Shown here: in pieces, positions 1 through 53,982 of the stretch
Numbering within the stretch: the first letter of the stretch is position 1
Layout of the letters: every line of letters starts with the position of its first letter
NCBI GenBank assembly: GCA_027592745.1
Contig: JAQCLG010000003.1
Span: 1-53,982 of the forward strand
Length of the DNA stretch: 53,982 nucleotides
Direction of reading: 5' to 3'
Origin: Pseudomonadota bacterium
GTDB taxonomy: Bacteria > Pseudomonadota > Alphaproteobacteria > SP197
The notes under the pieces: generated by a model
Database searches by the model: none
The model's input: the letters and a program-made list of their open reading frames with translations, nothing else
Told to the model about the DNA's origin: nothing
Translations under genes and position numbers: made by a program

Positions 1-303
1 GACCGTCCAGACGGTCGCCGCGCTGCGCGCGCAGACCAGGTCCAGCACGCCCGGCGCCACGGCAAGGGCATGGAGGCCGCGGCCGTCGACCGCGCGGCCC
101 TCGCCCAGTTCGGGCACGCCATGGTCGCGCGCGGCGATCGCCGGCAGGTCGGCGAGGAAACCTGCAGCGGCCTCGCCATGAGCGATCTGGGAGATCACGA
201 CCAGCCGGGCGGCCTGGTCGACCGCGCCGCCGGGGAAGCCGGCCGCGACCAGGGCGCGTGCGGCCCAGACCTGGAGCTCCAGAAGGGCGACCGGCGTCGT
301 CAT
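1..303 (-). CDS. DUF3726-like protein, 5' part only (runs off the window edge)
   Basis: The open frame starts with ATG at 303, inside the ATGA overlap with the stop of the upstream dipeptidase-like gene, and stays open to base 1, so only about 101 N-terminal residues are visible. It is absent from the ORF track because it has no stop in the window. The start reads MTTPVALLELQVWAARAL and continues with an alanine-rich helical stretch (GGAVDQAARL). This resembles the start of DUF3726 proteins, small alphaproteobacterial proteins of unknown function; the match is from memory of the family and is weak. It is the last visible gene of the mtnA-led operon and was probably translated by coupling to the gene before it. 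Confidence 0.6.
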   Translation of the reverse strand, partial: MTTPVALLELQVWAARALVAAGFPGGAVDQAARLVVISQIAHGEAAAGFLADLPAIAARDHGVPELGEGRAVDGRGLHALAVAPGVLDLVCARSAATVWTV

Positions 304-1298
304 GCCGGGGCGAAGCCTGCGCGGAAGAACTCCAGCCAGTTGCGCCCCATGACGCGCGCCACCTCGTCCTCGCTGAAACCCTTGTCGAGCAGGCCCTGCG
401 TGATGTTGGGGAAGTCGGCCGGGGTGCGGAACCAGGCCGGATAGTCGGGCCAGCCGCCGCCCGCACTCCTGGCCTCGCCGCTGTCGAGTTCCTTGGACCA
501 GCGGCCCGAGCGCATCCAGTCGAGGTACTCCCGGCTGTGCTTGCGGCACATGTCCGAGCCGATGCCGACATGTTCGATGCCCATGAGTTCCACCGTGTCG
601 GCGATCATGGCGCAGAACTTCTCGAGCGGCGTGTCGGAGCCGCCGATATGGAAGGGATAGGTCGAGAATCCCAGCATGCCGCCGCTCTCGGCCAGGGCCT
701 TGATCAGGGTATCGGACTTGTTGCGGATGCCGTGGTGGAAGCTCAGCGGATTGGCATGGGTGATGGCGACGGGGCGCTCGCTGATCTCGATCGCCTGGAG
801 CGAGGTGAACTCGGCCGAATGGCTGAGGTCGATCAGCATGCCGACCCGGTTCATCTCCCTGATCACCTCGCGGCCGAAGCGGCTGATGCCGGCATCGACC
901 TTCTCGTAGCAGCCCGCGCCGATCAGGCTCTGGTTGTTGTAGGTGAGCTGCATGATCTTGACGCCCAGCTCGTTGAAGACCTGGACCAGCGCCAGGTCGT
1001 CCTCGATGGGCGAGCAGTTCTGCAGGCCGAAGACGATGGCGACCTTGCCGGCCTGCTTGGCCTGCTCGATGTCCTGCGCACTGCGGGCAGGCATGACGAG
1101 GTCGCCGTGGCGCTCGAACAGGCGGTGCCATTCGCCAATGCGGTCCAGCGTGGTACGGGCGTCCTCCCAGTAGACCAGGGTGACGTTGACCGCGGTGACG
1201 CCGCCCGCGTGCAGTTCCTCGAGCGTCTCCCGGTCCCAGGCGCTGGCCTGCAGAGCATCGATCACGATCAGGCTGTCGTGCAGGGCGCGCGCGTTCAT
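300..1298 (-). CDS. M19 (renal dipeptidase-like) family protein with atypical metal site
   Basis: A 332-residue protein of the M19 membrane-dipeptidase fold, a TIM-barrel amidohydrolase. Visible family blocks are QLTYNNQSLIGAGCYE, GREVIREMNRVGMLIDLSHS, a histidine in THANPL, and GIGSD near the C-terminus. Classical M19 enzymes carry HxD after strand 1 and a bridging Glu; here those places read DALQAS and FGLQN, so the usual binuclear zinc site looks incomplete. This variant belongs to a recognisable subfamily; a relative (PA5396) sits beside the dimethylglycine demethylase genes of Pseudomonas (established context, from memory). The ATG at 1298 was chosen because it overlaps the previous stop by four bases. 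No signal peptide is seen, so it is probably cytoplasmic. Substrate unknown. Confidence 0.85.
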   Translation of the reverse strand: MNARALHDSLIVIDALQASAWDRETLEELHAGGVTAVNVTLVYWEDARTTLDRIGEWHRLFERHGDLVMPARSAQDIEQAKQAGKVAIVFGLQNCSPIEDDLALVQVFNELGVKIMQLTYNNQSLIGAGCYEKVDAGISRFGREVIREMNRVGMLIDLSHSAEFTSLQAIEISERPVAITHANPLSFHHGIRNKSDTLIKALAESGGMLGFSTYPFHIGGSDTPLEKFCAMIADTVELMGIEHVGIGSDMCRKHSREYLDWMRSGRWSKELDSGEARSAGGGWPDYPAWFRTPADFPNITQGLLDKGFSEDEVARVMGRNWLEFFRAGFAPA

Positions 1299-3049
1299 GG
1301 TTCCTCCGTTGCCGGTTCGAGCGGATAGATCCAGTCGTCCTCGCGGCCCGCCGCCAGGTCCTCGGCGATCGGGGCGCCCTGCAGGAAGGTGCCGCGCACC
1401 CACAGGCTGGACCGCGGATCGAAATCCTCCATGCCCAGCAGGGAAAGGGCGAAGCGGATCAGGTGGAAGGGCTGGAAGCGGGCGTGGCTGACATGGCCGC
1501 GGATTTCGCCGTAGGACAGCCCGGCCAGGCTCTGCACCCGTTCGGCCATGAAGCGGTGGCCGGGATGGCGCAGCAGGAACTCCGCCGTCGTCATGGCGCC
1601 CGGCTGCTTCTCGACGTCGGCGAGCAGGGCCTGGACCGCGCCGGGAACGTCGACGAAGGCCTCGTGTTCGTCGCCGGGATCGACACCGCGTTCGCCCAGG
1701 CGCGGCTCGACGTTCTCGTCGGAGTAGTACCAGAAGTGATGGCGCGCCTGTGGCCCGGCGACATCGATGGCCAGCGCCCAGCCGTAGTCGCGCCGGATCA
1801 GGCCGGCAAGATCGGCCAACGACATCGCCGGATCGCTGTCGTTGGCGAAGTCGCCGGGCACCGCCGCCAGGCGGGCCAGGGCAAAGGCGCGCTCGGGGTA
1901 AAGCTCGATCAGCAGGGAGTGCAGCAGTTCCAGGCTCTCGCGGTTGCAGTGCTCGCCGGCCCAGGCCTCCAGCGTCTGCCAGGGGAGCAGGGCCTCGGCA
2001 CCGCACATGGTGCCTTCGGCGCCGAAGATGGCGACGGCGTCGCGCAGCCGGCCGAGGTCCTCGCGCAGCACCGAGGAGGGCGCGTACATCGCCCTGCCGC
2101 TGCGGTCGTGCAGGGTGAAGTAGGCGATGCAGCGATCGATCAGGCCGAGGAGCCGTGCCACCTCGGGCGCAGCGGGCGCGACCGGTTCGCCCAGGGCGTG
2201 GGCGATCGCCAGTTCGCGCATGACGACCCAGGCGTGGATGCGCTTGGGGTGGGCGATGACGAAGGGCACCATGCCCAGGCCCGAGGCATTGCCCATGCCC
2301 AGATGGCGCTTGAGCGCGGGTGAGAAGGTCGCGGCCTGCGGGTTGCGGCAGCGGGCCAGGTGCTCGGCCAGGACGCAGCCGAAGTGGCGCCACATGTAGA
2401 GCGTCAGCATCTCGCCCGAATAGGGATGGCTCAGCGGATGTTCGGGGGCAAAGCCCGGGAAGATCGCGGTGCCGTGGCGGCCGTTGCCCCAGAAGCCGTT
2501 GTTGCGCAGCAGGTAACCGCCGGGGATGCGCGGCTGGCGGCCCTGCGCCAGGGCATCGACCGCGCCGTCGAAGGCCGAGGCGCTGCGGTTCATGCGGGTC
2601 AGGCCGATGACGCAGGGGCCGGCGCGGCCTAGCACGAAGTTGGCGCTTTCGCCGCGCATGACCTCGATATGGTCGCGGTCGATCTCGCCCTGGCCGAGGT
2701 AACCGACGCCGTCGTAGCGGCTGCCCACGATGCGCTCGGACTTCTCCGCCTCGGGCAGGTTGTCGGCAAAGACGACGAAGTGGAGCGGGCGTTCGGCGGT
2801 CGCGATGCGGAAGGCCGCCGTGCCCCTGCCCTCCGCGTCGATCTCCCAGATCGCCGTGGTGATCGTCCAGCGCTCCTCAACCATGCGGCGGATCAGGACG
2901 CGGGCGAAGGAGAGCGCAGAGGCCTTGGTCGCCGACAGCGCCTCGGCCGTGGTCACGTTCTCGGGCGGGCGGATCGCGACCGGCGGATCGAGCAGTGCCG
3001 GATCGACCTGATCGGGCAGCCAGACTCCGCGGGTGGCGATGGCGGTCAT
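1295..3049 (-). CDS. Conserved protein of unknown function, 584 aa
   Basis: The ORF track extends upstream to 3169, but that extension lies in the end of the HisD-like gene. The ATG at 3049 (MTAIATRGVWLP) fits the operon spacing, ten bases after the preceding stop, and gives 584 residues. I do not recognise a named domain. The protein is soluble, without signal peptide or membrane segments, and rich in W, H and R, with repeated short motifs such as YLGQGEIDRDHIEVMRGE and GYLLRNNGFWGNGRHG. The second half is helical (FSPALKRHLGMGNASGLGM). Its stop overlaps the start of the M19-like gene by four bases, so the two are translationally coupled and probably share a pathway. Function cannot be assigned from the sequence. 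Confidence 0.85.
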   Translation of the reverse strand: MTAIATRGVWLPDQVDPALLDPPVAIRPPENVTTAEALSATKASALSFARVLIRRMVEERWTITTAIWEIDAEGRGTAAFRIATAERPLHFVVFADNLPEAEKSERIVGSRYDGVGYLGQGEIDRDHIEVMRGESANFVLGRAGPCVIGLTRMNRSASAFDGAVDALAQGRQPRIPGGYLLRNNGFWGNGRHGTAIFPGFAPEHPLSHPYSGEMLTLYMWRHFGCVLAEHLARCRNPQAATFSPALKRHLGMGNASGLGMVPFVIAHPKRIHAWVVMRELAIAHALGEPVAPAAPEVARLLGLIDRCIAYFTLHDRSGRAMYAPSSVLREDLGRLRDAVAIFGAEGTMCGAEALLPWQTLEAWAGEHCNRESLELLHSLLIELYPERAFALARLAAVPGDFANDSDPAMSLADLAGLIRRDYGWALAIDVAGPQARHHFWYYSDENVEPRLGERGVDPGDEHEAFVDVPGAVQALLADVEKQPGAMTTAEFLLRHPGHRFMAERVQSLAGLSYGEIRGHVSHARFQPFHLIRFALSLLGMEDFDPRSSLWVRGTFLQGAPIAEDLAAGREDDWIYPLEPATEEP

Positions 3050-3059
3050 GGCAGCGCGC

Positions 3060-4376
3060 TCAACTCTCGTTGCGCGCGGTGATGGCCAGCGCGTGGGCAT
3101 CGAAGCCCTCGTAGCGGGCGAAGGCCTCGGTCTGGGCGGAAAGGCGCCGGTAGCCGCCGGCCGAGACATCGGCGATCGACTGGCGCTTCATGTAGTCGAG
3201 CACGCCCAGCGCCGAATGGGTCGCGGCCATGCCGCCGGTCGGCAGCACGGCGTTGACGCCGATCATGAAGTTGGCCATGGAAAACGGCGCATCCTGGCCC
3301 AGCAGGAGTTCGCCCGCGTTGACGATGCCGGGCACCCAGTCCCAGGCGCGGGTGCTGGCGATCTGGAGATGTTCGGGCGCGAAGGCGTTGGCGAAGGCCA
3401 GGGCGTCCTCGCCGTCGCGGGCGACGACGAGGCCGCCGTTGACGCCCAGCGCCAGCCCAGCCCATTCCCTGCGTTCGGGACCCAGGCGGCCGAGCAGCGT
3501 GACGACATGATCGGCGACGGTGGCCGCGAAGGCCTCGTCCAGGCAGACCAGGAAGGTCGTGGAATCGGGCCCGTGTTCGGCCTCGACCAGCAGGTCGAGC
3601 GCGACGCGGAAGGGATCGGCGGTCTCGTCGGCCAGCACCATGCTCTCGGAGGGCCCCGCCGGCGGCCCCGGCGCGATGGCCTCGGCGCAGAGTTGCATGG
3701 CGGCACCCACCCAGGGCGAACCCGGCCCGACGATCTTGCGGCACTTCGGCACGGTCTGCGTGCCGTAGGCGACGGCCGCGACCCCCTGGGCGCCGCCGGC
3801 CAGGTAGATCTCGGAAACCCCGGCCTCGCGCGCGGCGACCATGGTGCCGGCGTCGCACCTGCCGCCCGGCCCGGGCGGCGTGACGATCACGACACGGGGG
3901 ACGCCCGCGACCATGGCCGGGATCGTCGTCATGAGGGAGACCGAGGGAAAGGCCCCCTTGCCGCGCGGCACGTAACAGGCGACCGCCTCGATCGGGACGT
4001 AGCGGTCGCCGGCCAGCACGCCGGGACGCACGGCGGTGAGTTCCAGGCTGTCGGGCTTCTGGCGTTCGTGGACCAGCGCGATGTTGCTGGCAGCCTCGCG
4101 GATCGCGGCGACGACGTCGGCGGGCACGTCGTCATAGGCCGCATCGATGTCGGCCTTGCTGACGCGGATGCGCTCCGGGCTCATCTCGACCTTGTCGAAG
4201 TCGCTGGCAAAGCGGACCAGCGCGGCATCGCCCTCGGCCCGCACGGCATCGACGATCGGGCGGGCGCGGGCCACGAACTCGGCAAGATCGATCACGCCGC
4301 GCCGGACCAGGGCCTCGCGTTCCCCTGCGGCAAGACGGTCGAGATGTAGGATGCGCGGGCGGCGCGCCTGCGTCAT
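3060..4376 (-). CDS. Histidinol dehydrogenase family NAD-dependent dehydrogenase (HisD paralog)
   Basis: A 438-residue HisD-family protein. The nucleotide-binding core (CYVPRGKGAFPSVSLMT; IYLAGGAQGVAAVAYGT), the GPSES block and the catalytic pair in FAPEHLQIAS are present. True HisD oxidises L-histidinol twice using zinc bound by Gln, His, Asp and His. Here the first ligand position reads VEAEHGPDS instead of the usual SQAEHGPDS, a Gln-to-Glu change, and the Asp region reads MIGVNAVLPT. HisD paralogs acting on other alcohols are known (for example sulfopropanediol dehydrogenase HpsN), and the gene lies away from the his operon in this window. A non-histidine role is therefore more likely than amino acid synthesis, but histidinol activity cannot be excluded. 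Confidence 0.85.
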   Translation of the reverse strand: MTQARRPRILHLDRLAAGEREALVRRGVIDLAEFVARARPIVDAVRAEGDAALVRFASDFDKVEMSPERIRVSKADIDAAYDDVPADVVAAIREAASNIALVHERQKPDSLELTAVRPGVLAGDRYVPIEAVACYVPRGKGAFPSVSLMTTIPAMVAGVPRVVIVTPPGPGGRCDAGTMVAAREAGVSEIYLAGGAQGVAAVAYGTQTVPKCRKIVGPGSPWVGAAMQLCAEAIAPGPPAGPSESMVLADETADPFRVALDLLVEAEHGPDSTTFLVCLDEAFAATVADHVVTLLGRLGPERREWAGLALGVNGGLVVARDGEDALAFANAFAPEHLQIASTRAWDWVPGIVNAGELLLGQDAPFSMANFMIGVNAVLPTGGMAATHSALGVLDYMKRQSIADVSAGGYRRLSAQTEAFARYEGFDAHALAITARNES

Positions 4377-4425
4377 GTCGGACTCCCGTTGGCCAGTGGC
4401 CGGGGTTCTAGACGAGCCGGGCGCC

Positions 4426-4830
4426 TCAGGAAAGGCTCTCGTCCTTGTCGGGGTCGATGCCCAGTTCGGTGAAGACCTTGCGGGCGATGCGGAAGGACTC
4501 CACCGCGGCGGGGGCGCCGCAATAGACGCCGATCTGCATCAGGGTGTCGCGCAGCGCCGCCAGGGTGCAGCCGTTGGCGATGGCGCCCTTGAAGTGCAGC
4601 TCGAACTCGTGGCTGCGCCCCAGGGCCGCGGTCATGCAGAGGTTGTTGAGGCTACGCTGCCTGTCGTCGATGCCCGGCCGGCTCCAGATCGCGCCCCAGC
4701 AGTATTCGGTGAGCAGGGTCTGGAAGTCGCGGTTGAAGGCATCGGCGCCCTGGATCGCGCGGTCGACGTAGTCGGCGCCCAGCACCTTCCTGCGGTTGGC
4801 AAGGCCCTTGTCGAAGAGGTCGGAGGTCAT
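4426..4830 (-). CDS. Carboxymuconolactone decarboxylase (CMD) family protein
   Basis: A small 134-residue helical protein of the CMD/AhpD-like superfamily, starting at MTSDLFDKGLANRRKVLG. The ATG at 4830 is preferred over the ORF-track start at 4857 because it matches the usual family start (xxxGxxxRRxVLGxxyVdxa) and is preceded by a GGGAACC purine stretch. Family blocks visible are YCWGAIWSRPGID, a helix with LCMTAALGRSHEFELH, and the final GVYCGAPAAVESFRIA. Canonical PcaC decarboxylates 4-carboxymuconolactone in protocatechuate catabolism, but no other pca gene is nearby and the family has many other roles. It lies between the class II aldolase and the HisD-like gene in the same direction. 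Confidence 0.85.
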   Translation of the reverse strand: MTSDLFDKGLANRRKVLGADYVDRAIQGADAFNRDFQTLLTEYCWGAIWSRPGIDDRQRSLNNLCMTAALGRSHEFELHFKGAIANGCTLAALRDTLMQIGVYCGAPAAVESFRIARKVFTELGIDPDKDESLS

Positions 4831-4884
4831 GGTCGGTTCCCGTTGCGTTGGTGGCACGCACCATAGGGCCGGCGGCGAGCCCCG

Positions 4885-5526
4885 TCAGCCCGGCCGGTAG
4901 TGCGCGAACTTCGCCAGCGCCTCGCCCATCTGGGCGCGAGTCAGCAGCTTGGGCCCGCCGGCCTGAAGCGCCAGCAGATACTGATGCGCCAGGGTCTCGA
5001 CCTCGACCGCCAGGGCCAGGGCCGCGTCGAGATCGGCGCCCAGGGCGATCATGCCGTGGTTGGCGAGCAGGCAGGCCTTGCGGCCCATCAGGGCGGCAAG
5101 CGCGTGGTCGGAGAGTTCCTGGGTGCCGTAGGTGGCGTAGGGCGCACAGCGGATGTCCTCGCCGCCGGCCAGGGCGACCATGTAGTGAAAGCGCGGGATC
5201 GGCTTCCTCAGGCAGGCCAGCGCGGTGGCGTGCACCGCATGGGTGTGGACCACCGCCCCGGCGTCGGGGCGGGCGGCATAGATGTCGCGGTGGAAGCGCC
5301 ATTCGCTCGACGGCCGGCGGCTGCCGCGATGCCCGCCGTCGAGGGTCATGGCAACGATGTCGTCGGGGGTCGTGGCCTCGCAGGGCAGCGCCGTGGGCGT
5401 GATGAGGAAGCCCTTGCCGGCGCGCACGCTGACATTGCCCGAGCTGCCCTGGTTGATGCCCAGGCCGTTCATGGCACACGCCGCCGCGACCACGGCGCGG
5501 CGCAGGGCGGCATGGTCACGCGGCAC
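4885..5526 (-). CDS. Class II aldolase, probably acting on 5-(methylthio)ribulose 1-phosphate / 5-deoxyribulose 1-phosphate
   Basis: A 213-residue member of the class II aldolase / fuculose-1-phosphate aldolase family. The substrate-phosphate motifs [11 protein letters not shown] and [11 protein letters not shown] and the zinc-binding [12 protein letters not shown] and [11 protein letters not shown] are intact. The start is GTG at 5526, inside the last codons of mtnA (11-base overlap), so the two are translationally coupled. Direct pairing with MtnA matches the 'DHAP shunt' of bacteria such as Rhodospirillum rubrum, where this aldolase splits methylthioribulose-1-phosphate or 5-deoxyribulose-1-phosphate to DHAP and an aldehyde (established for those organisms, inferred here). 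Methylthioribulose-1-phosphate dehydratase (MtnB) belongs to the same superfamily and remains an alternative, although no mtnC or mtnD is present nearby. Confidence 0.85.
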
Positions 5527-6607
5527 GGGCGTGCTCCGGAAACAGGGCGGCCAGCCCCTCGGCGGTCGCCGGGGCGATGCCGCGTTCGGTGATCAGGCCG
5601 CTGACCAGGCGGGCCGGCGTCACGTCGAAGGCCGGGTTGGCGACCGGCGAGGCCTGCGGCGGCAGCAGCACGCGGGCGAGCTCACCGTCCTCGGTGAGGC
5701 CGGTGACGTGGGAGACCTCCTCGCCGGCGCGTTCCTCGATGGGAATGTCGGCGCCGTCCCGCAGGCTCCAGTCGATGGTCGGCGAGGGCAGGCAGACGTA
5801 GAAGGGCACGCCGTTGTCGTGGGCCGCCAGCGCCTTCAGGTAGGTGCCGATCTTGTTGCAGACATCGCCCGTCGCGGTGGTGCGGTCGGTGCCCACGAAA
5901 CAGAGGTCGACGCGGCCGTGCTGCATCAGGTGTCCCCCGGCGTTGTCGACGATGACGGTATGGGGCACGCCGTGGCGGCCCAGTTCCCACGCGGTCAGCG
6001 CCGCCCCCTGGTTGCGCGGCCGCGTCTCGTCGACCCAGACATGGACCGGGATGCCGGCATCGTGGGCCAGGTAGATCGGCGCCGTGGCGGTGCCCATGTC
6101 GACGGTGGCGAGCCAGCCGGCATTGCAATGGGTGAGGATGTTGACGGTGTCGCCGCGCGCCTCGGGGGCCTGCCGCACCAGGGCCAGGCCGTGTTCGCCG
6201 ATGGCGGTGTTGATCGCGACATCCTCGTCGCAGACCGCGGCGGCGCGGGCGAAGGCGGCAGGCGCGCGGCGATCCGGCGCCAGGGCGGCCAGGCGCTGGG
6301 TCATGTCGTCAAGCGCCCAGCGCAGGTTGACCGCGGTCGGGCGCGTCGCCATCAGCCGTGCGCGCGCCGCGGCAAGGGCGGCATCGGAGGGATCGTCGCG
6401 CATCGCCAGTGCCATGCCGTAGGCCGCCGTGGCGCCGATCAGCGGCGCCCCGCGCACCAGCATGGCGGCAATGGCGTGGGCCGCGGCAGCGACATCCTCC
6501 AGCACGACCGTCTCGAAGCGATGGGGCAGCCGGGTCTGGTCGATGATCGCCACCCTGCCGTCACCGTCGCGCCAGATCGTGCGATGGGGTCTGCCGTCGA
6601 TCTTCAT
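5516..6607 (-). CDS. mtnA: S-methyl-5-thioribose-1-phosphate isomerase (MtnA)
   Basis: A 363-residue protein, the normal length for MtnA, which isomerises methylthioribose-1-phosphate to methylthioribulose-1-phosphate in the salvage of 5'-methylthioadenosine and 5'-deoxyadenosine. The family core is clear: [31 protein letters not shown] with the catalytic Cys, [32 protein letters not shown] with the catalytic Asp, and [13 protein letters not shown]. The ATG at 6607 ([12 protein letters not shown]) follows a GGGAGACAAGG ribosome-binding site. The longer ORF-track start at 6862 adds a non-conserved extension. It is the first gene of the minus-strand operon and has a 320-base untranslated leader if the promoter near 6935-6962 is used. 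Confidence 0.96.
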
Positions 6608-6956
6608 GGCCTTGTCTCCCTGCCGGCCCCACAGTAACGCCGGAAGCCGCCATGCCCAATGCCATGCGACCGCACCATGACCAAGGCCGTCCTTGCCGTT
6701 GGCTCCCTTTGGATCGAGGGCCTTCGTCGTGCCGGCCGGCAACCGGTGCACGTCCACTGCCGATCCGATCGTTCGGAAGGCCGAACCAAAGGTCTTCGTG
6801 GGGATTGTGGGGCTTTGGCGAACCCGTTCATGCGATGGATTCGGAGAATCGGATTCGGGCATTTGTGGCAGTGGGTTACGCCGAATTGGGTTCGGTCGGC
6901 AGGAAATGCACTCGGCGGGAAATCGGGTTGTAAAACTATAAGGTTATACTCTTTTT
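6608..6956 (-). other. Long 5' leader of mtnA operon, no gene seen
   Basis: No coding sequence is supportable here. The DNA is less GC-rich than its surroundings and carries many copies of TTCGG or its complement CCGAA, several in inverted pairs (for example TTCGG-aagg-CCGAA near 6774-6787) and as repeated GATTCGG-like words near 6837-6860. If transcription starts near 6928 this stretch would be the untranslated leader of mtnA and could fold. I do not recognise it as a known SAM or other riboswitch class. Confidence 0.45.
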
Positions 6957-6962
6957 TGTCAC
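6935..6962 (-). promoter_or_regulatory. Putative sigma-70 type promoter for the mtnA operon
   Basis: Read on the minus strand, GTGACA (6962-6957) is followed after 16 bases by TATAGT (6940-6935), close to the -35/-10 consensus. The -35 half falls on the edge of the adjoining palindromic repeat. It lies 320 bases from the mtnA start. Prediction from sequence only. Confidence 0.45.
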
Positions 6963-7094
6963 CCCCCGGCTTGATCCCCGGATCAAGTACGGGGACAGGG
7001 TCCATGCTGTGGTCTCGCCGGGGGCAGCACGGTGTGCCGTGGCGCTTGCCGGTCCGTTACAGCATGGATCGTCCGGTCAAGCCGGACGATGACA
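6957..7094. repeat. Palindromic intergenic repeat element
   Basis: The outer ends are GTCACC and GATGAC (near complementary). Both halves carry CCGGCTTGA / TCAAGCCGG-type cores, and the inner arms TCCATGCTG (7001-7009) and CAGCATGGA (7060-7068) are perfectly complementary. This layout matches the GTCATCCxxGGCTTGAC type of extragenic palindrome found in many copies in alphaproteobacterial genomes. It contains no ORF of its own. Confidence 0.75.
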
Positions 7095-7173
7095 ATGGGG
7101 GTGTTGGTTGGGCCAGACCGTGCTGTGGCCTTGCCGGAGGGCAGCGCGGTGCGCCGTGGCGCTTGTCGGCCCG
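7006..7173. repeat. Imperfect direct duplication of about 51 bp
   Basis: The segments at 7006-7056 and 7122-7173 both read GCTGTGG-(C/T)CT-GCCGG...GGCAGC-CGGTG-GCCGTGGCGCTTG, with only scattered transitions and one length difference. The first copy is the loop of the palindromic repeat; the second follows it. The pattern suggests partial duplication of the element. Confidence 0.7.
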
Positions 7174-7182
7174 GAAACGAAA

Positions 7183-7211
7183 GCGCCCCGGGCCGTGGCG
7201 GACCGGGGCGC
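7183..7211 (-). terminator. Putative terminator after the VOC gene
   Basis: GCGCCCCGG and CCGGGGCGC form a perfect nine-pair stem with an 11-base loop. Read on the minus strand it is followed by TTTCGTTT, about 20 bases downstream of the VOC stop codon. Confidence 0.6.
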
Positions 7212-7231
7212 GAAGGTTCGAGCGGATATTG

Positions 7232-7531
7232 TTACTTGGACTTGCCGTAGGTCATGGCGACGGCGGCGGCCGGTTCCAGGCGCCTCCTGGTCGCGACATA
7301 ACCCCTGGCGGCGAAGGCGATGTGGTCGAGCGCACCGGTCGTGGCCGCCGGCTTGCGGCTCGCCACGGAGATGTGGACGAGCGGCGCATCGTCGGCATAA
7401 AGCCAGGCGCCCGGCGCATCGAACGGCGGCCGGAAACCCTGCTTGAAGCCCAGGACCTTGCTGTAGAAGGCCACGCAGCGCTCGAGGTCGTGCGTGCGGA
7501 TGTTGATGTGATCGACACCGTGGATGCTCAT
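7232..7531 (-). CDS. VOC (glyoxalase/bleomycin resistance) family protein, C-terminally short
   Basis: The start at 7531 (MSIHGVDHINIRTHDLERC) follows a GGGGAGACGCAG ribosome-binding site and matches the usual start of small vicinal-oxygen-chelate proteins; the track start at 7657 adds an unrelated leader. Two half-modules are visible: GVDHINIRTHDLERCVAFYSKVLGF and LDHIAFAARGYVATRRRLE. Family members of this type usually run 125-135 residues and end with a xxDPDGxxxEL block that supplies the last metal ligand. This one stops at 99 residues with AAAVAMTYGKSK, so the final strand and Glu are missing. It may be a degraded or 3'-replaced gene next to the repeat element. It is divergent from hisG. 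Confidence 0.7.
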   Translation of the reverse strand: MSIHGVDHINIRTHDLERCVAFYSKVLGFKQGFRPPFDAPGAWLYADDAPLVHISVASRKPAATTGALDHIAFAARGYVATRRRLEPAAAVAMTYGKSK

Positions 7532-7671
7532 CTGCGTCTCCCCTGTGGCCGCGGCCGGCATTCTAGTGGGTTCCCGCGCGGTTGACAGGGGGCGGCCGAT
7601 GCAAGAGGTTCTGCCCGCCCAAGACCGGCCCATCCCGGCGCCCGGAGTTCGATCCATGGCCGACGACCATC

Positions 7672-8556
7672 ATGCCCAGCCCAACGCAAGAACCGATCAT
7701 CCGTCTGGGCCTGCCCAAGGGCCGCATGCAGGAAGCCGTGTTCGACCTGCTGGAGCATGCCGGGATTCACATCACGGCAAGCGGGCGTAACGACCGCGAC
7801 TACCGTCCCAGGCTCTCGCTGCCCGGCTTCGAAGCCAAGCTGCTGAAGCCCCAGAACATCGTCGAGATGCTGCATGTCGGCAGCCGCGACCTGGGCTTTG
7901 CCGGCGCCGACTGGGTCGCCGAGAAGGGCGCCGAGCTGATCGAACTGCTCGACACCGAACTCGATCCGGTCAGCCTTGTCGCGGCCCTGCCCTCCAAGAT
8001 GCTGAACGACGGCGCCCTGCCCGACCAGCACCTGGTGGTGGCCAGCGAATACGAACGCCTGACGCGCAACTGGATCGCCGCGCGCGGCCTGGACGCCACC
8101 TTCGTGAGGAGCTACGGCGCGACCGAGGTGTTCCCGCCCGAGGATGCCGACTGCATCGTCGACAACACCGCCACGGGATCGACGCTGCGGGCCAACGGGC
8201 TGTCGATCGTCGACACGGTGATGACCTCCTCGACCCGGCTCTACGCCCATCCCTCCGCACTGGAATGCGCGACCAAGCGCGATTCGGTGGAGAGTTTCGT
8301 CACCATGGTGCGCTCGGTGCTCGATGCCCGCCGCCGGGTGATGGTCGAGGTCAACGTCTCGGCCGAGAACCTGGAGGCGGTGATCGAGGTGCTGCCCTGC
8401 ATGCGCGAACCCACGGTCTCGCCCCTGCACGGCGACGGCGGCTTTGCATTGAAGGCCGCCATTCCCCGCGAGATGCTCGCCCGCGTCATCCCCGAGATCA
8501 AGGCGCGCGGCGGCACCGATATCGTCGTCTTCCAGATCGGAAACATCGTCGCCTGA
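7672..8556 (+). CDS. hisG: ATP phosphoribosyltransferase, long form (HisG)
   Basis: A 294-residue HisG that joins ATP and PRPP in the first step of histidine synthesis. The start [19 protein letters not shown] at 7672 was chosen over the upstream in-frame track start because the family begins with this strand. The catalytic domain shows the PRPP loop [17 protein letters not shown] and [10 protein letters not shown]. The C-terminal 75 residues ([20 protein letters not shown] to [11 protein letters not shown]) form the ACT-like histidine-feedback domain, making it the long class that needs no HisZ. It heads a plus-strand operon with hisB 10 bases downstream. Many alphaproteobacteria use the short HisG plus HisZ, so this form may be an acquired or second set (inference). 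Confidence 0.95.
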
Positions 8557-8566
8557 GGCAGAAGCC

Positions 8567-9154
8567 ATGACCGCGCGCTGCGCCACCGTCGTCCGCAAGA
8601 CCCGGGAAACCGACATCACGGTGACCGTCACCCTCGACGGCACCGGCAAGGCCGAGATTTCGACCGGCCTGCGTTTCCTCGACCATCTGCTCGACGGCCT
8701 GACCCGCCACAGCCGCATGGACGTCACGCTCTCGTGCACCGGCGACCTCGACATCGACGATCACCACACGGCCGAGGACTGCGCCCTGGCCCTGGGCCAG
8801 GCCTTCGACGAGGCGCTGGGCGACAAGCGCGGCATCGCCCGCTTCGGCCATGCCTACGCACCGCTCGACGAGGCCCTTGCCCGCGCCGTGCTCGACATTT
8901 CCGGGCGGCCCTATGCCTTCGTCGACCTCGGCCTGCGCCGTGAGAAGGTCGGCGACACGGCGAGCGAAATGATCGGCCATGCCCTGCAGTCCTTCGCCAT
9001 GGCCGCGAAGATCACCCTGCATGTCGAGCTGATCCGCGGCCAGAACGACCACCACCGCGCGGAGGCCGCCTTCAAGGCGCTGGCGCTCGCCCTGCGCATG
9101 GCGGTGGCGGCGGCCGGGCACGACGAGGTGCCCAGCACCAAGGGCGTGCTGTGA
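8567..9154 (+). CDS. hisB: Imidazoleglycerol-phosphate dehydratase (HisB)
   Basis: A 195-residue monofunctional HisB, the manganese enzyme that dehydrates imidazole glycerol phosphate to imidazole acetol phosphate. The two metal-binding repeats are intact: [16 protein letters not shown] and [44 protein letters not shown] and the C-terminal PSTKGVL are also present. There is no N-terminal phosphatase domain, so histidinol-phosphate phosphatase must be encoded elsewhere. Its stop overlaps the GTG start of hisH by four bases. Confidence 0.95.
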
Positions 9155-9759
9155 GCACGCCGCGCGAGGTCGTCGTCTGCCGCACCGGCACGGCCAACCT
9201 GGCCTCGGTCTTTGCCGGCCTGCGCCGGGCCGGCGGCACGCCGCGCATGGCCGAGACCGTCGCCGACATCGAGAACGCCGGCCACGTCATGCTGCCGGGC
9301 GTGGGTTCCTTCGGCCATGCCATGGAGACCCTGCGCGAGGCCGGCATGGTCGCGCCGCTGGTTGCCCGTTTCGCGGCGGGCCGGCCGACCATGGCGATCT
9401 GCGTCGGCTTGCAGCTGCTGTGTCTGAGCAGCGAGGAATCGCCCGGCGTCGAGGGCCTGGGCGTGATCGAGGCCGACGTCTTCCGTTTTCCAGAAAACGT
9501 GCGCGTGCCCCAGTTCGGCTGGAACCACGTCACGGCCAACACCGATTGCCGGCTGATCGCCAGCGGACATGCCTATTTCGCCAATTCCTACCGCCTGGCC
9601 GAACGGCCCAGCGGCTGGGCCGTGGCGATCGCCGAACACGGCGGCACCTTCGTTGCCGCCATGGAGCGGGGCGCGCTGGTGGCCTGCCAGTTCCATCCCG
9701 AGCTTTCGGGCGCCTACGGCCACGCCCTGCTCTCGCGCTGGATCGCCACGCCATGCTGA
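9151..9759 (+). CDS. hisH: Imidazole glycerol phosphate synthase, glutaminase subunit (HisH)
   Basis: A 202-residue class I glutamine amidotransferase that feeds ammonia to HisF. The nucleophilic Cys sits in [10 protein letters not shown], the oxyanion/PGVGSF block reads [13 protein letters not shown], and the catalytic His and Glu are in CQFHPELSG. The start is GTG at 9151 within the hisB stop. The end overlaps hisF by seven bases, as expected for two subunits made in equal amounts. Confidence 0.95.
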
Positions 9760-10535
9760 CCTGCCGCGTCATTCCGTGCCTGGACGTCGACAACGGCCGC
9801 GTCGTCAAGGGCGTGCGCTTCCAGGGCCTGCGCGATGCCGGCGATCCCGTCGAGCTGTCCATGGCCTACGAGGCCCAGGGCGCCGACGAACTGGTCATGC
9901 TCGACGTCTCGGCGACACCCCAGGGCCGCGGCAACGCGCTGGTGACGGTCGCTGCCGTGCGCGCCGAACTGGCGATCCCGCTGACCGTGGGCGGCGGCGT
10001 GCGCCGGGTCGAGGACGCAGGCGCCCTGCTGGAAGCGGGCGCCGACAAGGTGGCGGCCAACACGGCCGCCGTGGAACGCCCGGAACTGCTGAGCCAGATC
10101 GCCAACCGCTACGGCAGCCAGTGCGCCGTGGTCGCCATCGATGCGGCCCGCCGCCTGGAGGGCAAGGAAGGCTGGGAGGTCGTCGTCCATTCGGGCAAGG
10201 ACCGCACCGGCAAGGACGCCGTCGCCTGGGCGCGCGAGGCCGTCGCGCGCGGCGCCGGCGAGATCCTGCTGACGAGCTGGGACCGCGACGGCACGCGCAG
10301 CGGCTACGACACCGACCTGCTGGCCGCCGTGTCACAGGCCGTCCACGTACCGGTCATCGCATCCGGCGGCGCGGCCAATGCCGAACACCTGATCGCGGCC
10401 CTGAAGGCCGGCGCCGACGCGGTGCTCGCCGCCTCGATCTTCCACGAACGGGAGTTCACCGTGGGCGACATCAAGCACGCCATGGCCGCGGCCGGCATCC
10501 CCGTGCGGCTCGACGACACCGCACCCCGGGGCTGA
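9753..10535 (+). CDS. hisF: Imidazole glycerol phosphate synthase, cyclase subunit (HisF)
   Basis: A 260-residue beta/alpha-barrel protein starting at the ATG at 9753 ([17 protein letters not shown]); the ORF track runs far upstream through hisH in another frame and should be ignored. Both catalytic aspartates are present, in PCLDVDNG and VVAIDAAR, together with the phosphate-binding TVGGG, ASGGA and [11 protein letters not shown]. Small variants such as [10 protein letters not shown] and [10 protein letters not shown] are diverged but conservative. With HisH it converts PRFAR to imidazole glycerol phosphate and AICAR. The MFS gene follows after ten bases. Confidence 0.95.
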
Positions 10536-10545
10536 GGCCGCAGCC

Positions 10546-11736
10546 GTGGACGCTTCCGCCCCAAGGCGCCTGCCGGTTGTCGCCTTCTGCCTTGGCCACA
10601 TGGCGGTCGACTGGCCCCATGGCGCGATCTGGATCCTGGCGCCGGCGCTGGCCATCGCCATGGACCTGTCGCCGGGCGAACTGGGCACGCTGTTTGCCGT
10701 CACGGCGGTGGGCAGCACGGCCACGCACATTCCCGCCGGCATGATCACCGACCACTTCGGGCGGCGCGGCCTGCTGTTCGTCACCACCTTCGTCTGGGTC
10801 GTGCTGGGCTACGGCGCGGCGACCCTGGCGCCGGACTTCTGGTCGCTCACCTTCATGCTGGCGCTGGCCGGCATGGGCACCTCGGCCTGGCATCCCCTGG
10901 CGACCGGCACCCTGACCCAGGCGATGCCCGGCCAGCGCGCCCGCATCCTGGGGATCCACGCCATGGGCGGCACGATGGCGGAGGTCTTTGCCCCGCTGCT
11001 GACCGGCGTCTTCCTGACCTTCGTCGACTGGCGCACGGGGCTTGGCCTTTCGGTCGTGCCGGCGGTCGTCATGGGCGTCGTTTTCTTCGCCCTGCGCGAC
11101 CGCATGAACTTGCCCGGCCATGCCGGCGCCTCGATGCTCGACATGAAGGACCTCTGGCGGCGCTGGTCGAGCCGCACCGGCCTTGCCCTGGTCGCCATGA
11201 TCAGCATCTACAACATGGCGATCATGGCGGTGCTGGCGATGGCGACGCTCTACCTAGTCAACGACCTGGGGCTGTCGACGACCACGGCCGGCTTCGCCTT
11301 TGCCGCCATGATCCTGGCCGGCGCCCTGCTGCAGCCCGTGATGGGCCATCTCTCGGACCGGCGCGGCCGGCGCAAGGTGTTTGCCGCCTCCCTGCTGGCG
11401 GCAGCACCGCTGGGCCTTGCCATGCCCTTCGTCGAGAGCCCGCTGGTCGCGGTCGCCTTCCTGGTCGGTATGATCGGCGCCTTCTACGGCGTGCGTTCGG
11501 TGGTGCTGGCCTCGGCGGTCGACTTCGCCGGCAAGCGGGAAGGCACGACCCTGGGCCTGACCTTCGTCATGATGGACGGCATCGGCGCGCTGGGCGCCCT
11601 GCTCGGCGGCTTTGCCGGCGATTTCGACCTGACCTGGGCCTTCGTCCTGGCATCGGGCTTCGCCGTCGTTTCCGCGGTGATCGCCATCCTGTCGAGCCTT
11701 GCCTTCCCCGTCATTGCCCCGGAGAGCCGGACGTGA
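10546..11736 (+). CDS. Major facilitator superfamily transporter embedded in the his operon
   Basis: A 396-residue membrane protein with about twelve hydrophobic segments, GTG start at 10546. The MFS signature between segments 2 and 3 is visible (GMITDHFGRRGLL), and its repeat in the second half reads GHLSDRRGRRKVF. A hydrophilic loop around residues 185-205 divides the two six-helix halves. Its end overlaps the hisA-hisI-hisE start by four bases and it begins ten bases after hisF, so it is a full member of the operon. Transporters are not usual in his operons. It could export an imidazole intermediate or product, or import a precursor; the substrate cannot be read from the sequence. Confidence 0.9.
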   Translation: MDASAPRRLPVVAFCLGHMAVDWPHGAIWILAPALAIAMDLSPGELGTLFAVTAVGSTATHIPAGMITDHFGRRGLLFVTTFVWVVLGYGAATLAPDFWSLTFMLALAGMGTSAWHPLATGTLTQAMPGQRARILGIHAMGGTMAEVFAPLLTGVFLTFVDWRTGLGLSVVPAVVMGVVFFALRDRMNLPGHAGASMLDMKDLWRRWSSRTGLALVAMISIYNMAIMAVLAMATLYLVNDLGLSTTTAGFAFAAMILAGALLQPVMGHLSDRRGRRKVFAASLLAAAPLGLAMPFVESPLVAVAFLVGMIGAFYGVRSVVLASAVDFAGKREGTTLGLTFVMMDGIGALGALLGGFAGDFDLTWAFVLASGFAVVSAVIAILSSLAFPVIAPESRT

Positions 11737-12995
11737 TCATTCCCTCGATCGACCTGATGGGCGGCCAGGCCGTCCAACTCATCGGCGGCAAGGAACGCGC
11801 GATCGAGGCGGGCGACCCGCGCCCGATCGCCGAAAGGTTCCGCCTGGCCGGCGAGATCGCCGTGATCGACCTCGACGCCGCCCTGGGCCAGGGCGACAAC
11901 CGTGCCCTGATCGAGGAACTGGTGAAGCTGGCGCCCTGCCGGGTAGGCGGCGGCATCCGCGATGTCGAGACCGCGATCCGCTGGCTCGATGCCGGTGCCG
12001 CCAAGGTGATCCTGGGAACGGCGGCCAAACCGGAGATCCTGCGCGAACTGCCGCGCGAGCGGGTGATCGCCGCGCTCGACGCGGTCGAGGGCGAAGTCGT
12101 CACGCACGGCTGGACGACCAGGACGGGCGCCTCGATCGACGACCGCATGGCCGAACTGGCGCCCTATGTGGGCGGTTTCCTCGTCACCTTCGTCGAGCGC
12201 GAGGGCCGTATGCAGGGCACCGACATGGCGGCGACGCGCCGCCTGGTCGATGCCGCGGGCAAGGCCAGGCTGACGGTGGCCGGCGGCTTCACCACGGCCG
12301 AGGACATCGCCCTGGCCGACAGGGTCGGTGCGGACGCCCAGGTCGGCATGGCGCTCTACAGCGGCCGCCTGAACCTGGCCGACGCCATCGCCGCACCGCT
12401 GAAGAGCGACCGGGCGGACGGGCTGTGGCCCACGGTGGTCTGCGACGTCCACGGCCGCGCCCTGGGCCTGGTCTATTCCGACCTCGAGAGCCTGCGGGTG
12501 GCGGTCGAGCGCCGCGTGGGCGCCTATCACAGCCGCTCGCGCGGCCTGTGGGTCAAGGGCCAGACCTCCGGGGCGACCCAGGAGCTGCTGAATATCGACC
12601 TGGACTGCGACAGGGATGCCCTGCGGTTCACCGTCGCCCAGGCCGGGGCGGGTTTCTGCCACCTCGACACCTGGACCTGCTGGGGCAAGGACGGCGGCCT
12701 GCCCGAACTGGCCCGCCTGACCGCCGCGCGGCGCGCGGATGCGCCCGAGGGTTCCTACACCCGCCGCCTGTTCGAGGAAGCCGGGCTGCTGGACGCCAAG
12801 CTGGTCGAGGAGGCCGGCGAACTGGCCGGGGCGTCCAATCCCGAGGACGTCGCCCACGAAGCCGCCGACCTGCTCTATTTCGCCATGGTCGCCATGGCGC
12901 GGGCGGGGGTTTCCCTGAGCGACGTCGAAGCCGTGCTGGAACGGCGCGCCCGCAAGGTGACGCGCCGCCGGGGCGACGCCAAACCCGCTTCCTGA
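11733..12995 (+). CDS. Trifunctional fusion HisA-HisI-HisE
   Basis: One 420-residue chain carries three histidine enzymes. Residues 1 to about 228 are the ProFAR isomerase barrel HisA (IIPSIDLMGGQAVQL, second catalytic Asp in ALDAVEGEVVTHGW, Thr in LVTFVEREGRMQG). Residues about 229 to 318 are phosphoribosyl-AMP cyclohydrolase HisI: YHSRSRGLWVKGQTSG, the metal aspartates in DLDCDRDAL, and cysteines in GFCHLDTWTCW. Residues about 320 to 415 are the phosphoribosyl-ATP pyrophosphatase HisE: GSYTRRLFE, AKLVEEAGEL, EAADLLYFAMV. HisI-HisE fusions are common; joining HisA in front is not something I recognise. No frameshift is needed. The GTG start overlaps the MFS stop. Together the domains cover three steps (out of order with HisG) in one protein. 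Confidence 0.93.
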   Translation: MIIPSIDLMGGQAVQLIGGKERAIEAGDPRPIAERFRLAGEIAVIDLDAALGQGDNRALIEELVKLAPCRVGGGIRDVETAIRWLDAGAAKVILGTAAKPEILRELPRERVIAALDAVEGEVVTHGWTTRTGASIDDRMAELAPYVGGFLVTFVEREGRMQGTDMAATRRLVDAAGKARLTVAGGFTTAEDIALADRVGADAQVGMALYSGRLNLADAIAAPLKSDRADGLWPTVVCDVHGRALGLVYSDLESLRVAVERRVGAYHSRSRGLWVKGQTSGATQELLNIDLDCDRDALRFTVAQAGAGFCHLDTWTCWGKDGGLPELARLTAARRADAPEGSYTRRLFEEAGLLDAKLVEEAGELAGASNPEDVAHEAADLLYFAMVAMARAGVSLSDVEAVLERRARKVTRRRGDAKPAS

Positions 12996-13037
12996 GCGGA
13001 TTGCCGGGAAAAATCGCAGGCCGGGGCACCTGCCCTC

Positions 13038-13065
13038 TTGACCTTGTCCGGCAAATCGCTAAATC
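13038..13065 (+). promoter_or_regulatory. Probable groESL promoter
   Basis: TTGACC (13038-13043), a 16-base spacer and TAAATC (13060-13065) fit an alphaproteobacterial housekeeping promoter. Transcription would start within the CIRCE element just downstream. Sequence-based prediction. Confidence 0.6.
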
Positions 13066-13070
13066 GCCTG

Positions 13071-13097
13071 TTAGCACTCTCCCTCGGTGAGTGCCAA
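13071..13097 (+). promoter_or_regulatory. CIRCE operator (HrcA binding site)
   Basis: TTAGCACTC, nine bases, then GAGTGCCAA. This is the classical inverted repeat TTAGCACTC-N9-GAGTGCTAA with one mismatch in the right arm. It lies 46 bases before groES and overlaps the expected transcription start, so HrcA would repress the operon in the absence of heat stress. Confidence 0.93.
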
Positions 13098-13143
13098 AAG
13101 TACCATTCGGGATATTCAGACACTCAGACTAGGAGACTGGAGG

Positions 13144-13461
13144 ATGTCGTTTCGACCGCTTCACGACCGCGTTGTGGTTCGTCGCGTTGACAGCGAAGAG
13201 AAGACCGCAGGCGGAATCATCATCCCCGACACCGCCAAGGAAAAGCCGATGGAAGGCGAGATCGTCGCCGTCGGCCCCGGCGCCCGGGACGACAAGGGCA
13301 AGGTCCAGGCGCTCAACGTCAAGGCAGGCGACCGCGTCCTGTTCGGCAAGTGGTCGGGCACGGAGATCAAGCTCGACGGCCAGGAACTCCTCATCATGAA
13401 GGAGTCCGACATCATGGGCGTGATCGAGGGCAAGGCCCGCGCCGCCAAGAAATCCGCCTGA
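13144..13461 (+). CDS. groES: Co-chaperonin GroES
   Basis: A 105-residue GroES starting at [16 protein letters not shown] after a strong AGGAGACTGGAGG ribosome-binding site; the longer track start at 13087 begins inside CIRCE and is rejected. The mobile-loop region ([18 protein letters not shown]) and the conserved [16 protein letters not shown] and [15 protein letters not shown] are complete. It caps the GroEL ring during protein folding. groEL begins 15 bases after the stop. The C-terminus has a short lysine-rich tail ([11 protein letters not shown]), slightly longer than the usual 95-97 residues. Confidence 0.98.
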
Positions 13462-13476
13462 ACGGAGGACCAGTAG

Positions 13477-15117
<1,641 letters not shown>

Positions 15118-15142
15118 TCCTCCGGGTCAGAGCGCTACGATG

Positions 15143-15172
15143 GGGCCGCGGCAGAGATGCCGCGGCCCTTTT
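15143..15172 (+). terminator. Rho-independent terminator of groESL
   Basis: GGGCCGCGGCA and TGCCGCGGCCC form a perfect 11-pair stem with a GAGA tetraloop, followed by TTTT. It starts 25 bases after the groEL stop. Confidence 0.95.
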
Positions 15173-15220
15173 CGTTTGAAGGGGCGCGATCCGTTCGATT
15201 GCCACCAGGAGGTGCACATC

Positions 15221-15511
15221 ATGGCCATGAAGAGCCCGCCCCACCCCGGACTTTCGGTCCGTCTCGATTGCCTGGAGCCGCTCGGGCTGACGGTGACCGA
15301 GGCCGCCCGGGGCCTTGGCATCAGTCGCAAGCAGCTCTCCGACATCGTGAGCGTGCGCTCGGGGATCTCGCCCGAGATGGCGATCCGCCTCGACAAGGCC
15401 TTCGGCGGCGGCGCCGAGACCTGGCTGCGACTGCAGACCGCCTACGATCTCGCCCAGGCCATGCAGAGGTCCGACGAGATCAAGGTCGAGAGGCTGACCC
15501 GAGCAGCCTGA
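15221..15511 (+). CDS. HigA-family antitoxin-like HTH protein, no toxin partner seen
   Basis: A 96-residue XRE/HTH protein of the HigA (VapI) type, starting at the ATG at 15221 ([15 protein letters not shown]) behind AGGAGGTGCAC; the second ATG at 15227 is also possible. The HigA hallmarks are the PxHPG start, an HTH ([22 protein letters not shown]), [17 protein letters not shown], and the ending [16 protein letters not shown]. HigA normally follows a HigB mRNA-cleaving toxin, but only 103 bases with the groEL terminator lie upstream and no HigB-like ORF is present on either side. It is flanked by two copies of a terminator-like repeat. It may be a solitary regulator. Confidence 0.9.
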
Positions 15512-15557
15512 CACCGTGGCACCGCTCCGCAGAACCTCGGGGTCAGAGCGTTCCCTG

Positions 15558-15587
15558 GGGCCGCGGTGGCAACACCGCTGCCCTTGT
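15558..15587 (+). terminator. Second terminator-like hairpin, after higA
   Basis: GGGC-C-GCGGTG pairs with CACCGC-T-GCCC around a GCAA loop (one mismatch), followed by TTGTT. It lies 46 bases past the higA stop and resembles the groESL terminator upstream. Confidence 0.7.
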
Positions 15588-15693
15588 TCCTTGCCGGCCT
15601 GTCGAACAACTTCACCTGTTCCGGTGCACAGCCCCTTGATCCCGCAGCGTGCGGGCGCTTAACTCCCTCGGCCAGCACTCAGGGAAGCACGCC

Positions 15694-15999
15694 ATGTACA
15701 AGATCGACCCCGCCAAGACCGAGCTCGCCAAGGAGTTCAAGGAGAAGCCCTTCGGCCCGCACAGCGCGGAGCTGCAGAAGGTGCTGAACGTCATGCGCTG
15801 GGAGCCGGTCGAGGGCAAGTACGTGCTGGTCAACACCGTGCCGCACAAGGAATGGTGCCTGGCCCAGCTTCCGGGCAAGCGCGGCGTGCCGATCAAGGTC
15901 CACGAGGACGTCAAGTTCACAGACCTGGGCGAAGCCGAGTGGCACATCTTCAAGATGCGCTGGAAGAAACACACGGGCGCCGACCTGGCGCTCGACTGA
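15694..15999 (+). CDS. Putative small subunit of a DMFase-like amidohydrolase
   Basis: A 101-residue basic protein starting at MYKIDPAKTELAKEF after AGGGAAG; the track start at 15649 is less likely. Its middle reads KPFGPHSAELQKVLNVMR, then GKYVLV, W, and EAEWHIFKMRWKKH. This order (PFG, H/S, LQ-V-N--R--P--GKY, then a final helix beginning with EA-H-F--R) matches what I recall of the DMFase small subunit DmfA1 (about 132 residues). It lies 14 bases before the first large-subunit paralog, the same gene order as in known dmfA1-dmfA2 pairs. The small subunit is structural and stabilises the alpha2beta2 enzyme. The assignment is inferred from pattern and position. Confidence 0.75.
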   Translation: MYKIDPAKTELAKEFKEKPFGPHSAELQKVLNVMRWEPVEGKYVLVNTVPHKEWCLAQLPGKRGVPIKVHEDVKFTDLGEAEWHIFKMRWKKHTGADLALD

Positions 16000-16013
16000 G
16001 CCCGGCCGATACG

Positions 16014-18251
16014 GTGAACACCGGCTTCGACTACAAACGCCGGGTCCTGGCCTACGCCGATCGCATCAGCGTGCGGCCCGGCGACACGGTCGCCTTCAAG
16101 GTCAGCCTGGAGGATCACGCGCGGTTCGACTTCAAGGTCGTGCGCGTGGTCAACGGCGTCGAGACACCGACGGGCGCGCCCTACAAGGAGGTCGAGGTCG
16201 AGACCTCGGCCGACGGCAGTTATCCCGGCGGCTTCCAGCGGATCGATGCCGGCTCCTACGCCGTGGTGCCGGGTTCGCCCGCGCTCGACCGCCTGTCGAG
16301 CTTCACCTTCCAGTGCTACCTGATGCCGACCCTGCCGGGCGATGGCCGCCAGGTGATCTGCAGCCGCGGCTCCGGGCCCAAGCGGCCAGGTTTTGCCGTC
16401 ATCCTGGACGAGAAGGGCGCGCTGGCGCTGATGGTCGGCAACGGCAAGACGCTGGTCACCGTCTCGACCGGCGTGGCGATGCTGCCCTGGAAATGGGCCT
16501 TCGTCTCGGCGAGCTACGATGCGCAGAGCGGCGAGGTCGAACTCTGGCAGGAGCCCGACGAGCGTTACGTCACGATCGACAGCTTCGCCCACATCACCGG
16601 CAAGGCCCCGACGGGCATCGGCTTCGCGGCCGATCATCCCCTGCACCTGGCGGCCTGGCAGGTCGGCCACCACGAGGACGGGCGGCCACGCATGGCCGGG
16701 CATTTCAACGGCCGCATCGACAGCCCGCGGCTGGCCTCCGAGGTCGTGGTCTGCCACGAGATGAGCAAGCTGGCGCGCACCATCCCGCCGCGCGCGTCCT
16801 GGGTGCTGGGCGCCTGGGACCTGTCGCGCGACATGTCGGGCGACAGCATCGTCGACGTCTCGGGCAACAACCTGCACGGCCGGCTGGTCAACCTGCCGAC
16901 GCGCGCGGTGACCGGCTACCACTGGGACGGTTCCTGCCACGACTGGACGGGCAAACCCGAACACTACGGCGCCATCCACTTCCACGACGACGACCTGCAC
17001 GATGCCGGCTGGCAGACATCAGTGACGCTGACCGTGCCGGAGGGCCTGAAGAGCGGCGTCTACGCCGGGCGCTTCCGCGCCGGCAGGGACGAGGCCTATG
17101 TGCCGTTCTACGTGCGCCCGGCCAGGGGCGCGAAGAAGGCCGCCATCGCCTTCCTGGGCTCGACCGCGACCTACATGGCCTATTCCAACAACCACTGGCA
17201 GCTCGACGAGGAGAAGGCCGAGGTCAAGCGCGGCCGCATCATCGCCTACACGGGCGACGAGCTGTTCCTCAACGAGCGGCGCGACCTGGGGCTGTCGACC
17301 TACGACACCCACCGCGACGGCTCGGGCGTGGTCTATGCCTCGCGCCTGCGCCCGGTGGTGATCAACTTCAACCCGAAGTCGATCATCTGGAGCTTCAACG
17401 CCGATACCCACGTCACCGACTGGATGGAAGCCGAGGGTTTCGACTTTGACGTCGTCACCGACGAGGACATCCATGCCGAGGGCGTGGCGGCGCTGGAGGG
17501 CTACAAGGTGATCGTCACCGGGGCCCATCCCGAATACTGGTCGACGCCCATGTGGGACGCGCTGACCGCCTATTTCGACCGTGGCGGGCGCATGATGTAC
17601 CTGGGCGGCAACGGCTTCTACTGGCGCATCGGCTGGAACGGGGACCTCACCGCCATCGAGATCCGCCGCGCCGAATCGGGCGCGCGCTTCTGGGCCTCCC
17701 TGCCCGGCGAATACCACCAGAGCTTCACCGGCGAGATGGGCGGGCTGTGGAAGCGCATCGGGCGGCCGCCCCAGTCGCTGGTCGGCATCGGCACGTTTGC
17801 CACGGGCTTCGACCGCTGCGGCTGGTTCGAACGCACCGAGGGTTCGCGCGATCCGCGCGCGGCCTGGATCTTCGAAGGCGTCGGCGACGGCCCCATCGGC
17901 AACTTCGGCGTTCTGGGCAACGGCGCTGCCGGCATCGAGCTGGACGGCGTCGACCACGCCCTGGGTTCGCCGCTCGACACCATCGTGCTGGCAAGCTCCA
18001 CCGGCCACTCGGCCTATTACATGCAGAGCCCCGACGAGATCGTCTTCAACCATGCCGCGGTCAACGGCGATGCCAACCCACGGGTGCGCGCCGACATGAT
18101 CTACTACACCCTGCGCTCGGGTGCCGGCATGTTCGCGACCGGCTCGATCAGCTGGGCGGCCAGCGTGGGCCACAACGGCTACGACAACGAGGTCGCACGC
18201 ATCACCGGCAATGTGCTGCGCCGCTTCGCGGGCGAGGAGCCCCTGCCCTGA
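16014..18251 (+). CDS. N,N-dimethylformamidase large-subunit family amidohydrolase, paralog 1
   Basis: A 745-residue protein with GTG start at 16014; the track extends further upstream through the small subunit in another frame. The start VLAYADRISVRPGDTVAFKV is shared by all paralogs here. Residues about 90-210 form a LamG/concanavalin-like domain (SSFTFQCYLMPTLPGDG to WQEP), followed by WDLSRDM and the catalytic domain. The DMFase iron site (two Tyr and one Glu, 399/440/521 in the Paracoccus enzyme) corresponds by motif and spacing to Tyr390 in TYMAYSNN, Tyr430 in STYDTHRDGSG and Glu507 in AHPEYW. DMFase splits dimethylformamide into dimethylamine and formate. The substrate of this enzyme is unknown. 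There is no signal peptide. It is closest to the small subunit, so probably the one that pairs with it. Confidence 0.9.
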   Translation: MNTGFDYKRRVLAYADRISVRPGDTVAFKVSLEDHARFDFKVVRVVNGVETPTGAPYKEVEVETSADGSYPGGFQRIDAGSYAVVPGSPALDRLSSFTFQCYLMPTLPGDGRQVICSRGSGPKRPGFAVILDEKGALALMVGNGKTLVTVSTGVAMLPWKWAFVSASYDAQSGEVELWQEPDERYVTIDSFAHITGKAPTGIGFAADHPLHLAAWQVGHHEDGRPRMAGHFNGRIDSPRLASEVVVCHEMSKLARTIPPRASWVLGAWDLSRDMSGDSIVDVSGNNLHGRLVNLPTRAVTGYHWDGSCHDWTGKPEHYGAIHFHDDDLHDAGWQTSVTLTVPEGLKSGVYAGRFRAGRDEAYVPFYVRPARGAKKAAIAFLGSTATYMAYSNNHWQLDEEKAEVKRGRIIAYTGDELFLNERRDLGLSTYDTHRDGSGVVYASRLRPVVINFNPKSIIWSFNADTHVTDWMEAEGFDFDVVTDEDIHAEGVAALEGYKVIVTGAHPEYWSTPMWDALTAYFDRGGRMMYLGGNGFYWRIGWNGDLTAIEIRRAESGARFWASLPGEYHQSFTGEMGGLWKRIGRPPQSLVGIGTFATGFDRCGWFERTEGSRDPRAAWIFEGVGDGPIGNFGVLGNGAAGIELDGVDHALGSPLDTIVLASSTGHSAYYMQSPDEIVFNHAAVNGDANPRVRADMIYYTLRSGAGMFATGSISWAASVGHNGYDNEVARITGNVLRRFAGEEPLP

Positions 18252-18252
18252 C

Positions 18253-20481
18253 ATGATGAAGCTGCTTTCCTACACCGACCGGCTGTGGGCGCGCGCCGGG
18301 CAGACCGTGACCGTCCATGCCAGCGCCGAGGGGTTCGACAGCCTGGAGGTCGACCTGGTGCGCCTGGTCTGCGGCGACGACAGCCCCGCGGGTCCGGGAT
18401 ACCGGCTGGAGCCGGTGGCCGGCACGCAACAGACCGTGCCGGCGGCCTTCCAGGCGATCCACGCCGGCTCCTGCATCCTGGCCGACGATGCCGCAGGCCT
18501 GCGCTGCCTCGACGACGCGACGGTGCAGATCCTGGTGTGGCCGACCACCCCGTCGGACGCCGAACAGGCGGTGATGGGCATCTGGGATGCCACGACAAAG
18601 GCGGGCTTCCTGCTCTCGATCGGGCCGGACGGCGCGGCGCTGACGACCGGCGACGGCGACACGGTGAGCCGGGTCGCCACGGGTGCGGCGCTGACCGCGC
18701 GCGAGTGGTATCTGATCGCGGCCAGCCACGACGCCGTCAACGGCATGCTGCGGATCGCCCAGCACCCGCTCAACCGCGACGGACGCGGCGAAAGGCCGCT
18801 GGTGGCGCTTGCCGACAAGGCGGTGGCGCCCCGGGCCGCAGAAGGCACACCGCTGATGGTCGGCGCGGCATGGGGTGGCCCCGGCCATGCCGACGGCCTG
18901 CGCCCCGTGATGTGCTTCAACGGCAAGGTCGAGGCGCCGCGCGTGCTTGGCCACTACGAGACCGATCTTGCCGGGCTCAACGAGGCCGGCAGCATTCCCC
19001 CGGCCGCGCCCGGCATTGCGCTTGCCTGGGATTTCTCGCGCGCCATGACGAGCCTGCGGGTCGAGGATGTCTCGGGCAACGGGCGTCACGGCCGCACCGT
19101 CAACCTGCCGACCCGCGCCATGACCGGGCACGACTGGACCTCGCAGGAACACGACTGGCGCCATGCGCCCGAGCAATACGGCGCGATCCACCTGCACGAC
19201 GACGACCTGGGCGACGCCGGCTGGCAGGAGAGCGCGCAGATCGTGCTGCCTGAGGGCCTGCGCAGCGGCATCTACTGCATCCGCCTCGCGGGCGGCGGCC
19301 ATGAGGACATGCCGCCCATCGTGGTGCAGCCGCCGCGCGGCGGGCCGACCGCGGCCATCGCCTTCCTTTCCTCGACGGCGACCTACCAGACCTACGCCAA
19401 CATGCACCACAGCACGGATGACGCGGGCGCCGAGATGCGCTCGGCTTCCGCGACGATCCTGTCGCCCTCCGACGTCCACCTCTTCGAGCATCGCAAGCTG
19501 GGCCATTCGCCCTACGACACCCATGGCGACGGCAGCGGCGTGAGCGTGGCGAGCGCGCGCCGGCCGATGCTGGGCTACCGGCCAAAGGCCGGGCTGTGGA
19601 GCTTCAACGCCGACACCCATGTCACCGCCTGGCTCGACGATTGCGGCTTTGCCTGGGATGCGATCAGCGACCACGCGCTGCACGACGAGGGCCTGGCGCT
19701 GCTGGCGCCCTACAAGGTGGTCGTCACCGGCACCCATCCCGAATACTGGTCGAGCGCCATGTGGCAGGCGATGACCGCCTATCTCGATGGCGGCGGCCGG
19801 CTGATGTACCTGGGCGGCAACGGCTTCTACTGGCGCATCGCCTTCCATCCCGCGGCGCCCTGGGCGCTGGAGATCCGCCGGGCGCAGGCTGGCGCGCGCT
19901 ACTGGATCGCCGAGCCGGGCGAGTACCACATGGCCTTCTCGGGCGAACTGGGCGGCCTGTGGCAGCGCATCGGCATCGCGCCGCAGCAGCTTGTCGGCAT
20001 CGGCACCGTGGCGACGGGCTTCGATTCCTGCGGCTGGTACGAACGCCTGCCCGACAGCTTCGATCCGCGCGCAGCCTGGATCTTCGAGGGCGTCGGGCCT
20101 GAGGAGAAGATCGGCGATTTCGGCCAGCTCGGCGGCGCAGCGGGACTCGAACTCGACTGGGTCGACCGCACGCTGGGCACACCGTCGCACTGCCTGCGCC
20201 TGGCCAGCTCCGCGGGCCATTCGCACCAGTACCTGCAGACCATCGACACCATGACCTTCAACCACACCGCGGTCGCGGCCCCGGTCAACCCCGCGGTGCG
20301 CGCCGACATGGTGTTCTTCGAGACGCCCCGGGGCGGCGCCGTGTGGTCGACCGGCTCGATCGCCTGGGCCGCCAGCCTTGCCGCCAACGGCTATGACAAC
20401 AACGTCGCCCGCGTCACGGGCAACGTGCTGCGCCGTTTTGCCGATTCCGCACCGATCGAAAGAGGGAAGCCAGGACCATGA
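18253..20481 (+). CDS. N,N-dimethylformamidase large-subunit family amidohydrolase, paralog 2
   Basis: A 742-residue paralog that starts two bases after the stop of paralog 1 (ATG at 18253, MMKLLSYTDRLWARAGQTV). The N-terminal beta domain and LamG-like region (TVQILVWPTTPSDAEQAVMG) are kept. The candidate iron ligands are Tyr381 (TYQTYAN), Tyr421 (SPYDTHGDGSG) and Glu497 (THPEYW), with the same 40 and 76 residue spacing as its neighbours. The C-terminal motif YDNNVARVTGNVLRRF is conserved. The loop after the first Tyr (MHHSTDDAGAEMRSAS) and the Cys in DDCGFAWD differ from paralog 1, so substrate range probably differs. Probably cytoplasmic. Confidence 0.9.
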   Translation: MMKLLSYTDRLWARAGQTVTVHASAEGFDSLEVDLVRLVCGDDSPAGPGYRLEPVAGTQQTVPAAFQAIHAGSCILADDAAGLRCLDDATVQILVWPTTPSDAEQAVMGIWDATTKAGFLLSIGPDGAALTTGDGDTVSRVATGAALTAREWYLIAASHDAVNGMLRIAQHPLNRDGRGERPLVALADKAVAPRAAEGTPLMVGAAWGGPGHADGLRPVMCFNGKVEAPRVLGHYETDLAGLNEAGSIPPAAPGIALAWDFSRAMTSLRVEDVSGNGRHGRTVNLPTRAMTGHDWTSQEHDWRHAPEQYGAIHLHDDDLGDAGWQESAQIVLPEGLRSGIYCIRLAGGGHEDMPPIVVQPPRGGPTAAIAFLSSTATYQTYANMHHSTDDAGAEMRSASATILSPSDVHLFEHRKLGHSPYDTHGDGSGVSVASARRPMLGYRPKAGLWSFNADTHVTAWLDDCGFAWDAISDHALHDEGLALLAPYKVVVTGTHPEYWSSAMWQAMTAYLDGGGRLMYLGGNGFYWRIAFHPAAPWALEIRRAQAGARYWIAEPGEYHMAFSGELGGLWQRIGIAPQQLVGIGTVATGFDSCGWYERLPDSFDPRAAWIFEGVGPEEKIGDFGQLGGAAGLELDWVDRTLGTPSHCLRLASSAGHSHQYLQTIDTMTFNHTAVAAPVNPAVRADMVFFETPRGGAVWSTGSIAWAASLAANGYDNNVARVTGNVLRRFADSAPIERGKPGP

Positions 20482-22694
20482 AGAGACTGCTGGGCTATTG
20501 CGACGAGATCCGTGTCCGCCCGGGCCAGACCATCAACTTCAAGGTCTCCAGCGAGGATGCCGGCAAGTTCCGCCTGGACATCGTGCACGTTCGCAGCGGC
20601 GACGACACGCCGTCGGGCCCCGGCCTGAAGGAACGCGTGGTCGATGCCGCGGTCAACGGCAGCTTCCCGGCGCGCTACCAGTGGACCCAGGTCGGCAGCT
20701 ACGTGGCGGTCGAGAATACCGCGCCCTTCGCCCTGCAGAGCTTCACGCTGCAGTGTTTCATCTGGCCGACCCTGCTGGAGAAGGAGGACCAGGTCCTGAT
20801 GGGCGCCTTCAACCGGGCCGACAAGGCGGGGTACGCCCTGGCGCTGGAAAACGGCCAGGTGGTGCTGCGGATCGGCGACGGCAAGAGCGTCGAGACCCTG
20901 GCCTCCGGCGCGGCGATGGACCAGCACCGCTGGTATTTCGTCGCGGCAAGCTTCGATGCCGAGAGCGGCAAGGCCCATGTCGTGCAGGAACCCCTGCTGC
21001 GCTACGCCGGCGATCGCGGCAAGGCGAGCGTGGAAGGCACCATGAAGCTGCGTCCGGGCGACGGCGGCCGTTTCCTGATCGCAGCCTGCAACGACCGGCG
21101 CGAGGGAAAGCTCATCGCCGCCGCCCATGCCAACGGCCGCATCGATGCCGTGACCGTGGCCAGCCGCGTGCTCTCGCGCGCCACGATGGAGCGCCTGAAG
21201 GGCCGCAGCGTGCCGCGCGACATCGCCAACGACGTCGTCGCCATGTGGGACTTCTCCAGGGAGATGGACGGGGTCGTGGCCCATGACGTCTCGGTCAACC
21301 GGCACCACGGCGCCATCGTCAACATGCCGACGCGCGCGACCAAGGGCTGGAACCACGACGGCAGCGAGATGGTCTGGACCCACAAGCCCGAGCACTATGG
21401 CGCGATCCATTTCCACGACGACGACGTCTATGACTGCGGCTGGGAGACCGACGCCTCCTGGACCCTGCCCGACGACATCGCAAGCGGCACCTACTGCGCC
21501 CGCCTGACCCAGGGCGACCAGTGGTTCTACATCCCCTTCTACATCCGCCCGCACACCGGCAAGCCCAAGGCGCGCCTGGCCCTGCTGATCGCCACGGCGA
21601 GCTACTACGCCTACGTCAACAACCACATGGGCGTGAGCTGGGGACCGCTGGGCGAACACTGCAGCAACGGCTTTGCCGTGCTCGACAATATCGATCTGCA
21701 CCTGCACATGCATCCCGAGCACGGCGTCTCGATGTACGACTTCCACAACGACGGCTCGGGTGTGGCCTATGCCTCGCGCCTGCGCCCGTTCCTGCACATG
21801 GGGCCGCGCGACAGCCTGTGGCAGTACAACGCCGACACGCACATCACCGACTGGCTGGAGGAGAAGGGCATCGCCTTCGACGTCATCGTCGACGAGGACA
21901 TGCACGAGGAAGGCGTCAGCCTGCTCGAGCACTACGACTGCGTCATGACGACGACCCATCCCGAGTACTACACGACCGAGATGATGCATGCCCTGCTGCA
22001 CTACCAGGACCGCGGTGGGCGTTTCATCTACATGGGCGGCAACGGCTTCTACTGGCGCGTCGCGTTCAATCCGAAGATGCCGGGCGCCATGGAGATGCGC
22101 CGCGCCGAGGACGGTATGCGGAGCTGGATCGCCGAGCCGGGCGAATACTACATGAGCTTCACCGGCGAACTGGGAGGCCTGTGGCGGCGCAACGGCATCG
22201 CGCCCGAGGCAATCTGCGGCACCGGCTTCTCGGCCCAGGGCTTCAATGCCGGGCGGCCCTATTACCGCATGCCCGACAGCGAGAACCCGCGTGCCGCCTG
22301 GATCTTCGACGGCATCGGGCGCGACGAGCCGATCGGGGATTTCGGCACCGTGTTCGGCGCCGCGGCGGGCAGCGAGATCGACAGCGTCGACTTCGAGATC
22401 GGCACGCCGCCCCACACCCTGGTGGTCGCCCATGCCGACGACTTCGGCGTCGACTTCCACTGGGTCAAGGAGGAGCACCAGCATGCCCACTCCGCGGTGA
22501 ACGGCGAGAACAACCCCCATGTCATCTGCGACATGGTGTTCTACGAGACCCCCAACGGCGGCGCGGTCTTCTCGACCAGCTCCATCGCCTTTGCCGGATC
22601 GCTCGCCCACAACAACTACGACAACAACGTCTGCCGCCTGCTGGAAAACGTGGTCACGCGCTTCTGCGACCCCGAGCCGATCCCGGCCCCCTGA
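20478..22694 (+). CDS. N,N-dimethylformamidase large-subunit family amidohydrolase, paralog 3
   Basis: A 738-residue paralog whose ATG overlaps the stop of paralog 2 by four bases and has an AGGGAAGCCAGGACC site upstream. It begins MKRLLGYCDEIRVRPGQT. The LamG-like block (LQSFTLQCFIWPTLLEKED) and WDFSREMDG precede the catalytic domain with Tyr379 (SYYAYVNN), Tyr420 (SMYDFHNDGSG) and Glu496 (THPEYY). The segment after the first Tyr carries histidines and a longer insertion (GEHCSNGFAVLDNIDLHLHM) not seen in the others. A terminator follows at 22728. Three such genes in one transcript imply either several substrates or isoenzymes sharing one small subunit. Confidence 0.9.
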   Translation: MKRLLGYCDEIRVRPGQTINFKVSSEDAGKFRLDIVHVRSGDDTPSGPGLKERVVDAAVNGSFPARYQWTQVGSYVAVENTAPFALQSFTLQCFIWPTLLEKEDQVLMGAFNRADKAGYALALENGQVVLRIGDGKSVETLASGAAMDQHRWYFVAASFDAESGKAHVVQEPLLRYAGDRGKASVEGTMKLRPGDGGRFLIAACNDRREGKLIAAAHANGRIDAVTVASRVLSRATMERLKGRSVPRDIANDVVAMWDFSREMDGVVAHDVSVNRHHGAIVNMPTRATKGWNHDGSEMVWTHKPEHYGAIHFHDDDVYDCGWETDASWTLPDDIASGTYCARLTQGDQWFYIPFYIRPHTGKPKARLALLIATASYYAYVNNHMGVSWGPLGEHCSNGFAVLDNIDLHLHMHPEHGVSMYDFHNDGSGVAYASRLRPFLHMGPRDSLWQYNADTHITDWLEEKGIAFDVIVDEDMHEEGVSLLEHYDCVMTTTHPEYYTTEMMHALLHYQDRGGRFIYMGGNGFYWRVAFNPKMPGAMEMRRAEDGMRSWIAEPGEYYMSFTGELGGLWRRNGIAPEAICGTGFSAQGFNAGRPYYRMPDSENPRAAWIFDGIGRDEPIGDFGTVFGAAAGSEIDSVDFEIGTPPHTLVVAHADDFGVDFHWVKEEHQHAHSAVNGENNPHVICDMVFYETPNGGAVFSTSSIAFAGSLAHNNYDNNVCRLLENVVTRFCDPEPIPAP

Positions 22695-22727
22695 CGATCC
22701 CGCAGGCGGATCATCCCCGACCGCCGG

Positions 22728-22757
22728 ACGGGGCGTCGCGCAAGCGGCGCCCCGTTT
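22728..22757 (+). terminator. Terminator of the DMFase-like operon
   Basis: ACGGGGCG-T-CGC, loop GCAA, GCG-G-CGCCCCGT, then TTTG. A long GC-rich stem with one mismatch, 33 bases after the stop of paralog 3. Confidence 0.85.
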
Positions 22758-22970
22758 GTCCTGGCACGCCCTGGGCGCCGCGGAAGCCTGGTGGCTGCCA
22801 CAAGCGCAGCCCCGCTGGCAACCAAGTTTTTTGCCCAATGCATCAAATATAGTCGCGCCAACGAAGACGACCGCAGAGCGATACAAAAACCATGCGAATA
22901 TCGTTGAGTCCTTGAGATTCTTCAATATATCGCCTGCACATCATTGGGTGACTGCGCATTGCATCGACCA

Positions 22971-23002
22971 GGATCAATATTACAATTGATCCAATCTATT
23001 GG
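22971..23002. promoter_or_regulatory. Two adjoining palindromes, candidate operator
   Basis: GGATCAAT (22971-22978), six bases, then ATTGATCC (22985-22992) is a perfect inverted repeat. It overlaps at its end with CCAAT-CT-ATTGG (22991-23002), a second perfect palindrome. Both lie over or beside the putative -35 box of the Rieske gene. Confidence 0.6.
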
Positions 23003-23012
23003 TTCGTATTGT
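22986..23012 (+). promoter_or_regulatory. Putative promoter of the Rieske gene
   Basis: TTGATC (22986-22991), 15 bases, then TATTGT (23007-23012). Spacing is slightly short. The -35 box falls inside the palindrome, which would suit a repressor. Sequence-based guess. Confidence 0.35.
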
Positions 23013-23074
23013 TTCATGACAGGTGACAAGTCGCCCTCTCCCGGAGCAGCTTCCTGGCTAAGGAGGACCATGCC

Positions 23075-24253
23075 ATGGCCGAACAGGATCCCAGACATGA
23101 CCTTCGGGCACGCCCCGGCGATAACGGGGAGCCGTGGACCACGCTTCCTGCGTGGGTCTACGACCATCAAGAACTTTACGAACTTGAGCTCGAAGAGATC
23201 TTTTACCCCGGCTGGCATATCGTGTGTCACGCCAGCGAAGTGCCGGATGCCGGCAGCTACATGACGTTCGATCTTGGTATCGAGCATTGCCTGGTCATAC
23301 GCGACCGCGACATGGAGCTGCGCGCCTTCCACAACGTCTGCCGCCATCGCGCCCATCCGCTGGTGAGCAGGCGGGAAGGCAAGTGCCGGGGCCGGCTGAC
23401 CTGTCCCTACCATGGCTGGACCTATGGCCTGGACGGCGCGCTGCGCATCGTGCCGGCCGACGAGAGCTTCCCCGACATGGACAAGGCCGACTAGGGCCTG
23501 GAGCCGGTCGAACTCGATACCCTGTTCGGCTTCGTCTTCGTGCGCTTCCGTCCGGGCGGGCCGGATCTGGCGGCCTGGGCGGGCATCGATCCGGCCCAGG
23601 TGGCGCCCTACAAGCTGGAGGACGTCCGACCGATCCGGAAGATCTGGGCCAAGCCCCTGGCGGCCGACTGGAAGAACGCGATGGACAACTACCAGGAGTC
23701 CTATCACGTCCCCGCCGGCCACCCCGGCCTGAACGACCTGGTCGATGCACCCGACAGCGACGATCTCAAGATCAGCACGACACGCTCGGCGCGCTGGAGC
23801 GTGGGTCATTACCAGAGCCTGCTGCCCGATTTCCCGCACCTGCCGCCGGAGCTGCAGCGCACCTGGCGCCTCCTGTCGATCCTGCCGAACATGGCGCTCG
23901 ACCTCTATCCCGACATGATGGATTTCTTCCAGATCCTGCCGGCCGGCCCGGGCAAGTGCATCATCCGCAGCGGCGCCTACGCCCTGCCCGACGAACGCCG
24001 CGAGGCCAGGGCCGCGCGCTGGCTCAACGAGCGGATCAACGCCCAGGTGCAGGAAGAGGACAACGACCTGACCCTGGCGGTGCAGCGCGGCCTGCGTTCG
24101 TCGAGCAACAGCGTCGGCGTGCTCTCGACCAAGGAAGTCTGGCTCAAGCAGTTCCAGGACCCGATCCGCGCCAAGGTGCCGGTGACGCGCCTGGAGGAGC
24201 CGCCCGATCCCGGCACCATGGCCACGCTCAACGCGCAGCTTGCTTCGCTTTAG
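23075..24253 (+). pseudogene. Rieske non-heme iron oxygenase alpha subunit interrupted by an in-frame TAG
   Basis: Two ORF-track pieces (23075-23494 and 23540-24253) lie in the same frame and together make one 392-codon Rieske oxygenase; TAG at 23492-23494 is the only interruption. The N-terminal piece has the [2Fe-2S] motifs NVCRHRAHPL and CPYHGWTY. The C-terminal piece has the mononuclear iron site NYQESYHVPAGHPGL and the downstream acidic/VQRGL helix. The intervening codons GLEPVELDTLFGFVFVRF are perfectly family-like, so the stop may be a recent TGG-to-TAG change or a sequencing error. The family is that of glycine betaine, carnitine and stachydrine oxygenases, which remove or cleave N-methyl groups using an external reductase. 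It overlaps the convergent TauD gene by four bases. Confidence 0.85.
23492..23494 (+). other. In-frame amber codon inside the Rieske gene
   Basis: GAC-TAG-GGC at the join of the Rieske and catalytic domains. The reading frame is otherwise open and conserved on both sides. A single G-to-A change from TGG would create it. Confidence 0.9.
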
Positions 24254-25176
24254 GTCGACTGAGGTTCGATGGGGTCACCGCTGAGCAGGCGCGACGGCCG
24301 GCCGTCGACGCCCACCGGCACTTCGCCGTTGAGCGTCACGCGGTAGAACTGCCGGTCGAAGTCGGTGGCGAAGATGTCGACCGGGGCAAGATGGGCGGTC
24401 GCCCGGTTGTCCCAGAAGGCAACGCTGCCCGGCGCCCAGCGGAAACGTACGGTGAATTCGCTCGAGACGGCGTGTTCCCAGAGCAGTTCGAGCAGCGCCT
24501 GCCCTTCCCGCGCCTCCATGCCGACGATCTCCTTCACGAAGGCAGGGCTGACGTAGAGCACCTTCTCGCCGCTCTCCGGGTGGACCGTCACCAGGGGGTG
24601 CTCCGCGGCAAGGTCCCTTGCGCCGACCTTGCGGGCGTAGTCCTCGTCCCTGGGGGCATCGAAGCGGTGGACGGCGCGCAGGCCCTCGACGAGCCGCTTC
24701 AGGGGCTCAGAGAGCCTGTCGTAGGCCAGCGCTAGGTTGGTCCATTGGGTGTCGCCGCCGTAGGGCGGCACCGTCTGCCCGCGCAGGATCGAGGCACAGG
24801 GCGGATTGATCGCGGCCGTGATGTCGGTATGCCAGCCGGTCCAGCAGCGCAACGCGGCGGCCCTGCCGTTTTGCGCCGTGCGGTGCTTGGCGATGGAATA
24901 GACCTCCGGATGGTCCTCGTCGGTGCCGAAGACGACATGGGCGGGGGTCGGCGCCCCGAACCGGCGGGCGAGGCGGACATGGCCCGCGTGGTCGAGGGCC
25001 TGGTCGCGGAAGAACACCACCTTCCAGCGCAGCAAGGCCGCACGGATCGCCGCGACCTGCGCCGCCGAGAGATCGCCCGCGAGGTCGACCCCGAACAGTT
25101 CGGCGCCGATGTGGACCGACATCGGGCGGATCTCGATGCCGTCGCCGGGCACGGTCGGGGTGGTCGTGGTCGTCAT
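24250..25176 (-). CDS. TauD/TfdA-family 2-oxoglutarate-dependent dioxygenase
   Basis: A 308-residue alpha-ketoglutarate/Fe(II) dioxygenase. The start at 25176 (MTTTTTPTVPGDGIEIRP) is chosen over the track start, which runs back into the cupin gene. Iron ligands are visible as HxD in GWHTDITAAINPP and the distal His in NRATAHLAPVD, with the 2-oxoglutarate Arg in QFYRVTL. The start EIRPMSVHIGAELFGVDL is typical of taurine dioxygenase-like enzymes. Members hydroxylate taurine, alkyl sulfates, carnitine precursors or other small molecules, often removing a hetero-group. Here it is the last gene of the TMADH-like operon, 19 bases after the cupin, and ends head-on against the Rieske gene. Confidence 0.92.
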   Translation of the reverse strand: MTTTTTPTVPGDGIEIRPMSVHIGAELFGVDLAGDLSAAQVAAIRAALLRWKVVFFRDQALDHAGHVRLARRFGAPTPAHVVFGTDEDHPEVYSIAKHRTAQNGRAAALRCWTGWHTDITAAINPPCASILRGQTVPPYGGDTQWTNLALAYDRLSEPLKRLVEGLRAVHRFDAPRDEDYARKVGARDLAAEHPLVTVHPESGEKVLYVSPAFVKEIVGMEAREGQALLELLWEHAVSSEFTVRFRWAPGSVAFWDNRATAHLAPVDIFATDFDRQFYRVTLNGEVPVGVDGRPSRLLSGDPIEPQST

Positions 25177-25195
25177 GGCCGCGTTCTCCGGGCGA

Positions 25196-25669
25196 TCAGT
25201 ACGGCTGTCCGTTCTTGTGCGTGAAGCGGAAATCGCCCTTGCCGTCGGGCTCCAGGTGGAGGTCGATGTCGGGGTAGTTGCAGTGATCCTCTGCCAAACG
25301 GCTGCCGACTTCCAGATAGACGGCATCGGCGCCGCTGCGGTTGACGAGATGGTGGCCGTCCTCCCGGCCCGCCGGGAAGGCCGCCGCCATGCCCGGCCCC
25401 AGGACCTGCTCGCCGGCCTCGGTCACCAGCACCAGTTCGCCCGAGACGATCCAGGCGAACTCGTCCTCATGGCTGTGCCAGTGGCGCTGGGCCGACCACT
25501 CTCCGGGCGCCAGGGTGACGAGGTTGACGCCGTATTGCGTCAGACCGCCGGCATCGCCCGGGGCGCGCTTGCGCCGCCCGTCGCAGGGTGCGTCGTAGGG
25601 CGCGGGATAGCCGTTGCCGACCCGCTCGGGCACGGTGGCGGGGTCGATGGCGGCAGGCCTGGCCTTCAT
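25196..25669 (-). CDS. Cupin-domain protein
   Basis: A 157-residue single-domain cupin. The metal-binding motif 1 reads QRHWHSHEDEFAWIVSGELVL (three His and one Glu), and motif 2 lies in GPGMAAAFPAGREDGHHLVNRS. It is of the small 'cupin 2' type whose roles include sugar-phosphate and small-molecule binding, isomerisation or dioxygenation. The C-terminal extension (DIDLHLEPDGKGDFRFTHKNG) is typical of the alphaproteobacterial subgroup. It lies 14 bases after the SDR and 19 before the TauD gene. Function is not determined. Confidence 0.9.
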   Translation of the reverse strand: MKARPAAIDPATVPERVGNGYPAPYDAPCDGRRKRAPGDAGGLTQYGVNLVTLAPGEWSAQRHWHSHEDEFAWIVSGELVLVTEAGEQVLGPGMAAAFPAGREDGHHLVNRSGADAVYLEVGSRLAEDHCNYPDIDLHLEPDGKGDFRFTHKNGQPY

Positions 25670-25683
25670 GGCTGCATCCTCCT

Positions 25684-26469
25684 TCAGCTTGCCTTCTGGT
25701 CGAGGTTGGTGCTGCCGGCTGCCATGCCGCCGTCGGCCAGGAGCGCCGCGCCCGTGATGTAGGTCGAACGCGGCGAGGCCAGGTAGAGAATGGCATCGGC
25801 CATTTCCTGGCGCCGCGCGACCCGGCCGAGCGGCGTGCCGGCCGACATCATGGCGTAACCCTTCTCGACCTCGCCGGCCATGCGCACCGCCAGGGCCTGC
25901 AGCATGTCGGTGTCGATGGCGCCGGGCAGCAGGGCATTGACTCGGATGGCGGGCGCGAACTCGATCGCCATCGCCTTGGTCATGGCCACGACGCCGCCCT
26001 TGGAGGCGCAGTAGATCGAGGCCCCGGCCGCACCCATCACGGCCCGCACCGAGGCGATGTTGACGACGGCGCCGCCGCGTTCGCGCAGCGCCGGCAGGGC
26101 GTATTTCGTGCAGAAGAAGGTGCCCTTGAGATTGGTGTCGACGACCCTGTCCCAGAGCGCTTCCTCGAGGTCGCCGACCGGGCCGCCACCGCCCGATCCG
26201 GCGTTGTTGACCAGGACGTCGAGCCCGCCGAGGCCTGCGACCGCCGCCTCGACCACCGCCCGGCAGCCGGCCGCACTGGCGGTATCGCCCGGCGCGGCAA
26301 CGAGCCGGTCGCCCGCACCCAGTTCCCCGATCGCACGGGCGACCGACTCGGGCGTGCGGCCGTTGACGGCGACGCTGGCGCCGGCCGCGAGGAAACCCTC
26401 CACCGCCGCGCGGCCGATGCCGCGGGTGCCGCCGGTGACCAGAACCCTGCGCTCGCTGAATTCCATCAT
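25684..26469 (-). CDS. Short-chain dehydrogenase/reductase (SDR)
   Basis: A 261-residue classical SDR. Cofactor motif VTGGTRGIGRA, NNAG in LVNNAGSGGGG, catalytic Ser region VNIASVRAV, and YxxxK in IYCASKGG are all present, followed by PGAIDTDM. The start is taken as the ATG at 26469 in ATGATGGAA, overlapping the stop of the TMADH-like gene; 26466 is equally possible. The ORF-track entry of 929 codons is the same frame read through part of the upstream gene and should not be used. It probably oxidises an alcohol or reduces a ketone made in the same pathway. Confidence 0.92.
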   Translation of the reverse strand: MMEFSERRVLVTGGTRGIGRAAVEGFLAAGASVAVNGRTPESVARAIGELGAGDRLVAAPGDTASAAGCRAVVEAAVAGLGGLDVLVNNAGSGGGGPVGDLEEALWDRVVDTNLKGTFFCTKYALPALRERGGAVVNIASVRAVMGAAGASIYCASKGGVVAMTKAMAIEFAPAIRVNALLPGAIDTDMLQALAVRMAGEVEKGYAMMSAGTPLGRVARRQEMADAILYLASPRSTYITGAALLADGGMAAGSTNLDQKAS

Positions 26470-28562
26470 GTCGTTCCTTGCTGCTGTCGGGCCGGCGGTG
26501 CCGGCATCATGTGTTCGCGCCGGTAGGGTACATCGGGGTTGTCGGGTTCGGCGGCATCGAGTTCGCGGGCGTAGGCGTGGCCGTCGTAGACCGCCGCGGC
26601 GATCGTCTGGGGCGACAGGCAGTCGCCGATCACGCCCAGCGACTTCATGCCGGCGGCTTCCATCAGGTCGGGGCGGCGGGCGAGCTGATGGTAGAGCTGG
26701 TCGTTGGAGACCCGCGCCGTCACCAGGACGACCGTGGCGGCCGCGGCCTGCTCGCGCTTGCCGGTGTAGATGCAGGCGAGTTCGACGTGGTCGGCCTCGA
26801 TCGCCGCCAGGTTCCGCTGCTGGCGGATCGCCACGCCCATCTCGAGCAGGCGTTTCTGGATGAAACCCTGTTCCAGGGTGAGCACCGTGAATTCCGAGAC
26901 CATGGCGGCAGGCGTCACCAGGGTGACCGCCAGCCCCTGGGCCGCGAGCTTCTCGGCCAGGACACCGGCCATGTAGCCGTGGTCGTCGTCGAAGATCAGC
27001 ACCGGGCCCTGCGTGACCCTGCCGGCCATGACGTCCTCGGGCCCCACGACATGGGAGCGCCCGGCGCCCTGGATCGTCTTGCTGTTGGCATGGCCGATGC
27101 CGTCGCGCCGCCAGGTCGCACCGGTCGCCAGCACGACATGGGGGGCGCCGAAACCCAGGACATCCCTGTCGCTCATGGCGCTTTCCATGAACATCGCGAC
27201 ATTGGCCATGCCGGCGATCTGGCCCAGGCGCCAGTCGCGCACCCGCGCCCATGCGGCAAGCCCCGGCAGGGCGGCTTCCTGCGTCACCCGGCCGCCGGGC
27301 TGGCGGGCACGGTCGGCCAGGGTGACGTCGTAGCCGCGGGCGCCCAGCGCCCTTGCGGCCTCCAGCCCGGCAGGACCGGCGCCGATCACCAGCACGCGGG
27401 CATCGCTGCCCCTGGCGGGCAGCTCCTCGGGATGCCAGCCCCTGCGCCATTCCTCGCCCATGGTCGGGTTCTGGGTGCAGCGCATGGGCACGAAGGTGTT
27501 GTTGCCCGAGATGCAGATGTTGCAGCCGATGCACTCGCGGATGTCCTCGATGCGGCCCTCCTCGATCTTCCTGGGCAGGAAGGGATCGGCGATCGAGGGG
27601 CGGGCGGCGCCGATGAAGTCGGCGATGCCGCTGCGGATCACCCGCACCATGGCATCGGGACTGGTGTAGCGTCCGACCACGACCACCGGCTTGCTGGTCA
27701 GCTTCTTGACGAAGGAGACCGCATCCTCCTGGTAACCTTCCTGGGCGAAACGGCTGGTCTTGCTGTCGTGTTCCCAGCCCGAGACGTTGACGTCCCAGAG
27801 GTCGGGCAGTTCGGCGAGCATCGCGACGACCTCGCGGCCCTCCTTCTGCCATTCCAGGCCGGCCTCGCCCATGCGTTCGTCGACGGCGAAACGCAGGGCG
27901 ACGGCCACCGTGTCGCCGACAGCGTCCTTCGTGTCCTCGATCAGCTCGCGGATCAGGCGGACGCGGTTTTCCAGGCGGCCGCCGTAGCTGTCGTTGCGCC
28001 GGTTGTAGCGGGGCAGCAGGAAGTGCATCGGCAGGGCGATGTTGTGGGCGGCGTAGACGTAGACAAGATCGGCCCCGGCCTGCTTCGCGCGGATCGCGGC
28101 GGCGCGGTGCCAGCGCCGCAGCTCGGCTATGTCGTGGAGGTCCATGGCGCGCGCCTGGGGGCGCATCGGGTACTTGTTGGGGGTGGCCGAGGGCGCCAGC
28201 GGAGCCATGCGGCTGGTCCGGTTCGAGCGCGAGAAACCGCCGTGGACCAGCTCGATGCCGAAGAGGCCGCCGTGTTCGTGGACCTTGTCGGCCGCGGCGG
28301 CGAAGGCCGGGATGTCGTCGTCGTCCCACAGCCGCATCGAGGATGCCGGCAGGGCATCCGAGCTGGGGTGGATCATGGTTTCCTCGGTGCAGACCACGGC
28401 CCAGCCGCCCTGCGCCTTCTGGCCGCGCATCTCCGCATGGGTCCGCGGCCAGTTGCTGCCCATGCCGGTGCAATGGGGCACCTGGAAGAAGCGGTTGCGT
28501 GCCGTCACGGGGCCGATCTTCACCGGCTCGAAGAGGATGTCGTATCGCGGATCGCGTGCCAC
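26466..28562 (-). CDS. TMADH/DMADH-family iron-sulfur flavoprotein amine dehydrogenase
   Basis: A 698-residue protein collinear with trimethylamine/dimethylamine dehydrogenase from its first residues (ARDPRYDILFEP). An FMN barrel is followed by a [4Fe-4S] motif CIGCNICIS and a distal Cys in MRCTQNP, then an ADP/FAD-like domain (VLVIGAGPAGLEAA). Cys31 in QVPHC matches the Cys that binds FMN covalently in TMADH; catalytic Tyr and His in VYVYAAHN are kept. Of the aromatic bowl that holds the trimethylammonium group, Tyr60 is Glu61, Trp105 is Val106 and Trp355 is Asn (comparison from memory of TMADH). DMADH also lacks Tyr60, so a secondary amine or N-methyl amino acid is a better guess than TMA. 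GTG start at 28562. Confidence 0.92.
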   Translation of the reverse strand: MARDPRYDILFEPVKIGPVTARNRFFQVPHCTGMGSNWPRTHAEMRGQKAQGGWAVVCTEETMIHPSSDALPASSMRLWDDDDIPAFAAAADKVHEHGGLFGIELVHGGFSRSNRTSRMAPLAPSATPNKYPMRPQARAMDLHDIAELRRWHRAAAIRAKQAGADLVYVYAAHNIALPMHFLLPRYNRRNDSYGGRLENRVRLIRELIEDTKDAVGDTVAVALRFAVDERMGEAGLEWQKEGREVVAMLAELPDLWDVNVSGWEHDSKTSRFAQEGYQEDAVSFVKKLTSKPVVVVGRYTSPDAMVRVIRSGIADFIGAARPSIADPFLPRKIEEGRIEDIRECIGCNICISGNNTFVPMRCTQNPTMGEEWRRGWHPEELPARGSDARVLVIGAGPAGLEAARALGARGYDVTLADRARQPGGRVTQEAALPGLAAWARVRDWRLGQIAGMANVAMFMESAMSDRDVLGFGAPHVVLATGATWRRDGIGHANSKTIQGAGRSHVVGPEDVMAGRVTQGPVLIFDDDHGYMAGVLAEKLAAQGLAVTLVTPAAMVSEFTVLTLEQGFIQKRLLEMGVAIRQQRNLAAIEADHVELACIYTGKREQAAAATVVLVTARVSNDQLYHQLARRPDLMEAAGMKSLGVIGDCLSPQTIAAAVYDGHAYARELDAAEPDNPDVPYRREHMMPAPPARQQQGTT

Positions 28563-28670
28563 AGGATGCCCCCGGTTGTCTGCCCCGAGCCTAGATCAGT
28601 TTGGCAGTCAGAGGTATCTCGCGCGCGCCCGCCCGCGGCCCTATCCTGCGACGTCACAGGGGGCCGCACG

Positions 28671-30089
28671 ATGACCGATACCGCAATCCGCTTCGCCAAC
28701 TACTGGCTGGAACAGGCGCTTGCCGAAGAGGGCGACAGCACGCTGCCCGCCCCGCCCCTGGAGGGCGATGCGAGCTGCGACATCGCCATCGTCGGCGGCG
28801 GCTACACCGGGCTGTGGACGGCCATCGAACTGAAGCGGCGCCGGCCGGGGCTCGACGTCCGCCTGATCGAGAAACACATCTGCGGCTGGGGTGCCAGCAG
28901 CCGCAACGCCGGCTACCTGCTCAACATGTGGGCCAAGTACCCGACCATGCGGCGCCTGTTCGGGGTCGAGCGCGCCCTGGCAGTGGGCCATGCCGCCGAC
29001 CTGGCGCTCGAGGAGGTGATCGCCTTCTGCGCCGAGAACGGCATCGACGCCGAGATCGCCCGCCGCGGCTGGCTGTGGGGCGCCACCCTGCCGCAGACCT
29101 TCGACGAGTGGCGGCCCATCGTCGATGCCCTGGCGCCCTACCAGGTGTCGCCGCTGCGCGAGATATCAGCCGAGGAGATCGCCGACCGCTGGGGCCTGAC
29201 CGGACTCCACGGCGGCGCCATCGACGAGAAGGCCGGCCACCTGCAGCCGGGCAAGCTGGTGCGCGGCCTGCGCCGGGTCGCCATCGAACGCGGCGTCACC
29301 GTCCACGAGAACACGCCCATGACCGGCCTGCATCGCGGCTCGCCGCCCTCGCTCTCGACGCCGGGCGGCACCCTCCGCGCCCGGCGCGTGGTGCTGGGCA
29401 TGTATGCCTGGGCCGCCCAGCTTCCCGAACTGAGGCGCAGCCTGGCGGTGACCGGCTATGCCAACGCGGTGACGGCACCGATGCCCGAGAGGCTGGAGAA
29501 GAGCGGCTTTGCCGATGGTCCGGCCTTCAACGACACGCGCAACATGATCAACTCGCTGCGTCCGACCGCGGGGCGCCGCGTGCTCTTCGGCAAGCCCGGC
29601 CGGGCCCTGGCCTGGGCCGGCAACACGGGCGAGGCCTTCGAACACGACACCGGCTGGCTGCTCGATGCCGAGCGGCGCCGGCGCGAGCTGGGCCATATCA
29701 TGCCCGACCTGGAAGCGGCCTATGCCTGGTCCGGCCCGATCGACCGCACCAAGGACGGCCTGCCCTTCTTCGGCCGGCTGCCCGGTGCGCGCGACATCCT
29801 CTATGCCACCGGCTTCTCGGGCGACGGCGTCGGCCCCTGCCGCATGGCGGGCAAGGCGATGGCCGCCATGGCGCTCGACGAGGACGGCGACTGGGCCGAC
29901 TTCGGCCTGGTGCGCCCGCCGATGCAGGACCTGCCGCCCGAACCGGTGCGCTGGATCGGCGTCCGGATGGTGCGCAGCGCGCTTGCCCGGACCGACGCGG
30001 CGATCCATGGCGGGCGCAAGCCGGGTCCCGTCACCCGCGGCCTGACCGGCCTGATGTCGGCAGGCATCGCCAGCCGCGGCGACGAGTAA
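28671..30089 (+). CDS. FAD-dependent amine/amino-acid oxidoreductase (DadA/PuuB type)
   Basis: A 472-residue flavoprotein that starts with MTDTAIRFANYWLEQAL at 28671. The track entry of 1203 codons includes a long antisense stretch over the TMADH-like gene. The Rossmann motif IAIVGGGYTGLWTAIEL binds FAD. GWGASSRNAGYLLNMW and the ATGFSGDGVGPCRMAGKAMA block near the end are typical of gamma-glutamylputrescine oxidase and related DAO-fold enzymes that oxidise secondary or primary amines and N-methyl amino acids. It is divergent from the TMADH-like gene across 108 bases and heads a five-gene plus-strand set, so the two amine oxidases are probably co-regulated. Confidence 0.92.
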   Translation: MTDTAIRFANYWLEQALAEEGDSTLPAPPLEGDASCDIAIVGGGYTGLWTAIELKRRRPGLDVRLIEKHICGWGASSRNAGYLLNMWAKYPTMRRLFGVERALAVGHAADLALEEVIAFCAENGIDAEIARRGWLWGATLPQTFDEWRPIVDALAPYQVSPLREISAEEIADRWGLTGLHGGAIDEKAGHLQPGKLVRGLRRVAIERGVTVHENTPMTGLHRGSPPSLSTPGGTLRARRVVLGMYAWAAQLPELRRSLAVTGYANAVTAPMPERLEKSGFADGPAFNDTRNMINSLRPTAGRRVLFGKPGRALAWAGNTGEAFEHDTGWLLDAERRRRELGHIMPDLEAAYAWSGPIDRTKDGLPFFGRLPGARDILYATGFSGDGVGPCRMAGKAMAAMALDEDGDWADFGLVRPPMQDLPPEPVRWIGVRMVRSALARTDAAIHGGRKPGPVTRGLTGLMSAGIASRGDE

Positions 30090-30117
30090 CCGGCGCGCCA
30101 CGGTCCTGGGAGAAACC

Positions 30118-30831
30118 ATGCCGCGTTCGCTGGTCATCCTGCTCGCCTTTGTCGCCGGCTGGGTCGATGCCTCCTCCTTCGTCGGGCTCGATCACGTCAT
30201 GGCGGCCCACATCACCGGCAACCTGGTGGTGCTGGCGAGCGACGTCGCGCAGGGCTTCACCGGCAAGGACAGCCTCAAGGTCGTGATCCTGCCGGTGTTC
30301 TTCCTCGGCGTCATGCTGGTCACCCTGGTGCACGACCGCTTCATCGCGCGCATCGCCGGCTCCGTGCGCCAGCTCGCGCGCCTGCTGGAATGTGAAGCCG
30401 GCCTGATCGCGCTCTCCGGTCTGCTGGGCATCTGGGTCAGCCTGACGGGCATCGAGCAGGACTTCTGGATCGCCCTGCTGGTCGTCACGCCGGTCACCTT
30501 CGGCATGGCGGTGCAGAACGCCGCCCACCGCCTCTATCCGGCGATCGGACCGGCCACGACCGTGATGACCGGCAACATCACCCAGTTCTTCATCGACAAG
30601 GCCCGCGCCCTGGGCGGCCGTACCTCGGTCTCCAAGATCGACGACATGCCGCGCAACGAGAACATCCTGCCGCTGCTGATCCTGGCCTTCGGCACCGGCT
30701 GCGTCACGGGGGCGCTGGCGACCGCCGCGGTGGGCAACGGCGCCTTTCTCCTGGCCGCCGCCGTGGTGGTGGCAAATGCCGCCACGCTCCGGCAGCATGG
30801 CGTTCCCGACCGCAAGGAACCGACGCCATGA
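30118..30831 (+). CDS. DUF1275 (YoaK) family membrane protein
   Basis: A 237-residue integral membrane protein with six probable hydrophobic segments. DUF1275 features are visible: LLAFVAGWVDASSFVG, HITGNLVVLASD, MAVQNAAHRL and the second TGN motif VMTGNITQF. The family is widespread and its function is unknown; transport or stress roles have been suggested. The stop overlaps the next start by four bases. A hydrophilic loop (KARALGGRTSVSKIDDMPRNE) separates the fourth and fifth segments. Confidence 0.92.
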   Translation: MPRSLVILLAFVAGWVDASSFVGLDHVMAAHITGNLVVLASDVAQGFTGKDSLKVVILPVFFLGVMLVTLVHDRFIARIAGSVRQLARLLECEAGLIALSGLLGIWVSLTGIEQDFWIALLVVTPVTFGMAVQNAAHRLYPAIGPATTVMTGNITQFFIDKARALGGRTSVSKIDDMPRNENILPLLILAFGTGCVTGALATAAVGNGAFLLAAAVVVANAATLRQHGVPDRKEPTP

Positions 30832-31736
30832 CCCAGAACCTGCCCGGCCTGGAGCGCCAGCCCGACGCCATGGAACGCATCTCCGTGGACGGCGGCACGG
30901 TCCAGACCTACAGCTTCGGGTCCGGCGAGGAGGTGCTGTTCCTGGCCAACGGCGGCCCGGGTCTGCCCTGCGACTACATGCGCGACAGCCACAGCCACCT
31001 GGCCGGGAACGGCCTGCGGGTAGTGACCTGGGACCAGCTCGGCACCGGCCGCTCGGACCGCCCGACCGACCGCGCCCTGTGGACCATCGAACGTTACGCC
31101 CGCGAACTGGAGCAGGTGCGCACGGGTCTCGGCCTGGGGCCCGTGCACCTGCTGGGGCAGTCCTGGGGCGGCTGGCTCGCCATCGAATACGCGCTGACCT
31201 TCCCCGACGGCCTGCGCGGCCTGATCCTTTCCAACACCGCGGGCGACCTGCCGCATCTGGTGGAGGAACTGAACCGGCTGCGTGCTGCGCTGGGTTCAGA
31301 AACCGTGACCATGATGGTGCGGCGCGAGGCCGAAGGCACGACCGACCATCCCGAGTACAAGGCCGCGGTGGAGGTGCTGAACTGGCGCCATGTCCACCGC
31401 CTGGAAACGATCCCCCCTGCCCTGCAGCGCTCGATCGACGGCATGGTCTTCGACATCTACAACACGATGCAGGGGCCCAACGAGTTCGTGTACACGGGCA
31501 ACCTGAAGGACTGGAACCGCATCCCCGACATGGGCCGTATCGCCTGCCCGGCCTTCATCATCGTGGGCCAGCACGACGAACTGACCCCAGCCTGCGCCAT
31601 GCGCATGCACCATGCCCTGCCGGACAGCAGCATCAAGGTGTTCAAGGACGCCTCCCACTCGACCTGCTTCGAGACGCCCGAGCCGTATTTCGAGGCGCTC
31701 ACCGCCTTTCTCCAGGCCCATCGCGCGGCGCCGTGA
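30828..31736 (+). CDS. Proline iminopeptidase-like alpha/beta hydrolase
   Basis: A 302-residue serine hydrolase of peptidase family S33. The oxyanion block reads NGGPGLPCDYM, the nucleophile elbow GQSWGGWLA, the acid GQHDELTP and the catalytic His DASHSTCFETPE. The cap domain contains many aromatic and acidic residues (VFDIYNTMQGPNEF). Such enzymes remove N-terminal proline or small amino acids from peptides or act as amidases/esterases, in the cytoplasm. It lies in an operon with an amine oxidase, so it could release an amino acid from a small amide, but this is inference. Confidence 0.9.
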   Translation: MTQNLPGLERQPDAMERISVDGGTVQTYSFGSGEEVLFLANGGPGLPCDYMRDSHSHLAGNGLRVVTWDQLGTGRSDRPTDRALWTIERYARELEQVRTGLGLGPVHLLGQSWGGWLAIEYALTFPDGLRGLILSNTAGDLPHLVEELNRLRAALGSETVTMMVRREAEGTTDHPEYKAAVEVLNWRHVHRLETIPPALQRSIDGMVFDIYNTMQGPNEFVYTGNLKDWNRIPDMGRIACPAFIIVGQHDELTPACAMRMHHALPDSSIKVFKDASHSTCFETPEPYFEALTAFLQAHRAAP

Positions 31737-33292
31737 GCCCAGCGGAGGACCGCAGGCGCGCCGGCGAACTGCTGGCGCAAGCGCGGCGCCTGATGGCGCT
31801 GAAGCGCACCCACGAGGCCATTCCCCTGCTCAACGAGGCGCTGCAACACGATCCCGCAAGCGCCCCGCTGCGTTACCAGGTCGGCGCCACGGCGCTGCGC
31901 CACCTGACACTGTGCGTCGGAAGCGCGCCGGACCATGCCGCGGCATGGTCGCAGATCGGCGCCTGCCACATGCTGGGCCGACGCTGGGACGAGGCGGCCA
32001 AGGCCTATGGCAGGGCCCGCGCGGGCAGCGGCGAGGGGAGCGGCCCGAACTGGCGCCTGGCCCGCGCCCTGCGCCTGTGCGGCAGGCTGGCGGAGGCGGA
32101 ACGGGCCATGCTGGAGGTCTATCGTGCCGCCAATGTGGAAACCGCCGCGGCCCATGAACATGCCGTCCTGCGCATGGCGCTGGTCCAGCGCGAGACCGCC
32201 GCGGGCCTCTGGGGCAAGCTTGCAAGCATGGGCGGCGAGAGCCTGGTCGGCGCCACAGCCCGCGCCCGCCTTGCCATGCTGGACGACGGACCCGTGACCG
32301 CCCCGGATGCCCGGCGCGTCGCCTTTCACCTGAAGACCGCGTTCCACGAGGCGGTCGTGACGCCCGGCTGGATGGCCTGCCGGGGCCGCCACGAGGTTCT
32401 GGTCAGCCACGATGCCGAGGAACTGGTCGCCTTCGACCCCCAGGTCATCGTCGCCTGCGACAGCCATCTCGCCGGCCTGAAGCGCCTGATGCCGCGGGCG
32501 ATCACGGTGCAGACCCGCCACGGCATGGGGAGCAAGGGCCATGCCGCGCTGCTCGCCCGAAGCTGCGACTACCTGTGCCTTTCACACGGCCGGCAGGAGG
32601 CCTTTTTCACCGACCAGGGCATCCGCCCCGCCCGCGGCTTCTGGCCGATCGGCTATCTCCAGCTCGATTCCCTGCTGGGCGGCAGCCTGCCGCCTGCGCA
32701 GGTGCCCCGGTCGCAGGGTCGCCCGGTGGTGCTGTTTGCCCCGACGATCGGCGATTCGGTCTCTGCCCTGGGCATGCTGGGCGACGACCCCGTCGCGGCG
32801 CTGCGGCCCCGCCCGGAGGATTTCACGCTGGTCATCAAGGCCCATCCCGAGACCTGCATGCGGCACCCGGACTGGTGGCGTGTCCTCTGCGCCAGCGCGG
32901 CCGCCCACGACCATGTCGTGCTGGTCGAGGAGACCTCGCGCGACATCATGCCCCATGTCGCGGCCTGCGACCTGATGGTCACCGACGTCTCCAGCGAGAT
33001 GTTCTTTGCCGTGGCGATCGACCGCCCCCTGGTGCTGCTCTCCAACCCGGCGCGCCATGCCAGGCCGGAGCGGTTCGATCCCGCCGGCCCGGAATGGCGC
33101 TGGCGCAGCATCGGCGAGGAGGTCGAGGAGGCCGCCGGCCTGCCCGGCGCCATCGCCGCCGCCCTTGCCGAACCGGAACGGCGCGCTAAGGCGCGACGGG
33201 CCTGCCGCGAGGAGATGCTGGGCGAGCTGATCGACGGGCGCGCCGGGGAGCGCCTGGCCCGGTGCATCGCCGACCTTGTCCCGGACGCCTGA
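31733..33292 (+). CDS. TPR protein fused to a CDP-glycerol glycerophosphotransferase-like (GT-B) domain
   Basis: A 519-residue protein with GTG start at 31733, overlapping the previous stop by four bases; the track start is far upstream in the wrong context. The first 170 residues are helical TPR-like repeats ([36 protein letters not shown]). The C-terminal 300 residues look like a GT-B transferase of the TagB/TagF family: [51 protein letters not shown]. Such domains move polyol-phosphate groups onto surface polymers or bind nucleotide-sugars. This is a cell-surface theme different from the rest of the operon. The donor and acceptor are unknown. Confidence 0.85.
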
Positions 33293-33327
33293 AAACGCCA
33301 TATCTACCGTCTCACCGGAGGCAAGCC

Positions 33328-33747
33328 ATGACCGAGAAGATCGTCAAGTCCGACGCCGAATGGCGCGCGCAGCTGACGCCCGAGCAGTACCAGGTGACAC
33401 GGCGCAAGGGCACCGAGCGCGCCTTCACGGGCGCCTACCATGCGACCAAGGAACCCGGCGTCTATCGCTGCGTGTGCTGTGGCGAGCCGCTGTTCGATGC
33501 CGCGACGAAGTTCGAATCCGGCACCGGCTGGCCGAGCTTCTGGCAACCCATCGACGAAAGCGCGGTGGCGACCGAAAGCGACCGCAGCCTGTTCATGCGC
33601 CGCACGGAAGCGCTCTGCGCCCACTGCGATGCCCACCTGGGCCACGTCTTTCCCGACGGTCCCAAGCCCACGGGCCTGCGCTACTGCCTCAACTCGGCGG
33701 CCCTGACGCTCGATGAAACCGGCGCCGGCGAGGACGCGGCCGAGTAG
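33328..33747 (+). CDS. msrB: Peptide-methionine (R)-S-oxide reductase MsrB
   Basis: A 139-residue MsrB starting at [16 protein letters not shown] after CCGGAGGCAAG. Structural zinc cysteines appear as two CxxC pairs (CVCCGEPLF and CAHCDAHLG), and the catalytic Cys in [20 protein letters not shown] and HVFPDGP complete the family pattern. It reduces methionine R-sulfoxide in oxidised proteins using thioredoxin. It is cytoplasmic, without signal peptide. It is the last gene of the plus-strand set and is followed by a MITE-like element. Confidence 0.97.
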
Positions 33748-33752
33748 GACTC

Positions 33753-33892
33753 ATACCAAGCGCCATCGATCGAAACCGATCCATGGCGCTGCCCTCAAGC
33801 GCCGGGCGCTCGCTGAGCCTGCCCCCGACTGGATCGGGGGCTCGCTTGGCTTTCGCGGCAGGGGCCGCGGCGCGCCGTCGCGCGCTTGGTAT
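33753..33892. mobile_element. MITE-like element with 11-bp terminal inverted repeats
   Basis: ATACCAAGCGC at 33753-33763 and its exact complement GCGCTTGGTAT at 33882-33892 bound a 140-base segment with no ORF of its own. Inside is a second palindrome, GCCCCCGA-ctgga-TCGGGGGC (33821-33841), and GC-rich inverted pieces. No clear target duplication is visible. It sits five bases past the msrB stop and could also act as a terminator. Confidence 0.6.
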
Positions 33893-33978
33893 CAGGCCGG
33901 TTCCTGCCAGCGCGGCATGTCCGCGACCGGCGGCTGGCGGGCAAAGACGACGGCATCGTCGGGCAGGCTGACCGCAGC

Positions 33979-35382
33979 TCAGCCCCGGCCGAAGCGGCGC
34001 CAGCGCAGGAGCAGGAGGCCGCCGGTGACGGCAAAACCCAGGGTCATGCCGATCCACAGGGCGTCGGGACCGCCGTCCAGGCGGAAGGCCATGAACCAGC
34101 CGGCAGGAATGCCGATCGCCAGAAAACCGACGGCCGACATGGCCATGGGCACCATCATGTCCTTGAAGCCGCGCAGGGCGCGCGAGAGGACGACCTCGCC
34201 GGCCTGGACGAGGAAGAAGAGGCCGGCTGCCCAGCGCATCTGGCGGACCAGGGCAAAGGCCTCCTCGTTGGCGGGATCGCCGGGGTCGAGCACGATGGCG
34301 GTGATCGCATCGGGCGCCAGGAAGAGGGCAAGGCTGACCGGCAGCACGACCAGGGTGACGGCACTGACGCCGAACCAGCCGGCGCGTACCGCGCCCTCCC
34401 TGCGCCGGCCGCCGAACTCCTGGGCGACGCGCACCGAAGCGCCGTGGCCAAATCCGATGGCAATGGAGCCGCTGAGCATCGCGACACCGGTCAAGACGCT
34501 GTGGGCGGCCAGCGCCGAAGCGCCGAAGAACCCCATGAAGAAGGTCGTCGCCTGCGACATCGAACCCTCGATGACACGCACTGTGGCAACCGGCAGGCCC
34601 AGGCGCAGGACCTGCTTCCACATCGCCGGGTCGAAGCCGAGCAGGTTGTGGAACGGCCCGAAGGCGGAAAGCTGGGGCTGGCGCAGGATGTAGGCCACCA
34701 TGACGGCAAGCTTGAGCCAGGAGACGATGGTCGTGGCAAGGCCGGCGCCGGCCACCCCCATCGCGGGCAGGCCGAGGAAGCCGAAGACCAGGACGATGTC
34801 GAGCACGAGGTTGGCCGGCACCGCCGCGATGGTGATCACCGTGATGACCACGGGACGCGAGAGGCCGGTGACAAGCTGGCGCAGCACCATGAACAGGAAG
34901 GTCGCGGGCAGGTGCCAGATCATCGCATGGAGGTACTGGCGTCCGATCTCGACGACCTCCGGGTCCTGCCCCGCGGCATCCAGCATGTCGGGCAGGAACC
35001 AGCCGAAGGCCATCCAGGGCAGGCTGATCGCCAGCGCCAGCCAGAGGCCAGTGCGCACCCCGGCGCCGACCTCCGACACGCGATCGGCGCCAAAGCCGTG
35101 GGCGACGATCACCGAGACGACGGTGAGCAGCGAAAAGCCGACATAGGTCGCTTCCCACATGATCGAACCGGCCAGGCCGACACCGCCCAGGGCCAGGGTG
35201 CCCAGGCGGCCGATCACCATGATGTCGGTGTAGTAGATGCCCAGTTCGACCAGGAAGGCCGCCAGCAGCGGCAGGGTGACCCGCTTCTGCAGGCGGATCT
35301 CGTCGCGCAGGTTGCCGGCAAACTCGGCCTTGAGCGGTTCCGTGGCGATGGCCTCAACCGCCCCGTGGCACGACCAGCGCAT
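33979..35382 (-). CDS. MATE-family efflux transporter
   Basis: A 467-residue transporter of the NorM/MATE type with about twelve membrane segments in two related halves (for example LPLLAAFLVELGIYYTDIMVIGRLGTLALGGVGLAGS, and later LGLPVATVRVIEGSMSQATTFFMGFFGASALAAHSV). These couple Na+ or H+ entry to export of cationic or aromatic compounds. The ATG at 35382 lies within the 3' end of the acyl-CoA synthetase gene (29-base overlap); the track start at 35412 is also possible. It is the last gene of the nine-gene minus-strand run and converges on the MITE-like element. Confidence 0.9.
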   Translation of the reverse strand: MRWSCHGAVEAIATEPLKAEFAGNLRDEIRLQKRVTLPLLAAFLVELGIYYTDIMVIGRLGTLALGGVGLAGSIMWEATYVGFSLLTVVSVIVAHGFGADRVSEVGAGVRTGLWLALAISLPWMAFGWFLPDMLDAAGQDPEVVEIGRQYLHAMIWHLPATFLFMVLRQLVTGLSRPVVITVITIAAVPANLVLDIVLVFGFLGLPAMGVAGAGLATTIVSWLKLAVMVAYILRQPQLSAFGPFHNLLGFDPAMWKQVLRLGLPVATVRVIEGSMSQATTFFMGFFGASALAAHSVLTGVAMLSGSIAIGFGHGASVRVAQEFGGRRREGAVRAGWFGVSAVTLVVLPVSLALFLAPDAITAIVLDPGDPANEEAFALVRQMRWAAGLFFLVQAGEVVLSRALRGFKDMMVPMAMSAVGFLAIGIPAGWFMAFRLDGGPDALWIGMTLGFAVTGGLLLLRWRRFGRG

Positions 35383-37447
35383 CGAGCGCGACGGCGCCGC
35401 GGGGCAGGACACGCAGGGGATTGACGTCCATCTCCGCGATCAGGTCGCCAAGGTCGGCCGCCAGACGGGAGAGCCCGACCACGGCATCGACGGCAGCGGC
35501 ACAGTCGAGCGGAGGCGCACCGCGCACGCCGTCGAGCAGGCGCGAGACGCGCAGGCCGGACAGCACCCGCTCGACCTCGTGGCGCGGGGCGGGGGCGACC
35601 AGGGTCGCCGAATCGCGCAGCACCTCGACCAGAATGCCGCCGGCGCCGACGACGACCATGGCGCCGAACTGCTGGTCGATGACGATGCCCGCGACCAGTT
35701 CGACACCCTCGCCGGCCATGGGCGCCACGATGGCACGCGGCCCCAGCCCGGCCTCGAGCGCCTGCCAGGCCGCCGCGACCTCCGCCTCGCTCTTCAGGTT
35801 GAGCTTCACGCCGCCGACGTCGGTCTTGTGCGCGATGCCCGCCATGGCGGTCTTCATCACCACCGGAAGGCCAAGATCGTGGGCAGCGGCGATCGCCTCG
35901 TCCCGGCTGGTGACGATGCGGTGGGGCATCGTGCCGATGCCGTAGTCGGCGAGCAGATCGAGCGCCTCGGCCTCGTCGAGCGGAACGCCCTGGCCGAGCC
36001 GAGCCCACCAGCGGGCGGCAGCGCCATGGGCCGCGGGCGGCTCCTGCCGGGGACGGCCGCGATGATCGCGGTAGGCCAATGCGTTGGCGACCGCCTTCAG
36101 GGCCGGCCCGGTGCCGTCGAGCACGGGGATGCCCTGGCGCGTCAGCGTGACGGCGAGTTCGCGATGATCGACGCCGGCATAGTTGGTCGCCAGGGCGACC
36201 GGCTTGGCCGTGGTCGCGGCGGCGGCGACGCAGGCATCGACGCAGGCGATGCTGTAGCTGTTGTGCTGGTTGGCATCGAGGAAGAAGACGCCGAGCGCGG
36301 TGTCGTCATCGGCCATCAGCGCGGCAAAGCAGTCGCGCATGATGCCGTCGTGGTCGCGCCCCGTGCCGAAGGCATCGCAGGGGTTTTCCGGCTCCAGGCC
36401 GAAGTCGAGACGGGCCTCCAGTTTCTGGCGGGTCGCCTCGCCGATCCGGGCAAAGGGCACGCCGGCCGCTTCGGCGGCATCGACCACCAGCTCCCGCTCG
36501 CCGCCGGAATCGTGGATCGTCGCCAGGCCGCCCGGGCCGATCCCGGCGGCGCGCTCCATCAGCAGCATCGAGGCCGCCAATTCGTCGAGGGAATCGGTGC
36601 GCAGGACGCCGTAGCGGCGGAAGAGCGCGTCATAGGCCGCATCGTCGCCGGCCAGGGCGCCCGAATGGCTGACGGCCATGCGCGCGGCGGTCTCGGTGCG
36701 CCCGACCTTGACCGCGACCACCGGCACGCCCCGCGCCTCGGCCTTCTGCAGCGCGGCAACGAACCCTTCGGGATTGCGCACGGTCTCGAGGAACAGGCCG
36801 ATCACGCGGGTCGATTCCAGTTCCAGCGCATAATCCATATAGTCGGCCACGGAGGTCGAAAGTTCGCGCCCGCAGGAGACCGCGAAGTTCAGCCCCAGGC
36901 GTTCGCTGCTGCCGGTGATGGCGCCGAACACCGAACCCGACTGGGCAAGGAAGGTGTTGCCGCCCGGCTGGCGGTCGGCGAAGGGATAGGAGTTGATGCG
37001 GATGGCGGCTTCGTAGTTGCAGTAGCCCATGCAGTTGCCGCCGTTGATCGGCAGGCCGGCCTCCATCGCCATGGCCGAGAGGCGGTCGGCCAGGCGCGGC
37101 GCTCCGCTTTCCTCGACGACGCAGCTGCCGAAGATGCTGGCGGCCCCGGCGCCGGCCTCGACGGCAAGGCGCAAGGCCTCCTCGATGCGCTCGTCGGAGA
37201 CCGCGAGCACCGCCAGGTCGACCTTCTGCGGCAGATCGGCGAGCGAGGCGTAGCAGGTCTGCCCGCCGATCTCGTCGTAACGCGGATTGACCGGATAGAC
37301 CGGGCCGTCGAAGGCGAGACCGGCCAGGGTCTCCATGATCGTCAGCCCGGTGCTGCCCTCACGGGGCGAAGCGCCGACGATGGCGACCGAACGGGGGGTG
37401 AGAAGCGGCGAAAGGCGATGCGCGATGCGGTGTCGTTGAACGGCCAC
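35354..37447 (-). CDS. NDP-forming acyl-CoA synthetase (acetate-CoA ligase, ADP-forming type)
   Basis: A 697-residue fused alpha-beta acyl-CoA synthetase. The CoA-binding Rossmann domain is at the start (PRSVAIVGASPREGSTGL), the ligase-CoA domains with the phosphohistidine in VSHSGALAGDDAAYD follow, and an ATP-grasp domain is C-terminal (LPVVMKTAMAGIAHKTDVGGVKLNL, IAEMDVNPLRVLP). It joins an acid to CoA with ATP/ADP turnover. I chose GTG at 37447 because GGGGGAACCA lies just before it; ATG at 37477 or 37492 would lengthen the N-terminus. Enzymes of this type are often seen with amide or carnitine catabolism, where they activate the acid released. Confidence 0.9.
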   Translation of the reverse strand: MAVQRHRIAHRLSPLLTPRSVAIVGASPREGSTGLTIMETLAGLAFDGPVYPVNPRYDEIGGQTCYASLADLPQKVDLAVLAVSDERIEEALRLAVEAGAGAASIFGSCVVEESGAPRLADRLSAMAMEAGLPINGGNCMGYCNYEAAIRINSYPFADRQPGGNTFLAQSGSVFGAITGSSERLGLNFAVSCGRELSTSVADYMDYALELESTRVIGLFLETVRNPEGFVAALQKAEARGVPVVAVKVGRTETAARMAVSHSGALAGDDAAYDALFRRYGVLRTDSLDELAASMLLMERAAGIGPGGLATIHDSGGERELVVDAAEAAGVPFARIGEATRQKLEARLDFGLEPENPCDAFGTGRDHDGIMRDCFAALMADDDTALGVFFLDANQHNSYSIACVDACVAAAATTAKPVALATNYAGVDHRELAVTLTRQGIPVLDGTGPALKAVANALAYRDHRGRPRQEPPAAHGAAARWWARLGQGVPLDEAEALDLLADYGIGTMPHRIVTSRDEAIAAAHDLGLPVVMKTAMAGIAHKTDVGGVKLNLKSEAEVAAAWQALEAGLGPRAIVAPMAGEGVELVAGIVIDQQFGAMVVVGAGGILVEVLRDSATLVAPAPRHEVERVLSGLRVSRLLDGVRGAPPLDCAAAVDAVVGLSRLAADLGDLIAEMDVNPLRVLPRGAVALDALVVPRGG

Positions 37448-37479
37448 TGGTTCCCCCGGTCTTGATGCCGGCAGCATCG

Positions 37480-38337
37480 TTAGGGGAGCCACGCCCTGTG
37501 TTCAAGTCGCTCCAGCACGAAAGCTTCCACATCCTTGCGCTCGATGCGGTTGAAACACGAACTCCACCAGTAGAAGTGCGGCTCCGGTTCGTCCCGGCAG
37601 AGGATGCCGTTGCCTTCCGTATCGCGCACCGTCACCACCGCGACGCCCTCCTTGGCGCCCAGGAACAGGGCATCGCCGGGCGGCGCATAGATGTCGCCCT
37701 CGAAGACGAAGGCCAGGGCGGACATGTCGCGGGCGCGTTCCAGGCGACCGCGCCACTTGTCGTATTCGACTTCCATCCAGGCGTAGTCGCCGCCCTCCTC
37801 CTCGAGCCAGGCAAAGCCGTAGCCGGGGGCGCTGACGACCGCCGAGTTGAACTTGGCGGGTGCCCGCTCGGCGGTGAGCAGGGCGGTGCTTGCCCCGCCC
37901 GAGTGGCCGAAGACGAAGATGTTGCGCGGCGGCACGCCGGCAGCGATCAGGCGATCGAGCACGACCTCGTTCTCCTGGGAGCGCGCCTTGCCCATGACGA
38001 AGCGGTCCTCGACCTCCTGGGTGCACAGGTAGAAGACGACGACCGGATGGCCGCCCAGCCCCTTGCGGCTCCAGTACTTCAGGAAGCCGGGCATGGTCCC
38101 GGGCTCGCAGTCCTGGAACTGCCCGCCCCAGTCGGTGCCGTGGTTGTAGATCACCACGATGGGCTCGGAGGGATCCGGCAGAACCGTGGCAATGCCCTGG
38201 CCGAGAGGACCGATCGCCGCGGTGCTGTTTTCCCCGGCAAAGAACTGCCCCATGGGTTCGAGCCTGCCGCCCTGCGAGGCGCAGGCCGCCAGCAGGGCAA
38301 GGGCGGCCGCGGCGATCAGGAACGGGCGGCTGAACAT
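37480..38337 (-). CDS. Lipoprotein with alpha/beta-hydrolase fold
   Basis: A 285-residue protein with a lipoprotein signal: MFSRPFLIAAAALALLAAC, with lipobox LAAC and the modified Cys at position 19, so it is exported and anchored to a membrane. The hydrolase fold shows NHGTDWGG (oxyanion side), GHSGGAST with the nucleophilic Ser, a possible acid in FEGDIYAP, and a late His in PEPHFYWW. Cysteines in the mature part could form disulfides (DCEPGTM, YLCTQE, ILCRDE, SSCFNRI). The substrate is unknown; esterase or peptidase action at the cell envelope is the natural guess. It lies between the sulfotransferase-like gene and the acyl-CoA synthetase. Confidence 0.88.
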   Translation of the reverse strand: MFSRPFLIAAAALALLAACASQGGRLEPMGQFFAGENSTAAIGPLGQGIATVLPDPSEPIVVIYNHGTDWGGQFQDCEPGTMPGFLKYWSRKGLGGHPVVVFYLCTQEVEDRFVMGKARSQENEVVLDRLIAAGVPPRNIFVFGHSGGASTALLTAERAPAKFNSAVVSAPGYGFAWLEEEGGDYAWMEVEYDKWRGRLERARDMSALAFVFEGDIYAPPGDALFLGAKEGVAVVTVRDTEGNGILCRDEPEPHFYWWSSCFNRIERKDVEAFVLERLEHRAWLP

Positions 38338-38403
38338 GGCATCTCTCCGACTGGCGCCGGTCCCGCCGACACCAGTCCTGATAACAAGGCCGGGCGGCCT
38401 TTG

Positions 38404-39237
38404 CTAGCCGGCTTGCCGGGAGGCGCGGCCCGCGGCCAGGCGCCACCCCGAGCGGTAGTAGGAAAGCCCCAGTTCCTCCGCGTCGAAGGCGAAACGGGCG
38501 ATCAGCCTGGCCAGCGCCTCCTTCTCGCGTTCGCCAAAGAAGTTCTGCGCCGTCTCGTTGCGCGGCGGCGGGCAGGCAACCGGCCGGGCCGGGGCCAGTT
38601 CCATGGCATCGAACAGGGCCTGGGCGCCGGCAGGCGCGGCGATGTCGCCGAGATCGACGCCGTGGAAACGGATGCCGGCGCGATCGGCCATCAGGTGGCG
38701 GTAGTAGGCGGCACGGGCGCGCATCTCGATGATGTACCAGAGCGCGCGGCCCGCCACACCCTGCGAGCGGAACGGCGAGGAATCGACGATCACGTTGGGA
38801 TAGGCGATGTCGAGGTAGAAGGCCCAGGCCAGCCCGTTGTTCACGAAATCGAAGCGGTTGTAGAAGCTCCACAGCGTCGCCAGCACGTCGCGCTGCAACA
38901 CGACGATCTCGACCGTGGCGCCCTTTTGTGTGAGCAGGCCGAGGTTCTCGATCAGGCCGGCCTTGGCAAGCAGGTGCGATGCCTCGGCATGGACCCGCCT
39001 GGGTCCGGCCAGATCGCGCGCCAGCTTGCGCCGCCAGAAGGCCTGGACCTTCTCGACGTTGCCGACGCTGTTGAAGACGGTGAAATCCGACAGGTCCGGG
39101 GTGACGACGCCGAAGTTCAGCCAGCCCGTGCGTTCGTGGAAGACCACGGCATCCTCGAGATTGCTCTCCAGCAGCTCGGCCAGATAGGCCGAACCGCTGC
39201 GACCGGTCGTGATCGTGAAGACGAAACGTTCGGCCAC
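38404..39237 (-). CDS. Sulfotransferase-fold protein
   Basis: A 277-residue protein with GTG start at 39237 (VAERFVFTITTGRSGSAYL), eight bases after the SDR stop. The track ORF extends upstream through the SDR in another frame. The 5'-phosphosulfate loop motif TTGRSGSAYLAELL is near the N-terminus. A 3'-phosphate-like strand (VEIVVLQRDVLATLWSFYNR) lies in the middle. These are features of PAPS-dependent sulfotransferases, although some members in bacteria may have other activities. The acceptor is unknown. It is in an operon with a DMFase paralog and an M81 peptidase. Confidence 0.8.
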   Translation of the reverse strand: MAERFVFTITTGRSGSAYLAELLESNLEDAVVFHERTGWLNFGVVTPDLSDFTVFNSVGNVEKVQAFWRRKLARDLAGPRRVHAEASHLLAKAGLIENLGLLTQKGATVEIVVLQRDVLATLWSFYNRFDFVNNGLAWAFYLDIAYPNVIVDSSPFRSQGVAGRALWYIIEMRARAAYYRHLMADRAGIRFHGVDLGDIAAPAGAQALFDAMELAPARPVACPPPRNETAQNFFGEREKEALARLIARFAFDAEELGLSYYRSGWRLAAGRASRQAG

Positions 39238-39245
39238 GGCCCCGC

Positions 39246-39995
39246 TCAGCGACCGCCGCTGACGTCGTAGCACATGCCGGTGCAGAACGAGGCTTCGTCG
39301 GAGGCAAGGAAGATCGCCATGGCGGCGATCTCGTCGGGCTGGCCGATGCGCTGCATGGGCGAGTTGTTGCGTGCCAGTTCCTTGACCTTGTCGAGGCCGA
39401 AGACGTTGCCCGAGAAGATGTCGGTCTCGACCACGCCGGGGCGCACGCAGGTCACGCGGATACCCTGGGGCCCGACCTCCTTGGCCAGGCCGAGCGTGAA
39501 GGAGTCCACCGCACCCTTGGAGGCCGTGTAGATGACGTCGCCGGGCAGGCCGCCGGTGCGTGCCGAGATCGAGCCGATGTTGACGATCGCGCCGCCCTTG
39601 CCGCCGCGCGCCGTCGACATGCGCCGGACCGCCTCGCGGCAGCTTGCCATGAGGCCCAGCGTGTTGACGTTGAAGACCTTGAGGAAGTTCTCCCAGGTCG
39701 TGTCGGCGAACTCGGCCTCGTGGTCGATGCCGGCATTGTTGATGACCGCATCGGGCGCGCCCCACTTGCCGTCGACCGCCTCGTACATCGCAACCAGTTC
39801 GCTCTCGACACCCTGGCTCGCCTTGAAGGTGAAGGCCTGCCCGCCCGCGGCCTCGACCGCTTTGGCGACCTCGGCGGCCTTGTCGGGCGAGCCGTTGTAG
39901 TTGACGCAGACGCGCCAGCCCCTGGCCCCGGCCTGGCGGGCGATGGCCGCCCCGATGCCGCGGCTGGCGCCGGTGACGATGATGGTCTTGCTCAT
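39246..39995 (-). CDS. Short-chain dehydrogenase/reductase (SDR)
   Basis: A 249-residue classical SDR of the FabG/glucose-dehydrogenase-like group. It carries VTGASRGIGAAIA, INNAGIDHEA, the catalytic Ser in VNIGSISARTGG, YxxxK in IYTASKGAV and PGVVETDIF. A cysteine-containing ending (FCTGMCYDVSGG) closes it. It starts 17 bases after the M81 gene. The polar NYNGSPDKAAE after strand 2 suits NADP. It could act on alcohol or ketone intermediates of the same pathway; substrate not identifiable. Confidence 0.93.
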   Translation of the reverse strand: MSKTIIVTGASRGIGAAIARQAGARGWRVCVNYNGSPDKAAEVAKAVEAAGGQAFTFKASQGVESELVAMYEAVDGKWGAPDAVINNAGIDHEAEFADTTWENFLKVFNVNTLGLMASCREAVRRMSTARGGKGGAIVNIGSISARTGGLPGDVIYTASKGAVDSFTLGLAKEVGPQGIRVTCVRPGVVETDIFSGNVFGLDKVKELARNNSPMQRIGQPDEIAAMAIFLASDEASFCTGMCYDVSGGR

Positions 39996-40012
39996 GACAT
40001 GCTCCGTTGGGT

Positions 40013-41515
40013 TCAGGCGCGGCGGTGCTCGGGGCCGTTGGGCTCCAGGCGGATGCCTTCGCGCAGATGGCGATAGTCCAGCCCGACCAGGCGGCAGGGA
40101 TGCTCGCCCGGCGATTCGACGACGATGGTGCGCGCCGCGATGGGATCGTAGTCGGCGCGGAAGTGGACGGTGCTTTTCACGACCAGGATCTTCTGCTCGG
40201 TGGGTTCGACGCCGATGTGGCGGAAGCAGGCCTGGTCGAGGTTCTGGAAGCGGCGGCTGGAGACCACGATGCGGACATCGCAATCGGCGCCGACCACCGA
40301 AAGCACCGCCATGGGACCGAGATGGGCCGTGGCGCCGCGATACATCTCGCCGGTGCAGGGAAAGATGCCGTCGCTCAGCGCCTCGACCTTGAAACGGGCG
40401 CGGAAGGGATGCTGGCCGGGCCGTCCCGACTTGCCGCCGAGCGGCGCATCGAACTCCGTGCCGATGCCCTGGGCATGGGCCTCGCGCGCCACCTCGGCGT
40501 CCCACAGCAGCCCGAGTGCGGCCTTGCACGCGTGGTTGCGCACGAGGGCCTCGAGCACGCCGACGGTGTCGGAGGTGCCGCCCGCACCCGGGTTGTCCTG
40601 GGCATCGGCCAGCACGATGGGACCCGATGGCGCGGCCATGGCCGCCTGCACGGCCTCGTCCTCCGACATCATGGCATTGTCGAAATCGCCCTCGGCCTCG
40701 ATGAAGGCGCCCATCAGCATGTCGACGGCGCGCTGCGCGACGGCGGGATCGGGATCGTAGGCGACCGCGGCAGGGCCGCATTCGAGAATGTCGGCGGGCG
40801 GGAAGGCCAGGGCTAGGTCGACGCAGGCGGTGCCTTCCAGCTCCAGCCCGGTCACCATGTCGTAGAACCCGCGGTTGGGCCGGGCGTCGGTCCACTGCGC
40901 GGTGAGCGGCACCAGGAACGGCGACTTGCGGAACCCCTTGGCCATCTTCTCGCCGGCCAGCAGACGCTGCAGCAGGCGATAGACGCGCTGGCCGGTCTGT
41001 TCCATGTCGACATGGGGATAGGTGCGGTAGATCGACATGGCGTCGGAAACTGCCACCATGCGCTCAGTGATGTTGGCATGGAGGTCGAGGCTGTTGACCA
41101 GCGGCACGCCGGAACCGATGACCTTGCGCACCCGCGCCAGCGTCTCACCCTCGCCGTCCTGGTGATGCTCGACCGCCATGGCGCCGTGCAGGTCGAGGAA
41201 GACCGCGTCGACGGGGCCGGCCTTCTGCAGTTCCTCGACCATCATGCCCGTGATGCGCTCGAAGGCATCCTCTGTCACGTAGGAGGAGGGTTCGGCCGAG
41301 GCCCAAGTCAGGGGCACCAGTTCGTGACCGTCGGCGCGGGCGGCCTCGATGAAACCCCAGAGGGCGAGGTTGATGCCGGCCACCGCATCGAGCAGCTCGG
41401 GGCCGCGCACCAGGCCCGGCCAGGCATCCTGCATCTCGAACTCCGCGAAACCCGCGTTGGTCGAGGCAAAGGTGTTGGTCTCGTGCTGGAAACCGCCGAC
41501 TGCGATGCGCGCCAT
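40013..41515 (-). CDS. M81 family metallopeptidase (MlrC-like)
   Basis: A 500-residue protein of the M81/MlrC family, known from microcystin-degrading sphingomonads where MlrC cuts a linear tetrapeptide, but common in other alphaproteobacteria with unknown substrates. Visible blocks are VGGFQHETNTFA at the start, LDLHGAM, SLDLHANITERM and YRTYPHVDMEQTG (metal-binding residues), and ADAQDNPGAGGTSDT. The length is standard. There is no signal peptide, so it is cytoplasmic. The operon position next to a DMFase-type amidohydrolase suggests it opens amide bonds in small cyclic or modified peptides (inference). Confidence 0.92.
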   Translation of the reverse strand: MARIAVGGFQHETNTFASTNAGFAEFEMQDAWPGLVRGPELLDAVAGINLALWGFIEAARADGHELVPLTWASAEPSSYVTEDAFERITGMMVEELQKAGPVDAVFLDLHGAMAVEHHQDGEGETLARVRKVIGSGVPLVNSLDLHANITERMVAVSDAMSIYRTYPHVDMEQTGQRVYRLLQRLLAGEKMAKGFRKSPFLVPLTAQWTDARPNRGFYDMVTGLELEGTACVDLALAFPPADILECGPAAVAYDPDPAVAQRAVDMLMGAFIEAEGDFDNAMMSEDEAVQAAMAAPSGPIVLADAQDNPGAGGTSDTVGVLEALVRNHACKAALGLLWDAEVAREAHAQGIGTEFDAPLGGKSGRPGQHPFRARFKVEALSDGIFPCTGEMYRGATAHLGPMAVLSVVGADCDVRIVVSSRRFQNLDQACFRHIGVEPTEQKILVVKSTVHFRADYDPIAARTIVVESPGEHPCRLVGLDYRHLREGIRLEPNGPEHRRA

Positions 41516-41607
41516 GAAATCCTCCCGTCAGGCGGCCGGATCGTCGCCCGACAGGCCGCCGCTGTCCATGACCGAAAGGCGTTGCGGCCTGCGCCGGCTT
41601 CCCGGCC

Positions 41608-42861
41608 TCAGGCCAGCGGTTCGAGGTTGGCGCCGTGGCGGATGCGCCGGCGCGCGCCCTCCTCTGCCTGCGCATCGCGCTGCGGTCCGGCGAGCGCGAC
41701 CATGCGTTCGGCGCGGAAGTTGCCGTAGACCGGTTCGGGTTCGCCCTCCAGGCCCAGGGCGCGGACGCGGGCCGGGTTCTCGATCTTGCGCGTGACGTGG
41801 TCGGCGTGCTGGGCGGCCAGCTCGTCGGCCGAGAAGGGTTCCAGGTGGATCGCGCCCGCCGCCGCGGCCTCGGCCACCAGCTTCTCGCCGGCCTTCGTGC
41901 GCGCGATGAAGAGGTTGGCGCCGCCAGCTTCCTCGTGGATCGGCTTGCCATCGACCATGACCCAGGAATCGGGACAGGAGACATCGGCCAGTTCGCCGAT
42001 CGCGTCCGGGCAGATCTTGCAGCGGAACTGGATGTCGTATTTCCAGGGCTTGCGCTCGTCGTACCAGACCTCGTCGTAGGAGAGGTCGAAGACGCGGCCG
42101 TCATGGGTTTCCGTATGGGTCGGGCCGGGCCAGCCGTTGCCGCGCCAACGGAAGACCGAGACCTCCTGCGCGGCGACGCCATGGTAACCCGCGACCTTGC
42201 GCGCGGTCTGTTCGGTCGGCAGGCCGCCGCAGAAGATGGTGATGAGGAAGGGCACCTGGGTTTCGACCCGGGCATCGATCCTGCCGAGATTGCGGATCGC
42301 GGCGACGTCGCAGGGTTTGGCCAGAACGGCAAAACGCAGGCCCTGGTCGAGCAGGTCCATGACATGGCGCAGCGGTGCCGCCGGGCCGTAGCGCGACTGC
42401 GCACCGGAGCGGACTTGCGCCGGCGTGCGGCTGACCAGGGCATCGGTCTCGAAGGGTTGTTCGGTCGAGGCGCGGACCTGGACCACGGCATCGACCTGGC
42501 CGGTTTCCAGCAGGTAGCAGCCCAGCGCGGTCATGGCGCCGCCGGCAGCCGAGGCAAATCGCAGGTCCTCGTCGGTCGACCAGCCCCGCGCCATGGTGCG
42601 GATCGGGCCCCAGATGTCGTGCATCTGCCCCTTGTCGGCGACCTGTTCGGGATCGGGTCCGGTGACGGTGATGCCGGGGCAGACGGCGCGGATCCTGTCC
42701 ATGGTCGCCTCGTCCAGCTCCTCGCGGACCTGCGGGCGCATCTGGGAGTAGGAGGTGAGCTGCATCTCGACCCGCTCGCGCCCGGCAATCGATTCGCACA
42801 GGCCGCAGGAGGCGCACAAGCCATGGGCGACGATGGTCTGGAGATCGGGAAACGCGGTCAT
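41608..42861 (-). CDS. Coenzyme F420 hydrogenase/dehydrogenase beta-subunit (FrhB) family protein
   Basis: A 417-residue flavo-iron-sulfur protein of the FrhB family. CASCGLCESI near the N-terminus and CKICPDAIGELADVSCPDSW in the C-terminal half supply cysteines for clusters; VLAKPCDVAAIRNL matches the flavin-binding region. In F420-producing archaea the family reduces F420, but many bacterial members use ferredoxin or other flavin partners. No F420 synthesis gene is present here. It lies 27 bases after DMFase paralog 4, and could supply electrons to a reductive or demethylating step. Confidence 0.88.
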   Translation of the reverse strand: MTAFPDLQTIVAHGLCASCGLCESIAGRERVEMQLTSYSQMRPQVREELDEATMDRIRAVCPGITVTGPDPEQVADKGQMHDIWGPIRTMARGWSTDEDLRFASAAGGAMTALGCYLLETGQVDAVVQVRASTEQPFETDALVSRTPAQVRSGAQSRYGPAAPLRHVMDLLDQGLRFAVLAKPCDVAAIRNLGRIDARVETQVPFLITIFCGGLPTEQTARKVAGYHGVAAQEVSVFRWRGNGWPGPTHTETHDGRVFDLSYDEVWYDERKPWKYDIQFRCKICPDAIGELADVSCPDSWVMVDGKPIHEEAGGANLFIARTKAGEKLVAEAAAAGAIHLEPFSADELAAQHADHVTRKIENPARVRALGLEGEPEPVYGNFRAERMVALAGPQRDAQAEEGARRRIRHGANLEPLA

Positions 42862-42888
42862 GGGGACTCTCAGGGCTGGCAGGCGCGA

Positions 42889-45114
42889 TCAGGCGATGGC
42901 GCGGGCTGGCGGGCGGGAGGCATCGAAACCCTCGAAGGGCGCGGGGTCCAGGAAGCGGCGCACGACATTGCCCATCAGGCGGGCGACGTTGTTGTCGAAG
43001 CCGTTGACCGGGAGCGATCCGGCAAAGGCGATGGAGCCGGTGGAGAACACGGCCCCTCCCCCCTCGATCTCGAAGAAGGTGATGTCGGCGTGGACGAACG
43101 GGTGGCCGTGGCCGATGACCGGCTGGTTGGAGGTCATCTCCTCGGTCACCACCAGCATGCCCTCGCTGTGGCCGAAGGAACGGGCCAGCACCAGGGTGTG
43201 GGCCGGCGTGCCCAGGGCGACATCGGCGCGGTCGAGTTCCAGGCCCGCGGCGCCGCCGCCGACAAGGCCGAAGTCGCCGATGACCTGCTCGTCGATGCCC
43301 TCGAAGATGAAGGCCGCGCGCGGGTCGGCGGCATCGGGCAGGCGGCGGTAGGGGCTGGAGAAATCGAAACCCTGGGCGGTGAAGCCGACCCCGGTGAGCG
43401 CCTGGGGCGTGCGCCCGCTGCGCCGCCACAGGCCGCCGTACTCGCCGGTGAAACTCATGAAGTATTCGCCGACCTCGGCGACCCAGGAGCGCGTGCCGCC
43501 CTCGGTCTTGCAGCATTCGATGACGCCCGGTTTGCTCGGATGGTAGGCGATGCGCCAGTAGAAGCCGTTGGCGCCGGTGTAGATCAGCCGTCCGCCGCGC
43601 TGCGTGTAGGCCGCGATGGCGTCGAGCATCTCTGCCGTGTGGTATTCGGGATGGGTGCCGGTGACGACCATGCTGTAACCGTCGAGCACGCCGACACCCT
43701 CGGCATGCAGCTCCTCGTCGGTGACGACATCGAAGGCAAAACCCTCGTGCTCCATCCAGGAGAGGATGTGGGTGTCGGCAGCCAGGCCCCAGACGCGCAC
43801 GCGCGGGCGCATGTTGAGCACCGGGCGCAGGCGCGAGCTGATGCTGACGCCGCTGCCGTCCGAATGGGTGTCGTAGGTCGAGAGGCCATACTCGCTGTGG
43901 GCCTGCAGGAAACAGTCGGCCCGGGTCATCACCGTGGCGCGGAACTGCTTCATCTCCACCGCATCGTTGCGGAAATGGCGGCCGGAATTGGCATAGGCCA
44001 TGTAGGTCGCGGTCGAGAGCAGGAAGCAGATCGGCGCCTGGCGCGTGCCGCGCGGCGGCACCACGGCGAAGGGCACGAACTCCTCGCCGTCCTCGCAGGT
44101 CAGCTGCAGGGCGTAGAGGGCGCTGCGCGTGCCGGCCGGCACGGTCCAGCGATGGCTCTCGTCCCAGCCGGCGTCATAGACATCGTCGTCGTGGAAGTGG
44201 ATCGCGCCGTACTCGGCCGGTGCATGGCGCCAGCACATCTCGCGCCCGCTCCAGCCCGCGCCGCGCACCGCCCGTTCGGGCAGGTGGACGGTCTGCCCAT
44301 GGTGGCCGTTGCCGCTGACATCTTCCAGGTGCTCGCCGGAGATGCCGCGGGAGAAGTCCCAGGCCGCAACCACGGCAGCGCCGCCGTCACCGGCGATCTC
44401 CGCCGCATCCAGAGCGCGGGACGACAGGCGCGGCGCCTCGATGCGGCCGTTGAAGCAGCCGTCATGGTAGCCGCGGCCGTCCTCGTGGGCACGGTGCCAG
44501 GCGGCGATCAGCAGAGGCCCCTCGCGCCCGACGGGATCGAGGGTGAGGACCCGGCGCACGACGACGCCGCGGCCACCGTCGAGCGGTTCCTGGCGCAATT
44601 CCACGGTGGCCGTGCCGGCATCGAAGCTCGCCGAGACGCGGTACCAGGCGCGCGCCACCATGGGCACGCCGGTGGTCACGACCGTGCTCGCCCGGCCATC
44701 GCCCGCGATCAGGCCCAGGGCGCCATCGTCGCCGACGATCAGGCTGGTTCCGGTGTGGCTGCTCTGCGACCAGGTACCGAGGATGGCCTGCCTGCCCTTG
44801 TCCGGGGTCGTGGGCATGACCAGGGCCTGCAGGGTGAGGCTGGCGCAGGCAAAGGCGGGCGAGGCCGGCACGAGGCCGTGGGAGCCGGCATGGATCACCT
44901 GCGGCCGCCCCGGATGGCGACCCTCCAGGGCCGAAACCACGGGCTCGGCACGGAACGGCGCACCGCGCGGGTTGTCGTCGGCGCAGACCAGGCGGACGAC
45001 CCGCGTGTCGTGGGCCTCCGGCCCCTCGCAGCTGACGTGGAAACGGATGGTCTCGCCGGGCCGGACCGAGATGCGGTCGCTGTAGGCGTTGAGCGGGCGG
45101 TGCCCTATTTCCAC
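42889..45114 (-). CDS. N,N-dimethylformamidase large-subunit family amidohydrolase, paralog 4
   Basis: A 741-residue paralog on the opposite strand, with GTG start at 45114 overlapping the M19-like gene end by ten bases. It starts with the family pattern LNAYSDRISVRPGETIRF. The LamG-like region (LTLQALVMPTTPDKG), WDFSRGIS and the iron-site motifs Tyr374 (TYMAYAN), Tyr414 (STYDTHSDGSG) and Glu490 (THPEYH) are intact, with the same 40/76 spacing as paralogs 1-3. No small-subunit gene is next to it, so it either works alone or borrows the subunit encoded at 15694. Its operon partners (M81, M19, FrhB) suggest a different substrate from the first three. Confidence 0.9.
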   Translation of the reverse strand: MEIGHRPLNAYSDRISVRPGETIRFHVSCEGPEAHDTRVVRLVCADDNPRGAPFRAEPVVSALEGRHPGRPQVIHAGSHGLVPASPAFACASLTLQALVMPTTPDKGRQAILGTWSQSSHTGTSLIVGDDGALGLIAGDGRASTVVTTGVPMVARAWYRVSASFDAGTATVELRQEPLDGGRGVVVRRVLTLDPVGREGPLLIAAWHRAHEDGRGYHDGCFNGRIEAPRLSSRALDAAEIAGDGGAAVVAAWDFSRGISGEHLEDVSGNGHHGQTVHLPERAVRGAGWSGREMCWRHAPAEYGAIHFHDDDVYDAGWDESHRWTVPAGTRSALYALQLTCEDGEEFVPFAVVPPRGTRQAPICFLLSTATYMAYANSGRHFRNDAVEMKQFRATVMTRADCFLQAHSEYGLSTYDTHSDGSGVSISSRLRPVLNMRPRVRVWGLAADTHILSWMEHEGFAFDVVTDEELHAEGVGVLDGYSMVVTGTHPEYHTAEMLDAIAAYTQRGGRLIYTGANGFYWRIAYHPSKPGVIECCKTEGGTRSWVAEVGEYFMSFTGEYGGLWRRSGRTPQALTGVGFTAQGFDFSSPYRRLPDAADPRAAFIFEGIDEQVIGDFGLVGGGAAGLELDRADVALGTPAHTLVLARSFGHSEGMLVVTEEMTSNQPVIGHGHPFVHADITFFEIEGGGAVFSTGSIAFAGSLPVNGFDNNVARLMGNVVRRFLDPAPFEGFDASRPPARAIA

Positions 45115-46106
45115 ACCGCCTCCGCGACCCGCATGAAGTTGCCGCCCAGGATGGCGACGACATCGTCCTCCTTGTACTGGCGGCGCAGCAGTTCCTCGGT
45201 CAGTTCGAGGATCTGGCGGGGATGGGCGCAGTCGACCGAGGGATAGTCGTACTGCGCCTTGGGCCAGTAGTCGGGCGCCGATTCCAGCACCGAACCCAGG
45301 CCCTCGTCGCCGCCCTCGCTCTCGAAGGCGTAGTCGAGGCCAATGCCGACGTGGGAGGGGCCCACCAGATTGACGTAGTGATCGATGTGGTCGGCCAGGG
45401 TCGCGGTGCGGATGTCGTTGTTGCCGAGGAAGATGCCGATGCCGACGATGCCGACGACACCGCCTGTCGCCGCGCAGGCCTTGACCTGGTCATCGTAGAT
45501 GTTGCGCTCGTGATCCCACAGCTCGCGCGAGTTGGAGTGGGAGAAGATGCAGGGCGCGCTGGAAAGCGCCATCGCCTCCATGGTCGTGCGGTGGGAACAG
45601 TGCGAGAGGTCGACGATCATGCCCAGCCGGTTCATCTCGCCGATCACCGCCCGGCCGAAGTCGGAAAGACCCTCGTTGCCGTTGTGGCAGCCGCCGCCGG
45701 CCAGGTTGTTCTTGTTGTAGGCGAACAGCATCTGGCGCACGCCCAAGGCATGGTAGAGCTCGACCATGTCGAGAGAGCCGTCGAGGCAGTTCATGCCTTC
45801 CAGATCGAAGGTGACGGCAAGGTCGCCGTCCTTCTTGGCCTGCCGGACCTCGGCGACCGAGGTCACGAGGCGGTAGCCGTCCGTGGCGCGGATCCAGCGG
45901 CGGAAGGCGGCCAGCGACTTGACGGTCATGCGCCAGTCCATGACGTCGTAGCCGACATCGATGGAGAGATAGTCGACACCCGCGTCCTTCCAGATCTGCA
46001 GCTTGGAGAGATCGACCGAGGGATCGGGGCCGAAACCGGCATGGTCGTCCCAGACGACGTGGTTCTCGAACAGCCGCCTGGCGGCGGCCTGGGGATTGTC
46101 CGGCAT
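45105..46106 (-). CDS. M19 (renal dipeptidase-like) family protein, second copy
   Basis: A 333-residue M19-fold protein starting at MPDNPQAAARRLFENHVV (ATG at 46106, GGAGGGTTTC upstream); the track start at 46388 is rejected. It keeps FDLEGMNCLDG (Glu), DLSHCSHRT and FSHSNSREL (His) and GIGLDYAF (Asp). The N-terminal HxD of classical dipeptidases reads DDHAGFG, so His is present but the second ligand is changed. It is more complete at the metal site than the copy at 300-1298, and only distantly similar to it. It heads the nine-gene minus-strand run and is divergent from the aldehyde dehydrogenase. Confidence 0.9.
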   Translation of the reverse strand: MPDNPQAAARRLFENHVVWDDHAGFGPDPSVDLSKLQIWKDAGVDYLSIDVGYDVMDWRMTVKSLAAFRRWIRATDGYRLVTSVAEVRQAKKDGDLAVTFDLEGMNCLDGSLDMVELYHALGVRQMLFAYNKNNLAGGGCHNGNEGLSDFGRAVIGEMNRLGMIVDLSHCSHRTTMEAMALSSAPCIFSHSNSRELWDHERNIYDDQVKACAATGGVVGIVGIGIFLGNNDIRTATLADHIDHYVNLVGPSHVGIGLDYAFESEGGDEGLGSVLESAPDYWPKAQYDYPSVDCAHPRQILELTEELLRRQYKEDDVVAILGGNFMRVAEAVWK

Positions 46107-46124
46107 GAAACCCTCCTGCATCGG

Positions 46125-46145
46125 GGGGCAGTCTAGACCTGCCCC
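46125..46145. promoter_or_regulatory. Inverted repeat between divergent genes
   Basis: GGGGCAG (46125-46131), seven bases, CTGCCCC (46139-46145), a perfect inverted repeat 18 bases before the M19-like start and in the short divergent region with the aldehyde dehydrogenase gene. It could be an operator; it is GC-rich, so chance is possible. Confidence 0.4.
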
Positions 46146-46269
46146 GGCCGGCTTGACGAGGGGGAGCATGTCGCCCCGGGGACCAGTTTCGGCTTGGCCT
46201 GCGGGCCTGGCCGCGGCAGGATCGAACAGGGAGCCGGCAGACGCCGTGATGCCATCAGGGGAGACGACC

Positions 46270-47784
46270 ATGACCGTTCTGGAGACCTTCAAGCAGCTTT
46301 CGGGCGCCATCCATCTGGACGGCGCGTTGCGCAAGAGCGCGGCGACCGAGGGTTTCGACGGCATCGATCCGGCGACCGAGGAGGTCACCGGCGAACTGGC
46401 CTATGCCAGGGTCGAGGAGGTCGACGAGGCGGTCGAGGTCGCCCGGCGTGCCCAGCGCGAGTGGAACCGCATGAACATGCTCAAGCGGTCCGAGCTGCTG
46501 CACGAGGTCGCCCAAAAGTTCCGCCACAACGTCGGCAAACTCGCCGAGGCGCTGACCCGCGAGATGGGCAAGCCCTACAAGGAATCGGCCGACGAGGTGG
46601 AGTGGACCGCCACCGCCTTCGACTACTACGCCGAGATCGCGCGCCACGAGAACGGCCGCGTCGTGGGCCCGGTGGTCGACGGCCAGTTCCACGTCGTCAC
46701 CAAACACCCGCTCGGCGTCGTCGGCATCATCCTGCCGTTCAACTTCCCCTATGTGCTGTTCGGCTGGGAGGCCGGTGCGGCGCTGGGCGCGGGCAATGCG
46801 GTGATCCTGAAGCCTTCCGAACTCACCAGCTTCTCCTCGCTGATGATGATGGAGTGTTTCGACCACCTGCCGCGCGGCCTGGTGCAGTGCATCACCGGCG
46901 CGGCCGAGGTCGGCAAGCGGCTCGTGGGCCACGAGGGCGTCGACGGCGTCGCCTTCACGGGCTCGATCCCGGCGGGCCAGGCGGTCGCCCAGACCTGCGC
47001 GACGACCTTCAAGCGCTGCCTGGTCGAGGCCTCGGGCAACGATCCCTTCATCGTCATGCCCTCGGCCAAGCTCGACATGGCGGCCCAGGGCGCGGTGTTC
47101 TCGGCCTATCTCAACTGCGGCCAGGTCTGCGCCGCGGCCGAACGTTTCTACATCCACGCCGAAGTGCACGACGCCTTCGTCGAGGAGACGGTGAAGCTGA
47201 CGCGGAAGCTGCGCATCGGCAACGGCCTCGACAAGGTCGACATCGGGCCGATGGCCGCGCAGCGCGAGCGCGACCGCTACGAGGGCCTGCTGGCCCGCGC
47301 GATCGACGGCGGCGCGAAGGTGGCGACGGGCGGCGGTCGCCCTGACGGCTTCAACAAGGGCTACTTCTGCGACGCCACGATCCTGACCGACTGCACGCCC
47401 GACATGGAGATCCTCAACACCGAGAGCTTCGGCCCGGTGATGCCGATCTGCCGCGTCGGCAGCTTCGACGAGGCGCTGGAACACGCCAACCGCTCGAAGT
47501 ACGCGCTGGGTTCGTTCATCTACACCAACGACCTCAGCGAGACGATGCGTGCGCTCGAGGAGCTGGAGGCCGGCATGACCTGGGTCAATTCCAGCTCCCT
47601 GCTCGACAACGACGCCGGCCCCTTCGGCGGGCGCAAGATGTCAGGCACGGGACGCCAGCTCGGCTCGGAAGGCATCGACCAGTTCCGCCACAGCAAGTTC
47701 TCGATGATCGACCACGAGAGCAAGCCGGCCGACTTCTGGTGGTATCCCTACAAGGACGCCGAGGCCTACAAGGGCAAGCGCTAG
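46270..47784 (+). CDS. NAD(P)-dependent aldehyde dehydrogenase
   Basis: A 504-residue member of the ALDH superfamily. The start MTVLETFKQLSGAIHL at 46270 follows GGGGAGACGACC. The oxyanion Asn is in LPFNFPYVLFGWE, the base Glu in CLVEASGNDPFIV, and the catalytic Cys in NCGQVCAAAERFY. FNTES-type block (LNTESFGPVMPI) and SGTGRQLGSEG finish the pattern. Members nearest in motif use amino- or betaine-type aldehydes; the exact substrate cannot be read. It is divergent from the DMFase paralog 4 operon and converges with the ABC transporter (four-base overlap at 47781-47784), so oxidation of aldehydes from amine catabolism is a reasonable role. Confidence 0.93.
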   Translation: MTVLETFKQLSGAIHLDGALRKSAATEGFDGIDPATEEVTGELAYARVEEVDEAVEVARRAQREWNRMNMLKRSELLHEVAQKFRHNVGKLAEALTREMGKPYKESADEVEWTATAFDYYAEIARHENGRVVGPVVDGQFHVVTKHPLGVVGIILPFNFPYVLFGWEAGAALGAGNAVILKPSELTSFSSLMMMECFDHLPRGLVQCITGAAEVGKRLVGHEGVDGVAFTGSIPAGQAVAQTCATTFKRCLVEASGNDPFIVMPSAKLDMAAQGAVFSAYLNCGQVCAAAERFYIHAEVHDAFVEETVKLTRKLRIGNGLDKVDIGPMAAQRERDRYEGLLARAIDGGAKVATGGGRPDGFNKGYFCDATILTDCTPDMEILNTESFGPVMPICRVGSFDEALEHANRSKYALGSFIYTNDLSETMRALEELEAGMTWVNSSSLLDNDAGPFGGRKMSGTGRQLGSEGIDQFRHSKFSMIDHESKPADFWWYPYKDAEAYKGKR

Positions 47785-48680
47785 CGGCGCAGCGCCTTGA
47801 TGCGCTGGTCGCGGCGGCGCTTGAGCAGGACGTAGCTCACGGCCGCGACGATCGTGATGGCGACGAAGATGACGCCGATGGCGTTGACCACGGGCGAAAG
47901 CCCGAAGCGCATGCGCGCGCCGATTTCGGTGACCAGGGTCCAGTTGCCGCCGATCGCGAAGAAGGTGGTGTTGTAGTTCTCGATCGACTGCAGGAAGGCG
48001 ATCACGGCCGCCGTGGCGATGGTCGGCATCAGGAAGGGCAGCGTGATGCGCTGGAAGACCAGGAACGAGGAGGCACCGAGATCGAAGCCGGCCTCCTCCA
48101 GGCCGCGGTCCTGGCGCTGCAGGCGGGCCATGAACATCAGCATGCAGTAGGAGCCGATGAAGACCGACTGGGCGATCATGGCGGTGAAGAGGCCGGCCTC
48201 GACGCCGAACATGTCGCGCCAGAAGATCATGGTGGAGACGCCCAGCACGATGCCGGGCATCAGCATGGGCGAGACCAGCAGGGTGTAGAGCAGCGTGCTT
48301 GCCTTCGATTCCAGCCGTGTCAGCAGCAGGGCGCCCGACAGCCCCAGCGGGATCGAGATGGCGATGACGCCGAGCGCGATCAGCAGGGAGTGCCACAGGC
48401 CCTGCAGGAAACGCGCGTCCTGGGGCAGGCCGCGCACGGTGACGTTGCCTGCCTCGTCGGTGGCACCGGTGAACCATTGCAGGGTGAAGCCGCGCCAGTC
48501 GCTGACCGAGGGCGTGTCGTTGGCGTTGAAGGCCGCCAGGACCATGATGCCCAGGGGCACGAAGAGGTAGAGGAAGAAGAGGCCGATGTAGGCGTTGAGC
48601 ACGACATCGCCCCAGTCGATGCCGAGCGCCCGCCGCTCGTCCTGCCCCTGCTCCCGGCCCTGCTGCGCGAGCGCGGTCAT
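47781..48680 (-). CDS. ABC transporter permease (PotC-like)
   Basis: A 299-residue inner-membrane permease with six hydrophobic segments and the EAA loop near the middle (RQDRGLEEAGFDLGASSFLVFQRITLPFLMP). This is the second permease subunit of the spermidine/putrescine (PotABCD) group. Its start overlaps the stop of the PotB-like gene by four bases. The long extracytoplasmic loop after the first segment (NANDTPSVSDWRGFTLQWF) is normal for PotC. The transporter probably imports a polyamine or other cationic amine. Confidence 0.93.
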   Translation of the reverse strand: MTALAQQGREQGQDERRALGIDWGDVVLNAYIGLFFLYLFVPLGIMVLAAFNANDTPSVSDWRGFTLQWFTGATDEAGNVTVRGLPQDARFLQGLWHSLLIALGVIAISIPLGLSGALLLTRLESKASTLLYTLLVSPMLMPGIVLGVSTMIFWRDMFGVEAGLFTAMIAQSVFIGSYCMLMFMARLQRQDRGLEEAGFDLGASSFLVFQRITLPFLMPTIATAAVIAFLQSIENYNTTFFAIGGNWTLVTEIGARMRFGLSPVVNAIGVIFVAITIVAAVSYVLLKRRRDQRIKALRR

Positions 48681-49858
48681 TTCGCGATGTCCCGGATGCC
48701 GACGCGGAAGACGACCATGTTGACCAGGATGAAGCCGGTGCAGGCGGCCAGCAGCGCCAGCGAATAGGCCGAGCCGATGTTCCAGTTCCCGGCCTCGAAG
48801 AAGTTCCGGTAGATCACCTGGCTGAACCAGTCGGGGTGCAGGCCCGGGCCGACCAGGCCCGGCACGGCGATGGAACCGGCCGCCAGCATGAAGGTCATGA
48901 TCGAGCCGACCGCGATGCCGGGCTTGGCATAGGGCAGCACGACGCGCAGGTGGGTGCGCAGCAGCGAGGCGCCGAGATCCTTGGAGGCCTCGATCTGGTT
49001 GCGGTCCAGCGTCTCGATCGTGTTGTACATGGGGAAGACCATGAACAGAATGTAGGCGTAGACCATGACGCAGAAGACCGCGCCGTTGGAGGCGAGCCAG
49101 CGGATCGGCTCGCCCTGCGCCATGTCGATCAGGCCCAGGGCGTCGAGCGTCGTGTTGAGCATGCCCTCGTTGGCCAGGATCATGGTCCAGGCGAAGATGC
49201 GCAGCAGTTCGTTGATCGCATAGGGGATGAGCAGGCCGAGCATCAGCATCGCCGCACGCTCGCGGTTGGGCGTCTGGGCGACCGTGTAGGCGATGGGATA
49301 GCAGACCACGAAACAGATCAGCGTGACGCAGAAGGAATAAAGCAGCGTCATGCCGAAGATGCGCAGGTGCAGGCCGCTCATGGTCGTGAAGTTGCGCATG
49401 GAGTAGCCGCTGGCGGCCTCCTGCTCGGCCATGAGGCGGGTCTCTTCCTCCTCCATGGCGGCGAGATCGGCCTGGAGGCCGGCGACCTGGGCTTCCAGTG
49501 TCGCGATCTGGTCCTCGACGCTTTCAGTCCCGGCGGCCGAAGGGCTGGGCACGGCCAGGCCGGAACCGGCGGTGTTGTCCTCGCCGATCTTGGCGCCCGG
49601 CGCGACACCGACGGACGCGCCGGCACCCGCCTGCTGCCGGAGCACCTGGATGTCGTATTCCAGGGTGTAGATCTGCTGGTAGAGGCGGTCGACATCGACC
49701 TGGCTCTGGATCGCGGCACCGCCACGCGGCTCGTAGATGAAGGCGCGCTCGATCATGTTGAGCTGCGGCAGGGCGATCAGCGCGACCAGCCAGAGGGCGA
49801 CGATGCCCAGCAACAGGCTCGCCAGGACGGCGCCGTAGCTGCGGTAGAGGCTACTCAC
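48677..49858 (-). CDS. ABC transporter permease (PotB-like) with coiled-coil periplasmic insertion
   Basis: A 393-residue permease starting with GTG at 49858 (VSSLYRSYGAVLASL), eight bases inside the end of the ATPase gene. PotB proteins are normally about 280-300 residues. After the first membrane segment there is an extra stretch of about 100 residues: a heptad-like piece (VDRLYQQIYTLEYDIQVLRQQ), a Gly/Ala/Pro-rich linker, and a second coiled-coil piece (VEDQIATLEAQVAGLQADLA). The standard permease core follows, with the EAA loop EASKDLGASLLRTHLRVVLPYAKPG. The insertion faces the periplasm and may touch the binding protein or assemble permeases. Confidence 0.92.
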   Translation of the reverse strand: MSSLYRSYGAVLASLLLGIVALWLVALIALPQLNMIERAFIYEPRGGAAIQSQVDVDRLYQQIYTLEYDIQVLRQQAGAGASVGVAPGAKIGEDNTAGSGLAVPSPSAAGTESVEDQIATLEAQVAGLQADLAAMEEEETRLMAEQEAASGYSMRNFTTMSGLHLRIFGMTLLYSFCVTLICFVVCYPIAYTVAQTPNRERAAMLMLGLLIPYAINELLRIFAWTMILANEGMLNTTLDALGLIDMAQGEPIRWLASNGAVFCVMVYAYILFMVFPMYNTIETLDRNQIEASKDLGASLLRTHLRVVLPYAKPGIAVGSIMTFMLAAGSIAVPGLVGPGLHPDWFSQVIYRNFFEAGNWNIGSAYSLALLAACTGFILVNMVVFRVGIRDIAK

Positions 49859-50957
49859 GGGCGAGATCGCCGGCGCGCAGGACCAGCGCGTCCGTGCTGC
49901 GGAAGCCGAGCTCCAGTTCGCCCTCCAGCGAACGCCAGGCATCGCCGGAGTTGGTCATGTGCATGACCAGCGGCAGGTTGCCGGCGGCGCGCAGGAAGAC
50001 GTTGACGAAGGGGCCTTCAAGGTCGCGCCGCTCGACATGGGCGCGCATGCGGTTGGCCGTCTCGTTGCTGCGGCTGGCCAGGTCCAGACGCTCGGGCCGC
50101 ACGAAGATCATGGCGTCGTCGCCCGCGCTCAGGCCGTCGCGGTTGGCGCCGGTGAACTCCCCGACATCGGTGGCGACGCGGGCGACGCCGTTGGCGCCGT
50201 GCATGACCTTGCCGCGAAAGACGTTCTGCTCGCCCACGAAGGTCGCGACAAACGCGGTGGAGGGGCTGTCGTAGATGTCCTCGGTCGCCGCGACCTGCTC
50301 GACGCGGCCGCGGTTCATCACCGCGACACGGTCCGACATGGTCAGGGCCTCGCCCTGGTCATGGGTGATGTAGATGAAGGTGACGCCGGTCTTGCGCTGG
50401 ATCGACTTCAGCTCGGCGCGCATGTGCTGGCGCAGCTTCAGGTCGAGCGCCGAAAGCGGCTCGTCGAGCAGCAGCACGGCCGGTTCCACGGCAAGGCCGC
50501 GGGCGACCGCGACGCGCTGGCGCTGGCCGCCGGAAAGTTCGGTGGGTTTCTTGTCGCCCTGGCCGGTGAGCGCCACGAGTTCGAGCAATGCGTCGGCGCG
50601 CCGGCGGCGTTCGGCACGGGGCATGCCGCGCGCCTCCAGGCCGAAGGCGACGTTCTCCCACACCGTCATCAGCGGGAAGAGCGCAAGATTCTGGAAGATG
50701 AGCGCGGTCGGCCGCCTGTTGGGGCCAAGCTGCGTCATGTCCTCGCCGCCGATCCGGATGCGGCCGGTGCTGGGCTTCAGGAAACCCGAGACCATACGCA
50801 GGATCGTGGTCTTGCCGCAGCCCGACGGGCCGAGGATGGAGAAGAACTCTCCGGCCCGGATCGTCAGGTCGGTCGGCTCGACCGCGGTGAAGTCGCCAAA
50901 GCGCATCGACACACCGTCGAGTTCGACGTCCTTGCCGCGCAGATCCTGCATGTCCAT
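49851..50957 (-). CDS. ABC transporter ATP-binding protein (PotA-like)
   Basis: A 368-residue ATPase. The Walker A motif is GPSGCGKTT, the signature LSGGQRQRVAVARGL, Walker B VLLLDEPLSALD, and the H-loop FIYITHDQ. The C-terminal TOBE domain starts near residue 250 and ends with GFRSTDALVLRAGD. The ATG at 50957 follows GGGGGAGC. It lies 85 bases after the binding protein, in the order binding protein, ATPase, PotB, PotC. It powers amine uptake from the cytoplasmic face. Confidence 0.95.
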   Translation of the reverse strand: MDMQDLRGKDVELDGVSMRFGDFTAVEPTDLTIRAGEFFSILGPSGCGKTTILRMVSGFLKPSTGRIRIGGEDMTQLGPNRRPTALIFQNLALFPLMTVWENVAFGLEARGMPRAERRRRADALLELVALTGQGDKKPTELSGGQRQRVAVARGLAVEPAVLLLDEPLSALDLKLRQHMRAELKSIQRKTGVTFIYITHDQGEALTMSDRVAVMNRGRVEQVAATEDIYDSPSTAFVATFVGEQNVFRGKVMHGANGVARVATDVGEFTGANRDGLSAGDDAMIFVRPERLDLASRSNETANRMRAHVERRDLEGPFVNVFLRAAGNLPLVMHMTNSGDAWRSLEGELELGFRSTDALVLRAGDLARE

Positions 50958-51042
50958 CGCTGCTCCCCCGGATGGCCTGCGTCAGACGGCGCTGCCGGCA
51001 CGGGATGACCGCACCGGCAGACGCCAGCCTGGCAACGGACGA

Positions 51043-52182
51043 TCAGGCGTTGGTGATCATGTCGACGTAGACCTGGCGCATCGGCGCGAACCAGGGCGTG
51101 TCGGCCTGCCACCACCAGAGGTTGGACAGGGTCTCGGGCGTGTAGATTTCCATGAAGGTCGCCGAGTACTGCTCACCCGCGTGGGCGGCAGCGCCGGTGG
51201 CCGCCGAGTTGTAGCCGGTGTTGGCGACGAACATGCCCGACATCTCCGGCTCGAACATGGCGTTGAGGAAGGCATAGGCCTGGTCGACGTTCTCGGCGCC
51301 GGAGGGGATGACGATCGAGTCCATCCAGGTGATGCCGCCTTCGACGGGCATGCGGTACTTCCAGGCGGGATCGACGTCCCAGCCCAGCTTGATGCCGGTG
51401 GTGTCCCAGGTCTGGCCGATGACGCAGCCGGCCTCGGTGAAGGCGTTGGTCGCCTCGGTGGCGTTGTTCCAGAAGGCGCCGACGTTCTGCTTGTTCTCGA
51501 TGATGTAGGCCGCGACCGCGTCCCAGACGCGCGTGGCGTCCTCTTCGGACTTGTAGACGTCGAGCATGCGGTTGGAGGGAACCGCACCGGTGGCGTCGAG
51601 GTAGAGGCCGGTGCCCATGATGACCGACTTCTGGCGGAAGGCGACCTTGCCCGCGAGATCGGGACCCCAGAGCGAGCCGTAGGAGACCTCGTTGTCGGCC
51701 AGCGGCATGGCGGCCGCATTGAAGGTCACGGCCTCGGTGCCCCAGTCGAACGGCAGGGCGACACGCTCGCCGCGCTGGACGCCGCCGAGCTGGATGGAGT
51801 CGCGCACCATCGAGGGGATGATGTTGTCCATGTTGACCCTGGACTCATCGATCGTGGCGAGCAGCATGGTGCCGTCGTCGGCCTTGTAGTTCGGCACGTT
51901 GGTGACCGAGGGGAAGATGATGTCGAAGCCGGAACCGCCGGCGGCCTTGAGCTTCTGCTCGGCCTCGTCGTTGGAACCGAAGGTCGAGAGGTTGACCTTG
52001 ATGCCGCTGTCGGCCTCGAACTTGTCGATCATGTTCTGCTGGACGTAGTCGCCCCAGGCAAAGACGTTGACCTGGCCCGAAGTGGCCAGCGCATCGCGGG
52101 AACGCAGGACGGCCGGCATGGCCAGGGTGGCGGCGGCCGCGGCCGTGCCCTTCAGGGCGGTGCGGCGGGTGATTTCAGTCAT
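51043..52182 (-). CDS. Periplasmic substrate-binding protein (PotD/PotF-like) with Tat-type signal
   Basis: A 379-residue binding protein. The start at 52182 (MTEITRRTALKGTAAAAATL) carries a twin-arginine motif TRRTALKG and a hydrophobic Ala-rich stretch ending near ALA, so export by Tat is likely; the track start at 52335 is rejected. The mature part begins VNVFAWGDYVQQNMIDKFEADSG, typical of the PotD/PotF cluster, and contains many aromatic residues (TWMDS; LWWWQADTPW) that usually box a cationic amine. It is the first gene of the transporter operon, divergent from the conserved unknown at 52356. Confidence 0.93.
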   Translation of the reverse strand: MTEITRRTALKGTAAAAATLAMPAVLRSRDALATSGQVNVFAWGDYVQQNMIDKFEADSGIKVNLSTFGSNDEAEQKLKAAGGSGFDIIFPSVTNVPNYKADDGTMLLATIDESRVNMDNIIPSMVRDSIQLGGVQRGERVALPFDWGTEAVTFNAAAMPLADNEVSYGSLWGPDLAGKVAFRQKSVIMGTGLYLDATGAVPSNRMLDVYKSEEDATRVWDAVAAYIIENKQNVGAFWNNATEATNAFTEAGCVIGQTWDTTGIKLGWDVDPAWKYRMPVEGGITWMDSIVIPSGAENVDQAYAFLNAMFEPEMSGMFVANTGYNSAATGAAAHAGEQYSATFMEIYTPETLSNLWWWQADTPWFAPMRQVYVDMITNA

Positions 52183-52355
52183 GGCGTTGAAGCCTCCGAA
52201 GGGTGCGAAGGCGGTGAGTGTTAGGCCCCGGTTGTTACGGCCCCGCAAACGAACCTTGAAGTTAATGTGACGGACCGCCCCAGCTGTGGACATCTCCACC
52301 TCCCGGGGGTCTGTTCCGGGGGACCGCTGCACCACTTCAATCCGGGAGCGGAACC

Positions 52356-53051
52356 ATGAAGGTCACCTTCCGCTGCCCGCCCGAACTGGAGGGCCTGATC
52401 CCGGCGCCGATCGCGGCCCGCCGCGGCTTGCCGGCGTGGCTGCGGCAGATGCCCAACATGGCCCACAGCAACGACCTCGACGCCGATCTCGAGACGGTCA
52501 AGCAGTGCCCGCCCTTCGTCGACGCCATGGGCGCGGGCTTCCTGATGCCGCTGGTCGTCGACCTGCAGGTGGCCGACGGCGCCTTCGCCTGGGACTGGGA
52601 GCCGCCGGCCAGACTGCCGGCCCACTACCCGCGCTCGCCCTTTGCCTTTCATGTTCCAGAGCAGCTCGTCGGCACGCCGATGCATGACCCCGAGCGCTTC
52701 GCGGTCAAGTTCATCAACTTCTGGACCATCGCGCTGCCCGCCGGCTGGGGCCTGCTCTGCACCCATCCGGCCAACCGGGCCGACCTGCCGTTCCGCACCG
52801 TCACCGGCCTGGTGCGCGCCGACAACTACGACACCTTCATCCACTTTCCCGCCCTGTGGAGCGATCCCGGCTTCGCGGGCACCCTGCCCCGCGGCACACC
52901 CGTGGCGCAGTGCTACCCGGTGCCGCTCGAATCCCTGGAGCTGGAGACCGGCACGATCACGGGCGAGGCGGCCGAGAAGTTCCTTGGCGCCCACACCGCA
53001 CCGCGCGACGGCCTGGGCGCCTACCGCAGGCACCACCGCCGGCGCGACTGA
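52356..53051 (+). CDS. Conserved protein of unknown function (DUF6065-like)
   Basis: A 231-residue soluble protein beginning MKVTFRCPPELEGLIPAP after GGGAGCGGAACC. It is rich in Pro, Trp and His, with blocks RGLPAWLRQMPNM, FKFINFWTIALPAGWGLLCTHPANR and FIHFPALWSDP. These resemble small proteins grouped as DUF6065, often seen near secretion or sulfotransferase/glycosyltransferase genes; the match is from memory and tentative. There is no signal peptide or membrane segment. It is transcribed away from the ABC transporter and converges on the TPR gene with a six-base gap. Confidence 0.75.
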   Translation: MKVTFRCPPELEGLIPAPIAARRGLPAWLRQMPNMAHSNDLDADLETVKQCPPFVDAMGAGFLMPLVVDLQVADGAFAWDWEPPARLPAHYPRSPFAFHVPEQLVGTPMHDPERFAVKFINFWTIALPAGWGLLCTHPANRADLPFRTVTGLVRADNYDTFIHFPALWSDPGFAGTLPRGTPVAQCYPVPLESLELETGTITGEAAEKFLGAHTAPRDGLGAYRRHHRRRD

Positions 53052-53057
53052 TCCCGG

Positions 53058-53819
53058 TCAGGCCAGGCCGAGCAGCGCACGCATCCGCGCCGGGCGCAGG
53101 TCGAAGCTGCCGTGGGGGCCTGCAGCGAGCGCGCGCAGCACCGCGCCATAGGCGGAAGGTTCATGGACGAGCAGTTCGCGATAGACCGCCAGCGCGTCGT
53201 CCAGGCGGCCGGTTTCCTGGAGGCTGCCGCCCAGGCCGAGCATGAGTTCGCGCTGGGGGCCCAGTGCCGCCCGGCAGGCCTGGAAGTGCCGGCAGGCCGC
53301 GGCGTGATCGCCCAGCGCACGCGCCGCCAGCCCGAGGTGGAGGACCACGACCGGGTGGCCGGGGTCGTGTTCGAGCGCGGCATCGAGACGTGCCCTGGCC
53401 TCCCCCGCACGCCCGTCGCGCAGCAGCAGGGCGGCAAGCTCGCAGCTTGCCCGGGTGTAGGAGGGCGCCAGGCTCACCGCCTTGACGAGCCAGGACTCGG
53501 CCTCGCGATCGGCGCCGCGGGCGGCCAGCAGGTGGCCCAGGTTGTAGGCCGCCTGGGGATTGCCGTCGTCGCGTTCCACGGCGCGGCACAACACGTTCTC
53601 GGCCTCCTCGACGGCGCCCGAGGCGGCAAGCGCGATGCCGAGGTTGACCATGGCGGAGGCCCCTGCCCCGGCCGCGACCGCCCGCCGCAGTAACGGGACG
53701 GACTCGTCGAGACGGGCCTGCTGCAGGGCAAGGACGCCGCGCAGATGCGCCGCCTCGCCGTCATCCGGGCTGACAACGGACAGGCGGTCCGGGCGATCTG
53801 GGGGCTGCGAGCGGGGCAT
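53058..53819 (-). CDS. Tetratricopeptide repeat (TPR) protein
   Basis: A 253-residue, almost wholly helical protein made of about six TPR units, for example AAHLRGVLALQQARLDESVPLLRRAV, AMVNLGIALAASGAVEEAENVL and AAYNLGHLLAARGADREAESWL. TPR arrays hold other proteins. No catalytic domain or signal peptide is present in the visible chain; the ATG at 53819 begins MPRSQPPDRPD. It is similar in style to the N-terminal TPR part of the protein at 31733 but is not a close copy. Its partner cannot be named. The 160 bases beyond it, to the window end, show no gene. Confidence 0.85.
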   Translation of the reverse strand: MPRSQPPDRPDRLSVVSPDDGEAAHLRGVLALQQARLDESVPLLRRAVAAGAGASAMVNLGIALAASGAVEEAENVLCRAVERDDGNPQAAYNLGHLLAARGADREAESWLVKAVSLAPSYTRASCELAALLLRDGRAGEARARLDAALEHDPGHPVVVLHLGLAARALGDHAAACRHFQACRAALGPQRELMLGLGGSLQETGRLDDALAVYRELLVHEPSAYGAVLRALAAGPHGSFDLRPARMRALLGLA

Positions 53820-53982
53820 CGTCTCTCCCTGGACGGGAAGCCATTGTGAACGGGTCGGCGCCGGTCCGAAACCGTTTGCCGCGCGCGGGGGCTTCTGGCA
53901 GCGTTGCCGCGACCGGTTGACCTGCCCCCGCTGACTGGTCCGGTTTCAATGTTAGTGCATGGTCGGCTTTGTCGCCAAGCTG

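Follow-up and report, generated by a model that had tools for sequence, protein, structure and literature searches.

A HisA-HisI-HisE fusion, probably a trifunctional enzyme of histidine biosynthesis, in Alphaproteobacteria and other bacterial groups

Can a single bacterial polypeptide carry three successive steps of histidine biosynthesis? The question is raised by one gene in a 53,982-nucleotide stretch of DNA from an alphaproteobacterium of the SP197 lineage (assembly GCA_027592745.1, contig JAQCLG010000003.1), termed "the window" below in its full length. A sequence-only reading had proposed that HisA, HisI and HisE are joined here without interruption in a chain of 420 residues. As judged from sequence comparisons, the gene product is very probably a genuine trifunctional HisA-HisI-HisE enzyme. 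In the following we describe the architecture, distribution and catalytic residues of the fusion, and outline its likely role.

One reading frame at the end of a histidine gene cluster

The fusion gene consists of a single stop-free frame of 420 codons, the start of which shares nucleotides with the stop codon of the preceding MFS transporter gene (GTGA) and is preceded by a GGAG motif about 8 nt in the 5' direction (Table 1). A domain search recovered all three expected families in the order PF00977 (HisA, E 1.2e-41, profile positions 1-227 of 228), PF01502 (HisI, E 1.1e-21) and PF01503 (HisE, E 9.3e-19), each far over the Pfam cut-off, and the proposed uninterrupted chain is thus borne out. 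The HisE part also passes the curated NCBIfam model TIGR03188 (66.5 bits, cut-off 42.7). The HisA part remains under the NCBIfam HisA equivalog cut-offs (152.5 bits for the best HisA model, as compared to 243), and therefore represents a divergent HisA.

An AlphaFold model built from 30 aligned fusions reached a mean pLDDT of 91.1 and a pTM of 0.84. Its N-terminal part best matches HisA/PriA structures in the PDB, e.g., S. enterica HisA (5a5w, TM 0.84 by target), and its C-terminal part best matches the plant HisIE HISN2 (7bgn). As judged by comparison with E. coli HisIE, the start of HisI follows the last helix of the HisA barrel almost immediately. Since the LDWxK start of HisI is still visible at the junction in some deeper-branching fusions, HisI is nearly complete, and a long linker is absent. 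Production of a separate HisIE from an internal start was also considered and discarded, as no clear ribosome-binding site precedes the candidate codons around the junction (ATG at residue 206, GTG at residue 235).

The fusion is the last gene of a compact cluster with the order hisG-hisB-hisH-hisF-MFS-hisAIE, downstream of which lie groES and groEL. These surroundings strongly imply a role in histidine synthesis. Two Planctomycetota genomes harbour the fusion in the cluster hisG-C-B-H-F-hisAIE-D. The MFS gene is kept in one related genome (G006) and absent from others, e.g., G002.

Table 1. Features of the window around the fusion gene and domains of its product.
Feature	Position	Strand	Evidence or remark
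hisD (histidinol dehydrogenase)	3060..4376	-	Pfam; divergent from cluster
hisG (with HisG_C domain)	7582..8556	+	Pfam
hisB (IGP dehydratase)	8567..9154	+	Pfam
hisH	9151..9759	+	NCBIfam TIGR01855 over cut-off; 4-nt overlap with hisB
hisF	9759..10535	+	NCBIfam TIGR00735 over cut-off
MFS transporter gene	10546..11736	+	Pfam; between hisF and fusion, stop overlaps fusion start
hisA-hisI-hisE fusion gene	11733..12995	+	420 aa, GTG start; same one-frame architecture in dozens of other genomes
HisA (ProFAR isomerase) TIM-barrel domain, residues 1-213	11733..12371	+	Pfam, alignment, PDB matches
PRA-CH (HisI) domain, Pfam core residues 246-317	12414..12683	+	Pfam
PRA-PH (HisE) domain, residues 324-405	12702..12947	+	Pfam
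Small helix-turn-helix protein after groEL, HigA-type antitoxin-like	15140..15511		HTH_3

Distribution and evolution of the fusion

A search for the same architecture in other genomes was rewarded dozens of times. All 16 genomes of the window's family, the window's own included, carry the fusion in one frame, and the other proteins are 69-92% identical to that of the window. Overall, at least six bacterial phyla harbour the fusion, and some of the records are closed chromosomes, such as that of Planctomycetes bacterium Pla163 (CP036290). Scanning of contigs retrieved records labelled Alphaproteobacteria, Myxococcota, Planctomycetota, Acidimicrobiales and Treponema, and the labels also include Actinomycetota genomes; these group names are the depositors' titles, and as many entries are metagenome bins, some may be wrong. 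The label may also be wrong for a bin named Acidimicrobiia (L092), the stand-alone HisA of which groups with Acidobacteria. A six-frame check yielded 62 matches with HisA and HisIE in one stop-free frame, where a few genomes from two overlapping collections are counted twice.

In evenly drawn samples the fusion was found in 66 of 237 Myxococcota, 30 of 247 Spirochaetota, 25 of 294 Planctomycetota and 11 of 385 Alphaproteobacteria genomes (the latter from four family codes), and about 13 full-length fusions were present among 247 Acidobacteriota genomes; these tallies include some partial matches. Five Myxococcota genomes (G736, G770, G886, G901 and G916) yield two matches each, a close (66-72%) and a distant (39-43%) one, some of which are partial. 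Moreover, two chains comprise HisA and HisI without HisE (L145:1381-2406 and L146:2632-4122) and are located in full his clusters; they might be a stage on the way to the full fusion, or might have lost HisE.

A tree of HisA sequences groups all fusions with the stand-alone HisAs of Acidobacteria in one clade (support 99/100), which a long branch separates from canonical HisA. The stand-alone Acidobacteria proteins fall inside the fused group, as would be seen if the fusion had arisen several times independently. Yet, placing all fusions in one clade gives a tree that is just as likely (log-likelihood 0.25 higher, AU p 0.508), and several origins are not needed to account for the data. Independent origins thus appear possible but rather doubtful, and would not conflict with the same function. 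Monophyly of the alphaproteobacterial fusions is rejected with full-length proteins (AU p 0.011), while the test with HisA only is not significant (p 0.246). The window protein shares 72% identity with some Myxococcota fusions as compared to 57% with the fusion of the alphaproteobacterium G034. The patchy tree suggests horizontal transfer between phyla as the simplest reading, although mislabelled or contaminated bins could contribute to the pattern.

Catalytic residues and copy number

The sequence-only reading had further stated that all catalytic motifs are present, which holds for HisI, HisE and most of HisA, but not for one HisA position. The window protein retains the HisA residues D7, D116, W127 and T152, corresponding to D7, D129, W145 and T171 in E. 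coli numbering, and harbours E157 in place of Asp176. In an alignment of 91 fusions, which includes the two HisE-free chains, D7, D129 and T171 are invariant, and W145 is conserved in 90 (one gap). Asp176 is replaced by Glu in 90 of the 91 proteins, with the sole exception of L148, and S202 by Ala in all of them; the GGG-R phosphate-site motif is kept. The HisI metal-ligand motif DCDRD (D291, C292, D293, D295) and C309, H310 and C316 are likewise present in the window protein, and the equivalent D80, C81, D82, D84, C97, H98 and C104 are conserved in 91/91 fusions. In the HisE part the window protein keeps E359, E360, E363, E376 and D379; E152, E153, E156, E172 and D175 are conserved in 88-89 of the 91 sequences.

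D176 is the catalytic aspartic acid of HisA and has been modelled as protonated (PMC9088769). In an independent phmmer alignment to solved PriA structures, this Glu is again paired with that Asp, without a gap. While Asp itself is not retained, Glu still provides a carboxylate, so it could work alike at this position, and Glu157 presumably does the job of Asp176. Glu is also found in the stand-alone HisAs of Acidobacteria and in one archaeal HisA (L098). Therefore, the fusion is not the cause of the replacement, and since the Acidobacteria proteins fall into the same clade as the fusions, the change is probably older than the fusion.

The genome that contains the window is 99.03% complete with 2.22% contamination, and is a draft of 263 contigs. 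Full-length matches to PF00977 are limited to HisF and the fusion, the fusion provides the only PRA-CH match, and the only other PRA-PH match is partial (positions 29-65, E 9.5e-4) and taken to be a MazG-like protein. Accordingly, the fusion is this genome's only full-length HisA, only HisI and only convincing HisE, although the draft state leaves some room for a second copy. In the closed genome of Pla163 the fusion is likewise the only full-length HisA (HisF apart) and the only HisI. HisF apart, it is also the only full-length HisA in 13 further genomes outside the window's family, and a single PRA-CH, located within the fusion frame, was found in Pla163, in 13 further fusion genomes of several phylum labels and in G078 of the window's family. 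G063 contains one further partial match to the HisA/HisF family, and G078 a second full-length HisA, which is a degenerate paralogue.

Some same-family genomes harbour an isolated extra HisA-like gene without his neighbours (L119, L121, L122, L124 and L126); in L119 one adjoining ORF looks SoxG-like by eye. In all five copies examined D7 is replaced by Glu, D129 by Ala and T171 by Val. These proteins are unlikely to act as ProFAR isomerases, the fusion is the only plausible HisA of their genomes, and redundancy through a second HisA was discarded on these grounds. Same-family genomes also encode extra stand-alone HisI-like proteins with the metal motif changed from DCD to DDD (L123:2936-3415, L125:3412-3936 and L128:673-1620), which we take to be possible zinc-independent HisI paralogues.

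These findings bear on the view that the HisA domain is degenerate or otherwise employed, e.g., as a structural or regulatory barrel, and that only HisI and HisE are active. The replacement of Asp176, the low scores to HisA equivalog models and the additional HisA-like gene in same-family genomes would fit such a scenario. However, the other key residues and the phosphate-site motif are kept, the window genome and the 14 fusion genomes checked outside its family lack another full-length HisA apart from HisF, and the extra HisA-like proteins have themselves lost the key residues. Furthermore, the Acidobacteria G075 and G076 possess the Glu form as a stand-alone protein beside hisF and have no other full-length HisA. 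A degenerate HisA domain is therefore improbable. Still less probable is a HisA domain that is bifunctional like PriA (HisA and TrpF) and would render the chain tetrafunctional. The best sequence matches in the PDB are indeed PriA-type isomerases, but the hisA-trpF model scores 68 bits against a cut-off of 306, and a separate member of the TrpF family is encoded in the window genome (E 1.5e-36), such that a TrpF activity of the fusion is not needed. Finally, the draft state of the assembly might raise the suspicion that hisA and hisIE were joined in error through a lost stop or a frameshift, yet this is refuted with near certainty by the same joined frame in independent genomes, namely all 16 of the family, the closed Pla163 chromosome and dozens more.

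Proposed function and relation to known enzymes

Given its status as sole copy and its location in a his cluster, the fusion is best read as the enzyme that serves steps 2, 3 and 4 of the histidine pathway, in line with the earlier suggestion that successive steps are kept in one protein (PRATP to PRAMP, ProFAR and PRFAR). The C-terminal HisE domain would cut phosphoribosyl-ATP to phosphoribosyl-AMP (step 2), the middle HisI domain would open the adenine ring to yield ProFAR (step 3), and the N-terminal HisA barrel would isomerise ProFAR to PRFAR (step 4), the substrate for HisH-HisF encoded just upstream. The order of the domains is the reverse of the order of the reactions, and the HisI-then-HisE arrangement of ordinary HisIE is kept. 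Presumably all three sites are active. Plant HisIE forms a tight dimer, in which the two active domains are separate (PMC8102479), and by analogy the fusion may dimerise through HisI/HisE and thus carry two HisA barrels per dimer. Joining presumably equalises the dosage of the activities or brings them close together, without forming a physical tunnel. More tentatively, the fused HisA and its stand-alone relatives might constitute a HisA lineage of their own, in which Glu takes the place of Asp176 as catalytic acid, and the fusion might have spread across phyla since coupling to PRA-CH is beneficial, e.g., by handover of ProFAR within one dimer; we regard this extended scenario as doubtful.

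The sequence-only reading did not recognise a HisA head on HisIE as a known fusion, yet such chains are on record. A sequence-network study from 2021 mentions trifunctional PRA-PH/PRA-CH/ProFAR-isomerase sequences in Spirochaetia and Gammaproteobacteria (PMC8102479), and HisA/F-HisIE fusions have been noted in four archaeal metagenome assemblies (2024, PMC11237513). These chains combine the same three activities as the fusion described here, and our survey also includes Spirochaetota. The two papers devote one sentence each to the subject, without residues, neighbourhoods, copy numbers or tests, and do not name Myxococcota, Planctomycetota, Acidobacteriota, Alphaproteobacteria or Acidimicrobiales in this context. 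Fani et al. (2007) give five his fusions, among which HisA-HisIE is absent (PMC1963479), and the consulted passages of reviews on histidine-gene fusions list HisIE, HisNB, HisHF and HIS4, but not HisA-HisIE. An exact-name search for HisA-HisIE gave only unrelated papers among the matches listed, and the open-licence literature yielded no biochemical test of the fusion; fuller accounts may exist outside it.

Bacterial and plant HisIE (E. coli HisI, HISN2) share with the fusion the domain order, the metal ligands and the acidic HisE residues. In contrast, they lack the HisA barrel, to the last helix of which the N-terminal start of HisI is joined in the fusion. Yeast HIS4 (HisI-HisE-HisD) likewise combines HisIE with a third his enzyme; its partner, however, is a C-terminal HisD that catalyses the last steps, whereas the partner in the fusion is an N-terminal HisA that would catalyse the next step. 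Pfam detects no Histidinol_dh domain in the fusion chain and hisD is a separate gene, so the chain is not of the HIS4 type. The stand-alone HisAs of Acidobacteria (L091-L096, L105 and L112) share the clade and the Glu of the fused HisA, but are unfused, and most of these loci have a separate hisI elsewhere. PriA resembles the predicted role of the HisA part in its barrel fold and ProFAR isomerase activity, and differs in its TrpF function, for which the genome with the fusion has its own family member.

Taken together, the chain is real and conserved, and almost certainly functions as a trifunctional enzyme. As far as we found, its architecture has been recorded only in passing, and its breadth, its sole-copy status, the Asp-to-Glu marker and the HisA-HisI forms are additions to the published record. 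Given a fusion that is a genome's only provider of three steps and that occurs in approximately 3-28% of the sampled genomes of five groups, these functions may be overlooked or split in draft annotations. The fusion also constitutes a natural test of whether the coupling of steps 2-4 matters, and of whether HisA can work with Glu where the well-studied enzymes have a catalytic Asp.
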